Of a stretch of 64,000 nucleotides of DNA, positions 1 to 64,000 are shown one piece after another. Position 1 is the stretch's first letter. Every line of letters begins with the position of its first letter. The notes beneath the pieces were generated by a model. That model was not told the origin of the DNA and searched no databases. It saw nothing but the letters and a program-made list of their open reading frames with translations. The stretch comes from Clostridiales bacterium DTU069. Lineage in GTDB: Bacteria; Bacillota; Clostridia; DSM-8532. The stretch covers positions 1-64,000 of the forward strand of contig LFRV01000002.1 in assembly GCA_001512485.1 (NCBI GenBank). The letters are read 5' to 3'. Position numbers and translations under genes: made by a program.

Positions 1-119
1 GCTCAAAATAGCGTTTGACACCAATATGCTATTATGGTATATTAATCTGGTTGTAGTGTGCCAAAATAAAAGCAGTGTAAAAACAGATAATTGAAAATTT
101 TTTGAAGGAGGCATATGGA

Positions 120-407
120 ATGTCGGATACTAAAAAACGCGAGAAGGATAGCAAGGATAGCAGTAATGATAAAAAATCCGGAAGAGTATTTAAAAGAAGA
201 ACAAGAAGAAAAGTTTGCCAATTCTGCGTTGATAAGGTAGAACACATTGATTATAAAGACAGCGCAAAACTTAAGAAGTTCCTTTCCGAAAAGGGAAAAA
301 TTCTCCCCAGAAGGATAAGCGGGAACTGCGCAAAACACCAACGACAGATGACAACCGCTATCAAGCGGGCAAGACATATCGCGCTTTTACCATACACGAC
401 GGATTAA
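120..407 (+). CDS. rpsR: 30S ribosomal protein S18
   Basis: Protein motif [19 protein letters not shown]...[25 protein letters not shown]; start moved to ATG 120 downstream of GAAGGAGG. Confidence 0.95.
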
Positions 408-414
408 ATGAAAG

Positions 415-446
415 CAGCCTATAGAGTCATCTATAGGCTGTATTTA
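415..446 (+). terminator. Hairpin downstream of rpsR (weak terminator or processing stem)
   Basis: CAGCCTATAG-agtcat-CTATAGGCTG perfect 10 bp stem, weak T tract. Confidence 0.5.
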
Positions 447-582
447 GATATGCAATATAACGGGAAATTGGAAGCATTAATGCCACCGATGATATAATCA
501 AATCACGAATTTGGCTATTAAGCATTATCGGATTTGATGCGCAGTCGGAATAATTTGAACAAAAGAAGAAAGCGGTGGTGTT

Positions 583-915
583 ATGAGTGGTGGTTTGGAT
601 ATATCCAGAAATTTGCGTATTATTGAAAACCTGAAAAGCGAACTTTTAGAAGATATCGCTGTTTTATACAGGCATTTGGCTGACCCCGTACCGAAGGATA
701 CCAGGGAAGTCGCTGCCGATGCCCTGTCGAATATGATTGTTATCGGGTATCTTTTAGGAAAACGTCTTGGTATTGATTATTACAGCATGGAGAGGAATAT
801 ATCGAAAAAAATCCGGCTCGGTCTTATAAATGACAACGAAATTGAAAAGTATTACGGGGACTTGTCGGAATTGGCAAGAATGCGTTCCGCTGAAAACCAG
901 CCCCACGGGGCATAA
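583..915 (+). CDS. MazG-like family protein
   Basis: 110 aa all-helical ORF between rpsR and rplI, resembling the clostridial MazG-like family. Confidence 0.6.
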   Translation: MSGGLDISRNLRIIENLKSELLEDIAVLYRHLADPVPKDTREVAADALSNMIVIGYLLGKRLGIDYYSMERNISKKIRLGLINDNEIEKYYGDLSELARMRSAENQPHGA

Positions 916-935
916 AATATACCGGAGGGATAATA

Positions 936-1382
936 ATGAAAGTAATATTGAAACAGGATGTAAAAAATCTTGGCAAGGCGAATACTCTGGTTAATGTCAA
1001 CGATGGGTATGCGAGGAATTATTTAATTCCGAAAGGACTTGCGGTAATAGCGGACAGTGCTGCAATTAATGAAATGAAAATGCGAAGTGATGCGGAAAAC
1101 ACAAAAAGGGAAAGAGAACTTGCAAATGCGAAGAAAATAGCCGAAAAAATAAGCGATAAAACTATTGTTTTTCATTCGAAGGCCGGAGAAAACGGAAAGC
1201 TGTTTGGTTCAATAACCGGCAAAGATATTGCTGATAAACTGGAAAAAGACTTTTCTATAAGTGTTGATAAAAGAAGAATCAACCTTCCGGAAGCAATTAG
1301 AACACTTGGGCTTCATGAAGTGGAAATAAAGCTGCATCAAGGGGTTTCCTCGGTAATTAAGGTTAATGTTATTGATGAATAA
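936..1382 (+). CDS. rplI: 50S ribosomal protein L9
   Basis: MKVILKQDVKNLGKANTLVNVNDGYARNYLIPKGLA is a classic L9 N terminus; RBS CGGAGGG. Confidence 0.96.
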   Translation: MKVILKQDVKNLGKANTLVNVNDGYARNYLIPKGLAVIADSAAINEMKMRSDAENTKRERELANAKKIAEKISDKTIVFHSKAGENGKLFGSITGKDIADKLEKDFSISVDKRRINLPEAIRTLGLHEVEIKLHQGVSSVIKVNVIDE

Positions 1383-1641
1383 CCGAAAGCACCCGAACCA
1401 GAGCCGCGTACCAACCGGAACATGGCAGCAATGGCTCGACCCGTTAACCACCCGCTGGTCATTTGGTTGAATCAGCACAGTAGTTGGAGAAGCTATTGCA
1501 CAATAACGGAAACTATAGCGGAATGCAGCTCTTGCAAAGGAAGCTCCTTGTTTCCGTTATTGTACAATAGTTAATAAGACAATTCCCGAACGCAATTCCC
1601 GCGGGTCCTGGTTCGGGTGTTTCGTTTCCCAGGTCGACAAA
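1382..1641. repeat. Modular intergenic repeat, copy A
   Basis: Terminal inverted repeats CGAAAGCACCCGAACCA (1384-1400) and TGGTTCGGGTGTTTCG (1609-1624); ends and core shared with copies at 27.3 and 53.4 kb. Confidence 0.85.
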
Positions 1642-1691
1642 GCACGCACTGTTCAGCACGCTTCAGATCATGTTCATTTTTTTAATAGAGG

Positions 1692-1760
1692 TCTCCATAT
1701 CCCGGGTCGTTCATAAACACGCTCCATATTTGCCTGTAAGTAGCAGGGCGTTGGAGTATG
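1692..1760. repeat. Satellite repeat module CTCCATATCCCGGGTC..GCAGGGCGTTG
   Basis: Roughly 70 bp, largely identical by eye to 53325-53392. Confidence 0.8.
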
Positions 1761-1916
1761 TATGTCGCCAGTCGGTTACTTTTCGAGTTTATTTTACACA
1801 TTGCGCAAAAATTAATGATGATTTTCTTAAATTCATGATATAATATGAATTACACTAAAAGCTCCAAAAACTGCTTTAAGTTTTCCTGGAAAGCTTGATA
1901 ATTAGGGGTGTCATTA

Positions 1917-3254
1917 ATGGATTTGGGCGTTCTGGAAAAGGTACCGCCGCACAGTATTGAAGCGGAGCAGTCGGTCCTTGGTTCTCTCATTTTGGACAGG
2001 GATTTGTTACCGGATATAACTGCGGTATTGAAAAGTGAAGATTTCTATTTGGAACAGCATAAAGAAATATTCGAGGCTATACTCGATTTGTATGAACAGA
2101 ATAAACCTGTAGATCTTATTACTGTTTCGGAACAGTTGACAAAAAGGGGAACGCTTAACAGGGTTGGGGATTACGAATATCTTTCTAATCTGGCGACAGC
2201 AGTTCCCACTACCGCTAATGCGATGCATTATGCCGAAATAATTGAAGACAAGTCACTGTTAAGAAAACTCATTCATGCTACAACGCAAATTCAAAAAAGA
2301 AGTTATGAAGCGACGGAAGAAGCTGTTGATATTTTAAACGATGCCGAGAAATACATATACGATATTGTGCAGAACAGAAATCAGACAGGCTTGCTTCCTA
2401 TAAGCGATGTTCTTGACATTACTTTTTCGCATCTTGAGGAATTGTACAATCGTGCCGGGGAATATACCGGTGTTCCAAGCGGTTTTTACGACCTCGACAA
2501 AAAAACTGCGGGGTTCCAGAAATCTGATTTGGTTCTTATAGCAGCAAGGCCGTCAATGGGAAAAACTTCGTTTGCGTTAAACATAGCCGCATATGCGGCA
2601 GTTCACAAGCAAATACCGGTTGCTATTTTCAGTCTTGAAATGAGCAAGGAACAGTTGGTCAGCCGTATTATTTCGTCCGAAGTTTTGATTGAAATGGAAA
2701 AAATGAGAAAGGGCAACCTTGAGGATGAAGATTGGAAAGACCTTGCCAATGCGGTCGGAGTTTTATCGAAAGCCCCTATATATATAGATGATAACGCGGC
2801 AATAAGCGTGATGGAAATCATGTCAAAATGCCGCCGGTTAAAAATGAGAAGAGGGTTAGGATTAATTATAATAGATTATTTGCAGTTGATGCAAAGCAGA
2901 AGACGCACAGAAAACAGGCAGCAGGAAATATCGGAAATATCGCGCTCGCTGAAAATAATGGCAAAGGAGCTTGAGGTTCCTGTTATTGCTCTTTCCCAGT
3001 TAAGCCGCGCGCCTGATATAAGGACAGCAAACCACAGGCCGATTTTGTCGGATTTAAGAGAATCGGGAGCAATCGAACAGGATGCCGATCTGGTCATATT
3101 TCTTTACCGGGATGATTATTATCACGAAGACAGCGAGAAGAAAAACATAACAGAGGTTATAATAGCAAAACATAGAAACGGTTCAATAGGAACAATTGAG
3201 CTTGCCTGGATTCCTCAGTATACGAAATTCAGGAATCTTGAAAGATCATACTGA
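1917..3254 (+). CDS. dnaB: Replicative DNA helicase
   Basis: Walker A ARPSMGKTSFALN, IIIDYLQLM, DnaB N-terminal domain; ATG 1917 (GTG 1908 also possible). Confidence 0.96.
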   Translation: MDLGVLEKVPPHSIEAEQSVLGSLILDRDLLPDITAVLKSEDFYLEQHKEIFEAILDLYEQNKPVDLITVSEQLTKRGTLNRVGDYEYLSNLATAVPTTANAMHYAEIIEDKSLLRKLIHATTQIQKRSYEATEEAVDILNDAEKYIYDIVQNRNQTGLLPISDVLDITFSHLEELYNRAGEYTGVPSGFYDLDKKTAGFQKSDLVLIAARPSMGKTSFALNIAAYAAVHKQIPVAIFSLEMSKEQLVSRIISSEVLIEMEKMRKGNLEDEDWKDLANAVGVLSKAPIYIDDNAAISVMEIMSKCRRLKMRRGLGLIIIDYLQLMQSRRRTENRQQEISEISRSLKIMAKELEVPVIALSQLSRAPDIRTANHRPILSDLRESGAIEQDADLVIFLYRDDYYHEDSEKKNITEVIIAKHRNGSIGTIELAWIPQYTKFRNLERSY

Positions 3255-3314
3255 CCGAACTTATAACCAGTGAGTAAAAATTTCCCCTTGCGCATATACA
3301 GGGGTGCATTAATA

Positions 3315-4745
3315 GTGAAGAATATGCTATTGGAAAAAGTTAATTCGTGGGCTGCAGAGAACAATGTTTTAAAGGCCGGAACGCTTGTGCTTGCCGGAGT
3401 ATCGGGCGGAGCCGATTCTGTGTGCCTGCTTCATGTCTTATATTCTTTAGGAAAAATAAAAGGTTTTTCAGTTGCGGCGGTTCATGTGAATCACATGCTG
3501 CGTGCTGAAGAATCAATGCAGGATGAGAGATTTGTTCAGGATATTTGCGTAGAATGGGGTATTCCCCTTAAAATATACCGGCGGGATGTAAAAGCATATT
3601 CAAGTGAAAAAAGATGCTCCCTGGAAGAAGCCGGGCGGATCTTGCGTTATAATCTGTTCCGCGATTTGAGAAACGAGCTTAACGCCCAGTACGTTGCGGT
3701 CGCCCATCATAAAGAAGATCAGGCTGAAACAATTTTTTTAAACTTACTGCGCGGAAGCGGCCTTAACGGCATTTGCGGCATGGAAGAAGTACAAGGCTAT
3801 ATAATACGCCCGTTGTTGAATGTTGAAAAAAACGAAATATATGAATACCTTTCCCGCAATAACCTTAAATACCGTACTGACAGCAGCAACTTAAGCAATG
3901 TTTATATCAGAAACGCGGTCCGCAACCGTATATTTCCGGAAATAGCAAGGCAAACAGGTTTTAATGCGGTAAATTCCCTTGTCCGAATGGCTGATATCGT
4001 CAAGGCCGACAGGGATTTCCTGGAGAGCCTGGCCGAAGGATACTATAAATCGATTGTGATATCAAAAACGGAACACAGTATTGAACTCGATCGCAATAAA
4101 CTTGCCGGGTTCAATTTTGCAATAAGCGGAAGGATTATAAGAATTGCATGGGAGGCTGTTACGGGAAGCCTGAAAGGCCTTGAATCAAAGCATGTGAAAG
4201 CCGCACTCGAACTGGCTGCGGAAACGGGAAAAAACAAGGTGATAGATTTTCCCTGTGGCATAATTTTCAAAGCCGAGTATGATCGGGTTTATGTTATGAA
4301 AAAAGAAGAAACCAAAGCGCCGGTTCCTTTATTTATGGAAGTTCGGGTGCCATCCGATATATTGCTGAAAGAAAGAAACATCCTGGCTAAATTCCGTGTT
4401 TATTCGGCGGAAGAGTACGAGAATAATTTCGGCAGGTTTGAAAAGCCCGGAGAAAAAAGTATTGTACAGTTATTTGATTATGACGCTATAACGGGGGGAA
4501 TAAATATAAGGTACCGTTTACCAGGCGATGTTTTCACGCCTTACGGCGGGCCGGGTGGAAAGAAGCTCAAGGATTTCTTTATAGATCAGAAAATTCCGAA
4601 ACAAAAAAGAGACGAACTTCTTTTGCTGGCCGACGAAAAGGAAATAATATGGATCATCGGTCTAAGAACTTCGGGAAAATACAAAGTAACCAGGTTTACG
4701 AAAAACATATTATATGTTGAAATAACCGAATACGATGGTGACTAA
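3315..4745 (+). CDS. tilS: tRNA(Ile)-lysidine synthetase
   Basis: PP-loop GVSGGADSVCLLH, VAHHKEDQAETIFLNLLRGSGLNGICGM; probable GTG start 3315. Confidence 0.93.
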   Translation: MKNMLLEKVNSWAAENNVLKAGTLVLAGVSGGADSVCLLHVLYSLGKIKGFSVAAVHVNHMLRAEESMQDERFVQDICVEWGIPLKIYRRDVKAYSSEKRCSLEEAGRILRYNLFRDLRNELNAQYVAVAHHKEDQAETIFLNLLRGSGLNGICGMEEVQGYIIRPLLNVEKNEIYEYLSRNNLKYRTDSSNLSNVYIRNAVRNRIFPEIARQTGFNAVNSLVRMADIVKADRDFLESLAEGYYKSIVISKTEHSIELDRNKLAGFNFAISGRIIRIAWEAVTGSLKGLESKHVKAALELAAETGKNKVIDFPCGIIFKAEYDRVYVMKKEETKAPVPLFMEVRVPSDILLKERNILAKFRVYSAEEYENNFGRFEKPGEKSIVQLFDYDAITGGINIRYRLPGDVFTPYGGPGGKKLKDFFIDQKIPKQKRDELLLLADEKEIIWIIGLRTSGKYKVTRFTKNILYVEITEYDGD

Positions 4746-4762
4746 AAAAAGGAGGAGCTGAA

Positions 4763-5281
4763 ATGAGGCTTAATGTATTAATTACGAAAGAGCAGCTTGA
4801 AAAGAAAACTGAAGAGATCGCCGACGCCATTACAAGGGACTATAATGGCAAAGAACTTGTGCTTGTCGGTGTTCTGAAAGGTGGTTTTATTTACCTGTCG
4901 GATTTGGCGAGAAAAATAAAAATGGATGTGGATATTGACTTTATATCGGTGTCCAGTTACGGAAATTCAACAGAATCAACGGGAGTTGTAAAAATAATTA
5001 AAGATGTGGATACCGATGTCGGAGGAAAGCATGTTCTTATCGTGGAAGATATTATAGATACAGGGCTTACTTTAAAATACCTTAAAGAACTGTTCAGCAC
5101 GAAAGGGTGCGCAAGTGTCAAGATCGCCGCGATACTGGATAAACCCGAGCGCAGAAAAGTTGATATTAAAGTGGATTATCCGGGCATTCAAATACCGGAC
5201 ATGTTTGTTGTTGGATACGGGCTTGATTATGCGGGAAAATACAGAAACCTGCCGGATGTGTGCGTGGTTGAGCAAACATAG
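4763..5281 (+). CDS. hpt: Hypoxanthine phosphoribosyltransferase
   Basis: PRTase motif HVLIVEDIIDTGLTL, VGVLKGGFIYLSDL. Confidence 0.93.
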   Translation: MRLNVLITKEQLEKKTEEIADAITRDYNGKELVLVGVLKGGFIYLSDLARKIKMDVDIDFISVSSYGNSTESTGVVKIIKDVDTDVGGKHVLIVEDIIDTGLTLKYLKELFSTKGCASVKIAAILDKPERRKVDIKVDYPGIQIPDMFVVGYGLDYAGKYRNLPDVCVVEQT

Positions 5282-5572
5282 ATATTGTGTACGGGATTTT
5301 GTTAAAAGCGCATTAGTTCTTTGAAGATATTCGTCTATATTTATTAACAAAAACATATAAAACATTAGGCAGAAAACAACATTGTGTTTTAATGGCAATT
5401 GTGCTAATATAACGAGGTAGAGCAAAGGTACTGTTTGAGAGCGCTGCCATTGGCGCTTTAATACTTTGAAACACAGGTTATGTTACTGACAAAACATATT
5501 TGGTTGTTTTTTGAGAAAAATACTAGCATCAGCATACCGGAGCGGGTATATCGCTGATTGGAGGTTGACCTT

Positions 5573-7582
5573 TTGAAAAATTTACGGGGAATAAGTTTTT
5601 ATATCATTTTATTTATAATAATATTGATTATTATTGCGATGTGGAGCGATTTCAATAATCCAATGACAATGAAATACAGCGAGTTTAAGCGTGAATTGGA
5701 TTCGGGAAACATTAAAAGCATCCAGGTCCAGGGTTTGGATGCCCAGGTTATTTTAAAAAGCCCGTCCGGGGAATTCAAAGAAAATGTAACATACAGGACA
5801 AGTTTCTTATCCACCGAACACATTACGCAATTAATAGATAAAGCGATAGAAGAGGGACGCCTTTCCGATGTGAATTTTCCTCCGGAGGCAAAAGCTCCGT
5901 GGTGGCTTACAATACTCCCGACGCTTGTCGTTGTAGTGCTGTTTATTCTTTTTTGGGTTTTCTTTATACAACAGTCACAGGGAGGCGGCGGAAGCCGCGT
6001 GATGTCATTCGGCAAAAGCAGGGCACGAATGGCATCGGAGGAAAAAATAAAGGTAAGGTTTGACGATGTCGCGGGAGCCGATGAAGAAAAAGAAGACCTT
6101 ATGGAAATTGTCGAATTTCTTAAGGAACCGCGCAAATTCGTTGAACTTGGCGCAAGGATTCCGAAAGGCGTTCTCCTGGTAGGACCTCCTGGCACAGGAA
6201 AAACCCTTCTTGCAAAAGCTGTTTCGGGAGAAGCCGGCGTTCCGTTTTTCTCAATAAGCGGTTCGGATTTTGTCGAGATGTTTGTCGGTGTCGGAGCATC
6301 CCGTGTCCGTGATTTGTTCGAACAGGCCAAAAAGAATGCTCCGTGTATTGTGTTTATAGATGAGATTGACGCGGTTGGCCGTCACAGGGGCGCAGGCCTC
6401 GGCGGCGGACATGACGAAAGGGAACAGACACTGAACCAGTTGCTTGTTGAAATGGATGGTTTCGGCGTAAATGAAGGTGTTATTATCCTTGCGGCGACAA
6501 ACCGTCCGGACATTCTTGATCCTGCGCTTTTAAGGCCGGGACGTTTTGACAGGCGAGTTGTTGTCGGCCTTCCTGATATTAAGGGCCGCGAAGAGATACT
6601 TAAAGTTCATTCACGCGGAAAGCCTCTGGGCAAAGATGTCGATTTGAAAGAGCTGGCCAAGAGTACTCCGGGGTTTACCGGAGCGGATCTCGAAAACCTG
6701 CTTAATGAATCCGCGCTGCTGGCTGCCAGGAAATCGAAAAAAGAGATTACAATGAATGAAATAAAAGAAGCTACGTTTAAGGTTGTTGTCGGTCCTGAAA
6801 AGAAAAGCCGCGTAATGAGCGAAAAAGAGAAGAAGCTTACGGCATACCATGAAGCAGGGCATGCTATAGCTGTAAAAATTGCATCGACAACGAACAAGGT
6901 GGACAGAGTGTCTATAATACCGTCTGGGCGTGCAGGGGGTTATACCGCGCATAAGCCTGAGGAAGACTTGTCATATCGCACAAAATCACAGCTAATGGAA
7001 GAGATTATTATTGCTCTTGCCGGGAGAGCCGCGGAAGAACTCGTCCTTGGAGAAATAAGCACCGGTGCGTACAGCGATCTTAAGCAGGCAAATAATATTG
7101 CCAGGAATATGATTACAAAGTACGGCATGAGCGAAGACCTGGAAAATATGTTTTTCGGTGATGAAAATGATGAAGTATTTCTTGGCAAAAGCTACGGTCA
7201 TTTGAGAAACTTCAGTGAAAAAATGTCGGCAAAGATTGATGCGGAAGTAAAGAAAATAATAGATGAAGCCTACAGTACAATTAAGACAATACTGAACGAA
7301 AACATGCAGCGTCTGCACGATGTCGCCCAAGCCCTCCTCGATAAAGAACGGCTTGAAGGTTTTGAGTTTGAAAAGATATTCAATGAGGGCTATGTTCCCG
7401 AAAAGATTGAAGCAGAAAAGAAACAGGAAACAGAGAACAGTGAAAACGAGCCGGAGGCGAAAGCTAAAAAGAGGACAAGGAGCAAGCAGAAACAGGAGCA
7501 AAAAACCGAACAGAAACATGAGCAAAAAGCCGAACAGAATAACGAAGAAAAGAGCGAAAACACGGATAGCGAAAAGCAATAA
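5573..7582 (+). CDS. ftsH: ATP-dependent zinc metalloprotease FtsH
   Basis: AAA module [23 protein letters not shown] zinc site, two N-terminal TM segments; TTG start with GGAGG upstream; Lys/Glu/Gln-rich C-terminal tail. Confidence 0.96.
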
Positions 7583-7615
7583 GATACGTACAAAAAATGT
7601 TTTGCCAATTTAAAC

Positions 7616-7645
7616 GCACAGGTTCCGGTTACCTGTGCTTTTTTA
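7616..7645 (+). terminator. Rho-independent terminator after ftsH
   Basis: GCACAGGT-tccggtt-ACCTGTGC followed by T6. Confidence 0.88.
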
Positions 7646-7734
7646 TATCCCGGCGGATAGCCGTCAGCATGTCGGAAGTAACTAATAGCTGAATACTATC
7701 CGTATAATTGAATATAAATATATAATAAATGTAC

Positions 7735-7763
7735 TTGATAGAAAAAACCCGCTGTGGTAAAAT
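7735..7763 (+). promoter_or_regulatory. Sigma-A-like promoter upstream of methionine synthase genes
   Basis: TTGATA - 17 nt - TAAAAT. Confidence 0.65.
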
Positions 7764-7906
7764 AAACCTAATCGCCGGATCTGTCTGACGGGGCTTGTCG
7801 TTCCTCTCTGTAACATTGCTCGCAAGCGTGTTCCGGAGCGTAAGCTGCCAATATTATCATCTGATGATTAAAGGCGAGTTCGGGCTGGAATAATATGGAG
7901 GCGTTT

Positions 7907-8584
7907 ATGAAAGAGGTGAAACTTTTTCGTCATATTCGGGCACCATACACAAAAAGCATGATCTATACGCGCCTCGGTTATTTGAAAACAAGCACCTTTA
8001 TTAATCGGGAACAGGCAAAGCAAATCGACAGATGGATTGCGGAAGCCGAAATTATTTGTGATATAATGCTTGTTTACAGGCTAATCGGCATCGAGAGTGT
8101 TTGTTCCGGCAGTGTGAGGTTTTCCGGTGGAATAATCTTTAACAGCGGCGCATTGGCGGAATTTTTGAAGGATTCGCGCGAGGCAGTATTAATGGCATCT
8201 ACTGCGGGTGCCGCTATTGATAACGAAATCAATAGCCTTCAGAATTCAGGAGAGATGGCCAAAGCGCTTGTTTATGACGCGGCTGCATCGGTAATCGCAG
8301 ACGCGGGGCTTGATTGGCTTATGGCGTATTTGAGGCGGCTGCTGATGCAAACAGGCAAAATTCTTGCAAACAAACGTTTCAGCCCCGGATACGCGGACCT
8401 TGAACTGTATAACCAGTCGGTACTTTACGACTTGCTGGAATTAGACAAATGGGGAATACAAATCACGCCGAAATATATGCTCATTCCGAGAAAATCGGTG
8501 ACGGCAATAGCAGGCATTAACGCTCCGTATAATGAGAATCGGAGAGAAAACGGAGGAGATGTGAATGATAAAGAAGGAATTTAG
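7907..8584 (+). CDS. Methionine synthase reactivation-domain protein (stand-alone MetH activation subunit)
   Basis: Resembles vitamin B12-dependent methionine synthase activation domain proteins; immediately upstream of and overlapping a MetH lacking that domain; ATG 7907 after GGAGG. Confidence 0.75.
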   Translation: MKEVKLFRHIRAPYTKSMIYTRLGYLKTSTFINREQAKQIDRWIAEAEIICDIMLVYRLIGIESVCSGSVRFSGGIIFNSGALAEFLKDSREAVLMASTAGAAIDNEINSLQNSGEMAKALVYDAAASVIADAGLDWLMAYLRRLLMQTGKILANKRFSPGYADLELYNQSVLYDLLELDKWGIQITPKYMLIPRKSVTAIAGINAPYNENRRENGGDVNDKEGI

Positions 8585-10967
8585 AGAATGGGCGCTTGAA
8601 CAAATACGTGTTTTAGACGGAGCTACGGGCACGCAGCTTCAAAAAGCAGGAATGCCGGTTGGCGTATGCCCCGAAATATGGGTTTTGCAAAATCCCGAAG
8701 TCATTATAAAGATACAGAAAGAATATATCGAAAGCGGATCAGATATCATATATACCTGCACTTTTGGCGGAAATGGGCTAAAGCTGAAAGAAGCCGGCGT
8801 TGAAGACGTATATAGCGTAAACAGGGAACTGGCGGCGCTGTCAAAAAAGGCAGCGGGCAGCAGGGCTTTTGTCGCCGGTGATATTGCGCCGACGGGCCAA
8901 TTGATGGAGCCTTTTGGTGTATATACTTTTGAAGATATAGTGGATGTATATAAAGAGCAGGTTAAGGGTCTGCTTGACGGCGGAGTTGATCTGTTTGTCA
9001 TAGAGACAATGATGGATATACAGGAGGCAAGGGCCGCCCTTCTGGCGGTGAAAGAAACCTGCGACTTGCCGGTAATGGCATCTATGACATTTGAGCGCGG
9101 GGGACATACAATAAACGGGACCGACCCGTTAACGGCTCTTGTTACGCTTCAAAGCCTTGGTGCGGATGTTGTGGGCTGCAATTGTTCCACAGGGCCTGAA
9201 CAAATGCTTGAGATAATAAAAAAACTCAAACCGTTCGCAAAAGTCCCGCTGATCGCAAAGCCTAATGCCGGTATGCCCAAGCTTGTAAACGGCGTTACGG
9301 TCTTTGATATGGGGGATGACGAGTTTGCGGGTTTTGTCGAGCCTTTTATCGAAGCCGGCGTTAACCTTATCGGAGGGTGCTGCGGAACATCACCGGCTTA
9401 TATAAAAAAGATATCAAAAATAGCAAAAGGAAGGAAAGGCAAAGGCATAGCAGATAAGGGCGGCGTGTTGGTGCTGTCTTCGTCGAGAAAGACCGTTGCC
9501 ATCGGAAAAGAGTTGCCGATTTGCGTAATTGGCGAGCGTATTAATCCCACCGGAAAGAAAAAGCTAAGGGATGAGTTGAGAAAAGGCTCAATGGATCTGG
9601 TTACCGAATACGCGATGGATCAGGTTGATGAAGGAGCAAAGATACTGGATGTAAACGCCGGTGTTTCGGATATAGACGAAGCGGCGGTGCTTACTGAGAT
9701 AACAAAAACTCTGAGCACAATGGTACAGACACCTCTATGCCTTGATTCATCCTCGCCAAAAGCTTTGGAACAGGCACTCAGAATTTATCCCGGAAGGGCG
9801 TTGATTAATTCGATATCGGGTGAAAAAGTCAAGCTCGATAAAATTCTTCCCGTTGCCGCAAAATACGGGGCCGCGTTCATACTCCTCCCTCTCGATGACA
9901 ATGGGGTTCCCGAGACAGCGGAAGAAAGAATAGAAATAGTTAAAAAAGTGTATGAAATAGCAAAAGAATACGGGTACACAAAGGATGATATACTGGTGGA
10001 CGGCATGCTCATGACTGTCGCGTCAAATCAAAAAAGCTCATTAGAAGCTTTGAAGGTGATAAAATGGTGCGACCAGGAGTTTAATGCCAATACAGTAATA
10101 GGACTGTCGAATATTTCATTCGGGCTTCCGGAGCGCACATGGATTAATGCCGCGTTTCTTGCAATGGCAGCGTCATGCGGTCTGACATCCGCTATTATGA
10201 ACCCGGGCGTCGATGTGCTTATGAATGTAAAAAGAGCTTCTGACGCATTAACTTTAAAAGATAAAAACTGTATAGCGTATATAAAGACTTATAGTGTGAA
10301 CAATAACGGGAAACCTGCAGGGAAACTGAAAAATCCCGTGTATAATGCTGTTGTCGACGGTAACCGCGAGGACGTTGTATCCTGTATTAAGGTTGCATTA
10401 AAAGAAGGAACGCCGCCGGCGGAATTGGTTGATAATTATTTGATTCCCGCAATAACATACGTGGGTGAGCTGTATCAAAAGGGGAAATACTTTCTGCCGC
10501 AGTTGATACAGAGCGCTGAAGCGATGAAGTCGGCGATGGCTTTTCTTCGGCCCTACCTGGAAACCGGAAGCGCGGTCCCAAGAAAAGGGAAGATTATTCT
10601 TGCTACCGTAAAAGGCGACATTCACGACATAGGTAAAAATATTGTCGGTTTAATACTTAAAAATTACGGCTTTGAAGTATTTGACCTTGGGAAGGATGTT
10701 CCGTGCGATGTAATAATCAATAAAGCTAAGGAAGTAAACGCGGATATTATAGCCCTGTCCGCATTGATGACTACAACAATGGAAGAGATGCGAATAATGG
10801 CAGGGTACGTAAAAAATGAAAACCTGCCGTTTAAAATTATGGTCGGCGGTGCCGCGGTCGATCAAAACTTTGCTGTGGAAATAGGTGCCGATGCTTACGC
10901 AGCGGATGCATATACGGCCGTTAAGGAAGCGGAAAGGTTAACGGACTACTATTCAGACACGCAATAA
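8565..10967 (+). CDS. metH: B12-dependent methionine synthase lacking the C-terminal activation domain
   Basis: Hcy methyltransferase zinc motif GGCCGTSP, pterin-binding domain (ERINPTGKKKLRDEL), B12 motif KGDIHDIGKNIV; ends right after the B12 domain (800 aa). Confidence 0.92.
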   Translation: MIKKEFREWALEQIRVLDGATGTQLQKAGMPVGVCPEIWVLQNPEVIIKIQKEYIESGSDIIYTCTFGGNGLKLKEAGVEDVYSVNRELAALSKKAAGSRAFVAGDIAPTGQLMEPFGVYTFEDIVDVYKEQVKGLLDGGVDLFVIETMMDIQEARAALLAVKETCDLPVMASMTFERGGHTINGTDPLTALVTLQSLGADVVGCNCSTGPEQMLEIIKKLKPFAKVPLIAKPNAGMPKLVNGVTVFDMGDDEFAGFVEPFIEAGVNLIGGCCGTSPAYIKKISKIAKGRKGKGIADKGGVLVLSSSRKTVAIGKELPICVIGERINPTGKKKLRDELRKGSMDLVTEYAMDQVDEGAKILDVNAGVSDIDEAAVLTEITKTLSTMVQTPLCLDSSSPKALEQALRIYPGRALINSISGEKVKLDKILPVAAKYGAAFILLPLDDNGVPETAEERIEIVKKVYEIAKEYGYTKDDILVDGMLMTVASNQKSSLEALKVIKWCDQEFNANTVIGLSNISFGLPERTWINAAFLAMAASCGLTSAIMNPGVDVLMNVKRASDALTLKDKNCIAYIKTYSVNNNGKPAGKLKNPVYNAVVDGNREDVVSCIKVALKEGTPPAELVDNYLIPAITYVGELYQKGKYFLPQLIQSAEAMKSAMAFLRPYLETGSAVPRKGKIILATVKGDIHDIGKNIVGLILKNYGFEVFDLGKDVPCDVIINKAKEVNADIIALSALMTTTMEEMRIMAGYVKNENLPFKIMVGGAAVDQNFAVEIGADAYAADAYTAVKEAERLTDYYSDTQ

Positions 10968-11035
10968 TTTGTAAGATCTATTGTCAAGTAAGTTCTTCTT
11001 AACGTTTGAACAGGCAGCCGACAAATTCATGCCGA

Positions 11036-11165
11036 ATACACAGCGGGCGGTTAATGGGCGAGGCATTGCTGCCGCTGTTCCGGTTGGTACGCGGCTCCGG
11101 TTCGTGTGCGGAAGTTACCTAAAAAAGCTGTTGCGCAATAGTTCAAATAGTAAATTCCGAACGGT
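11036..11165. repeat. Modular intergenic repeat, copy B (rearranged/partial, inverted module)
   Basis: 11041-11104 is the reverse complement of the copy A segment 1393-1456 with few differences; AGCTGTTGCGCAATAGTTC matches the copy A core in direct orientation. Confidence 0.75.
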
Positions 11166-11183
11166 AAAAAAATCACAATTTGC

Positions 11184-11213
11184 TTGACGAAATGCCGGGG
11201 TGCATGCTAAAAT
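11184..11213 (+). promoter_or_regulatory. Promoter for tRNA genes
   Basis: TTGACG - 18 nt - TAAAAT upstream of tRNA-Met. Confidence 0.6.
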
Positions 11214-11242
11214 AGAAAAGCGTTTTGAAATGTGATGTTTAT

Positions 11243-11319
11243 GGCGGCGTAGCTCAGTTGGCCAGAGCATGCGGTTCATACCCGCAGTGTCGGTGGTTCG
11301 ACTCCACTCGCCGCTACCA
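11243..11319 (+). tRNA. tRNA-Met (CAT anticodon, elongator-like)
   Basis: GGCGGCGTAGCTCAGTTGG...GCGGTTCATACCCGC...GGTTCGACTCC..CGCCGCTACCA; paired acceptor stem, encoded CCA. Confidence 0.92.
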
Positions 11320-11405
11320 AATTGTAATGAGGAATGAGAAGTGAGAAACAAAGGCCTCGTCTGAATGAAGCGGTGTTTCAAGCCTCTCATTCCTTATGTA
11401 TTGAT

Positions 11406-11480
11406 GGCCCATTGGTCAAGTGGTTAAGACACCGCCCTTTCACGGCGGCAACAGGGGTTCGAATCCCCTATGGGTCACCA
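11406..11480 (+). tRNA. tRNA-Glu (TTC anticodon)
   Basis: GGCCCATTGGTCAAGTGGTTAAGACACCGCCCTTTCACGGCGG...GGTTCGAATCCCCTATGGGTCACCA. Confidence 0.94.
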
Positions 11481-11737
11481 TTTTTTAATAAGCGAATATT
11501 TTTAATTCCTGTATAAAAAAACATAATTTTTTTATCCTGGTATTAATATTATTTTTTATTCTCTTCCCCTGAAACAGCCATATAACGGCGGTAGTGCATA
11601 CGGGACGAATAAATGATTTAACAAACCAGGGAATTTTTTATGTTTAATTATAGTAACAGGGTATTATCTATGTTATAATTAGAACAAGAGTTCTGAAATC
11701 GGCGAATAGTTTGCATAAAAAAAATAAAAAAGAGTAA

Positions 11738-13261
<1,524 letters not shown>

Positions 13262-13287
13262 TCATCTCCACCGGTAAATGAAGCATG

Positions 13288-13322
13288 AAAGGGCCCTCCC
13301 TTTTCGGGAAGGCCCTTTTAAA
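13288..13322. terminator. Bidirectional terminator between abfA and argB
   Basis: AAAGGGCC ... GGCCCTTTT hairpin between convergent genes. Confidence 0.88.
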
Positions 13323-13350
13323 ATGCCGCAGTTTTAAACTAAACAATATT

Positions 13351-14256
13351 TCAAAGTTTTTCCTTCTCGTAGTACAACACCTTTTCTTTCAAAATCATTG
13401 TACCGATTCCTTTGTTTGTGAATATTTCAAGCAGTATGCAGTGAGGCACTCTTCCATCAATGATATGGGTTCTGGCAACGCCGTTCTCAAGAGCTTTTAT
13501 ACAGCCGAGAACCTTTGGGATCATCCCTCCGACTATAACATTATCGTTCATAAGTTTTTTTACTTCTTCAACCGTTAATGCATGAAGGATCTTATCGGTT
13601 TCCTGCGAAACCTTTACGCCTTCAACGTCGGTCAGAAGTATTAGTTTTTCGGCTTTTAAAGCCGATGCAAGCTCCCCTGCGACGGTATCGGCATTTATGT
13701 TATAACTTTGCCCGTTTTTATCAACCCCTATAGGGGCAACAACGGGAATATAGCCGCCACTGGCCAGTACTTCAAGCACATGCGGGTTAATTGATACAAT
13801 CTTTCCCACGTACCCCATATCTATCTTATCGCCATTCTCCGATACGGCGATAAGTTTCTCGCACTCAATCATGCTGTCGTCTATTCCGCATATCCCGACA
13901 GCTTTGCCGCCTATCCGGTTGATCATCGAAACGATTTCCTTGTTGGTTTTTCCGACAAGAACCATCTGGGCGACTTCCATCGTTACAAAATCCGTTTTTC
14001 TCAGGCCGTTGACAAATTCGGATTCAATGTTGAGCTTTTTAAGCGTGTTGGATATATCCGGACCGCCGCCATGCACTATAACCGGATTCACACCGATGTA
14101 TTTAAGAAGCGTAATATCCTCAATGACCGAATTCTTTAATTCCTCATTAACCATTGCATTGCCGCCGTATTTGATTACGACTGTTTTACCGTTTAAAGCC
14201 TGGATATACGGAAGAGCTTCCACAAGTATTTCAGCTTTTTTAATAATATCTTTCAT
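13351..14256 (-). CDS. argB: Acetylglutamate kinase
   Basis: [21 protein letters not shown]; start ATG 14256 after GAGGTG. Confidence 0.95.
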
Positions 14257-14307
14257 ATGGGTCACCTCGTTAACGTAAATATAAAGTATTTATCGGCCAT
14301 GCGGAAC

Positions 14308-15351
14308 CTAGAGGTACGTCGCCGGGTGGGTGAGGCCTGTTTTTTCGTCTATTCCGAGCATAAGGTTAAGACATTGAATTGCCTGCCCCGCGGCACCTTT
14401 TCCAAGATTGTCAAGAGCGCTTACCACTACCGCGCGGTTTACGCGCTTGTCAACGGCTATTCCTATATCTATAAAATTTGATCCCGCTACGTTTTTTATT
14501 TCGGGGAAAACCCCCGGTTCAAGCACTCGCACAAAAAATTCGTTTTTGTAGAATTCGCTGTATATCTTATATAATTTATCCGGAGTCATATTATTATCCT
14601 TAAGGTTCAAATAGCTTGTCGAAAGAATTCCCCTTTTTATCGGTATTAAATGCGGAGTAAAGGAAATTGTTATTTCTTCGCCGGCCAGAGAAGAAAGCTC
14701 CTGCTCTATTTCAGGGGTATGCCTGTGGTTTGTAACACCATACGCTTTAAAATTCTCATGGGTTTCGCAAAAAGAATAGGCAAGGTCGGATTTTCTTCCG
14801 GCGCCGGAAATTCCCGATGCGGCATCGACAATAATATTTGTTGTATATACAAGCTTATTGGCCAAAAGAGGAGCAATACCAAGTATCGCGCAGGTGGGAT
14901 AGCACCCCGGATTCGCGACAAGCGCTGCCTGTGAAATGCTGCCGCGGTAAAGCTCGGGAAGCCCATATACGGATAATTTAAGCAGATCATCCATTTCATG
15001 CACGGTACCGTACCATTCTTCGAAGGTCTGTTTTTTCCTGAACCGGAAAACGGCACTGTGATCTATAACCCTTTTACCCCGGTTTATAAGTTCTGGTATA
15101 ATATCCTTTGACGCATCATGCGGAAGAGCGGTTATAAAAAAATCCGCCTGCTCACATAATGAGTCAATATCAACCTCACTTAAGGGCATATCAAATATAT
15201 TTTTCAGGTTAGGATATATGTTTGAGTAAGGTTTGCCGGCAAAACTCCGGGAAACGGCGCAGCTTACGCTAATTTCCGGATGATATTGCAGCAGCCTTAT
15301 AATTTCAGCCCCAACATATCCTGTTGCGCCAATAACTGCAACATTAAACAT
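14308..15351 (-). CDS. argC: N-acetyl-gamma-glutamyl-phosphate reductase
   Basis: VIGATGYVGAEIIRLL, ANPGCYPTCAILGIAPL. Confidence 0.95.
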   Translation of the reverse strand: MFNVAVIGATGYVGAEIIRLLQYHPEISVSCAVSRSFAGKPYSNIYPNLKNIFDMPLSEVDIDSLCEQADFFITALPHDASKDIIPELINRGKRVIDHSAVFRFRKKQTFEEWYGTVHEMDDLLKLSVYGLPELYRGSISQAALVANPGCYPTCAILGIAPLLANKLVYTTNIIVDAASGISGAGRKSDLAYSFCETHENFKAYGVTNHRHTPEIEQELSSLAGEEITISFTPHLIPIKRGILSTSYLNLKDNNMTPDKLYKIYSEFYKNEFFVRVLEPGVFPEIKNVAGSNFIDIGIAVDKRVNRAVVVSALDNLGKGAAGQAIQCLNLMLGIDEKTGLTHPATYL

Positions 15352-15378
15352 AATCAGCCCTCCGTCTGTTTCGTATTA

Positions 15379-15414
15379 ATTCATAATTATACATCCGGAT
15401 GTATAAAAATGCAA
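15379..15414 (-). promoter_or_regulatory. Two tandem ARG-box-like operators upstream of argC
   Basis: ATTCATAATTATACAT (15379-15394) and ATGTATAAAAATGCAA (15399-15414), resembling ArgR/AhrC boxes; overlapping perfect palindrome TATACATCCGGATGTATA. Confidence 0.65.
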
Positions 15415-15675
15415 CACTGATTAATAACTTCTTTATAAAAAAAAGCGGATAAACTTGTTGAAAATAGCAGCGGCACTTTAACATATAATCGATCCGCCTG
15501 TACGGAATCAATCGAAAAAAGCTATACTGCGCCTTTCCGAAGCATGTGCAAATTATGCAAAGTCACTAAAAGAAAAAAATTTTTTTTGGTAAAAAAAATA
15601 GTAGTAACCGATGTCCTATAGTGTTAAAGTTATATTGTGTTTTAAAAGTAATCTAATTTTTTAGGAGGGAATTAA

Positions 15676-16788
15676 ATGGCAGGCGTAAAATTGGTGGGCG
15701 TCTACAAAACCTACCCCGGCGGCGTCACCGCAGTAAGTGATTTCAGTATCGACATCGAGGATAAGGAGTTTGTTATTCTCGTTGGTCCTTCCGGTTGCGG
15801 AAAAACAACAACACTCAGAATGATTGCCGGTCTTGAAGAAATTACTGAAGGTGAACTGTACATAGGGGACAAGCTGATGAATGATGTTGCCCCTAAAGAC
15901 AGGGATATTGCAATGGTTTTCCAGAACTATGCGCTGTATCCGCACATGACAGTTTTTGACAATATGGCATTCGGACTGAAACTTAGGAAAACACCAAAAG
16001 ATGAAATAAAGAGAAGAGTACATGAAGCTGCAAGAATTCTTGATATCGAGCATTTGCTTGACAGAAAACCGAAGGCTTTGTCGGGCGGACAGAGGCAGCG
16101 TGTTGCGTTAGGCCGCGCGATTGTTCGTGAACCGAAAGTGTTCCTCATGGATGAGCCTCTCTCTAACCTTGATGCGAAACTCAGGGTTCAGATGAGAACT
16201 GAAATAAGTAAACTTCATCAGAGACTGCAGACAACCTTCATATATGTTACCCATGACCAGACCGAAGCGTTGACGATGGGTACCCGTATTGTTGTCATGA
16301 AGGATGGTTTTATCCAGCAGATTGACAGCCCGCAAGAGTTATATGATCATCCTGTGAATATGTTTGTTGCCGGGTTTATTGGAAGTCCTCAAATGAACTT
16401 CGCAAATGTAACGGTTATAAAAGAAAATGAAAAGATATACCTGAAGTTTGGTGAGGATAAACTGGAAGTAACGCCGGACAAGGCGAAAATAATAGAAAAG
16501 GCCGGTTATGTAGGGAAAGAAGTTGTTTTCGGAATCCGTCCCGAAAATGTTCATGATGAACAATACAACCTTGAAAAATGGCCGAACTCAATTGTTGAAG
16601 CAAAGGTAGAAGTTACTGAAATGCTTGGTTCAGAAACATATCTTTACCTTGTTATCAATGGTGTTAACTTTACGGCTCGTGTACATCCGAAATCGACGAC
16701 AAAACCTGGAGACAAGATTAAGATAGCGTTTGATATGAGCTCTATGCACCTGTTTGACAAGGAAACCGAAAAGACAATTGTAAACTAA
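15676..16788 (+). CDS. Carbohydrate ABC transporter ATP-binding protein (MsmK/UgpC/MsmX type)
   Basis: Walker A GPSGCGKTTTLRMIAGLE, LSGGQRQRVALGRAIVREPKVFLMDEPLSNLDAKLR, C-terminal TOBE-like domain; AGGAGG RBS. Confidence 0.93.
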   Translation: MAGVKLVGVYKTYPGGVTAVSDFSIDIEDKEFVILVGPSGCGKTTTLRMIAGLEEITEGELYIGDKLMNDVAPKDRDIAMVFQNYALYPHMTVFDNMAFGLKLRKTPKDEIKRRVHEAARILDIEHLLDRKPKALSGGQRQRVALGRAIVREPKVFLMDEPLSNLDAKLRVQMRTEISKLHQRLQTTFIYVTHDQTEALTMGTRIVVMKDGFIQQIDSPQELYDHPVNMFVAGFIGSPQMNFANVTVIKENEKIYLKFGEDKLEVTPDKAKIIEKAGYVGKEVVFGIRPENVHDEQYNLEKWPNSIVEAKVEVTEMLGSETYLYLVINGVNFTARVHPKSTTKPGDKIKIAFDMSSMHLFDKETEKTIVN

Positions 16789-16813
16789 CAGATTAAAGAA
16801 ATATTATATAATG

Positions 16814-16850
16814 AAGCGGAGAAACATAAAGTATTCTCCGCTTTTCTTTT
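16814..16850 (+). terminator. Rho-independent terminator after ATPase gene
   Basis: AAGCGGAGAA...TTCTCCGCTT followed by T-rich tract. Confidence 0.85.
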
Positions 16851-17075
16851 ATTCAAATTTCTTTTTTTCACCCAAATCCGGATAGACAGAAAAGTCAGAG
16901 TATGATTGGCAGGCGGAAACGGCAGCAGACCGGGAGTTAGCGCCGAATTAACGATCAGGCGATATATTTCCGTGTTATCCGGAAATTATGGTATAATCTA
17001 TATAAAGTCCGTTGTGCTGGTTGTTGTTCTCTTCCATTTTTTCAGGGCGGAGCTTTATGTTTATGGAGGGATAAT

Positions 17076-17921
17076 ATGCGGGTTGTAGGGTTTATCGGAC
17101 CCAGCGGAACAGGGAAGAGCTACCGGGCGTTATGGGTGGCAAAGGAAAGAAACATAGATTACATTATAGATGACGGCCTGCTTATATACCAGAGCCGGAT
17201 TATCGCAGGAAAATCCGCAAAAAAAGCACCTACAAAGATCGGATCAATAAAAACCGCGCTGTTTTATGAAGAACAGCACCGCGAGCAGGTTGCCGAAGCA
17301 ATTAGGGACAGAAAACCGCAGGCACTCCTTATTTTAGGCACCTCCGACGGAATGGTGGAAAAGATAGCGAAAAATCTTGAGCTTGGAAAAGTAAGCGAGA
17401 AAATATATATTTCGGATGTTGCTACAGAATTTGAGATAGAACAGGCAATAAAAACCAGATCGGCCCAGGGTAAACATGTTATACCCGTTCCAAGCCTCGA
17501 ATTGAAAAAAGATTTCTCAGGGTTTTTTCTGGATCCGCTCCAGATTTTTAAACGAAAAGCCAAAGGGCACTTCCAACATATGGGCGAGAAGTCCGTCGTT
17601 CGTCCCCCTTTCAGCTATAACGGGAAATACACGATATCCGATTATGCTATATATCAGGTGGTAAATCATATAATTACCGGAATGGATGAGATGGATAAGA
17701 TTACAAGGTTTAGACTAAACAAAGCTGACGACGGTTTTGTGCTGGATATGGATGTTGTTATGATATACGGGTATGATCTTGTAAGCGCTATAAAACGCGC
17801 CCAGGAAATGATCCGAAATGAGCTTGAACGGTTTGCCGCGCTGAACATAATTACAATCTATATAACGGTAAAAAGCCTTGTGATGAAAAAATCCTTTGCC
17901 TTGACAGAGCAGGTTCAATAG
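17076..17921 (+). CDS. P-loop NTPase fused to a C-terminal Asp23/Gls24-like domain
   Basis: N-terminal GPSGTGKSYRALW Walker A; C-terminal YTISDYAIYQVVNHIITGM...MDVVMIYGYDLVSAIKRAQEMIRNELERFAALNIITIYITVKSL resembles Asp23. Confidence 0.6.
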   Translation: MRVVGFIGPSGTGKSYRALWVAKERNIDYIIDDGLLIYQSRIIAGKSAKKAPTKIGSIKTALFYEEQHREQVAEAIRDRKPQALLILGTSDGMVEKIAKNLELGKVSEKIYISDVATEFEIEQAIKTRSAQGKHVIPVPSLELKKDFSGFFLDPLQIFKRKAKGHFQHMGEKSVVRPPFSYNGKYTISDYAIYQVVNHIITGMDEMDKITRFRLNKADDGFVLDMDVVMIYGYDLVSAIKRAQEMIRNELERFAALNIITIYITVKSLVMKKSFALTEQVQ

Positions 17922-18034
17922 CATATAATTTTTTGGTAGAACTCTGGTTTGGAGGCAGCAACGCTTTTTTCCTTTGCTTTGACAGTAAACATATCAGACA
18001 CAATCAGATAAAAACGGCTTCAGGAGGGCTTGGT

Positions 18035-18679
18035 TTGTTAACTGCGGCACAATCCAATAGACTTGAGTATTTAGATTTAGATGATGAGCAGGTTATCTTG
18101 TTAATCAGGCGTGGTGATAAGAACGCTACGGATTTTTTGATTCACAAATACAAGAACTTAGTGAAACTAAAGTCCAGGGCATATTTTCTTATTGGTGCCG
18201 ATCGCGAGGACGTAGTTCAGGAGGGAATGATTGGCCTTTATAAAGCTATTCGCGATTATCAGCCTGATAAAGCAATGGCTTTTAAAACTTTTGCGGAATT
18301 ATGCATTACCAGGCAGATGATAACTGCGGTAAAGAATGCGACGAGGCAGAAACATATCCCGCTTAATTCATATATATCGCTTAACCGTAAAATATTCGAC
18401 GAAGAATCCGATAAATCCTTTATTGAACTTGTTCCCGACAATGAGGTGTCTGATCCGGAGCAGTTAATGATAAAAAAGGAAGAATTCAGCGGCATCGAAA
18501 ACAAAATGTGGAAAATCCTTTCACCTTTCGAATGGATGGTTTTATCCCTGTATCTTAACGGGAAATCCTATGTGGAAATTGCGAGAAAGGTAAAAAAGCC
18601 AATAAAATCTATTGACAATGCCTTGCAAAGGGTAAAGAAGAAAGTTGAAAAGTACATTTTTACAAATAAGGACTTATAA
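18035..18679 (+). CDS. sigH: RNA polymerase sigma factor, SigH-like (sigma-70 family)
   Basis: DREDVVQEGMIGLYKAIRDYQPDKAMAFKTFAELCITRQMITAVKNATRQKHIPLNSYISL; TTG 18035 after GGAGGG. Confidence 0.88.
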   Translation: MLTAAQSNRLEYLDLDDEQVILLIRRGDKNATDFLIHKYKNLVKLKSRAYFLIGADREDVVQEGMIGLYKAIRDYQPDKAMAFKTFAELCITRQMITAVKNATRQKHIPLNSYISLNRKIFDEESDKSFIELVPDNEVSDPEQLMIKKEEFSGIENKMWKILSPFEWMVLSLYLNGKSYVEIARKVKKPIKSIDNALQRVKKKVEKYIFTNKDL

Positions 18680-18713
18680 TATATATGTGCGATTTTTTTA
18701 TAAATTAAATTAT

Positions 18714-18736
18714 GCGGCTATGCCGCTTTTTTTATA
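18714..18736 (+). terminator. Rho-independent terminator after sigH
   Basis: GCGGC-tat-GCCGC followed by T7. Confidence 0.75.
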
Positions 18737-19069
18737 TTTTTTTACCATATTTTCAGGCAAAAATTAACGGGCGGTAATTTGATATTGTTTTAAGCTATGA
18801 TATACTTAAGGGGTAAGCAGTAATATTTTATCGCCGATGCTTTATTTAAGTTATTTGATGTTAAGACCGATAAATTTACTATAACGGAGCAGAAAATTTC
18901 CCAAGCAAAACAGGCGACGAGTATTTGTTGTTCAGTCGGGGTTAAATCTCCCGGCCGATCGAAACAGCGTATTGTAATTGCCAAACGGTGTCTTTTATAT
19001 TCTAACTATACCGAGACATATGGTGAATAGCTGTTTATACACTAATGAAAAACAGGGGAGCTGATTGGA

Positions 19070-19507
19070 TTGTCCGGCAAAAACAAGGTTCAGGTACGAA
19101 TAGCGGGAAATGAATATATCCTGCGAGGTAATGAGTCGGCCGAATATATGCAAAAAGTCGCATTGTATGTAGATACCAAAACCGCTGAAATTATGAAGGC
19201 CAATCATACACTGAGCACATCAATGGCTTCGGTTCTTACTGCCGTGAATATAGCGGATGAGTTCTTCAAGGCGTCAGATTCAAATGGAATGCTTAAAAAA
19301 GAGATTGAACAGGCGAAGAAAATAATACGGGAGCTTAAGGAAGAGAACGCGCAATTAACGCAACAGCTTCAGATGGTAAACGAGGAAAACAGAAATCTTG
19401 TTATAGAGTTAACTAAGCGGGAAGCAGAACTCTCCGAAGTAAGGAACGCCTATAACAGGGCAATGGGCGAAAGCTCACAAAAATCAAGGCTGCATAATAT
19501 AAAATGA
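19070..19507 (+). CDS. zapA: Cell division protein ZapA
   Basis: VQVRIAGNEYILRGNESAEYMQKVALYVDTKTAEIMKANHTLS plus coiled coil. Confidence 0.85.
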   Translation: MSGKNKVQVRIAGNEYILRGNESAEYMQKVALYVDTKTAEIMKANHTLSTSMASVLTAVNIADEFFKASDSNGMLKKEIEQAKKIIRELKEENAQLTQQLQMVNEENRNLVIELTKREAELSEVRNAYNRAMGESSQKSRLHNIK

Positions 19508-19616
19508 TAAAGAGTATATTTACCGATGCAGGTCATATTCCGACAGTATTCTTTGTTTTTTCATTTATATTACCGGTCGTTTTAACCGGCAAATGTCAAT
19601 ATAGGAGGAATATATC

Positions 19617-20210
19617 ATGGCGGATCTCGTTGTAACATGGGGCGATTTGATAAAGATTGTTCTCGTACTTTTAGGTGCGGGCGTTTTGTTTTATCTGCTG
19701 CTTGCCGCTGCAAACCTGGTGGGGATACTAAAAAACATAAAAAAAATACTCGATAAAAACAGTTCGCACATAAGCGAGACACTCGAAAAACTGCCTGATA
19801 TAGCGGAGAACGTTGAAAAAGCCACCGGGATTGTAAAGGATGAAATGGAATCCATCCAGAAAGTTATGGGGAATATAAGCAAAATTTCGGATTCGGCCAA
19901 GGACGCCGCCGAAATGATAAAAAAAGATATTGTATTAAAGGTAAAGAACATTCTTGACATAATAGACTGGATAAGAAGTTTGTTTCAGGAAAAAGGCGGG
20001 AAGAAAAAAGATATTGTATACAAATATAAATATAAGCCTGCCAAAGAAACTGTGGAAGAAGAGGTATCGGACCCGGAAATGCATGAAAAAACCGAAACCG
20101 GGGATGAAAAAATAAAGAACGAAATGAGCGGCAGCCCGCCGCCTGAAGATAATGTTGAAACTGGTACAGAAGAATGCGAAAAGGAAGAAGAAAACGATAA
20201 CGTTATATGA
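19617..20210 (+). CDS. DUF948-like membrane-anchored coiled-coil protein
   Basis: One N-terminal TM followed by heptad-rich helix and acidic tail. Confidence 0.5.
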   Translation: MADLVVTWGDLIKIVLVLLGAGVLFYLLLAAANLVGILKNIKKILDKNSSHISETLEKLPDIAENVEKATGIVKDEMESIQKVMGNISKISDSAKDAAEMIKKDIVLKVKNILDIIDWIRSLFQEKGGKKKDIVYKYKYKPAKETVEEEVSDPEMHEKTETGDEKIKNEMSGSPPPEDNVETGTEECEKEEENDNVI

Positions 20211-20728
20211 AAATTGAGGTGCTTATGACAGAAGAAGTTGAGGTTGCCGTAGAAATTTGTCGGGAAGGCATTACTCTGCCGCGGTACGCAAATACATGGG
20301 ATGCCGGAATGGATGTTTGCTCGGCCGAAGATGTTATAATCAGGCAGGGTGAAACGGTAGTTGTGCCAACCGGGTTGAAATTCGCGATACCAGAAGGATA
20401 TGAAATACAAGTCCGCCCTCGCAGCGGGATTTCATTAAGGACACCATTGCGCATTTCAAATTCTCCCGGTACTATCGACAGCGGTTACAGGGACGAATTG
20501 GGCATTATAGTTACAAACACATCAGAATTATATACGGCAAAAGACGATGATGTCTACTATACGCTGGATTCCGGAGGAAATAAAAAAGGTGTTTACAGGA
20601 TACAAAAAGGTGACAGAATTGCGCAGCTTGTACTCCAAAAAATACCGAGGATGAGATTAAAGGTAGTGGAGTCGGTAAGCGGACTCGGAACGGACCGGGG
20701 AGGCGGGTTCGGGTCCACCGGAATATAA
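20207..20728 (+). CDS. dut: dUTP diphosphatase
   Basis: AGMDVCSAED, RPRSGISLRTPL, PGTIDSGYRDELGII, GGGFGSTG; overlaps upstream ORF by 4 nt. Confidence 0.93.
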   Translation: MKIEVLMTEEVEVAVEICREGITLPRYANTWDAGMDVCSAEDVIIRQGETVVVPTGLKFAIPEGYEIQVRPRSGISLRTPLRISNSPGTIDSGYRDELGIIVTNTSELYTAKDDDVYYTLDSGGNKKGVYRIQKGDRIAQLVLQKIPRMRLKVVESVSGLGTDRGGGFGSTGI

Positions 20729-20769
20729 TCGGAAACTGATAGGATTTCGATTGATTTATGATATACAGG

Positions 20770-20800
20770 TGCACCCGCTTTCATTAAGCGGGTGCAAAGT
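20770..20800. terminator. Bidirectional terminator between dut and prs
   Basis: TGCACCCGCTT-tcatt-AAGCGGGTGCA perfect 11 bp stem. Confidence 0.88.
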
Positions 20801-20804
20801 TTAA

Positions 20805-21788
20805 TTATACTTTATCATCATCAAAGCATGACGTCATTGCATCAAACAAATTGCTGAGGCTGTCCCTGTTGTGAATTATCCTGACGGCATCGGCAAAAAG
20901 TTTTGCTACCGATACAACAGTTACCTTCGGATGAGCAAAAGCCTTTTTATTCTCAACGGTATCCGTTATAATCAGTTCTTCTATATCGCTTTCATCGAGC
21001 GCTTTTAAGCCTTTATCGCCCAGCAGCGCGTGAGAGACACAGGCTATTATTTTTTTTGCTCCGTTTTTACGCAACGCTCGGGCAGTTTCGATCAACGTAC
21101 CGCATGATATTGTAAAGTCGTCTACTATAACGGCGTTTTTCCCTTTTACATCACCGATTATGTTTAGTATTTCCGCTTTTTCATCATGGCATTTGCGTGT
21201 TTTATCGCTTATTGCCACCGAAGCGCGCAGCAGGTTTGCGTAGCTGCGGGCGTTTTTCGCAAAACCGGCATCGGGAGATACAACAACAAGGTTATCCAGT
21301 TCCTTGGATTTTATATATCTGCAAAGTGTTGGCATTCCATATAAATGATCGACGGGTTTTTTAAAGAACCCCTGGATCTGCGGACTGTGCAGATCCATTG
21401 TAATAATCCTGTCAACTCCGGTAACTTCAAGGCAATCCGCGCAAACCCTGGCGCGTATCGAAACACGCGGTTCATCCTTTTTGTCACCTTTCGCGTAACT
21501 GAAATACGGAATGATTGCTGTAACGGAAGCCGCACTGGCCCTGTTAAAGGCGTCAATTAAAAACAGCAGTTCCATAAAATCGTCATTAGGGTGAAGTCCA
21601 ATGGTTTGAACAATATAAACATCTTTGTCTCTCACCTTCTCGAGTATCTGGACAAAAGTGTTTCCTTCAGAAAATACAATGGTTTTTGATTGACCGACTT
21701 CGGTACCCAAATGTTCGCACATTTTTTTTGCAAAATTAATACTTGAGCTGCCTGAAAAAATTTTTATCCCTATTTCTTCAGCCTGCAT
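20805..21788 (-). CDS. prs: Ribose-phosphate pyrophosphokinase
   Basis: RVSIRARVCADCLEVTGVDRIITMDLHSPQIQGFF, KNAVIVDDFTISCGTL. Confidence 0.88.
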   Translation of the reverse strand: MQAEEIGIKIFSGSSSINFAKKMCEHLGTEVGQSKTIVFSEGNTFVQILEKVRDKDVYIVQTIGLHPNDDFMELLFLIDAFNRASAASVTAIIPYFSYAKGDKKDEPRVSIRARVCADCLEVTGVDRIITMDLHSPQIQGFFKKPVDHLYGMPTLCRYIKSKELDNLVVVSPDAGFAKNARSYANLLRASVAISDKTRKCHDEKAEILNIIGDVKGKNAVIVDDFTISCGTLIETARALRKNGAKKIIACVSHALLGDKGLKALDESDIEELIITDTVENKKAFAHPKVTVVSVAKLFADAVRIIHNRDSLSNLFDAMTSCFDDDKV

Positions 21789-21813
21789 TTATAAAGACTC
21801 CTTTCAAAGTATG

Positions 21814-22773
21814 TTATATATACCCGTACAAGGAAAGAATTTTGTCCATGCCGCGGGTATATTCTATTATTTTTCTGTTTTTCAGGCCGACTATAGTTTC
21901 GGCTATGGTTCTGTCAATCCAACCGTAGTCAATAAGTTTCTGGCAACAGGCAAAAACAGTAGAATCCCAGATGTCGTTTTCCCTGCAGAATTCAATATAT
22001 TGCCACATTGTTTTAGGATCCGGAAAAGAATGATTTTTTTGAAACTCGGCAAAAGCCTGATTTATTTTATCCGTATCCTTAAGCAATATAAACTGTTTAA
22101 GGATAAAATTAGCGTAAGGCTCGCCCACAGCGCCCTCCGGAATGGTTGTAAACAATGCGGCCGTTTTTTCGTCTATGAGAATATCCGGGTTGTCTTTTGC
22201 CAAAACCTTAACAAGATCCCATCTAAGTTTATCCGGAACTCCTTCCATATTAACACAGAGGTTGTATAAAATAAATGCCCGTTCATTTTCTTTGTGCTCT
22301 TTTAAAAAGAACATCGCAAGCAGAAGGTTAACGACAGGGTTGCCGCGATCTGCGTTGAACATCCTCTGAAGGGCTCCGATAGTCTCATTAAAAACAAATA
22401 CGGATCGTATAGACTTCAGATAATAATAAAAAAACTTGCCGGAATACAGGCTGCCTGTTATTCTTTGAACCCGGGTTTTATAAATTTTTTTCCCGCTGAA
22501 CAGGTCACGATTTTTTTGATATAGCCTCGCAGCCGAAACGAGTTTTTTTTCCGCTAAAAGGACTTCAAGCTTTCCGAGTATTGCAGGCATATATCCGGGT
22601 TTAATGTTTAAAGCCTGTGTGAACAGCTTGTCCGCCATATTAGGTTTTCCGGAAAGCATATATTGAACGCCGAGCCCGTAATACCCGAAAGGTTTATCGG
22701 GCTTGCGGCCGATTAAATCCTGGAATTTAATAATGCGTATGTCAAGCTGTAATTTCTTGTCCGGCATATTCAA
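21814..22773 (-). CDS. TPR-like repeat protein of unknown function
   Basis: PFGYYGLGVQYMLSGKPNMADKLFTQALNIKPGYMPAILGKLEVLLAEKKLVSAARLYQKN resembles TPR repeats; 27 nt from the OmpA-like gene. Confidence 0.6.
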   Translation of the reverse strand: MNMPDKKLQLDIRIIKFQDLIGRKPDKPFGYYGLGVQYMLSGKPNMADKLFTQALNIKPGYMPAILGKLEVLLAEKKLVSAARLYQKNRDLFSGKKIYKTRVQRITGSLYSGKFFYYYLKSIRSVFVFNETIGALQRMFNADRGNPVVNLLLAMFFLKEHKENERAFILYNLCVNMEGVPDKLRWDLVKVLAKDNPDILIDEKTAALFTTIPEGAVGEPYANFILKQFILLKDTDKINQAFAEFQKNHSFPDPKTMWQYIEFCRENDIWDSTVFACCQKLIDYGWIDRTIAETIVGLKNRKIIEYTRGMDKILSLYGYI

Positions 22774-22800
22774 CCTCCGATACTGCTATGTACTGACATC

Positions 22801-23769
22801 TTACTGGTTACCGGCTTCATCGAGGTACTCCTTAATAATGTTCTGTACATGGGAATCCTTAATCGTTATTGAAATTTGAATACGTCGATTTTTCGTTTTC
22901 GATGCCTCCGTCGGGCCCGGGTCTATGGGCCGGAACTCGGAAAAACCTGTCGCCGCGAAATAAGAACCGTATTTTCTTTCGAGGTTTTTATTCTTTTCCA
23001 TCATTGTCTTAATAACAGCGGTTGCGCGTTCACAGGACAGATCGTAGTTCATCTGGTATGAACCGTCCGAATCGGCATGCCCTTCAATGTTAATTGAATC
23101 AATGTATTCACGGACATCGGGCTCATCAAGGATTTTTTCAAATGCCGCGGCGAAACGGGTTAAAAGAGCATGTCCTTCCATTGTTATTTCCGAGCTTCCC
23201 TTTGCGAATAAAAGCATATTGTTTATTACAAGATTCGCATTATTGTCGATCGCAACCAGCGGTTCGCCGTCGGGAGTTGTGGACGTACCTATTTCACCTT
23301 CTATTGAAGCTTTTACTTCTTTAAGAATATTCACTCTGAGTAATGATATGTTCTGAAGCTTTGCACGCAGCTCAGCAAGTTCCTGGTTACTGTTCGCGAT
23401 TATTTTTTCCTGCTCAAGCAGTTTCTCAATCGATATGGCTAATTCCCTTTTTCCCTGCTCAACTTCGGCCATAAGCTTTTCAGCCTCTTGTTCCTTAATG
23501 CGTATCGCGTCTTCCATTTCAGATATTTCAAGCTTTTTCAAATTAAGCTCATCTCCGGCCCGTTTAAGCAGATCTTCGGTTGCCAGAAGCTCGGATTTGG
23601 TCTTATCAAGCCTGTCGTTCCAGACTGAAACGGAGAGAATTTGCTGGAAATACGCAAGAAAAATAAGGAAAAAAAGCACCAGTACTATTGTGGACATAAC
23701 ATCTGTAAAGGAAGGCCAAAAATTAGCCTGTTCCTGTGGTTTTCTGAAATTCCTGTTCCGTGCTTTCAT
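22801..23769 (-). CDS. MotB/OmpA-family peptidoglycan-binding protein (non-flagellar stator-like)
   Basis: Single TM with Asp (FWPSFTDVMSTIVLVLFFLIFLAYF), long coiled coil, OmpA domain NIEGHADSDGSYQMNYDLSCERATAV..KNRRIQISI. Confidence 0.88.
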   Translation of the reverse strand: MKARNRNFRKPQEQANFWPSFTDVMSTIVLVLFFLIFLAYFQQILSVSVWNDRLDKTKSELLATEDLLKRAGDELNLKKLEISEMEDAIRIKEQEAEKLMAEVEQGKRELAISIEKLLEQEKIIANSNQELAELRAKLQNISLLRVNILKEVKASIEGEIGTSTTPDGEPLVAIDNNANLVINNMLLFAKGSSEITMEGHALLTRFAAAFEKILDEPDVREYIDSINIEGHADSDGSYQMNYDLSCERATAVIKTMMEKNKNLERKYGSYFAATGFSEFRPIDPGPTEASKTKNRRIQISITIKDSHVQNIIKEYLDEAGNQ

Positions 23770-23828
23770 GAGGGAATTTCCCCCTTTCCTGCTTTATCAC
23801 ATCAATAGGTTACTTTTTAACAAATATG

Positions 23829-25304
23829 TTATTGTCCGGCTTTATCCTTAAACGCCGCCAGCATGCGATCTATTTTTGATGCAGCCACCTCGTTGTATGT
23901 AAGAACCTGATCAGGAAGGGAAGAAATTGTTTTTGCAAAATGTACCTGGTTTTCACGGAATTGTTCCAGGATATTAATGATGCCTTTAAAACTTTCTTCC
24001 ATTGATTCTGTCATCTTTCTGTTAAGCTCACTGCTGTTGTCCGCAAGAGCTTCCGAGAATGAACGGGCTGCGTGACTGCCCAGCTTGTCTATCTCATTGC
24101 TTAACTTATTCATAAGGGCGGTAAAGTTTTCCTGATAGATTTCGAGGTCGCGTGTATGCTGGCGCATATTTGTATCCATCGCATCCGCAAGTTTCTGCAC
24201 AGTCTGAACTGTTGAAGAAACTTCGCTTACAAGCTGTCCGACATCGGACACAAGCTGCCGGTTATATGACGTCATTTCATCGGCCGCTTCCCGTATGTTG
24301 TTGGAGAAGCCTTCAATACTGCGGTAGTTTTCAACTACAATATCCGACGTTCTTGTTAGGGCTTCGGTTACCTTAATAAAATTGACGTCCATTCTTTCGA
24401 TATTGTTCCTCATGTTCAGGTTGAATTCATTTAAATCCCTCATATTCGAAGCGAAATTGGCGAGTGAATTGTCAAACTTTTCAACAGTTGTGTCAAGTGT
24501 CTGGCTTGATACATTGACATCCATTACCACGTTGGTAAGCTTTTCCCCGAAACTTTCAACCGTATCCTTAAGAGAAGCCTGAATTTTGTCGCCGAACTCC
24601 ATAAAGGTTTCTCTCAATATGTTGTTCATCATTGTATATTCGGTCACTTTATCCTGGGCAACAACCAGGGAAATTGTATTATCCAGGTACTCTTCAATAT
24701 GAACCATAAGATTTTCCCGTGCCTCTTCCGCATTAATAACGGTAAAAAGAAGCGTAAGGATTATTGAACAGCCGACGCCGACGAGGCTGGTCGAAAAGGC
24801 CACCGACATGCCCCTAAGCGATGAAACGAGGTTTCTGAGTAAATCCTGTATACCCTGGTTTTCAACAATATCGGCTATATCCATATTAATAAAAATACCC
24901 GCTATCTCGCCAACAGCTACTGTTAAACCTACAAAAGTACCAAAGAGTCCAAGCGTAATCAAAAGGGCATTGCTGTTTTTAATAAAGCGTTCCCACAGGG
25001 CTATGCCCCTTAGCCTTAAATTGAAGTTCTTTTCTATTATGGCCTGTGTGTTTACTTCGCTGTAGCTGCCTGCAGCGGTGTTTTTATAGTCTTCGACAAT
25101 TTTGTTAAGAATATCCGAGTGGAATTCCCCTTCTTTCCTGCGGCGCCAGTCGAGTAAATCGTCAAGAATTTCGATATATTTTTTTCTGATTATCAAATTG
25201 GCAACAAATGATATGATGAAAACGATAAAAGTTGCCGTTATTATGTACATTCCAAGACCGCGTACCTGCTGATAAATGTTCATTAAAGACTCAATCAATT
25301 TCAC
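23829..25304 (-). CDS. MotA/TolQ/ExbB proton-channel family protein with long helical cytoplasmic tail
   Basis: ALLITLGLFGTFVGLTVAVGEI and LRGMSVAFSTSLVGVGCSIILTLLF channel motifs, then about 250 aa predicted coiled coil. Confidence 0.87.
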   Translation of the reverse strand: MKLIESLMNIYQQVRGLGMYIITATFIVFIISFVANLIIRKKYIEILDDLLDWRRRKEGEFHSDILNKIVEDYKNTAAGSYSEVNTQAIIEKNFNLRLRGIALWERFIKNSNALLITLGLFGTFVGLTVAVGEIAGIFINMDIADIVENQGIQDLLRNLVSSLRGMSVAFSTSLVGVGCSIILTLLFTVINAEEARENLMVHIEEYLDNTISLVVAQDKVTEYTMMNNILRETFMEFGDKIQASLKDTVESFGEKLTNVVMDVNVSSQTLDTTVEKFDNSLANFASNMRDLNEFNLNMRNNIERMDVNFIKVTEALTRTSDIVVENYRSIEGFSNNIREAADEMTSYNRQLVSDVGQLVSEVSSTVQTVQKLADAMDTNMRQHTRDLEIYQENFTALMNKLSNEIDKLGSHAARSFSEALADNSSELNRKMTESMEESFKGIINILEQFRENQVHFAKTISSLPDQVLTYNEVAASKIDRMLAAFKDKAGQ

Positions 25305-25565
25305 TCACACCTTTCGTCAGTGGTAAGATTCATATAATTCCTGCTAAAAATATCGGGATGTTGCTCATAATATATTTATGCGCGGTTTACATGCGGCATA
25401 AATTTACTTATAATCAGTATAGCATATTTTGAAAAAAACAAGATTACAAATGGATTAAGGATATAGAAAAACAAAAGGAAATTTAACATTATAATTGAGA
25501 TTGGGAAATAATTTTAAAAGAATTGGTATTTTCAAAATTGTAATTAAATAAGGAGGTTAAAAAAC

Positions 25566-25916
25566 ATGATTAAAAAAGCGGAAGAAATGAAATTGGAAAT
25601 CAGGGAACGGATGCGGGGCGGCAATGGAAACGGCGAAATACTGCATATTCTGAACATTGATGAAATGAAAGGGAAAGTCAGGCTGTTTGCGAAAATCACG
25701 CTAAACCCGGGATGCTCGATAGGCATGCACCAGCATGAAGGCGAGGAAGAAGCTTATTATATACTTAAAGGTACTGCTAACGTAAATGACAATGGAACGG
25801 AAAGGATTGTAAAACCCGGCGATGTTGTACTTACGGGAGACGGAGCGTCACACTCGATTGAAAACACATCGGATGAACCGCTTGAATTTATCGCCGTTAT
25901 AATGCTTTATTCATGA
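25566..25916 (+). CDS. Cupin domain protein
   Basis: GCSIGMHQHEGEEEAYYILKGTANVNDNG...VKPGDVVLTGDGASHSIEN. Confidence 0.9.
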   Translation: MIKKAEEMKLEIRERMRGGNGNGEILHILNIDEMKGKVRLFAKITLNPGCSIGMHQHEGEEEAYYILKGTANVNDNGTERIVKPGDVVLTGDGASHSIENTSDEPLEFIAVIMLYS

Positions 25917-26033
25917 AGGAGATATTATCAACGCAAAGACACCGGGATACACGGTTCAACTTTTTATAAAATAAAAGGGTGAAAGATTGGTATTGGCGGA
26001 ATAGAGCGATTATAAGTGTTTGGAGTGGAATCT

Positions 26034-27227
26034 ATGTTTGAAAATGGTCCTGCATTTAAGTTCTCACGGACGCCGTATATTATATTCGGTCCGGGGAAAT
26101 TCGGTTGTTTAACGGAACTACCGCCGGTAAAAAACGCCCGGCGCGTTATTCTCGTTATTGGGAGCAAGTCGTTTGAAAACGCTCCGCAGTATGTGTGGTT
26201 AACCAATGAGCTGAAACAATTGCGGATAGAAGCGTTAAGCGTAAGAGTTGCGGGTGAACCTTCGCCGGATATTGTAGACAGGGCTGTTTCCGAATACCGG
26301 GACTTGAAAATTGATACGGTTATTGCAATCGGCGGAGGCAGTGTTATTGATGCCGGAAAGGCCATATCGGCGATGATTTTAAAAAACGAACCCGTTATTA
26401 CATACCTCGAAGGCGTCGGTACGGGTAAAATTCATGACGGGATAAAGATCCCTTTTATCGCTGTGCCGACAACAGCAGGCACAGGGAGCGAAGCTACTAA
26501 AAACGCAGTGCTTGGACAGGTTGGCAGCAATGGATTCAAAAATTCATTAAGGCACGAGAATTTTATACCGGACATAGCTTTGGTCGATCCTGAACTTACG
26601 TTGACATGCCCTTCAAAGGTGACGGCATCCAGCGGCATGGATGCTCTTTGCCAGCTTATAGGCTCATACATGTCAACGTCGGCTTCCCCGTTAACTGATG
26701 CTTTGGCGCTGTCCGGAATTGAAGCTGCCCGTGATTCGCTTATTGATGTCAGTATTTATGACTCCGGAAATATTGATAAAAGAACAAAAATGTCTTACGC
26801 TGCCCTTGTTTCGGGGATTACTTTAGCAAATGCAGGCCTTTGTACAGATCATGGGTTTGCTTCATCCATAGGAGCGCTTTTTAAAATACCGCATGGAATA
26901 ATATGCGGGACAATTCTTCCTGAAACGGTCAGAATGAGTATAAACGAATTGATGGCAAATAAGAATAATAACGAATATCACTTAAAGAAATATTCCCGGC
27001 TTGGAGAAATACTTACCGGGACATGCTCAAAAAATATAGAAAAGGTTTGCGACGCTCTTGTTGAATATTTAAAGAACCTTAAAGGCGCTTTGGGTCTGCC
27101 CGGGCTCGGGGAGTTCGGGGTAACCGAAAAAGATGCCGAACCCATAGCATTAAAAACTTCGAATAAAAATAATCCTGTGCAATTAAGCACCGAGGCTTTA
27201 AAACAGATTGTCGTAAATTCACTTTAA
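26034..27227 (+). CDS. Iron-containing alcohol dehydrogenase
   Basis: AIGGGSVIDAGKAISAM, PTTAGTGSEATKNAV, CTDHGFASSIGALFKIPHG. Confidence 0.92.
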   Translation: MFENGPAFKFSRTPYIIFGPGKFGCLTELPPVKNARRVILVIGSKSFENAPQYVWLTNELKQLRIEALSVRVAGEPSPDIVDRAVSEYRDLKIDTVIAIGGGSVIDAGKAISAMILKNEPVITYLEGVGTGKIHDGIKIPFIAVPTTAGTGSEATKNAVLGQVGSNGFKNSLRHENFIPDIALVDPELTLTCPSKVTASSGMDALCQLIGSYMSTSASPLTDALALSGIEAARDSLIDVSIYDSGNIDKRTKMSYAALVSGITLANAGLCTDHGFASSIGALFKIPHGIICGTILPETVRMSINELMANKNNNEYHLKKYSRLGEILTGTCSKNIEKVCDALVEYLKNLKGALGLPGLGEFGVTEKDAEPIALKTSNKNNPVQLSTEALKQIVVNSL

Positions 27228-27280
27228 GGCATAATTTAACCAGCAATTTTTTACATTATTTTTGTGGATCCTAATTCGTC

Positions 27281-27430
27281 ACCGAAAGCACCCGAACCAC
27301 CCGCTGTCTTTTCGGCGTAACTCTCACGGGCTGCTCGGAAGAACTATTGTACAATAGTTCAAAAGAAGGTTTTGAACATAATTCCCGCGAGGCCTACTTC
27401 GGGTGTTTCGTTTCCCGGGGCGACAAAGCT
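27281..27430. repeat. Modular intergenic repeat, copy C (compact form)
   Basis: ACCGAAAGCACCCGAACC ... TTCGGGTGTTTCGTTTCCC ends; uninterrupted 20 bp palindrome GAACTATTGTACAATAGTTC at 27341-27360. Confidence 0.87.
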
Positions 27431-27719
27431 GGTTAAGGTGTTTCTGCCGCGTTTTGGTTGGCCGCTGCCCTGCTTTGGGCGCTTGTTGCCGTCGGTTCGG
27501 TCTTTTTTCTTGCAAATTAAAAAGAAGTTGATATAATAAGAATAAGATTTTTCAAGGAACCGCATAGCGGTTTTTATGCGCTTAATAAGCTCCACTTTTA
27601 TAAGTCACCCGAATAGAGGAAGTTATGTGAAAGCCGCGAATTGATTAAAGTGCAATTCAGCTTGACAGTTAAAACTGCTGGTGGTGAATACAGAGGCAAG
27701 CAAAACGGGAGAGATAGGA

Positions 27720-28874
27720 ATGGCAATAAAAACAATAGACGAAATAAATGAGAAGATAAGAGAAGGAAAAGCGGTTGTCGTAACTGCCGAAGAAATGATA
27801 GACATAGTCAGCGAGAAAGGTGCAAAAAAAGCGGCTCAAAAGGTTGATGTCGTAACGACAGGCACCTTCAGTCCAATGTGTTCTTCCGGGATGTTTATAA
27901 ACTTTGGGCATTCCACCCCGCCAATCCGTATGACAAAAGTATGGCTGAACGATGTTATGGCTTATGCGGGTATTGCTGCGGTCGACGCATATATAGGCGC
28001 TACACAGATTTCCGAAAGCCAGGGCATGGCTTACGGCGGCGCTCATGTCATTGAAGACTTTATCGCCGGCAAACACATACGCCTATACGCGGAGAGTCCC
28101 GGTACCGATTGTTATCCGAGAAAGTCGATAACCACGACTATAAATAAAGACAATGTAAACCAGGCTTACATTTTCAATCCGAGGAACTGTTACCAGAATT
28201 ACCCGGCAGCGACGAATTCTTCAGATAAGACGATATATACATATATGGGCACGCTGCTGCCGCAGTTTGGAAATGTTACGTACTGCACGTCAGGGCATTT
28301 AAGCCCTTTGCTGAATGATCCCGAATACCGCACGATTGGTATCGGAACTCGTGTTTTCATAGGCGGCGCGCAGGGATATGTCGCGTTTGAAGGAACGCAG
28401 CATGACCCAGGGCAGGAACGCATGCCGAACGGAACCCCGGTAAGTTTAGCGGGAACACTGGCTTTAATCGGGGACGCGAAAAAAATGACAACGAGATATA
28501 TAAGAGCGGCGATGTATGAGAAATACGGCATTACATTGTTTGTCGGCGTCGGCATTCCGATTCCGATACTTGATGAGGATATGGCTTTAAAAACTTCGGT
28601 ATCTGATAAGGATATTTATACTGTAATTGTCGATAAAAGCGGTAAGACAGATTTTTCCCAACGGGTTTCATATCAGGAACTCCGAAGCGGATTCGTTGAG
28701 ATTAACGGCAGGATGGTTCCCACTGCGCCTTTATCCAGCATGAAGATTGCCAGGGAAATTGCATCCGAGCTAAAATCACTTATCAAACAGGGAGAGTTTT
28801 TCCTGACAGAACCCGTAGAGCTTCTTCCTAAACATGATAAACGTCTTAATAAACTGGATATAAGGGGGGATTAA
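27720..28874 (+). CDS. DUF39 / homocysteine biosynthesis family protein
   Basis: TTGTFSPMCSSGMFINFGHSTPPIRM, IFIGGAQGYVAFEGTQHDPG; probable start ATG 27720. Confidence 0.85.
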   Translation: MAIKTIDEINEKIREGKAVVVTAEEMIDIVSEKGAKKAAQKVDVVTTGTFSPMCSSGMFINFGHSTPPIRMTKVWLNDVMAYAGIAAVDAYIGATQISESQGMAYGGAHVIEDFIAGKHIRLYAESPGTDCYPRKSITTTINKDNVNQAYIFNPRNCYQNYPAATNSSDKTIYTYMGTLLPQFGNVTYCTSGHLSPLLNDPEYRTIGIGTRVFIGGAQGYVAFEGTQHDPGQERMPNGTPVSLAGTLALIGDAKKMTTRYIRAAMYEKYGITLFVGVGIPIPILDEDMALKTSVSDKDIYTVIVDKSGKTDFSQRVSYQELRSGFVEINGRMVPTAPLSSMKIAREIASELKSLIKQGEFFLTEPVELLPKHDKRLNKLDIRGD

Positions 28875-28875
28875 C

Positions 28876-29298
28876 ATGAAAACAATTAAGGTAAGCCTTA
28901 CTTTTCCTCCCGCAAAAGTGACATTTCCCCTGATGACAATGCTGGTTCGGCATTTTGAGCTGGAAGTGAATATACTTCATGCGGATATCAAGTTAAACAG
29001 AACCGGTAAGCTTATAGTAGATATGACCGGAAAGAAGGAGAATATCGACAATGCCCTTGAATTTATCAAGGAACAGGGTATTGTATATCATATTTTCAAT
29101 GGGATGCTTACATGGCAAGAGGATAAATGCGTCCACTGCGGAGCCTGCACTTCCGTATGCCCGTCCAGGGCGCTCACTATAAAAGCCCCTGATTATATTC
29201 TTAATTTTGACAAGGAGAAATGTCTTGTATGCGGATTGTGCGTAAAGGCTTGTCCGCTTGGAATTATGCGTCTTGCACAACCGGACAGTGACGAATAA
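28876..29298 (+). CDS. NIL domain - 2x[4Fe-4S] ferredoxin fusion
   Basis: NIL-like N terminus; CVHCGACTSVCP and CLVCGLCVKACP. Confidence 0.88.
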   Translation: MKTIKVSLTFPPAKVTFPLMTMLVRHFELEVNILHADIKLNRTGKLIVDMTGKKENIDNALEFIKEQGIVYHIFNGMLTWQEDKCVHCGACTSVCPSRALTIKAPDYILNFDKEKCLVCGLCVKACPLGIMRLAQPDSDE

Positions 29299-29342
29299 TT
29301 GTTTTCCTGCTACAGGAAGACGGTATAAAGCGGGTTTGGAAT

Positions 29343-30074
29343 ATGAAGCCGAGAGAAAATGTGAAGCATTACAGAAAAATTTTTAAAGGGGATGGTCTGG
29401 TTTACTTTAATTGCAAAGTAAAGCAATCCGATTTATATATAGGAGCCGAATACGATTTAAAAGAACAGGCTGAAGAAAGCATTAGAAAATACCGGCAGCA
29501 GGTGGAGGAGTATATCCGTAAGCAGCCGGTTTTTTTGCACAGTCTTGAGCCCGTGGAACCACTTCCCGGAGCCCCGGAGATTATCAGCCACATGTGCAGG
29601 GCGGCAGCGGCATGCGGAGTCGGCCCTATGGCCGCAATCGCGGGAGCTGTCAGTTATTATGTGGCAAAGGATCTCATCCGGTATACCGGCGAATTAGTCG
29701 TTGAAAACGGAGGAGATATATATATTGTCGGAAAAAGGGAACGTGTCGTGGGTATCTACGCCGGGAAATCTGCTTTAACCGGTAAGATTGGTATAAAGAT
29801 ATCCCCCGAAAATCTTCCTGTCAGTATTTGTACTTCTTCCGGGACAGTCGGTCATTCATTAAGTTTTGGATCGGCCGATGCCGCAGTTATTCTTTCAAAG
29901 GACGCCTGTCTTGCGGATGCCGCCGCAACAGCGGCGGGTAACATGGTTAGCAGCCGCGATGATATAGAGAGAACTATAAATAAGATGAAAATGATCCCTG
30001 GCATTTCAGGAATTCTTATAGTTATCGGCGAGGACGTCGGTGTTTGGGGGAATATTGTACTGGTAAGGCTTTAA
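29343..30074 (+). CDS. UPF0280 / ApbE-like family protein (COG2122 type)
   Basis: GPMAAIAGAVSYYVAKDL, VENGGDIYIVG, CTSSGTVGHSLSFGSADAAVILS. Confidence 0.85.
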   Translation: MKPRENVKHYRKIFKGDGLVYFNCKVKQSDLYIGAEYDLKEQAEESIRKYRQQVEEYIRKQPVFLHSLEPVEPLPGAPEIISHMCRAAAACGVGPMAAIAGAVSYYVAKDLIRYTGELVVENGGDIYIVGKRERVVGIYAGKSALTGKIGIKISPENLPVSICTSSGTVGHSLSFGSADAAVILSKDACLADAAATAAGNMVSSRDDIERTINKMKMIPGISGILIVIGEDVGVWGNIVLVRL

Positions 30075-30090
30075 CTGGAGGAGGTTAATA

Positions 30091-31845
30091 TTGTTGAGCC
30101 AAGCGGGCATAATGGTTCAGGTTTTTTGCGTAGTCCTGGCAACGGCAATACTGGTTTATCTATACGCCAACGGCAGAAGGTCAAGGGCAACTTACAGCTA
30201 CATGGTGTGTATTGGTTTATTATTCTTTTGGCACCTGGCCGAAATCCTGCTATTAATGGCCAAAGATGATACCCAGGTAATATTGGCTATAAAGATTAAA
30301 TTCCTGCCGGTTGTTTATATAGGCGTATCATGGCTGTATTTTTGTTTAAGCAGTACGCATTCAAAGCTCGTTACAAATAAATTATTTATAGCACTCCTTT
30401 TATTTTTCCCTACGGCATGCTATTTCTTTCTGCTTACAAATGAATCGCACAGTCTGTTTTTTACAACGTTGGATTACAAAGTTATTACCAATGGTCCAGT
30501 TTTCTGGATCCATACGGTCGAATCGTACCTGTGTATTTTTGTCGGAACCATCTATTTTTTCATATTTTATTTGAAAAGAAAAATAGGGGCAAGTTTTAGA
30601 AGAATTATGTGGCTTATCAGCGCCGTTATGCTTCCGATGGCCGCGAATTTGCTGATGATTTCCGGGGTAGTGCCGAATTACGGGCTTGATATTACGCCGC
30701 ACGTATTATTGCTGACCCTTATTTTGTTCGGACTTGAAGTCTATAACAAGGGTTTTTTAAATTTAATACCGGTTGCAGCGAGGCATTTTGTCGGAAATAT
30801 GTCTGACGGGATAATAATTGTTGATGACGAAAATCTTGTTGTAGGTGTAAACGATTCGGCAAATAAGTTTTTTCCCGGGTTGTCGCTGAAAATATACGAT
30901 CCGGTCCGGAGGCTTTCAGCTTACATAAGACAGAATGCTCATGAAGAATGTGCAAATAAGCTGGCCGATGTGCTGGAAGGGGTAGAAATATCCAATAAAA
31001 ATAAAGGAAATATGAAAATTGCCGGCAGGAGCATATATATGGAGATCAGATGCCTGACAGGTCCGAAACAGGTGTCCGCGGGAAAAATGATTATTGTTGA
31101 AGATCGGACGGAAGAGCAGCAGCTTCTTGATGAGATCAAAAACAAAAACGCGCTGCTCGTAAAGGCAAATGAAAGACTTATGCAGTCTAATAATAAACTT
31201 ATAGAGGCAAACAAACGGCTTGAAAAATTTACGGAAACTGTTGAGGAATTGGCAATAGCGCGAGAGAGAAACCGCGTGGGCAGGGAAGTGCATGATACGG
31301 TAGGCCATACGCTTACTTTGTTAATTGCGCTCAGTGAGAACGCAAAAGCAAACCTGGAATCCGACCCCGGCAAAGCCGAGGAAATCCTGGATCAATGCAT
31401 AGACTTGTCACGAAAAGCCCTCAATGATATCAGAATGAGTTTGCAGGGGACATACGAGGAAAACTTTAAAAGAGCAAACCTTAAAGAATGGATGAACTAT
31501 CTTGTAAAAACAAATTCGGCCTCGGGGGTAAATGTTGAGTTTTTATTACATGAAGGTATTCCGTCCCTTGACGCCTCAAGAGTAATGGTTATATACAGGA
31601 TATGCCAGGAATCCATAACTAACGCAATACGCCATGGTCAGGCAAAGAATGTTAACATAATAATAAAAAATCAAAAAAATGCTTTAAGATTATACATATT
31701 TAATGATGGAAAAGGGTGCGCTGAAATAAAAAAAGGTTACGGGCTGACAGGCATGGAGGAAAGAGTGAATAAACTCGGGGGAACTATTTCATTTGGTTCC
31801 GATGGGGAAAAAGGTTTTAATATAATCGCCGAAATACCCGTTTAG
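30091..31845 (+). CDS. Sensor histidine kinase, N-terminal 7TM-type, PAS-like, HisKA_3 + HATPase
   Basis: Multiple N-terminal TMs; GREVHDTVGHTLTLLIAL H-box; YRICQESITNAIRHGQAKNV N-box. Confidence 0.9.
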   Translation: MLSQAGIMVQVFCVVLATAILVYLYANGRRSRATYSYMVCIGLLFFWHLAEILLLMAKDDTQVILAIKIKFLPVVYIGVSWLYFCLSSTHSKLVTNKLFIALLLFFPTACYFFLLTNESHSLFFTTLDYKVITNGPVFWIHTVESYLCIFVGTIYFFIFYLKRKIGASFRRIMWLISAVMLPMAANLLMISGVVPNYGLDITPHVLLLTLILFGLEVYNKGFLNLIPVAARHFVGNMSDGIIIVDDENLVVGVNDSANKFFPGLSLKIYDPVRRLSAYIRQNAHEECANKLADVLEGVEISNKNKGNMKIAGRSIYMEIRCLTGPKQVSAGKMIIVEDRTEEQQLLDEIKNKNALLVKANERLMQSNNKLIEANKRLEKFTETVEELAIARERNRVGREVHDTVGHTLTLLIALSENAKANLESDPGKAEEILDQCIDLSRKALNDIRMSLQGTYEENFKRANLKEWMNYLVKTNSASGVNVEFLLHEGIPSLDASRVMVIYRICQESITNAIRHGQAKNVNIIIKNQKNALRLYIFNDGKGCAEIKKGYGLTGMEERVNKLGGTISFGSDGEKGFNIIAEIPV

Positions 31846-31906
31846 CATGCTTGTTCGGCTATGGTTTTTTATTGACGCAGCAGGGTTATGAAAGGAGTTT
31901 ATTCAT

Positions 31907-32551
31907 TTGAAAAATGATGTGATTCGTGTAATTATAGTCGACGACAGCCTCATTTTCAGGGAAACAATAGCCAGTCTTCTTTCACAGGACCCTGAGATTC
32001 TTATTGTTGCGAACGCTTCTAACGGAAAAGAGGCTTATGGCAAATGCAAAGAATATAATCCTGATATAGTGTTAATGGATGTACGTATGCCTGAATGTGA
32101 CGGCATTGAAGGGACTAAGCTGATAAAAAGCAGTTTCCCGGAAATAAAGGTAATAATGTTCACGACTTTTGAAGACAAGGATTATATTACCGAAGCTATA
32201 AGGTATGGCGCAGAAGGCTACATATTTAAAGATTCGGGCCAGGATCATATCCGTACAGTTATAAAAAGCGTAAAGAAAGGTTATCCGGTTTTCCATCAAA
32301 AAGTTTTGAATACCGTGGTTCAGTCAATTCCTGAAATAATTTCCGAAAAGGTGAATATTGATTTAACCTCTACGGAAAAGAAGATATTATCCTATATTGT
32401 AGAAGGGAAAAGCAATAAGGAGATTAGCATTCTCCTTATGCTGAGCGAAGGGAGAATACGCAATATAATAAGCAATCTTTTTGATAAAACCGGTACGTGC
32501 GATCGCACCCAATTGGCCGTTTTTGCCGTCAGAAACGATCTTGTGGATTAA
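31907..32551 (+). CDS. NarL/LuxR-family response regulator
   Basis: IIVDDSLIFRE, PDIVLMDVRMPECDGIEG, C-terminal HTH LTSTEKKILSYIVEGKSNKEIS. Confidence 0.92.
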   Translation: MKNDVIRVIIVDDSLIFRETIASLLSQDPEILIVANASNGKEAYGKCKEYNPDIVLMDVRMPECDGIEGTKLIKSSFPEIKVIMFTTFEDKDYITEAIRYGAEGYIFKDSGQDHIRTVIKSVKKGYPVFHQKVLNTVVQSIPEIISEKVNIDLTSTEKKILSYIVEGKSNKEISILLMLSEGRIRNIISNLFDKTGTCDRTQLAVFAVRNDLVD

Positions 32552-32766
32552 TAAAAAACGCGCCGCATAACCTGGTTTCGGCACATTGCTTGCGAAAGAG
32601 CCCGTTTTATTTAAAAAAGAAAAAAGGTCAAACTGTGGGGGGCAAAAATAAGTACAGTTTAACCTGTTTCTAGAAAGAGTAATTATATATTATTATATAT
32701 TTAAATAAATAAAAAGTACCCGTTTGTCACTTTATTGTAAACTTATATTGAAATTCGAGTTGACAA

Positions 32767-34155
32767 TTAAGATCCGGTACGATACCTGTTTATCAAGTTC
32801 TGGTGCTGCAAACTTCTTTTTTTATAGTTAATTATTGCCGGAATAATTTCGGATTTCTTAAGATACCTGTTTCGGATGGTCAAGTGGTTTTCCAGGTTGT
32901 TTTCACGAACAATCTTCATTATCGTTTTGTGATCGACGTGATGCGTGTCCATTACCTCCTGTATGGTTATGTAATTGTCAATAGGTCTCGGAATTAACGG
33001 ATCACCCCCAAACTCCCTTTTGCATATGAGTGAAACGGAAGTCGGGTTGCTGTTCAGTTTTTTGGCAATTTCCACATATGTATATCTTTTTTTTCTCAAT
33101 TCCCATATTTCTTTGGGATCCAAAACGGCATGATCCTCCCTCGCTGTTTTATATATAAATCCGAATTGCTCGATAAGGTTCCGGATAGTCGTATTCCTTT
33201 TTTTCGCGTATCTTTTCAAAAAGGAGTACACACTGTGGTTAGCGTGAAGGTTATAAATGAATTTGCCTGTTGATGCCTGTTTAAGGCGATTGAGTATTAA
33301 AGCGTTTTCAAACTGCTCCTCCTGTTTTTTTATCTCGTTATTCAGCGATTTTATGTTCCGGTTATTGTTTATTGTTTTATAAAAGTAAAACTCTTTTGCT
33401 TTAAGGGGGTCTCCGTCAAAAACCGATATCAGCATGCTGATAAGCCCAAGCCGTTTGAAATCCGAGCGGTTAAGCAATAGAATCTTATCACGAGTCAGCC
33501 GGTTTTCATCAAAGGTTTTGTCCATTAGCCTGTATGCATTATCAAGGGCTTCTTTTTTTGAGTTTGTTTTCCATTTTGTCTTGTATCGAAAATCGGAAGG
33601 ATGGAATCGTCCGGGATATACAAAATTGAAAAGACTGTAAACAGACCAGTTAAAACGGGACAATACATTATAAATATTATATTTCAGAAGCCGTTTTTTC
33701 CAGTCGTATTTTGGAATCAAGTCAACACGGCGAATACCTTCTTTAAGGATCATATACTGGACAGCTTCAATTACATACTCGTCATTATCCCAAATTCCAT
33801 GACTGCTCCACATCCATTCCGTCAGCCGACGTTTTTTGAATTCTTCGGGATATGCGTTTTTTAATACATGTAGTATATCGTTTTCAAAAACAGTCTGGAT
33901 CATACCCGACAGATGGTTCTTTACGAGCATGTTTTTTATCTGTTTCAGATTGTAAGACGGAAGATCCGTGCAGGAAATGTTTTCGAGCACCTCAAAACAG
34001 TACCTTGTAATAATTTGGGAATTAGGACGTATATCCTCCATGTTTTTTTCATTTTGCCAAAAGTTCCTTTTAAAAGACCGGCCTGTATCAATTACATCTT
34101 TGTATTCCGCCAAAGCTTTCAATTGCTCTCGGCTTAAGTCAAAGAGCTTTTTCAT
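32767..34155 (-). CDS. Uncharacterized DUF4046-like repeat protein with C-terminal HTH segments
   Basis: Two internal repeats ending NAYPEEF / NFVYPGRF; C-terminal RYTYVEIAKKLNSNPTSVSLI and ITIQEVMDTHHVDHKTIMKIVRENN; start ATG 34155. Confidence 0.6.
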   Translation of the reverse strand: MKKLFDLSREQLKALAEYKDVIDTGRSFKRNFWQNEKNMEDIRPNSQIITRYCFEVLENISCTDLPSYNLKQIKNMLVKNHLSGMIQTVFENDILHVLKNAYPEEFKKRRLTEWMWSSHGIWDNDEYVIEAVQYMILKEGIRRVDLIPKYDWKKRLLKYNIYNVLSRFNWSVYSLFNFVYPGRFHPSDFRYKTKWKTNSKKEALDNAYRLMDKTFDENRLTRDKILLLNRSDFKRLGLISMLISVFDGDPLKAKEFYFYKTINNNRNIKSLNNEIKKQEEQFENALILNRLKQASTGKFIYNLHANHSVYSFLKRYAKKRNTTIRNLIEQFGFIYKTAREDHAVLDPKEIWELRKKRYTYVEIAKKLNSNPTSVSLICKREFGGDPLIPRPIDNYITIQEVMDTHHVDHKTIMKIVRENNLENHLTIRNRYLKKSEIIPAIINYKKRSLQHQNLINRYRTGS

Positions 34156-34411
34156 TATGTTACCTCTGAAATTAAAAACGCAGTGTTTTTGTTCCGTTTG
34201 TTCCAACCGGAATAATATACATTCGGCATCACGGCTATTATATGGGGTTTTGGGGTATCTCCGGGATCTTGAAATACTTTGCAAACAGAACAATAGTATT
34301 ATATAATATTTTAAAAGGTTCGTGCAATATTTGATGTGTCTTTTATTCCCGGAATCCCGGTCGCATAATCGAAAGATTGTTACTGTAATGCATGGGGGGA
34401 GTATCATAAAA

Positions 34412-35119
34412 ATGGCGGTGGTGTACTTTTATGTCCCTATAGATAAGTTGGAAGATATAATAGACTGCGGTCTTAAGCTCTCGGAATGGAAGGAAAGCTA
34501 TCAGAGTACACCGTGGAACAGGGTTGAAAAGCCTTGCTTTTCGGCTTTTTTGCACCCGCTTGACGACGAAAAGCATAAAGATCGCTCATACCGCTGCATA
34601 AAGCTTGATATCGAGGCGGAATACTGTGCTGTCTACGACAGCGACTTATACCGTATCAGCAATGAATTTCCGGAATTAAAAGAAAAATTTTTTAAATCGA
34701 TGGTTCCATTGAACGGTTATATTTTCGGTTCAATTAGAAGGCCGCAGTGTTTTGTATTTACAACCGTTCTTTCGGAACAGATCAGCTTGCTCGGAAAGAG
34801 TATGGATGAACCAATTTTATATGAGAACTCGGAAATTCTTTATGTAAATAATATACTACAGCAGCTAAATGACCGGTATACTGAATTTAACAGTGTTCTT
34901 TTATACAGCTTTTTAGCCGCCCAGGAGCAAAATGGCGTTTACAGATGCTATAGAAGCACAAATGACAATATTGCCGTTTTTTTCGATGAAGGCTCAAACG
35001 AGTATATTTCCGTACCAATCCCCGATTATCGCAAGTATAACGAAATTAAAGAGGTGCTCCGCCTCCATGGGCGCCAGGTACCGGGAACGGACGGCGGAGA
35101 AAAACTCCCGCAGAAATAA
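34412..35119 (+). CDS. Hypothetical protein
   Basis: Intact 235 aa ORF beginning MAVVYFYVPIDKLEDIIDCGLKL; no family recognised. Confidence 0.6.
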   Translation: MAVVYFYVPIDKLEDIIDCGLKLSEWKESYQSTPWNRVEKPCFSAFLHPLDDEKHKDRSYRCIKLDIEAEYCAVYDSDLYRISNEFPELKEKFFKSMVPLNGYIFGSIRRPQCFVFTTVLSEQISLLGKSMDEPILYENSEILYVNNILQQLNDRYTEFNSVLLYSFLAAQEQNGVYRCYRSTNDNIAVFFDEGSNEYISVPIPDYRKYNEIKEVLRLHGRQVPGTDGGEKLPQK

Positions 35120-35147
35120 TAAATATTACGGAAAAGCAGGATGATAT

Positions 35148-36131
35148 ATGAAAACAAAGGAAGCTCTGCTGAAAATACTTGCAGACAATAAGGGCAGATT
35201 CATATCCGGCGAAACCCTGAGCGAAAAGCTGAAAATATCGCGTTCAGCAGTATGGAAGCATATAGAGGGGCTGAGAAAAGAAGGGTATATGATTAATGCG
35301 GTAACAAGACGCGGGTATAAGATGGGGGTTCACCAGGATGTCTATAACCGGCATGCGATAGCCAGCCAGCTTAATACCACTGTTTTTGGGCGCAATTTGA
35401 TATTTTACGATGAAATAGATTCCACGAATAATGAGTTGAAACGGCTTGCGGCAAACGGGGCAGCCGAAGGTACCGTTGTTGTGGCGGAAGCCCAATCATG
35501 CGGAAGAGGCAGAAGAGGGAGAGCATGGAATTCAAAACCGGGGCTGGGTATATATATGTCTGTACTTTTGAAGCCTGATATTGCTCCGGAATATGTTCAG
35601 GTTATTACATTGGCGGCTTCAAGTGCCGTATGCAGTGCAATTACGCCCTTTATCGATATTAAGCCGGGAATAAAATGGCCGAATGATATTCTTATAGAAA
35701 ACAAAAAGGTTTGCGGTATTCTTACCGAGATGTCCGCAGAGCCTGAAAAAGTCCATTCTATTATTGTCGGGATCGGCATAAATGTAAATCATCGGGAGGA
35801 TGATTTCTGCGAGGAACTTAAAAATACCGCGACATCGCTGCGCTGTTTCTCAAAAAGTGATATCTCCCGCTGCATGCTTGCGGCCAGGGTACTGGAAGAG
35901 CTTGAAAGTTTGTACCTGGATTTTGTATTGAATAAAAGCGCGGATAAGCTTCTGAATATTTGGAGGTGCTTTTCAGTTACAATAGGATATGATATTATCA
36001 TATACCGGAACGATAAAGCGATAAAGGCCAGGGCGCTGGATGTTGCGGATAACGGAAATCTTCTTGTCCAGACGCAGGACGGAAGACGGCAGTTAATATC
36101 TTCCGGGGAGATCTCGATACGGTTAACCTGA
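35148..36131 (+). CDS. birA: Biotin--[acetyl-CoA-carboxylase] ligase / biotin operon repressor
   Basis: N-terminal HTH SRSAVWKHIEGLRKEGY; catalytic GRGRRGRAWNS, KWPNDILI. Confidence 0.94.
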   Translation: MKTKEALLKILADNKGRFISGETLSEKLKISRSAVWKHIEGLRKEGYMINAVTRRGYKMGVHQDVYNRHAIASQLNTTVFGRNLIFYDEIDSTNNELKRLAANGAAEGTVVVAEAQSCGRGRRGRAWNSKPGLGIYMSVLLKPDIAPEYVQVITLAASSAVCSAITPFIDIKPGIKWPNDILIENKKVCGILTEMSAEPEKVHSIIVGIGINVNHREDDFCEELKNTATSLRCFSKSDISRCMLAARVLEELESLYLDFVLNKSADKLLNIWRCFSVTIGYDIIIYRNDKAIKARALDVADNGNLLVQTQDGRRQLISSGEISIRLT

Positions 36132-36154
36132 GAGTGAAAAAGGAGGCAGTTTAT

Positions 36155-36421
36155 ATGTCACAAAGCGGTTATAAAAATACAAATAAGAAAAGGAACGTTA
36201 ATCAAAGAAAGGAAAGCAATGCCCGCTCGAATTACAGAAAAGGCGGCAGGGGCGATTATCATAAAAAGTCATTACGATACGGTTCCGATAGTTTGGTGGC
36301 AAGAATATCGAATCCAAAAAGGGAAGAATCAATTGATGATATTAAATTGGATATAGAAAAAATTGAAAAGGATATCCAGTTTGAAATTAAACAGATCCGA
36401 AGCATCAAGCTTGGACTGTAA
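36155..36421 (+). CDS. Small basic protein of unknown function
   Basis: RBS AAAGGAGG; basic KKRNVNQRKESNARSNYRKGGRGDYHKK N terminus, helical acidic C terminus. Confidence 0.65.
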   Translation: MSQSGYKNTNKKRNVNQRKESNARSNYRKGGRGDYHKKSLRYGSDSLVARISNPKREESIDDIKLDIEKIEKDIQFEIKQIRSIKLGL

Positions 36422-36462
36422 CGCATCGGGCGGATTATTGTATGCCGGAGGTGGGATACCGT

Positions 36463-37230
36463 TTGTTATTAGCGGTTGATATTGGAAATATAAACACTTC
36501 TGTTGGTTTGTTTGACGGCAGCAAGTTAAAATATCAATGGCGCATTTCTACTGACAGAAACAGGACTTCCGATGAAACGGGGATACTTTTCCGCTCTCTT
36601 TTCCAGTCCGCAGGAGTGAACATGGAATCGATAAAAGATGTCGTTATCTGTTCGGTTGTCCCGCCCGTAATGCATTCCTTCACGAACGCGATTATAAAAT
36701 ATGCGGATAAAAAACCATTGATAGTAGGACCCGGAACCAAAACCGGAATAAATATAAAATATGAGAACCCGCGCGAAGTGGGAGCAGATAAAATTGTTAA
36801 CGCTGTCGGAGCAGTAAAGTTGTACGGCGCTCCGGTTATAATTGTTGATTTTGGCACTGCGACCACCTACTGCGCAATTAGCCGCAACGGTGATTATTTG
36901 GGTGGTATAATTTGCCCCGGCATCACGATATCGGCCGAAGCGCTATTTGATAAAGCGGCAAAGTTACCGAGGGTAGAGTTTGCCGAACCGCGGTACGTTA
37001 TTGGACGAAATACCGAAACAAGCATACAGTCGGGATTGTTTTACGGCAGCGCGGGACAGGTTGAGTACCTTGTAAGGATAATAAAACGGGAAATGCGCGA
37101 AGAAAATGCAAAAGTGGTTGCTACAGGAAGCGCGGCAATGTTTATCGCTTCAAAACTTAAATGTGTTGATGAAGTTAACATGGTACTTACCCTTGAAGGA
37201 TTAAGAGAGATTTATTATATGAATATTTAA
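36463..37230 (+). CDS. coaX: Type III pantothenate kinase
   Basis: LLAVDIGNINTSVGLFDG, GADKIVNAVGA, IVDFGTATTYCAI; TTG start after GGAGGTGGG. Confidence 0.93.
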   Translation: MLLAVDIGNINTSVGLFDGSKLKYQWRISTDRNRTSDETGILFRSLFQSAGVNMESIKDVVICSVVPPVMHSFTNAIIKYADKKPLIVGPGTKTGINIKYENPREVGADKIVNAVGAVKLYGAPVIIVDFGTATTYCAISRNGDYLGGIICPGITISAEALFDKAAKLPRVEFAEPRYVIGRNTETSIQSGLFYGSAGQVEYLVRIIKREMREENAKVVATGSAAMFIASKLKCVDEVNMVLTLEGLREIYYMNI

Positions 37231-37308
37231 AAATACTAATCCCAATTTTCAGTTAACATTTGAGGATACTGTCAAAATGGGATGAATCAATGCAAAGAAG
37301 GTATGTTT

Positions 37309-38484
37309 ATGAGCAGCAGAGAAGAATTGGCATTATCTCTTCACAGGCAGTGGAAAGGTAAAATTGAAGTTATCAGCAGGGTACGGGTTGACACGAAAGA
37401 GGATCTTTCGGTGGCATATACGCCCGGTGTCGCGGAACCGTGCAAAGAGATACAAAAAGACAACGATTTATCGTATCAGTATACAAGGCGCGGCAATATG
37501 GTAGCCGTCGTGACCGACGGAACTGCGGTCCTTGGCCTTGGCGACATTGGTCCTGAAGCGGCAATGCCGGTAATGGAAGGGAAATGTGTTTTATTTAAAA
37601 CATTTGGGGATGTAGATGCTTTTCCAGTCTGCATACGTTCAAAGGATACCGATGAGATTGTGAGAACCGTACAGCTTATCGCGGGAGGGTTCGGCGGAAT
37701 TAATCTCGAGGATATTTCCGCGCCGCGCTGTTTTGAAATTGAAAGACGTCTGAAACAGTCGCTGGATATACCTGTTTTTCATGACGACCAGCATGGAACC
37801 GCGGTTGTCACATTGGCGGCGATGATAAACGCGCTTAAAATTGCGGGAAAATCGATAAATGACATTGAAGTGGTTGTTAATGGAGCGGGTTCGGCCGGAA
37901 TTGCGGTTACCAGGCTGTTGATGGTAATGGGCCTTAAAAATGTTGTTTTGTGCGATACGAAAGGCGCCATTTATAAAGGGCGTGAAGGCCTGAATGAAGA
38001 GAAAGCGATAATGGCTGAAGTATCTAATAAGAAAAGAAAGAAAGGCAATCTTTCTGAAACCATACGCGGTGCGGATGTTTTTATCGGTGTTTCCGCAGCG
38101 GGGGTACTGACTAAGGAAATGGTACGATCAATGGCTCCAAATCCGATAGTCTTCGCAATGGCGAATCCGGTTCCTGAGATTATGCCCGATGAAGCTAAAG
38201 ATGCCGGCGCAAAAGTTGTTGGGACAGGGAGATCGGATTTCCCGAACCAGATCAATAATGTGCTTGCCTTCCCGGGTATTTTTAGGGGAGCTCTTGATGT
38301 CAGGGCACGGGATATTAATGACGAGATGAAAATTGCCGCCGCAAGGGCAATAGCCTCCCTTGTCAGTGACAGTGAACTGAATCCGGAATATATTCTGCCG
38401 ACTCCTTTTGATCAGAGAGTTGGAAAATCCGTAGCCCGTTATGTTGCGGAAGCGGCCAGAAAGTCGGGAGCGGCACGTCTTTAA
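37309..38484 (+). CDS. NAD(P)-dependent malic enzyme
   Basis: YTPGVAEPCKEI, TDGTAVLGLGDIGPEAAMPVMEGK, FHDDQHGTAVV. Confidence 0.94.
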   Translation: MSSREELALSLHRQWKGKIEVISRVRVDTKEDLSVAYTPGVAEPCKEIQKDNDLSYQYTRRGNMVAVVTDGTAVLGLGDIGPEAAMPVMEGKCVLFKTFGDVDAFPVCIRSKDTDEIVRTVQLIAGGFGGINLEDISAPRCFEIERRLKQSLDIPVFHDDQHGTAVVTLAAMINALKIAGKSINDIEVVVNGAGSAGIAVTRLLMVMGLKNVVLCDTKGAIYKGREGLNEEKAIMAEVSNKKRKKGNLSETIRGADVFIGVSAAGVLTKEMVRSMAPNPIVFAMANPVPEIMPDEAKDAGAKVVGTGRSDFPNQINNVLAFPGIFRGALDVRARDINDEMKIAAARAIASLVSDSELNPEYILPTPFDQRVGKSVARYVAEAARKSGAARL

Positions 38485-38801
38485 ACTGCTGTTTGTTCCA
38501 TTTGCCAGCAAATAAAAAGATTTATTTAAGCAATAAAAGAGCGTTATTGTTTATATGGAAAATATTTAATTTGCCGGTATAATTCGATAATGAAAAGACC
38601 ACATTAAAACAGGAGATTTTTTATTTAAAAGCGGGAAAATTTGATTAACAGGGGATAATAAAAAACGCAACAATGAGATATTTAAAGATAACTCAAGAAT
38701 TATTATAATATATTAACATATTTAGCAATAGAGGTGATATTTCGCGGAATATATCGGATAGATCCGTTTGCTTCAAAGTAAAGCTCTATATTAATATTGT
38801 A

Positions 38802-38828
38802 TTAGCACTCGTTTGGGATGAGTGCTAA
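38802..38828. promoter_or_regulatory. CIRCE operator (HrcA site)
   Basis: TTAGCACTC-N9-GAGTGCTAA, perfect. Confidence 0.97.
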
Positions 38829-38914
38829 TATTATAAATTTTTTACACGCTTCCAAATAAAACGGTTATGAATGCGTAAATTACAATTCACTCCGGCGCTG
38901 CCGGAATAGTATAA

Positions 38915-40844
<1,930 letters not shown>

Positions 40845-40857
40845 CGTTTATAATATT

Positions 40858-40893
40858 GAAAGGCGCGGTATGCTTGCATATCGTGCCTTTTTA
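40858..40893 (+). terminator. Terminator after groEL
   Basis: AAGGCGCGGTATGC-tt-GCATATCGTGCCTT then T-rich. Confidence 0.8.
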
Positions 40894-41073
40894 TTATCGC
40901 GGGAAAATATGTTAAAATAACCTCACCCGTTACCGAAATCAAAGATTCGAATGGGTGCCGGAGAACATTGTATCATGAATTTATTCAGCCGGTGCCCGGC
41001 TGCCCTCGGCTTTGCAAGTTAAAATCTTACGATTTTTTTAAATTTATGATAAAATAAACAAAGGAGGGATGCG

Positions 41074-41982
41074 GTGAATACCGAACTTTTTCCAAAAACA
41101 TGGCAAGAGTTTATAAACAATTCAGGTTATCTGCCAGTGGTTATCAATTCCATAGAACGCCACGCTGACGCCGATTGGTCAAAAACCGAAAGCCGTCACT
41201 GTTTTTATGAAATGGTTTATGTTAAAAAAGGCATATCGATGCTTGAAATAGAAAACATAAAAACAATGCTCGGGCCAAACGATATTATAATTATTAAACC
41301 GCAAAAACGGCATACTTTGAAAGTTCAGGAAGGATGCAAATGCGAATTTATTGTTCTGTATTTTTCTTTTGTATCGGGTACCGAGCAGAAAACATCCAAT
41401 TATCCTTCTGAAATTTCAATAGAAGACTTCATAAATTTTTATGCGGGAAACCATACGGGCCCTTTTTTAAAACTGAAAGTAAACCAGAAAAATGACATAA
41501 TAACGATATTAAACCGTATTGTGTCCGAAAAAGCGCAGGAGCAATTCGGAAGTGATTTTCTTATACATCTCTTAATCCTGGAGCTTTTTGTTTTAATTTC
41601 CCGGGCGCTTAAACTGGAATGGGAAAGAAGTATAACCGATGACAGTTCAAAGCAAAAGGAACTTGTCAGGCTGGCCGAAGAGTATATCAGAAACTATTAT
41701 GAACGGGATATAGCGCTTAACGATATATCAGGGTATGTGTTTTTAAGCCCCAGTTACTTTACACGTATTTTCAAAAGAGAAACAGGCCAAACCCCGATCA
41801 GTTATTTGATAAATCTGCGTATAAACCGGGCTAAGGAACTCCTGTCGGAATCGGATGAAAAGGCAAGCGATATAGCGTTAAGCATTGGATTTTCCAGCCA
41901 GCAGCGTTTCAATGAAACTTTCAAGAAAATAACCGGAATGACTCCTATTGAATACAGGAGAATAAAACAAAAAGGCCTTTAG
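41074..41982 (+). CDS. AraC-family transcriptional regulator
   Basis: N-terminal cupin-like region; LNDISGYVFLSPSYFTRIFKRETGQTPISYLINLRINRAKELL...GFSSQQRFNETFKKITGMTPIEYR. Confidence 0.92.
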   Translation: MNTELFPKTWQEFINNSGYLPVVINSIERHADADWSKTESRHCFYEMVYVKKGISMLEIENIKTMLGPNDIIIIKPQKRHTLKVQEGCKCEFIVLYFSFVSGTEQKTSNYPSEISIEDFINFYAGNHTGPFLKLKVNQKNDIITILNRIVSEKAQEQFGSDFLIHLLILELFVLISRALKLEWERSITDDSSKQKELVRLAEEYIRNYYERDIALNDISGYVFLSPSYFTRIFKRETGQTPISYLINLRINRAKELLSESDEKASDIALSIGFSSQQRFNETFKKITGMTPIEYRRIKQKGL

Positions 41983-42051
41983 AATATATCCAGTATATAT
42001 ATAAATAATAGCAGCCATTAATTACATAACCCCGCAATAAAGCAAAAACCC

Positions 42052-42081
42052 TTGACAAACAAAAGGAAGCGGTGATACAAT
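42052..42081 (+). promoter_or_regulatory. Promoter upstream of L7Ae-str cluster
   Basis: TTGACA - 18 nt - TACAAT, about 150 nt leader before the L7Ae gene. Confidence 0.65.
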
Positions 42082-42248
42082 ATTCCAGTGTTTAAATCGG
42101 CATGGGTAATCATGCTGTTTTTGTGTACTTATGCTTACTGCCGGTATAAGATTTGCCGCTTTTTTATTGTAAAGCTGTTTAGTAAAAATAAAGCAAATTC
42201 TTTCGTTGTTAAACCGGGGATGCGGTAGTATTGGAGGGAAAAAGAAGC

Positions 42249-42494
42249 ATGCTGGATGATTTAAAGCTTCGGAGCAAAGTTGTGGGCATGAAGCAAACAA
42301 TTAAAGCTGTGGAAGCAGACAGCGTTCAGACTGTTTACATTGCAAAGGACGCAGATGAGAGGTTAGTTTCGAAAATAGCGGATAGATGCAGGGAAAAAGG
42401 TATTACCGTAATAGAAGCTGAAAGCATGAAGATTTTGGGAAAGGCGTGCGGCATTGATGTTGGTACTGCTGTTGCCGCTATTTTAAAAGAATAA
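42249..42494 (+). CDS. L7Ae-family K-turn binding ribosomal-like protein (YbxF type)
   Basis: KLRSKVVGMKQTIKAVEADSVQTVYIAKDADERLVSKI...LGKACGIDVGTAVAAIL. Confidence 0.88.
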   Translation: MLDDLKLRSKVVGMKQTIKAVEADSVQTVYIAKDADERLVSKIADRCREKGITVIEAESMKILGKACGIDVGTAVAAILKE

Positions 42495-42643
42495 AAATAA
42501 GACACGAATGATGTTTATCCAATCCTTTTATTTAAAGGAGAAATATATAAATATTATTTTTTGCCCAAAAACGCCGTTTGGCTTTTCATTTTTCATAATT
42601 GGGCAATACCGTAAACGAATTAATTATAAGGAGGTGAAAAAAG

Positions 42644-43057
42644 ATGCCGACCTTTAACCAGCTTGTAAGAAAGGGAAGAAAGAAAGTAATCAGAAAGTCT
42701 GATTCCCCGGCGCTTCAAATTGGTATGAACACACTGAAGAAACGTCCCATTGCTATTTCAAGTCCGCAAAAGCGCGGTGTTTGCACGGTCGTTAAAACAA
42801 CAACGCCGAAAAAACCGAATTCCGCACTTCGCAAAGTTGCAAGGGTACGCCTTACAAACCAGATTGAAGTAACTGCTTATATCCCGGGTATTGGGCACAA
42901 CCTGCAGGAGCATAGTGTTGTGTTAATACGCGGCGGACGTGTAAAGGATCTTCCGGGCGTACGTTATCACATAATTCGCGGAACTCTTGACACGGCCGGT
43001 GTAGCAAACAGAATGCAAGCCCGTTCAAAGTACGGTGCTAAAAGACCAAAAAATTAA
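42644..43057 (+). CDS. rpsL: 30S ribosomal protein S12
   Basis: [14 protein letters not shown]...[21 protein letters not shown]. Confidence 0.97.
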
Positions 43058-43711
<654 letters not shown>

Positions 43712-43743
43712 TCCGCATGAAGACTATTGAAAGGAGGGCATTG

Positions 43744-45846
43744 ATGCCTCGAGAGTTTAGCCTGGCAAATACACGCAATATAGGCATTATGGCGCATATT
43801 GATGCAGGCAAGACGACTACCTCGGAACGTATTCTGTTCTATACCGGTCGTGTTCATAAGTTAGGAGAAGTTCATGAAGGCGCGGCTACAATGGATTTTA
43901 TGGAACAGGAACAGGAAAGAGGTATTACGATATCGTCCGCCGCAACTACCGCCCAGTGGAAAGGAACGAGGATCAACATTATAGATACACCTGGTCACGT
44001 TGACTTTACGGTGGAAGTTGAACGTTCACTTCGTGTACTGGACGGCGCTGTGGCTCTGTTTTGTGCTAAAGGCGGCGTTGAGCCCCAGTCCGAAACCGTA
44101 TGGCGTCAGGCTGATAAATACAGGGTTCCGAGAATTGCATACATTAATAAAATGGACATTAGGGGCGCAGATTTCTTTAACTGCATCGAAATGATGAAAG
44201 AGAGGCTGAAAGCTAATGCGGTTCCCATTCAACTGCCGATAGGAAAGGAAGAGAATTACCAGGGGATTGTAGATCTCGTGGAAATGAAAGCATACTACTA
44301 TCGTGATGATCTAGGAAGGGTAATCGAAGAAGAGGATATTCCCGAAGACATGAAGGACCTCGCCGATGAATATTATAACAAGCTCGTTGAAGCTGTAGCG
44401 GATCAGGATGAAAAGCTTATGGAAAAATACGTTGAAGGCGAGAACTTTACGAAGGAAGAGCTTATGAACGGAATACGCAAAGCAACTATAAATGTCGATA
44501 TTATTCCGGTAACATGCGGTTCTTCATATAAAAATAAGGGTGTCCAAAAACTTCTTGACTGCATTGTCGCGTATTTGCCTTCACCACTGGATGTGCCTCC
44601 TGTAAGAGGATTTATTTCGGATGATGCGGATGAGCATGAAGAAATTGAGCGTCACCCGGATGACAATGCCCCGTTTTCCGCGCTTGCGTTTAAGATTACG
44701 ACCGATCCGTATGTCGGAAAACTGGCTTATTTCCGCGTATATTCGGGAACGCTGAACGCAGGCTCGTATGTGCTTAATTCAACGAAAGGCAGACGTGAGC
44801 GGATAGGAAGAATTCTTTTGATGCATGCCAATCACAGAGAAGAAGTCCAGGCGGTTTACGCCGGAGATATAGCGGCGACCGTCGGCCTGAAATTTACAAC
44901 AACCGGAGATACGCTTTGTGATGAAAATCACCCGATTATCCTTGAGTCAATGGAGTTTCCCGAGCCGGTTATTAATGTGGCAATCGAACCAAAAACAAAA
45001 GCGGGACAGGATAAGATGGCGATTGCTCTTCAGAAAATGGCCGAAGAAGATCCCACTTTCAGGGTATCAACAAACCATGAAACCGGCCAGACGATTATTT
45101 CAGGGATGGGCGAGCTTCATCTGGAAATTATTGTGGACCGCATGTTAAGGGAATTTAAAGTTGAAGCGAATATCGGAAAGCCCCAGGTTGTTTATAAGGA
45201 AACAATACGCAAGCCCGTAAGAGCGGAAGGAAGGTTTATCCGCCAGACCGGCGGACACGGGCAATACGGGCACTGCTGGATAGAGGTTGAACCGCTGCCC
45301 CCGGGATCAGGTTACGAATTTGAAAGCGCAATAGTCGGAGGCGTTATACCAAAAGAATATATCCCGGCTATTGACGCAGGTGTCAGGGATGCCATGAATA
45401 CGGGAGTTATTGCCGGTTACCAGGTTATCGACGTAAAAGTAAGGCTTGTCGACGGTTCATACCACGAGGTGGATTCATCTGAAATAGCATTTAAGGTAGC
45501 GGGTTCGATAGCTTTCAAGGAAGCGATGAAAAAAGCCGATCCGGTTTTACTCGAACCTATCATGAAGGTTGAAGTGACAACTCCGGAAGAATACCTGGGA
45601 GATATTATAGCAGATTTGAATTCACGACGCGGTCACATTGAAGGTATGGAGGCACGTTTGGGAGCACAGGTAATTTCAGCGTTTGTACCGCTGAGCGAGA
45701 TGTTCGGCTATGCGACGGAGCTCCGATCACGCTCCCAGGGCAGAGCCGTATATTCAATGCAATTCGATCATTACTCCGAAGTGCCGCGGAGCATACAGGA
45801 CAGGATCTCCAGCGGGATAACAACGGATTCATGGGAATTGCATTGA
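43744..45846 (+). CDS. fusA: Elongation factor G
   Basis: [35 protein letters not shown]. Confidence 0.97.
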
Positions 45847-45871
45847 CAGTAAAAACATGTTAGTATAATAT
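45843..45871 (+). promoter_or_regulatory. Candidate tuf promoter overlapping the fusA stop codon
   Basis: TTGACA (45843-45848) with TATAAT/TAATAT 15-17 nt downstream. Confidence 0.6.
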
Positions 45872-45972
45872 TATTTATACCGGTTGCAAGACAGGTTAAA
45901 TTTTATCTAAACTAATTATAAATTTATCATTATCAACAGTTTTTTTAACTGTGTGTAAGGAGGAGAATTTCG

Positions 45973-47178
45973 ATGGCAAAAGCTAAATTCGAAAGAACAA
46001 AACCCCATGTTAACATTGGTACAATTGGTCACGTTGACCATGGTAAGACCACTCTAACGGCAGCAATTACGAAGGTATTGGCTCTTGGAAACGAAAAAAT
46101 TGAAGTAAAAGACTATGCACAGATTGATGCCGCTCCTGAAGAAAAGGAAAGAGGTATTACCATTAATACCGCCCATGTTGAATATGAAACAGAGAATCGC
46201 CATTATGCCCATGTGGACTGCCCGGGCCACGCGGACTACGTTAAGAATATGATTACCGGAGCCGCTCAAATGGATGGCGCGATACTCGTCGTTTCAGCGG
46301 CTGACGGTCCGATGCCGCAAACACGTGAGCATATTCTTTTGGCGCACCAGGTTGGCGTTAATTACATTGTTGTATATCTTAATAAATGCGATCAGGTAGA
46401 CGATGAAGAGCTTATTGAGCTTGTTGAAATGGAATTAAGGGAACTTCTCAGCGAATATGGTTTCCCTGGCGACGATATTCCCATTATCCGCGGTTCGGCT
46501 CTTGAAGCGTTGGAATGCGTTTCCCAAGATCCTTCGGATCCGAAATACGAATCAATTTTTGAACTGATGAAAGCGGTTGATTCTTATATTCCAACACCTG
46601 AACGCGATATAGATTTACCGTTCCTGATGTCGGTTGAGGACGTCTTTACAATCACCGGCCGCGGAACCGTTGCTACCGGCAGGGTTGAAAGAGGAACACT
46701 TAAGGTCGGCGATGAAGTTGAAATTGTCGGACTTAGAGATGAATCAAGAAAGACTGTCGTTACCGGTGTTGAAATGTTCAGAAAGCTTTTGGATCAGGCG
46801 CAGGCAGGTGACAATATCGGTGCTCTCTTAAGAGGCGTGCAGCGTAATGAAATTGAAAGGGGACAGGTTCTGGCTAAACCCGGATCTATTACCCCGCATA
46901 CGGAATTCACCGCTGAAGTATACGTTCTGACCAAGGAAGAAGGAGGAAGACACACTCCGTTCTTTAACGGTTACCGTCCGCAGTTCTTCTTCAGAACAAC
47001 CGACGTTACCGGCACCATTAAGCTTCCTGAAGGCACTGAAATGGTCATGCCAGGCGACAATGTGACGATGCATATTTCTCTTATAACACCCATCGCTATG
47101 GAAAAAGGCCAGACCTTCTCAATACGTGAAGGTGGAAGAACGGTCGGAGCAGGCCGTGTTGCCGATATTATAAAATAA
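45973..47178 (+). CDS. tuf: Elongation factor Tu
   Basis: [24 protein letters not shown]. Confidence 0.98.
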
Positions 47179-47184
47179 TTTGAA

Positions 47185-47218
47185 GAGGAAGCGAAAGAAT
47201 CATCTTTCGCTTCCTTCA
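47185..47218 (+). terminator. Terminator hairpin after tuf
   Basis: GAGGAAGCGAAAGA-atca-TCTTTCGCTTCCTTC. Confidence 0.75.
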
Positions 47219-47584
47219 GCATATCTGCGTTTCAATTCAATATCAACCACTTAAAACCTGCACTATAACCTGTTCACCAATAACCACCCTTTCATCCATA
47301 ATAAAACATTGAAATAAAGCAGTGCGTAGAGTATAATAACTATACATAAAAAATAGACAAGCATTTCGCAATGCAGTAAACCGGTGTCTTTTCAGTACAT
47401 AGCAGCCGTATTTGTTTATATGGAATCAAACAGGCTGCTGATTAATCTTACAATTATGAATCTTCAGCGGTTTTAGGCCGGACATGCCTTAAATGCTCGG
47501 GATATTGATAAAAAGTAAATATACGGGTTTTTGAGATATGTAGAATCATAACACGGGTAATGCATTGAAAGGATTTGATTGTTA

Positions 47585-50014
47585 ATGGCACAGGAAAATA
47601 ACGATTCAAAAACGGTAATAATGCCACTTTTACCACTGCGCGGGCTTGTTGTGTTTCCGCATATGATCCTTCATTTTGACGTCGGCAGGACAAAATCTGT
47701 AAAAGCTCTGGATGAGGCAATGATGAAGGATCAAATGATATTGCTGTGCGCACAAAAAGATCCCGGTTTGGAAGAACCGGATTACAAAGATATATATCCA
47801 GTGGGCACTATTGCGAAAATAAAACAGTTGTTAAGACTTCCCGGAGACACCATCCGGGTTCTCGTGGAAGGTCTGGAACGGGCACGTATCATTGAACACA
47901 TACCATGCGAGCAATACTATAAAGTTCGTCTGAAGGTGCGTCCGAACCCGAAAACACTGCCGAAAAAACCTGAAATTGAAGCATTAATCAGGCAGGTTAT
48001 TGGTAATTTTGAAAAATATGCAAAGCTTACGAACCGCATCCCTTCGGACACTACATTTACAATTGCCTCGATGGAAGATTACGCGAGGCTTTCGGATGTT
48101 ATCGCGGCAAACATGGTTTTAAAACTCGATCAGAAACAGAGAATTCTAAATGAGATTTCACCGAGAAAACGATTGGAGAAATTACTGGAATTGCTGATAA
48201 GAGAAATTGAGATCCTTGAGGTTGAACGGAACATCAACAACAAAGTTCGGCAGCGGATTGATAAGAGCCAAAAGGAATATTATCTCAGGGAACAATTAAA
48301 GGTAATTCGAAATGAACTTGGGGAAGAAGACCAGGAAAACAACGAAATAGAAGAGTACCGTGAAAAAATAGCAAAAGCCGAACTTACTAAAGAGGCCGAG
48401 AAAAAAGCGCTGAAAGAGCTGGACAGGCTGTCCAAAATGCACTCAATGTCGGCCGAGAGCGGCGTAATCCGTACGTATCTTGATTGGATTATTGAAATGC
48501 CGTGGAACAGAAAAACGGAAGAAAACCTCGATCTTAACAATGCCGAAAAGGTTCTTGATGAAGATCATTATGGTTTGGAACAGGTAAAGGAGCGGATGAT
48601 AGAATACCTCGCTATAAGAAAATTGAAAAATGGCCTTCATGGACCAATTATCTGCCTCGTCGGACCTCCCGGCGTCGGCAAGACTTCTATCGCGCGCTCT
48701 ATTGCAAAGGCTCTGAACCGTAATTATGTCCGAATGTCTTTGGGAGGAGTTAGGGACGAAGCCGAAATCAGGGGACACAGGCGAACATATGTAGGCGCTT
48801 TGCCTGGCAGGATAATAAACGCCGTGAAGCATGCAGGCTCCAAAAACCCTCTGATTCTCCTTGATGAAATAGATAAAATGTCAAGTGATTTCAGGGGCGA
48901 TCCCGCTTCTGCAATGCTTGAGGTCCTTGACGGGGAACAGAATAAAGAATTCAGGGATCATTACCTTGAAATACCGTTTGACCTTTCGGACGTGATGTTT
49001 ATAACAACTGCCAATAATCAAGACACGATACCCAGACCGCTTCTCGACAGGATGGAAATAATCGAAATACCGGGATATATTGAGCAGGAGAAAATACAGA
49101 TAGCAGTACGGCATCTTATACCGAAGCAAATAAAGAACCACGGCCTTCTGCCAGGGCAAATACGCTTTGAAGAAGGCGCCGTCAGGGATATTATTAATTA
49201 CTATACACGTGAAGCCGGGGTAAGAAACCTGGAACGCCAAATATCTACCTTATGCCGTAAAGTAGCCAGGCAAATAGTGGCGGGGGAGAAGAAAGCCGTC
49301 CGAATAACGCAAAAAAACCTGGCAAAATACCTTGGGAGTAAAAAGTATTTGTATGATATGGCTAATGACCGCGACGAAGTCGGCATAGCCCGCGGTCTGG
49401 CATGGACGCCTGTGGGAGGCGATACGCTGTCGATAGAAGTGAATATTATGCCCGGAGACGGTGCTTTGGAACTGACAGGCCAGTTGGGCGACGTAATGAA
49501 AGAATCGGCAAGAATTGCAAGAAGCTATGTGCGTTCGATAGCGGAAGCCATTGGAATTGAAAAAGACTTCCATAAAAAATATGATATGCACATTCACGTT
49601 CCCGAAGGAGCGATACCGAAGGATGGGCCTTCGGCGGGTATAACCCTTGCAATTGCAATGATTTCAGCACTTACAGGAATCCCTGTAAAGAAAAATGTGG
49701 CTATGACCGGGGAGATCACATTAAGAGGAAAGATTTTGCCTGTCGGCGGTTTGAGAGAAAAAGTACTCGCGGCTCATAGAGCCGGTATTGATATCGTGTT
49801 ATATCCGATGGAAAACAAAAAAGATCTCGAACAGATACCGTCCAATGTACGTGATAAGATAAGGTTAATACCGATTTCTTCAATGGATCAGGTGATTGGA
49901 ACAGCATTGACAAGATATCCGGCATTGGAAAGGGATAGTGATGATCCGGGCGGAAAGGATATTTTCCCGGTACGAAGAGCGAAAAATGAAGCAGCGGTTA
50001 CCGTTGAGCAATAG
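47585..50014 (+). CDS. lon: ATP-dependent protease Lon (LonA)
   Basis: [33 protein letters not shown] catalytic Ser. Confidence 0.97.
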
Positions 50015-50022
50015 CATAATAA

Positions 50023-50058
50023 ATAAGAAAATGGCCGAAACAGGCCATTTTCTTATTA
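50023..50058. terminator. Terminator after lon
   Basis: AATAAGAAAATGGCC-gaaaca-GGCCATTTTCTTATT 15 bp stem. Confidence 0.88.
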
Positions 50059-50197
50059 TTGCGGCTTTAATGAAGAGTGTGTTAAAATAACGGGAGAAAT
50101 TGCCTGACAGTTTCAAACAGACTGCACATGTTTTATTTTTATAAGCGGTGCGGATAAAACATATATATAAACACAATAAATATTATCGGAGGGTTTT

Positions 50198-51394
50198 ATG
50201 CTTATAATTAATGCCAGGATAATTTCAATGGCCGACAGAACAAAACAGCGTGAAGACTTGACAAATATTGCCGCGTTTGAAAATGGGTATATACATATTG
50301 AAGGCAGTATAATTAAAGAAATGGGCTCTATGGCAAATTGTCCGAATGACACGGATATTTTAGACGCGAAAGGCAGGTACGTATTACCGGGCTTTGTCGA
50401 TGCGCATACGCATATTGGGCTTTTTGAAGACTCGGTCGGTTTTGAAGGGGATGACGGTAATGAAGCGATAGATCCCGTTACCCCGCAGTTACGGGCTATC
50501 GATGGCATATACCATGCTGACCGGGCCTTCGATGAAGCGAGACAATGGGGAGTGACGACCGTTGTCTGCGGGCCGGGAAGCTCAAATGTTATATGCGGTC
50601 AATTTGCGGCATTAAAGACCTGGGGCCGTTCGGTGGATGAAATGATTATCAAGCAGCCATGCGCGCTTAAGGTCGCTTTCGGAGAAAACCCAAAGTCTGT
50701 TCACAATGATAAGAACCGGATGCCGAGCACGCGCATGACTACTGCCGCAATACTGCGTGAACAGCTTTACAAAGCTAAAGAGTATATGGACAACTGGGGA
50801 GAATATAGAAAAAACCCGGATGAGAAGGATAAGCCGGAATTTGATATAAGGCTTGAAGCGCTTATCCCTGTCTTAAAACGAGAGCTTATAATGAAGGTTC
50901 ACGCGCACAGGGCAGATGACATTCTTACAGCTCTTCGTATCGCAGAAGAATTTAACCTCGATATTACAATAGATCATTGTACCGAAGGCCATATGATTGC
51001 AGACATACTGAAACAGAAAAATGTTAAAGTGATTTTGGGTCCGCTGCTTACCGACAGATCGAAAATTGAACTGAGAAATCAGAGTATTGAGGCTCCGGGA
51101 ATTCTTTCAAAAGAAGGGATTCCGGTTGCGATTATGACAGATCATCCGGCCGTTCCGATACAGCATTTATTGTTATCCGCTTCCGTCGCGGTCAGGGAGG
51201 GCATGGAAGAAGAAGACGCGCTTAAAGCGATTACGATAAATGCGGCAAAAGCCGCCGGAATCGATGACAGAGTCGGAAGTCTTGAGCCCGGAAAAGATGC
51301 TGATATTGTTATATTCAGCGGATATCCGTTTGATTACAAAACAAAAGTGGATATAACAATAATAAACGGCAAAGTTGTATACCGGCGCTTGTAA
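50198..51394 (+). CDS. Amidohydrolase (imidazolonepropionase-like)
   Basis: VLPGFVDAHTHIGLFEDSVGFEGDDGNEA; ITINAAKAAGIDDRVGSLEPGKDADIVIFSG. Confidence 0.9.
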   Translation: MLIINARIISMADRTKQREDLTNIAAFENGYIHIEGSIIKEMGSMANCPNDTDILDAKGRYVLPGFVDAHTHIGLFEDSVGFEGDDGNEAIDPVTPQLRAIDGIYHADRAFDEARQWGVTTVVCGPGSSNVICGQFAALKTWGRSVDEMIIKQPCALKVAFGENPKSVHNDKNRMPSTRMTTAAILREQLYKAKEYMDNWGEYRKNPDEKDKPEFDIRLEALIPVLKRELIMKVHAHRADDILTALRIAEEFNLDITIDHCTEGHMIADILKQKNVKVILGPLLTDRSKIELRNQSIEAPGILSKEGIPVAIMTDHPAVPIQHLLLSASVAVREGMEEEDALKAITINAAKAAGIDDRVGSLEPGKDADIVIFSGYPFDYKTKVDITIINGKVVYRRL

Positions 51395-51402
51395 GGTGTG
51401 GA

Positions 51403-52050
51403 GTGAAACCGATGAATCCTATTTACAAGTTTTATAAAAAGACAATAGAGAACGTGTTTACACATCTTAACGCAGTTGCAAAACCGGGCTCCGTTGTCTT
51501 TCTCGGAGATTCGATAACCGATTTTTTCCGCCTGAACGAGTTTTTCCCGGGAGCATACGTGATAAACCGCGGTATAAGCGGAGACACGACCGACGGTGTG
51601 CTGAACCGTCTTAACGAAAGTGTCTATCAATTATCGCCGTCAAAAGTCTTCTTATTGATAGGGACAAACGACCTTGGCAATAATAAAACCGTTGAATACA
51701 CTGCCGGCAACATAAGAAAAATTATTTCGGAAATTAAAAAAAATTGCCCGCAGACTAAAATATATCTGCAGTCGGTATATCCGGTTTCGAGATCAAAAGA
51801 CAGGAAAATAAAAAAATTTATTGTCAGAAAAAGGAACAATGCCGATATATCAAGGCTGAACGATATGCTCAAAATTATTGCTGACGAAATGGGAATAACA
51901 TATATCGACGTTTACAGCCGCCTTGTAGATGAAAGCGGGAATATCAGAACCGATTACACGGTGGAAGGGCTTCACCTTACCATTCAGGGATACGGTGCTG
52001 TTGCCGAGGTTTTGCGCCCGTACATATACGACCCGGAATGCGATCAATAA
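51403..52050 (+). CDS. SGNH/GDSL-type hydrolase
   Basis: VVFLGDSITDFF, INRGISGDTTDGVLNRL, IGTNDLGNNK, DGLHLT-type block (VEGLHLTIQGY). Confidence 0.88.
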   Translation: MKPMNPIYKFYKKTIENVFTHLNAVAKPGSVVFLGDSITDFFRLNEFFPGAYVINRGISGDTTDGVLNRLNESVYQLSPSKVFLLIGTNDLGNNKTVEYTAGNIRKIISEIKKNCPQTKIYLQSVYPVSRSKDRKIKKFIVRKRNNADISRLNDMLKIIADEMGITYIDVYSRLVDESGNIRTDYTVEGLHLTIQGYGAVAEVLRPYIYDPECDQ

Positions 52051-52129
52051 CTACAGGTTCGCGGCTCTGCGTTCATTATAGGAATTAAGCGGTTTCTTCC
52101 CTGTTTATAAAGAAGGGTGGTGCTTTATA

Positions 52130-53290
52130 GTGAATGACGGTTATTGTCTTGTTCTCGCTGGAGGAGGAACAAGAGGCGCATATCAGTTGGGAGCATGGAA
52201 CGCGTTAAAAGAAACAGGCATTTCCATACAAGCAATTGCGGGGACATCAATAGGAGCAATTAACGCCGCATTCATTATCCAGGGCGATACAGAAAAAATG
52301 GAACAGCTCTATTACAATATTAATATTGATGATGTAATGGACGCTGAAATAGACATGAAGAAAAATAAAAGCCTGTTCAGTATCTCGAACATTGTTAAGG
52401 TAGCAAGGGACTATGTCCGGCATAAAGGCTTCAGTAACGAACCGCTGCGCAAACTGCTTGAAAATAATCTTGATCTCGAAAAGATATACACATCCGATAT
52501 CGATTTTGGTCTTGTAACGTACTCAATAAAAGATCATAAACCGCTGGAAATACTGAAAAAAGATATTAAAAGAGATGAATTTGTTCAGTATCTGCTGGCG
52601 TCTGCATGCTTTCCTATTTACAAGGCGCAGAAAATCGGAGAAAATGTTTTTCTTGACGGGGGTCTATACGATAATTTGCCCATAAATATGATGATTAAAG
52701 CAAACTATAAACGGTTTATTGTAATAGACAGTTCGGCAATCGGAATGAGGAGAGGATTAATCAGCAAGGATGTTTATATAAAGTTTATCCGCCCTTCTGA
52801 ATCACTCGGAGGAATTTTCGAGTTTGACAGGGAAAAAATCAAAAAAAATATCCTGCTCGGTTATCTTGATACGCTTAAAGCCTTTTCCAGGCTGCAGGGG
52901 CATAGATACTACTTTAAAACCGACGATTTTAATGAAGTTTTAATGAAATTTAACCTGCAGACTATCGCGGGACTGGAATTCGCGGCAAAAGTTTACGGCA
53001 TGGATCAATATAAAATATACAATTCCAATGACTTTTTCAGCGAACTTTTAAACAGGCATCATGAAGCGACCGAAAGGTACAACAAGATAAAAAAAGTTTC
53101 CGGCATTACAGCGGTTATAAAGGAATATGAAAGCATCAAGCACCTTTTGCATAAGGATCTGATTCTCTGCTTTTTTATTGATAAGATATCGGATGAACCG
53201 CTTTTCAGCGCTTTTGGCGACAATATTCCGTTTTCGGACTACATAGCGGCCGGGCGCGCGCTTATCGAACTTGAAAACCAGGGGTATTAG
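52130..53290 (+). CDS. Patatin-like phospholipase
   Basis: GGGTRGAYQLG oxyanion motif, GTSIG nucleophile elbow, DGG catalytic Asp. Confidence 0.92.
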   Translation: MNDGYCLVLAGGGTRGAYQLGAWNALKETGISIQAIAGTSIGAINAAFIIQGDTEKMEQLYYNINIDDVMDAEIDMKKNKSLFSISNIVKVARDYVRHKGFSNEPLRKLLENNLDLEKIYTSDIDFGLVTYSIKDHKPLEILKKDIKRDEFVQYLLASACFPIYKAQKIGENVFLDGGLYDNLPINMMIKANYKRFIVIDSSAIGMRRGLISKDVYIKFIRPSESLGGIFEFDREKIKKNILLGYLDTLKAFSRLQGHRYYFKTDDFNEVLMKFNLQTIAGLEFAAKVYGMDQYKIYNSNDFFSELLNRHHEATERYNKIKKVSGITAVIKEYESIKHLLHKDLILCFFIDKISDEPLFSAFGDNIPFSDYIAAGRALIELENQGY

Positions 53291-53324
53291 CGCGCTGGTT
53301 TTTCCGTTCGTTCCTTCTTTATAC

Positions 53325-53392
53325 TCTCCATATCCCGGGTCTCTCATTAACCCGCTCCGCATTTGCCTGTGGGCAGCAGGGCGTTGAAGCAT
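53325..53392. repeat. Satellite repeat module, second copy
   Basis: Matches 1692-1760 with scattered substitutions. Confidence 0.8.
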
Positions 53393-53405
53393 GCCGCCCT
53401 TCGTC

Positions 53406-53722
53406 ACCGAAAACACCCGAACCACCCGCTGTCTTTTCTGCGTAACTATCACAGGTGACTTGAAAGAACTATTGTACAATATAAGGAAACTATAGCGGAA
53501 TGCAGCATAGAGATACACTGTCAGAGCGAGGATAAGCAAGTCGACTGTCTGAGCAAAAATGCTTCCTGCAATAAATATTTCGAAGCATTTTTGTGAGTTT
53601 CGACTTGCCCGAGCTGAACTGTGTAGCTCTTGCAAATGAAGCTCCTTGTTGACGTTATTGTACAATAGTTTAAAAGAAAGGATTCGAACATAATTCCCGC
53701 GGGTCCTGTCTCGGGTGTTTTC
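53406..53722. repeat. Modular intergenic repeat, copy D (long, with nested inserts)
   Basis: ACCGAAAACACCCGAACC ... TCTCGGGTGTTTTCA ends; ATTGTACAAT at 53471-53480 and 53657-53666 flanking a 176 bp insert. Confidence 0.87.
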
Positions 53723-53813
53723 AATGGAATTGAATGCCGGCGCCGGATACTGTATAATAAAAGAACAAACTGTAAAAAGGCGGCAATATTAAACCGGTGC
53801 CGAAGGACAGGAT

Positions 53814-55121
53814 ATGAAGTTAAAAAAATGTATTTTTTTGTTGCTGTTAATTTTTATACTTTTATTGGCAGCGTCCTGTAAATACACCGCTGGGGAAGAT
53901 ACATATTACGTGAGCCGCGAAATGGAAAACGAAGCGGATAAAATTACTCTGCGTTTTATCAGCAGTTGGGGCGGGGTCGACTCAAAAGCCGAAACGCTGC
54001 AAAGCCTGTTCGTCAAATATACAAACGAAAACCGGAATATAGAGATAATAAATGAATCACTGTTCGGTGAAGATTTTCTGCCAAAGATAAAAACGGATTT
54101 TGCGTCGGGCAACAGTCCGGATGTGTTCGGGTTATGGCCGGGGTCGGATATACGCGCACTTATAAAAGTGGGAAAAGTAGCGGATTTAACCGATTTATTA
54201 AATGAAAACCCGGAATGGAAAAACAGTTTCAAAAGCAGTATGTGGGTGTATACGACATATAACGACAGAATTTACGGTCTTCCATTTGAAACGATATTCG
54301 AAGCGCTTTTTATTAATAAAGATCTTTTTGAGCAGTATAATGCGCCTGTTCCCGAAACTTTTGACGACTTAAAGCGTGCCGTAAGAATATTCAGGGAAAA
54401 CGGAATTATCCCTATTGCATACAATTCGCTTGCAGAAGGGACATATTTATACCAGAACATCCTCGCGGTCCTGGCGGGTAAGGAGAATATTGAGAATCCT
54501 TCGGCCGGCGAGGCGGGAGAATACTTTAAAAAAGCGATGGAATGCATGCGTGAACTGTATAAAATGGGAGCATTTCCCGAGGAATGCTTCACAATGACGA
54601 ACCATGAAAGAAACCTGCTGTTCCAGCAGAAAAAAGCGGCTATGATTGTTCAGGGCTCATGGTTCATAGGAAATATAAAAGATACTGATGATACTGTGGA
54701 TATTGTACATTTTCCGCATATTGATGGAGGGAAAGCCCCTCCGCGCACAATGATCTATGGTATTGGAAACGGATGTTTTCATATAAGCAGCGAAGCTTAT
54801 AATTCGGATAAAAGAGAGGCTTGCATTGATCTTTTAAAAATGCTTACGTCAAAAGAAACAGCGGTCATTTTTGCCGAACAGACAGGCATGATCAGCACCG
54901 TTGATATCAGGGACTACAAAATTAATTACAACAGTCTTACGAGAAAAGGGCAATTGCTTTTAAACAACAGCCGCCAGTTTGTCGGCCCTCCGGACAGTTT
55001 TGTTGACAGGACAGTTTGGGAACAGGTTATAGCGGCGGATATGCCGTATATGCTTGAGGGCGAAATGGAGATTGATGAATTGTGGGATAAGGCTGTCAGC
55101 GCAGGCTTGATTGCCAAATAA
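53814..55121 (+). CDS. Extracellular solute-binding lipoprotein (ABC sugar type)
   Basis: Lipobox LLAASC; family 1 SBP-like body. Confidence 0.88.
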   Translation: MKLKKCIFLLLLIFILLLAASCKYTAGEDTYYVSREMENEADKITLRFISSWGGVDSKAETLQSLFVKYTNENRNIEIINESLFGEDFLPKIKTDFASGNSPDVFGLWPGSDIRALIKVGKVADLTDLLNENPEWKNSFKSSMWVYTTYNDRIYGLPFETIFEALFINKDLFEQYNAPVPETFDDLKRAVRIFRENGIIPIAYNSLAEGTYLYQNILAVLAGKENIENPSAGEAGEYFKKAMECMRELYKMGAFPEECFTMTNHERNLLFQQKKAAMIVQGSWFIGNIKDTDDTVDIVHFPHIDGGKAPPRTMIYGIGNGCFHISSEAYNSDKREACIDLLKMLTSKETAVIFAEQTGMISTVDIRDYKINYNSLTRKGQLLLNNSRQFVGPPDSFVDRTVWEQVIAADMPYMLEGEMEIDELWDKAVSAGLIAK

Positions 55122-55263
55122 AAACGGGATATATTTCATTGAAATCAGGAATAGCACATTTTTACCGGTATCCGCAAAAAGCTGATTTTCAGTGATAAAG
55201 TAAAAGTGCATAAACAGCATTTGGTTCGTTGAAACATTTATCACGGGAAGGCCGGCAGGTACG

Positions 55264-57081
55264 ATGAAGAAAAAAATATTAAGACTTTATAAGGACTTGT
55301 CAATAAAGAAGAAGCTGTTACTGGCTTTTTATATTCAGATTATAATTCCGATGATCTTTATGGGTTTTTTAAGTTACCGCAGCTCGGAGGAAACGGTAAA
55401 GCGGATCTCGATGAATTATGCGCAGGATATGCTTCAAATGATTGAGCTTAGGTTCCAGGATTTTATAAATAACCTGAACATAATCTCCCAGGACCTTTTG
55501 TATGATAAAAAAATATACAATATTTTGAATCAGGAAAGAGGAAAAGATCCGCTCATAGATTATGAAGCGGAAAATGAAATAAGCAACACAATTAAAAAAA
55601 TAGTCCTGTCGAGGCCGGAAGTCCAATCAATTGCCATAATAAGCAATAAGGGAAAGTTTTTCTATGCCGACGACAATTCCAGAAGTTCCAGCATCAGAAC
55701 GATACTCCCGTATGCCGATATACTGGAAAAAGCTAGGCAGCATGAAGGAAAAGCGACGTGGTATACCGACAGTCAAAACGGAAGCGTTAATAACATATAC
55801 CTTGTCCGTACTATTTATAACCAGGATGATTTTAGTGAGATCGGCCTCCAGGTTATTCTCGTAAAAAAGGAATTTTTGGAAACGATTTATAAAGGGCTTA
55901 CAAAAAGCATGCGGAATGTCGTAATTGTTTCGGAAAAAAATGAGCTAATTGCAAGCAGAATCAACGAGGATTGGTTCGTTAATTCGGGCTCGCTGAGAAA
56001 TTTGCAGAACGAACGGGACAGCCGGATTGACAATGACTTGAAAGCTATGGTTTCACATACTACTATAAGCGATACGGGCTGGAAGGTGATAACATATATT
56101 CCATTAAGCGAGCTTTTCCGAGATGCGAATGCTCTTGGCAGGAACATTATCGTTTTTTCCGTTATCACAGTGCTGATTTTATCGATGTTTAACCTTGCCA
56201 TTGCGATGGGCTTCATTAACCCCATTAACAGGCTCGTAAAGGGAATGAAGATGGTTCAGAAGGACAACAGGATTGTTTATATTGATGATGAGCGCAATGA
56301 TGAAATCGGCTTTTTAAACCAGACTTTTAATGAAATGTCACGAGAAATAAACCATTTGGTCACATGGGTTTACCGGGAACAGATAACAAGGAAGGAAGCC
56401 GAGCTGAAGGCCCTGCAGTCGCAGATAAACCCGCATTTTCTTTTTAATACGCTCGAATCGATAAATTGGATGGCACAGCTCAATAATGTGCCTGAAATCA
56501 GCAGAATCGTTACCGATTTATCCGACTTAATGGAGGCCAGTATCGGCAGGGATGACAGGTTGATTACCGTGGAGGAAGAATTCAAATATTCGGATAAATA
56601 TATTTCTCTGCTCAAGGCACGGTTCGAAGATAAAATAGAATTTGAAAAGGAGATTTCGGACGGCGCGGGAGAAGTTAAAATCCCGCGGCTTTTAATACAG
56701 CCTCTTGTCGAAAATGCGGTTTATCACGGGATTGAAAAGCTTCGCGGAAAAGGAAAGATATCGCTTAAAGCGTTTATTGAAAACGATATGCTTGTTATTA
56801 TTGTTATGGATTCAGGCCCGGGCATAGACGGAACGGAATTATCCGCCCTTAACAGGATGCTTTCGATGGATAACGACTCGTATTTTAAAATGCTTGGAAG
56901 TAAGCACCGCAAAAGCATAGGGATAGAAAATGTGAACAGGAGAATAAAACTGTTTTACGGGGATAAATACGGGGTAAAGATCGAAAGCGAACAGGGGAGT
57001 TTTACAAAAGTTATAGTAAACATACCGCTAAACTGGGATCAGCCTGCGGAGGGGTATTATGTTCAAAGTTATAATAATTGA
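55264..57081 (+). CDS. Sensor histidine kinase, YesM type
   Basis: Two TMs with extracellular sensor domain; LKALQSQINPHFLFNTLESINWMA; HATPase. Confidence 0.93.
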   Translation: MKKKILRLYKDLSIKKKLLLAFYIQIIIPMIFMGFLSYRSSEETVKRISMNYAQDMLQMIELRFQDFINNLNIISQDLLYDKKIYNILNQERGKDPLIDYEAENEISNTIKKIVLSRPEVQSIAIISNKGKFFYADDNSRSSSIRTILPYADILEKARQHEGKATWYTDSQNGSVNNIYLVRTIYNQDDFSEIGLQVILVKKEFLETIYKGLTKSMRNVVIVSEKNELIASRINEDWFVNSGSLRNLQNERDSRIDNDLKAMVSHTTISDTGWKVITYIPLSELFRDANALGRNIIVFSVITVLILSMFNLAIAMGFINPINRLVKGMKMVQKDNRIVYIDDERNDEIGFLNQTFNEMSREINHLVTWVYREQITRKEAELKALQSQINPHFLFNTLESINWMAQLNNVPEISRIVTDLSDLMEASIGRDDRLITVEEEFKYSDKYISLLKARFEDKIEFEKEISDGAGEVKIPRLLIQPLVENAVYHGIEKLRGKGKISLKAFIENDMLVIIVMDSGPGIDGTELSALNRMLSMDNDSYFKMLGSKHRKSIGIENVNRRIKLFYGDKYGVKIESEQGSFTKVIVNIPLNWDQPAEGYYVQSYNN

Positions 57082-58672
57082 TGACGAGCCGATAATACGC
57101 AAAGGATTAAAAAACATAATAAACTGGAAGCAGTTCGACTGCACCGTATGTGCGGAAGCTTCTGACGGCGAGGAGGGCAAACAGCTTATCGAGGCTCACC
57201 GCCCCGATATCCTGATTACCGATATCCGCATGCCCGAAATGGACGGGCTGAATATGATACGTGACGTTAAAAGTTATATTCCAAACTGCAAAATCATTAT
57301 TTTGACCGGATACAGGGATTTTGACTATGTACAGGAAGCAATAAAGCTTGGAGCGTTCGATTTTGTTCTTAAACCGTCAAAGATTGAAGAACTGGCTGCG
57401 GTTGTAAAAAGGGCAGTCGAAGAGCTGAAGTACCAAAGAAACAGAGCCGAGGAAATGGATAAGCTTAAACGGCTCTTTGAACAAAATATTCCTGTATTAA
57501 GAGAAAAATTTCTATACGACATATTGTATGAAATTAACACGGACAACGAAGATATTACTGCAAGAGCAAACCTTCTTGGTATTGAGATAGGACGTTTTAT
57601 CCTGCTTACGGCGGAAATCGACAACGACGGGGATAAAACCCAAAACAGCAGCAACATGCATCTGTACCAATTCGGAATCATCAATTTATTTGAAGAAGTT
57701 TTTAGTGAATGCTGCAAATTGATTAGCGTTTCCCTGAGCGATAACAGCGCGGCATTTATTCTTCAGCTTTCCGACGACGAACCGAACCATAATGAAATAA
57801 TTAATAACAAATGTGCTTATATACAGGACATGGTAATAAATTGCTTCGGGTTTACAATATCCGTTGCGGTAAGTTCAGACGGAAGAGGCATTATGCAGCT
57901 TCCCGACAAATTAAAGGAGTGCAGGGAAGCTCTTGAATACAAATTTTATCTTGGCAGCAACGCGATTATTTTCCATAGTGACCTTAACGGTTTTTTCAGG
58001 TATAAGGACTATTCTCTGCTCGAAAAGTACCGGGGGATGTTAATAGAAGGAATAAAGACAGGCAATGAAGGCATTGTCAAAAAAAGGCTTGAAGGTATAT
58101 TCGAGTTTGTCGAAAGCCTTGACAATATTGACGCGCAGTACCTGAAAACTTTTTACTTAAGCATAATCACATACATAAACAATATTCATCTGTCCGTCGC
58201 ACAGGCGGATAATGAAAAAAAACCGGAGAGCATGAATATACCGGGCCTTCACGAGATGGTTGCCAAATCCGAAACGATAGAAGAGCTTAACTACCTGCTG
58301 AAAGAGGTTTCATTAAGCATAACGACAAAAATAAACAGTTATAACAACAGGAACATAAAGCTTGTTCTCAGAAAGGCAATGGACTATATCAACGAGCATT
58401 ATACCGAGCAGATAACGCTGAATGATGTCGCTGAAAATGTTTATGTCAGTACATATTACATAAGCAGGATGTTTAAGAAAGAGCTCGGGAAAAATTTCAT
58501 AGATTACCTTAATGGTTTGAGAATTGAAAGAGCAAAAGAACTTTTAAAGGATCCGAAATACAAAACATATGAAATCGCCGAGTTGGTGGGAATCCCGGAT
58601 GCCCATTATTTTTCCCGCCTGTTTAAAAAACACGAAGGCGTGACGCCGACCGAATACAGGGATATGTGTTAG
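57059..58672 (+). CDS. Response regulator with AraC-type output, YesN type
   Basis: FKVIIIDDEPIIRKGLKNII; C-terminal AraC HTH ending FSRLFKKHEGVTPTEYR. Confidence 0.93.
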   Translation: MFKVIIIDDEPIIRKGLKNIINWKQFDCTVCAEASDGEEGKQLIEAHRPDILITDIRMPEMDGLNMIRDVKSYIPNCKIIILTGYRDFDYVQEAIKLGAFDFVLKPSKIEELAAVVKRAVEELKYQRNRAEEMDKLKRLFEQNIPVLREKFLYDILYEINTDNEDITARANLLGIEIGRFILLTAEIDNDGDKTQNSSNMHLYQFGIINLFEEVFSECCKLISVSLSDNSAAFILQLSDDEPNHNEIINNKCAYIQDMVINCFGFTISVAVSSDGRGIMQLPDKLKECREALEYKFYLGSNAIIFHSDLNGFFRYKDYSLLEKYRGMLIEGIKTGNEGIVKKRLEGIFEFVESLDNIDAQYLKTFYLSIITYINNIHLSVAQADNEKKPESMNIPGLHEMVAKSETIEELNYLLKEVSLSITTKINSYNNRNIKLVLRKAMDYINEHYTEQITLNDVAENVYVSTYYISRMFKKELGKNFIDYLNGLRIERAKELLKDPKYKTYEIAELVGIPDAHYFSRLFKKHEGVTPTEYRDMC

Positions 58673-58905
58673 GCTCCTTCCACACCTCAAAGCTATTGTC
58701 CAAATCCAATCTAAAATTTTTCTGTGCGATGTGGATTATTTTGTTGTATAATTTTGCCCCTCCAACAAGTCAATATATTACAAGTTAATCCAATATGTTC
58801 TATTCTATGAGAAAATGCGTTCTGCTAAAATAAATACTGCCCGGACATTCCTGGCATTAACCTTTCCGGCAGCACAGGAGTATCCCGATTAAACAAACCA
58901 AAGGT

Positions 58906-59883
58906 GTGATAATAATGAACCGGAGCAACACAACTATTATCAGCGCGTCAACAAACAAAGGTTTTATATATGAGTTTAAAAAAAATCTTCCGCTGTTTAT
59001 CATGCTGCTGCCCGGAGTTATTTTATTGATAATAAACAATTATATTCCTATGGCTGGTATTGTCATTGCGTTCAAGAGGTACAGATTTCACGGAAACTTT
59101 TTCTCTTCAATAATTAAAAGTGAATGGGCAGGGTTTAAGAATTTTGAATTCTTCTTTAAAACGCCTTATGCATATCAAATAACAAGAAACACAATACTTT
59201 ACAATCTGGCTTTTATAATACTCGGGCTTATAGTCCCGGTAACATTTGCGATTCTTCTTAATGAAATGACAAACAAAAGAACCGCAAAGCTGTATCAAAG
59301 CGTAATGTTCCTGCCGTATTTCCTTTCATGGATCATAGTAAGTTATCTCGCGTATTCGTTATTCAGCATCGAAAATGGTTTTATAAACAAAACGATAATA
59401 GCCGCTCTTGGTATGGAACCTGTCAAGTGGTATTTTGAACCGAAGCATTGGCCGTTTATACTTACATTCTTTCAACTGTGGAAATATACCGGTTATAACG
59501 TTGTTGTTTATCTCGCGGCCATAACAGGAATTGACAACGAATACTTTGAAGCGGCGGAGATTGACGGAGCCTCGAAAATACAGCAAGTGTGGTACATAAC
59601 AGTTCCGCTTTTGCGTTCTCTTATGATTATTATGACTCTGCTTGCCGTCGGAAGAATTTTTAATGCCGATTTCGGGTTGTTTTACAATGTTCCGAGAAAC
59701 AGCGGGCAGTTGTATCCTGTTACGGATGTTATTGACACTTATGTGTACAGGGCGTTAAGAAACACGAATAATATTTCGATGGCTACGGCGGCGGGTACAT
59801 ACCAGGCTGTAGTCGGGTGCATTACGGTTTTTACCGCAAATTATATAGTCCGGAAAATTGATAAAGACAAGGCACTGTTTTAG
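58906..59883 (+). CDS. ABC transporter permease (CUT1, LplB type)
   Basis: EYFEAAEIDGASKIQQVWYITVPLLRS EAA loop, six TMs. Confidence 0.92.
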   Translation: MIIMNRSNTTIISASTNKGFIYEFKKNLPLFIMLLPGVILLIINNYIPMAGIVIAFKRYRFHGNFFSSIIKSEWAGFKNFEFFFKTPYAYQITRNTILYNLAFIILGLIVPVTFAILLNEMTNKRTAKLYQSVMFLPYFLSWIIVSYLAYSLFSIENGFINKTIIAALGMEPVKWYFEPKHWPFILTFFQLWKYTGYNVVVYLAAITGIDNEYFEAAEIDGASKIQQVWYITVPLLRSLMIIMTLLAVGRIFNADFGLFYNVPRNSGQLYPVTDVIDTYVYRALRNTNNISMATAAGTYQAVVGCITVFTANYIVRKIDKDKALF

Positions 59884-59894
59884 GAGGCAGTAAA

Positions 59895-60854
59895 ATGGCG
59901 GAAGGTGTAAGTGTTCAAAACCCTGATATTGAAGCTGATTATGAGCGCCGTATAAGATCCAATACCGGCAATCGCATATCACCGCTAAGCAATATTTTAA
60001 TTAATTTATTGTTTGCGATATGCGCGCTTGTCTGCATTGCTCCGATTTTGCTTATTATTATGATTTCACTGACCGAGGAGAAATATATCCTTGCGTACGG
60101 CTATACATTCTTTCCGCAAAAACTGTCACTGAAAGCATATGATTATGTAATTACTGCAGGGGATGTTATCTGGAGGGCATATGGGGTCTCCATCTTTGTT
60201 ACCGTTGTAGGAACTGTTTTAAGCCTCTTGGTTATATGCCTTTACGCGTACCCGCTATCGAGGCAAAGCTTCAAATATAAAAACTTTTTCTCATTCTTTG
60301 CATACTTCACGATGATCTTCGGCGGCGGGCTTGTCCCGTGGTACATGGTGTATACGCAGCTTATTAATATTAAAAACACTATCTGGATATTAATTGTGCC
60401 GTACCTGATGAATGCCTGGTATATGATGATAATGCGGACATTTTTCAAAACAACCATACACGAATCAATCATTGAATCGGCGAAAATCGACGGAGCAGGC
60501 GAATTCAGAACGTTTTTTGTGATTGTCCTGCCGTTGTGCCGTGCGGGTCTTGCTACAATAGGGCTTTTCTGTACGCTCGGATACTGGAACGACTGGTGGC
60601 TACCGCTTGTGTTTGTAACCGACAGTAAACTGTATAATGTACAGTACCTGATGTATCAAACATTAAACATGATACAATACCTTGCCAGCGGAAGCGCCCA
60701 GTTTGCCGAATCCAGCAAGGTTTTGGCGGAACTGCCGAGTGAAGGAGCCAGGATGGCAATAGCGGTTATATCTATTGGCCCGATTATTTTTGCATATCCG
60801 TTTTTTCAGAAATATTTTGTAAAAGGATTGACAATAGGAGCGGTAAAAGGATGA
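59895..60854 (+). CDS. Carbohydrate ABC transporter permease (YtcP type)
   Basis: ESIIESAKIDGAGEFRTFFVIVLPLCRAGLATIGLF EAA loop. Confidence 0.92.
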   Translation: MAEGVSVQNPDIEADYERRIRSNTGNRISPLSNILINLLFAICALVCIAPILLIIMISLTEEKYILAYGYTFFPQKLSLKAYDYVITAGDVIWRAYGVSIFVTVVGTVLSLLVICLYAYPLSRQSFKYKNFFSFFAYFTMIFGGGLVPWYMVYTQLINIKNTIWILIVPYLMNAWYMMIMRTFFKTTIHESIIESAKIDGAGEFRTFFVIVLPLCRAGLATIGLFCTLGYWNDWWLPLVFVTDSKLYNVQYLMYQTLNMIQYLASGSAQFAESSKVLAELPSEGARMAIAVISIGPIIFAYPFFQKYFVKGLTIGAVKG

Positions 60855-60900
60855 AACCGATATATCGGTTTTATATAAATATATTCAAGGAGGGATTATT

Positions 60901-62421
60901 ATGCTTAAAACAACAAAAATCTGGGGACTGATTCTGGCAATCGTAATCGTACTTAGTCTCACTCTTACAAGCTGTGTGGCTCCTTCGCAGACAGGCAGCG
61001 GAACCGAAAAGCCATCTGACAGCACACCCGCGGCGTCGACACCATCGGAACCTACTGTTACACTTAAGATGTACCTGGTTGGAAACAGGCAGGAACCTGA
61101 TACACCAATGGTTTTGGAAGAAGCAAACAAATATTTGAAAGACAAGCTGAATGTCGCTCTTGATTTGAATGTATTCGCATGGGGCGACGATTATGACCAG
61201 AAGGTAAACACCGCACTGGCTTCCGGTGAAGCCATTGATATAGTGTTTACGGCGAACTGGGCTGCAAACTACTATGTCAATGCCGCTTCGGGATATTTCA
61301 CTGAACTGAATTCGTACCTTGAAAAATACCCTGCAATAAAGCAGATACTCGGCGAGGATTTCCTTAACGGTTCGGCGCTTAACGGCAAGAATTATGCTGT
61401 TCCTACGAACAAGGAAAAAGTGCATAATTGGGGATATCTCGTCAGAAAAGACCTTGTTGATAAGTACAATATGGATTTAAGCGGCATTGATTCCTATGAA
61501 AAAATTGAACCGCTTTTGAAGATCATCAAGGACAACGAACCTGAAATTACCCCCCTGTGTATTGCCACTATGGATGCGCCGTTCCAGCTGCTTGACTGGG
61601 ATCGTATAAGCGACGACGATGTTCCCGGAGCGCTTTATCCGGATAACAGAAACAATACGATAGTAAACAATTTCCTCGCGCCTGAAAGCATTGAATATTA
61701 CAATACCATGAGAGATTGGTTCAACAATGGTTATATCCATCAGGACGCAGCTACAATGCAAAACCAGCTCGAACTTATGAAGTCGGGCAAATACTTTGCT
61801 GCATCTCAATCGCTTAAGCCTGGTAAAGATGCCGAAATCAACGCCAGCACAGGCATTGAGTGGGTACAGATTGACGTAACCAAGCCGGTTATGTCGAACA
61901 GGGAAACGACAGGTGCTCTGCTTGCAATTCCCGCAGGTTCGAAGAATCCTGAAAAGGCTTTCCGTTTTATTGAACTTCTTTACACCGATAAATATATGAA
62001 GAACCTTCTGGACTATGGAATTGAAAATGTACATTACAAGAAGATTTCCGACAATGTTATCGAATTAATCGATCCGGCTAATTCGGGATACAACCCCGGC
62101 CATGGATGGAAGTACGGAGATCAGTTCAAGAATTACCTGATGAGCAATGAAGACCCGCAGAAGTGGGAAAAATTCCTTGCTTTCAACGACCAGGGTCTTG
62201 TATTGAACAGCCTTGGCTTTGTATTTGACAAAACCAATGTTGAAACCCAGATTTCCGCGTGCAAAAACGTAGTTCAGGCTTATTACAAGCAGTTGTTCAC
62301 AGGTTCCGTTGAAGTTGAACCGACGGTAAAACAGTTTGAAGCCGAACTGAAAGCCGCAGGCGTTGACGAACTCATCGCCGAAATGCAGAGACAGTACGAT
62401 GCATGGCTGAAAACTAAATAA
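60901..62421 (+). CDS. Extracellular solute-binding protein (DUF3502-type C terminus)
   Basis: Lipobox TLTSC; SBP-like body, long C-terminal domain. Confidence 0.85.
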   Translation: MLKTTKIWGLILAIVIVLSLTLTSCVAPSQTGSGTEKPSDSTPAASTPSEPTVTLKMYLVGNRQEPDTPMVLEEANKYLKDKLNVALDLNVFAWGDDYDQKVNTALASGEAIDIVFTANWAANYYVNAASGYFTELNSYLEKYPAIKQILGEDFLNGSALNGKNYAVPTNKEKVHNWGYLVRKDLVDKYNMDLSGIDSYEKIEPLLKIIKDNEPEITPLCIATMDAPFQLLDWDRISDDDVPGALYPDNRNNTIVNNFLAPESIEYYNTMRDWFNNGYIHQDAATMQNQLELMKSGKYFAASQSLKPGKDAEINASTGIEWVQIDVTKPVMSNRETTGALLAIPAGSKNPEKAFRFIELLYTDKYMKNLLDYGIENVHYKKISDNVIELIDPANSGYNPGHGWKYGDQFKNYLMSNEDPQKWEKFLAFNDQGLVLNSLGFVFDKTNVETQISACKNVVQAYYKQLFTGSVEVEPTVKQFEAELKAAGVDELIAEMQRQYDAWLKTK

Positions 62422-62467
62422 CCGGATCATAAGATCAATAAACGGGTTTTTACTCATATTCCTCGTT

Positions 62468-62493
62468 AGGCCGGAGTTATCCGGCCTTTTTTA
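62468..62493 (+). terminator. Rho-independent terminator after ABC operon
   Basis: AGGCCGG-agttat-CCGGCCT followed by T5. Confidence 0.9.
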
Positions 62494-62574
62494 CTAATTG
62501 TCCGCATTCCTGTTCGATGCATATAATAAAGCAGAAACATAAATGACGGTTATCGCATATAACTATGCTATTTC

Positions 62575-63048
62575 GTGAAGGAGGCGGCAATTGTGCATGG
62601 ATTGACCCAGGCGTTTGAAACGAAAGCCTTTTTAGGGGGGATAGTACTACTGCTTTCATACATCTCCCAGTCTATCGATGAGGTTTTTGTTATTTTGGCG
62701 GTTTTTATCGTATTAGATTATATAACCGGCGTTTTATGCGGGATGCTGCGTGACGAAGGTTATAATTACAGGATAGCAATAAAGGGAATTGTGAAAAAGC
62801 TTATGTATCTCGTTCTAATCATGGTTACGATCCTTTTTGAATACTTAATCGGCATGTTTACATCGGACGGCGGGTTAAGCATTCGCGTGGAAGGAACGGT
62901 TACGACGGCAATGTATGTCTATCTGATAGGCACGGAAGGATTAAGCATAATTCAAAATTTAATCATACTTGGAATTCCTGTACCGGAAATTATGATAAAG
63001 ATATTCGGTCTTATCCGTGATGATTCCGGCAATCTTATCAAGAAATAA
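62575..63048 (+). CDS. Phage-holin-family membrane protein
   Basis: Small multi-TM protein with VLDYITGVLCGMLRDEGYNYRIAIKGIVKKLMYLVLIM holin-4-like motif. Confidence 0.8.
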   Translation: MKEAAIVHGLTQAFETKAFLGGIVLLLSYISQSIDEVFVILAVFIVLDYITGVLCGMLRDEGYNYRIAIKGIVKKLMYLVLIMVTILFEYLIGMFTSDGGLSIRVEGTVTTAMYVYLIGTEGLSIIQNLIILGIPVPEIMIKIFGLIRDDSGNLIKK

Positions 63049-63321
63049 ACCCGGTTCAGCCAGGTGTTTTTTTAATTCAAACTCATTTCCCATACTCGTT
63101 TCACAGGTATATATTCTTGTATAACATAAACTACTATTTTGTTGCAGTGTAATATCTGCAGCTTGCTGTTTTTTTTGTTTTTCTGTATTATAATGGATAA
63201 TAATTGAAAAAAGATAAGCTTTTGAGTTGGGCTCGGGCTTCAGGCGTTGAAAACGGTTTTTGTTTTTTGATATATTTGTGTTTCGGGATATATAACGAAA
63301 CGATACTGCGGAGAAATAGTT

Positions 63322-63756
63322 ATGCAAAAATTTATTACTTATAACGAGAATGATACAATTGAGCTTGGCGAAAAGACGGCAGGACAGATGAAACCCGGCG
63401 ATATCATCGCGCTCGAAGGGGAGCTCGGAACGGGTAAAACGGTTTTTGTAAAAGGCGTGGCAAAGGGGCTTAATATACGTGAACATGTTACGAGTCCCAC
63501 TTTCAATATCGTCCACAGTTACGAGGACGGCAGCATTACGCTTCACCACTTTGATGTATACAGGGTAAGCGACGAGGATGAGCTTTTTGAAATAGGGTTT
63601 GAAGAATACCTGTATAAAGGAGACATTTGTATAATAGAGTGGGCTGATCTTATTAAAAATATGCTGCCTGAAAATACTGTCTGGATTAAGATTGAAAGAA
63701 CCGATAATAATCCCGATCAGCGGATAATAACAATAAGGGGGTTAGGACCCATATGA
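63322..63756 (+). CDS. tsaE: tRNA threonylcarbamoyladenosine biosynthesis ATPase TsaE
   Basis: ALEGELGTGKTVFVKGVAKGL, TSPTFNIVHSYE, FDVYR. Confidence 0.94.
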   Translation: MQKFITYNENDTIELGEKTAGQMKPGDIIALEGELGTGKTVFVKGVAKGLNIREHVTSPTFNIVHSYEDGSITLHHFDVYRVSDEDELFEIGFEEYLYKGDICIIEWADLIKNMLPENTVWIKIERTDNNPDQRIITIRGLGPI

Positions 63757-64000
63757 ATATACTGGCATTGGACACGTCCGGCGCGACTGCTTCGGCGGCA
63801 GTTGCAAATGACGGCCGCCTGATAGGGGAGGTTTCCCTGAGGCATGGAAAAACACATTCCCAGAAGGTTATCCCAATGATAGAGGCGCTGCTTGATATGC
63901 TGGACATGGGAAAGCGTGACATTCATATGCTTGCTGTGGCTAACGGCCCCGGTTCGTTTACCGGGATACGTATTGGCGTGGTTACGATCAAATCAATGGC
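63753..64000 (+). CDS. tsaB: TsaB (partial, runs off the window)
   Basis: MNILALDTSGATASAAVANDGRLIGEVSLRHGKTHSQKVIPMIEALL; ATGA overlap with tsaE. Confidence 0.92.
   Translation, partial: MNILALDTSGATASAAVANDGRLIGEVSLRHGKTHSQKVIPMIEALLDMLDMGKRDIHMLAVANGPGSFTGIRIGVVTIKSM

Follow-up and report, generated by a model that had tools for sequence, protein, structure and literature searches.

Filled and empty copies of a modular repeat in a genus of uncultured Clostridia probably differ by deletion of a hairpin between its own palindromic ends, a change that would need neither a transposition event nor a dedicated enzyme. The stretch of DNA analysed (the window, 64 kb) comes from a metagenome-assembled genome (MAG) of an uncultured member of the Clostridia (G000), in whose genus tandem, modular hairpin repeats are present; two sister species (G001 and G002) also possess the repeats. 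The first-pass annotation of the window had noted a palindrome that is uninterrupted in one copy of the repeat (copy C) and a 10-mer that occurs on both sides of an insert in two others (copies A and D), and its motifs and coordinates for all three proved exact when the sequence was re-read.

Copy C contains a single 20-bp palindrome, read directly from the forward strand (GAACTATTGTACAATAGTTC, 27341-27360), which most likely represents the two outer end-halves of a hairpin element, fused after loss of the body (a collapsed core). The surrounding unit (27278-27429, forward strand, approximate boundaries from module annotation) consists of LT (27278-27298), a t1 module (27299-27340), the palindrome, and the MR and RO arms. 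Copy D has a full hairpin element (53466-53671, forward strand, ends GAACTATTGTACAAT…ATTGTACAATAGTTT), in which ATTGTACAAT is found at 53471-53480 and 53657-53666, on either side of a 176-bp insert (the body, 53481-53656), within a forward-strand unit of LOa, LT, t1, core and MR (53326-53708). Copy A has a short hairpin element (1490-1573, forward strand, ends AAGCTATTGCACAAT…ATTGTACAATAGTTA), in which ATTGCACAAT (1495-1504) and ATTGTACAAT (1559-1568) enclose a 54-bp insert (the body, 1505-1558) that lacks the inner segment E3 of copy D (53507-53621, forward strand, approximate boundaries from insert comparison); its surrounding unit (1382-1761, forward strand) includes an M2 hairpin (about 1400-1449), a t5-like module, MR, RO and the start of the next LOa.

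Elsewhere in the window, a degenerate M2/LT remnant lies on the reverse strand at 11049-11097, where instead the G002 ortholog holds a short hairpin bounded by the same palindromic ends. This orthologous intergenic site upstream of tRNA genes (window 10958-11131; G002 contig C144, position 10605, hereafter in the form C144:10605) contains part of a large unit (t, M2 and LT) in the window and a short palindrome-ended hairpin in G002, with similar end sequences. A second repeat common to the species (84-93% identity), also palindromic, is located at window 40909-41061, at L153 792-973 and at L198 697-856, with CACCCGTTACCGAAATCAAAGATTTCGAACGGGTACCCGAGAACATTG in tandem within L153. The structured RNAs of Rfam 15 at gathering score gave no match to the repeats, two tRNAs being the sole matches in the window.

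The modules, whose names were coined in this analysis, are arranged in one direction as LOa - LT - (M2) - tX - GAACT[core]AGTTC - MR - RO, often in tandem, and units mostly hold a single orientation within an array. The empty core is the 10-mer ATTGTACAAT alone, and the filled core is ATTGTACAAT-insert-ATTGTACAAT, bounded by the inverted repeats GAACTATTGTACAATAACG and CGTTATTGTACAATAGTTC. Among the tabulated copies, full inserts measure 173-177 bp and shorter forms, which are partial internal deletions, retain 26-146 bp. The full element of about 206 bp, of which G000 has about 28 near-full copies, has complementary 19-bp ends, and the full core folds as one long hairpin, with most of 59 consensus pairs kept over 43 copies and some of them changed on both sides. 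The insert is 92-95% identical between copies and the other modules 79-91%. At least six alternative sequences occupy the tX slot; the segments from ACCCGCTG to GAACT (t1-t6; for example, window 27299-27340 and 1450-1489) look unrelated to one another, recur across species and resemble exchangeable cassettes. Co-orientation with neighbouring genes amounts to a weak preference at most (by simple ORF calls, 40 upstream genes in the same orientation as the unit and 39 opposite, and 55 and 31 downstream).

The repeats are abundant far above chance: the window's own assembly contains 67 matches to the 166 bp of copy C and 44 matches to the insert of copy D with its 10-mers. The exact 20-mer palindrome occurs seven times in G000, three times in G001 and ten times in G002, is absent from the other 29 genomes of the family, and in GTDB r220 is confined to 12 contigs with the title 'MAG: Clostridiaceae bacterium', in a search that possibly did not include the window's own genome. 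When single and duplicated 10-mers were tabulated across G000, G001 and G002, as the first-pass annotation had advised, 54 palindromes were filled and 50 were empty; the copies were gathered by near-exact patterns around the 16-mer GAACTATTGTACAATA, so these figures describe a sample and not a census. MAG contigs often break within arrays (at the ends of G000 C115, C118 and C61 and of G002 C59, C65 and C98), and array length and copy number are therefore underestimated. Copy C does have the single palindrome by which it had been taken for an empty site, but it is not unique, as the sites sampled are empty in about half of cases; far from the insert being always present except in copy C, empty sites are common and precise.

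The 10-mers evidently belong to the insert itself as its ends, whose fused outer halves make up the 20-bp palindrome. ATTGTACAAT equals its own reverse complement and therefore shows up as a direct repeat, too, in any inverted repeat of which it is a part, so that in this genus the signature of a target duplication is uninformative and evidence from outside is needed. A family search with the insert interior, from which the 10-mers were omitted, found matches in G004, G006, G007 and G019, representing three other genera (long matches about 72-86% identical); in G004 the homologous insert forms tandem arrays of about 225 bp. In all four genomes the homologous inserts have related ends that are inverted and not palindromic, GATATCGTGCAATGC…GCATTGCACGATATC in G004 and AGATATTGTGCAATAG…CTATTGCACAATATCT in G007. 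In all 20 copies compared, the ends score higher as inverted than as direct repeats (G004 medians 31 versus 12), which identifies them as the element's own terminal inverted repeats; the fully palindromic form of the ends is evidently peculiar to this genus. The element has in common with a MITE that it is short and multicopy and has terminal inverted repeats.

The pattern offers a plausible substrate for precise deletion. The insert most likely constitutes the body of a hairpin element, which in full form measures about 206 bp and has the terminal inverted repeats GAACTATTGTACAATAACG…CGTTATTGTACAATAGTTC. Since the ends have turned palindromic in this genus, every element also has a 12-bp direct repeat, TATTGTACAATA, which is found on both sides of the hairpin and once in empty sites. 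Slipped-strand deletion during replication has as its standard substrate an inverted repeat enclosed by short direct repeats. Such a deletion would remove the stretch between the direct repeats, and the single copy that remains would be the perfect 20-bp palindrome seen in copy C. Precise excision of inverted repeats that lie between direct repeats, with one direct repeat remaining, is known from E. coli and yeast (PMC5576700), and in M. smegmatis direct repeats favour perfect deletions that do not depend on the main break-repair pathways (PMC3519483). That slippage led to the state of copy C we infer from this substrate and from closely matched filled and empty sites: G002 C299:81 and C146:13498 have nearly identical flanks and differ exactly by the insert, and the tandem neighbours G000 C24:54732 and C24:55264 likewise have nearly identical flanks, with the insert as the precise difference.

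Both states are seen with every t module, and fill state is unlinked to flank similarity (nearest flank neighbours, with copy A entered by hand, agreed in fill state in 40 of 92 cases against an expectation of 45.9), so that changes must be frequent. At G002 C62:4763, a bare palindrome outside the large units faces, at the orthologous locus of the window's genome, the right end, now decayed, of a filled copy (CTTGTTTCTATTATTGTACAACAGCTA; match score 34, compared to a maximum of 26 among 500 shuffles), and the filled state at that locus is therefore probably old; the copy C locus, on the other hand, holds different units in both sister species, so that the precise loss postulated for copy C is supported by the family pattern, from which the event at copy C itself is deduced. 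The copy D locus has only a short remnant in G001 and units on two contig ends in G002, one with a short insert and one with a long insert. No clean empty site lacking every part of the element was found at the orthologous loci compared in the sister species. The locus orthologous to G000 C126:8125 was considered as a clean indel and rejected because the left module and the size of the array in G001 C98 are different, too. An intergenic locus at G000 C24:27886 (L142) exists in three states: the hairpin element alone in the window's genome, a large unit enclosed by two palindrome-like ends in G002 (C120), and nothing in G001 (C187). In 400 kb of G004, where the ends are not palindromic, about one doubtful collapsed form was seen versus about eight filled forms, counts that are few and come from a two-mismatch scan near chance level.

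Insertion into a palindrome with a 10-bp target duplication, the first proposal of the first-pass annotation, did not survive these comparisons, and it is very unlikely that a mobile element repeatedly entered a pre-existing palindrome, duplicating 10 bp or the central TA, with copy C as a never-occupied target. Perfect 10-mers on both sides of the insert in most copies would be expected from such a process, and the inserts are more alike between copies (92.5%) than are the flanks (about 63-65%). IS630/Tc1 relatives duplicate a central TA. At G002 C62:6581, the outer half-palindrome is changed symmetrically (GAACTTTTG…CAAAAGTTC) and the inner halves are unchanged, which rules out a 10-bp duplication there and fits a TA-centred one. 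A palindromic target, however, should accept either orientation, and the insert has the same orientation relative to the unit in 52 of 52 filled sites with readable unit orientation; in other genera these ends are part of the element and do not form direct repeats; and the 10-mers vary by side, differing from the consensus in 19 of 53 cases on the t side and 4 of 53 on the MR side. Outside large units there are likewise bare palindromes and short hairpins bounded by the ends, and it is implausible that an independent target there would match the ends of the element by coincidence. The alternative raised alongside it, that the 10 bp belong to the ends of the insert and are left after precise excision, agrees with the ends seen in other genera. 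A dedicated site-specific recombinase or transposase that acts at the palindrome to excise the body precisely would account for empty sites that are precise and numerous and for strong conservation of the 20-mer, but is highly improbable: a symmetric TA-centred site should also yield inversions, of which none was seen among the 52 sites, and a search of G000, G001 and G002 for the Y1_Tnp domain detected one (IS200/RAYT superfamily) in G000 (C83:2369-2701, L256) and none in G001 (99% complete) or G002, both of which have the repeats. Mobilisation by a RAYT was rejected because this domain is single and confined to G000.

Homologous exchange or gene conversion between array units, refilling and emptying sites behind which there was a single ancient loss or gain, is possible but on its own rather unlikely. 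Such exchange would preserve orientation automatically and fits several observations: the two flanks and the insert vary independently of one another (correlations -0.03 to 0.16), fill state is unrelated to flank similarity, both states accompany every t module, and orthologous loci differ by whole modules. The uniformity of the insert relative to the other modules and the unclustered fill state, which count against slippage, would fit frequent refilling by unit exchange as well, and the 12-bp direct repeat here falls below the range of 20-30 bp that DIRex tests used (PMC5576700). Exchange alone, however, leaves unexplained the bare palindromes outside arrays and the abundance of inserts with partial internal deletions. 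Hairpin deletion by slippage and exchange probably act together, not one instead of the other. The element sits in one orientation inside larger modular hairpin units in tandem arrays, where the modules flanking the palindrome appear to have been reshuffled between units, as the lack of correlation shows, presumably by recombination; the independent variation of both flanks and the insert suggests that exchange between array units contributes alongside slippage.

Base changes in the core offer a further lead. One-sided changes in the core kept G-U pairs in 19 distinct cases versus five A-C (p 0.007), compared to 16 versus 16 in unpaired columns; the outer stems and M2 have no such bias (15 versus 14), and strand-specific selection on RNA was rejected as a general rule on this account. 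One of the G-U changes of the core, the A-to-G variant ATTGTGCAAT, is restricted to the t side among filled copies and matches the form found in G004 and G007. The bias in the core could reflect selection on one strand for pairing. That the nested units constitute a lineage-specific structured-RNA or single-strand-DNA system, with a hairpin core switched between long and collapsed forms, is a doubtful reading.

Several known systems resemble these repeats in part. Tn5-like precise excision and DIRex/MIRAGE (PMC5576700) also involve an inverted repeat between short direct repeats, the loss of which leaves exactly one, but here the direct repeat of 12 bp is a palindromic part of the element's own ends and not a target duplication, and the reaction is deduced. 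The Correia elements (CREE/NEMIS) of Neisseria (PMC2649163, PMC2229807) are likewise short, non-coding and intergenic, with terminal inverted repeats and both full and internally deleted forms; compared by their description, CREE usually lie at TA targets, whereas the units here are arranged in tandem arrays, have modules that can be swapped and are also found collapsed to a bare palindrome. The BOX elements of pneumococcus (PMC3049150) are similarly modular composites with variable internal modules, a predicted RNA fold and repeats inserted in one another, but BOX varies in the number of tandem boxB modules, whereas the variation here lies in nested hairpin segments that may be present or missing, and at least six alternatives occur in the slot adjacent to the core. 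REP/BIME sequences with RAYT (PMC2817692) are also abundant intergenic palindromes in composite arrays; two of the three repeat-bearing genomes here, however, lack the RAYT-type domain of a cognate Y1 transposase, and the units of an array mostly have one orientation instead of alternating.

Collapse of a hairpin element with palindromic ends best explains the pattern, and the modular family of intergenic repeats in which it occurs is of an already familiar kind, comparable to Correia and BOX elements. Within the literature searched, this repeat family of uncultured Clostridia is apparently undescribed, and it is unusually nested. Its main value is as a caution on inferring insertions from sequence alone, for it exemplifies a general trap: a palindrome within an inverted-repeat stem can pass for a target-site duplication, and its collapse for an empty site. 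The family may also show, in a natural setting, an element with ends that drifted into palindromic form and would thereby have furnished built-in direct repeats for its own deletion.
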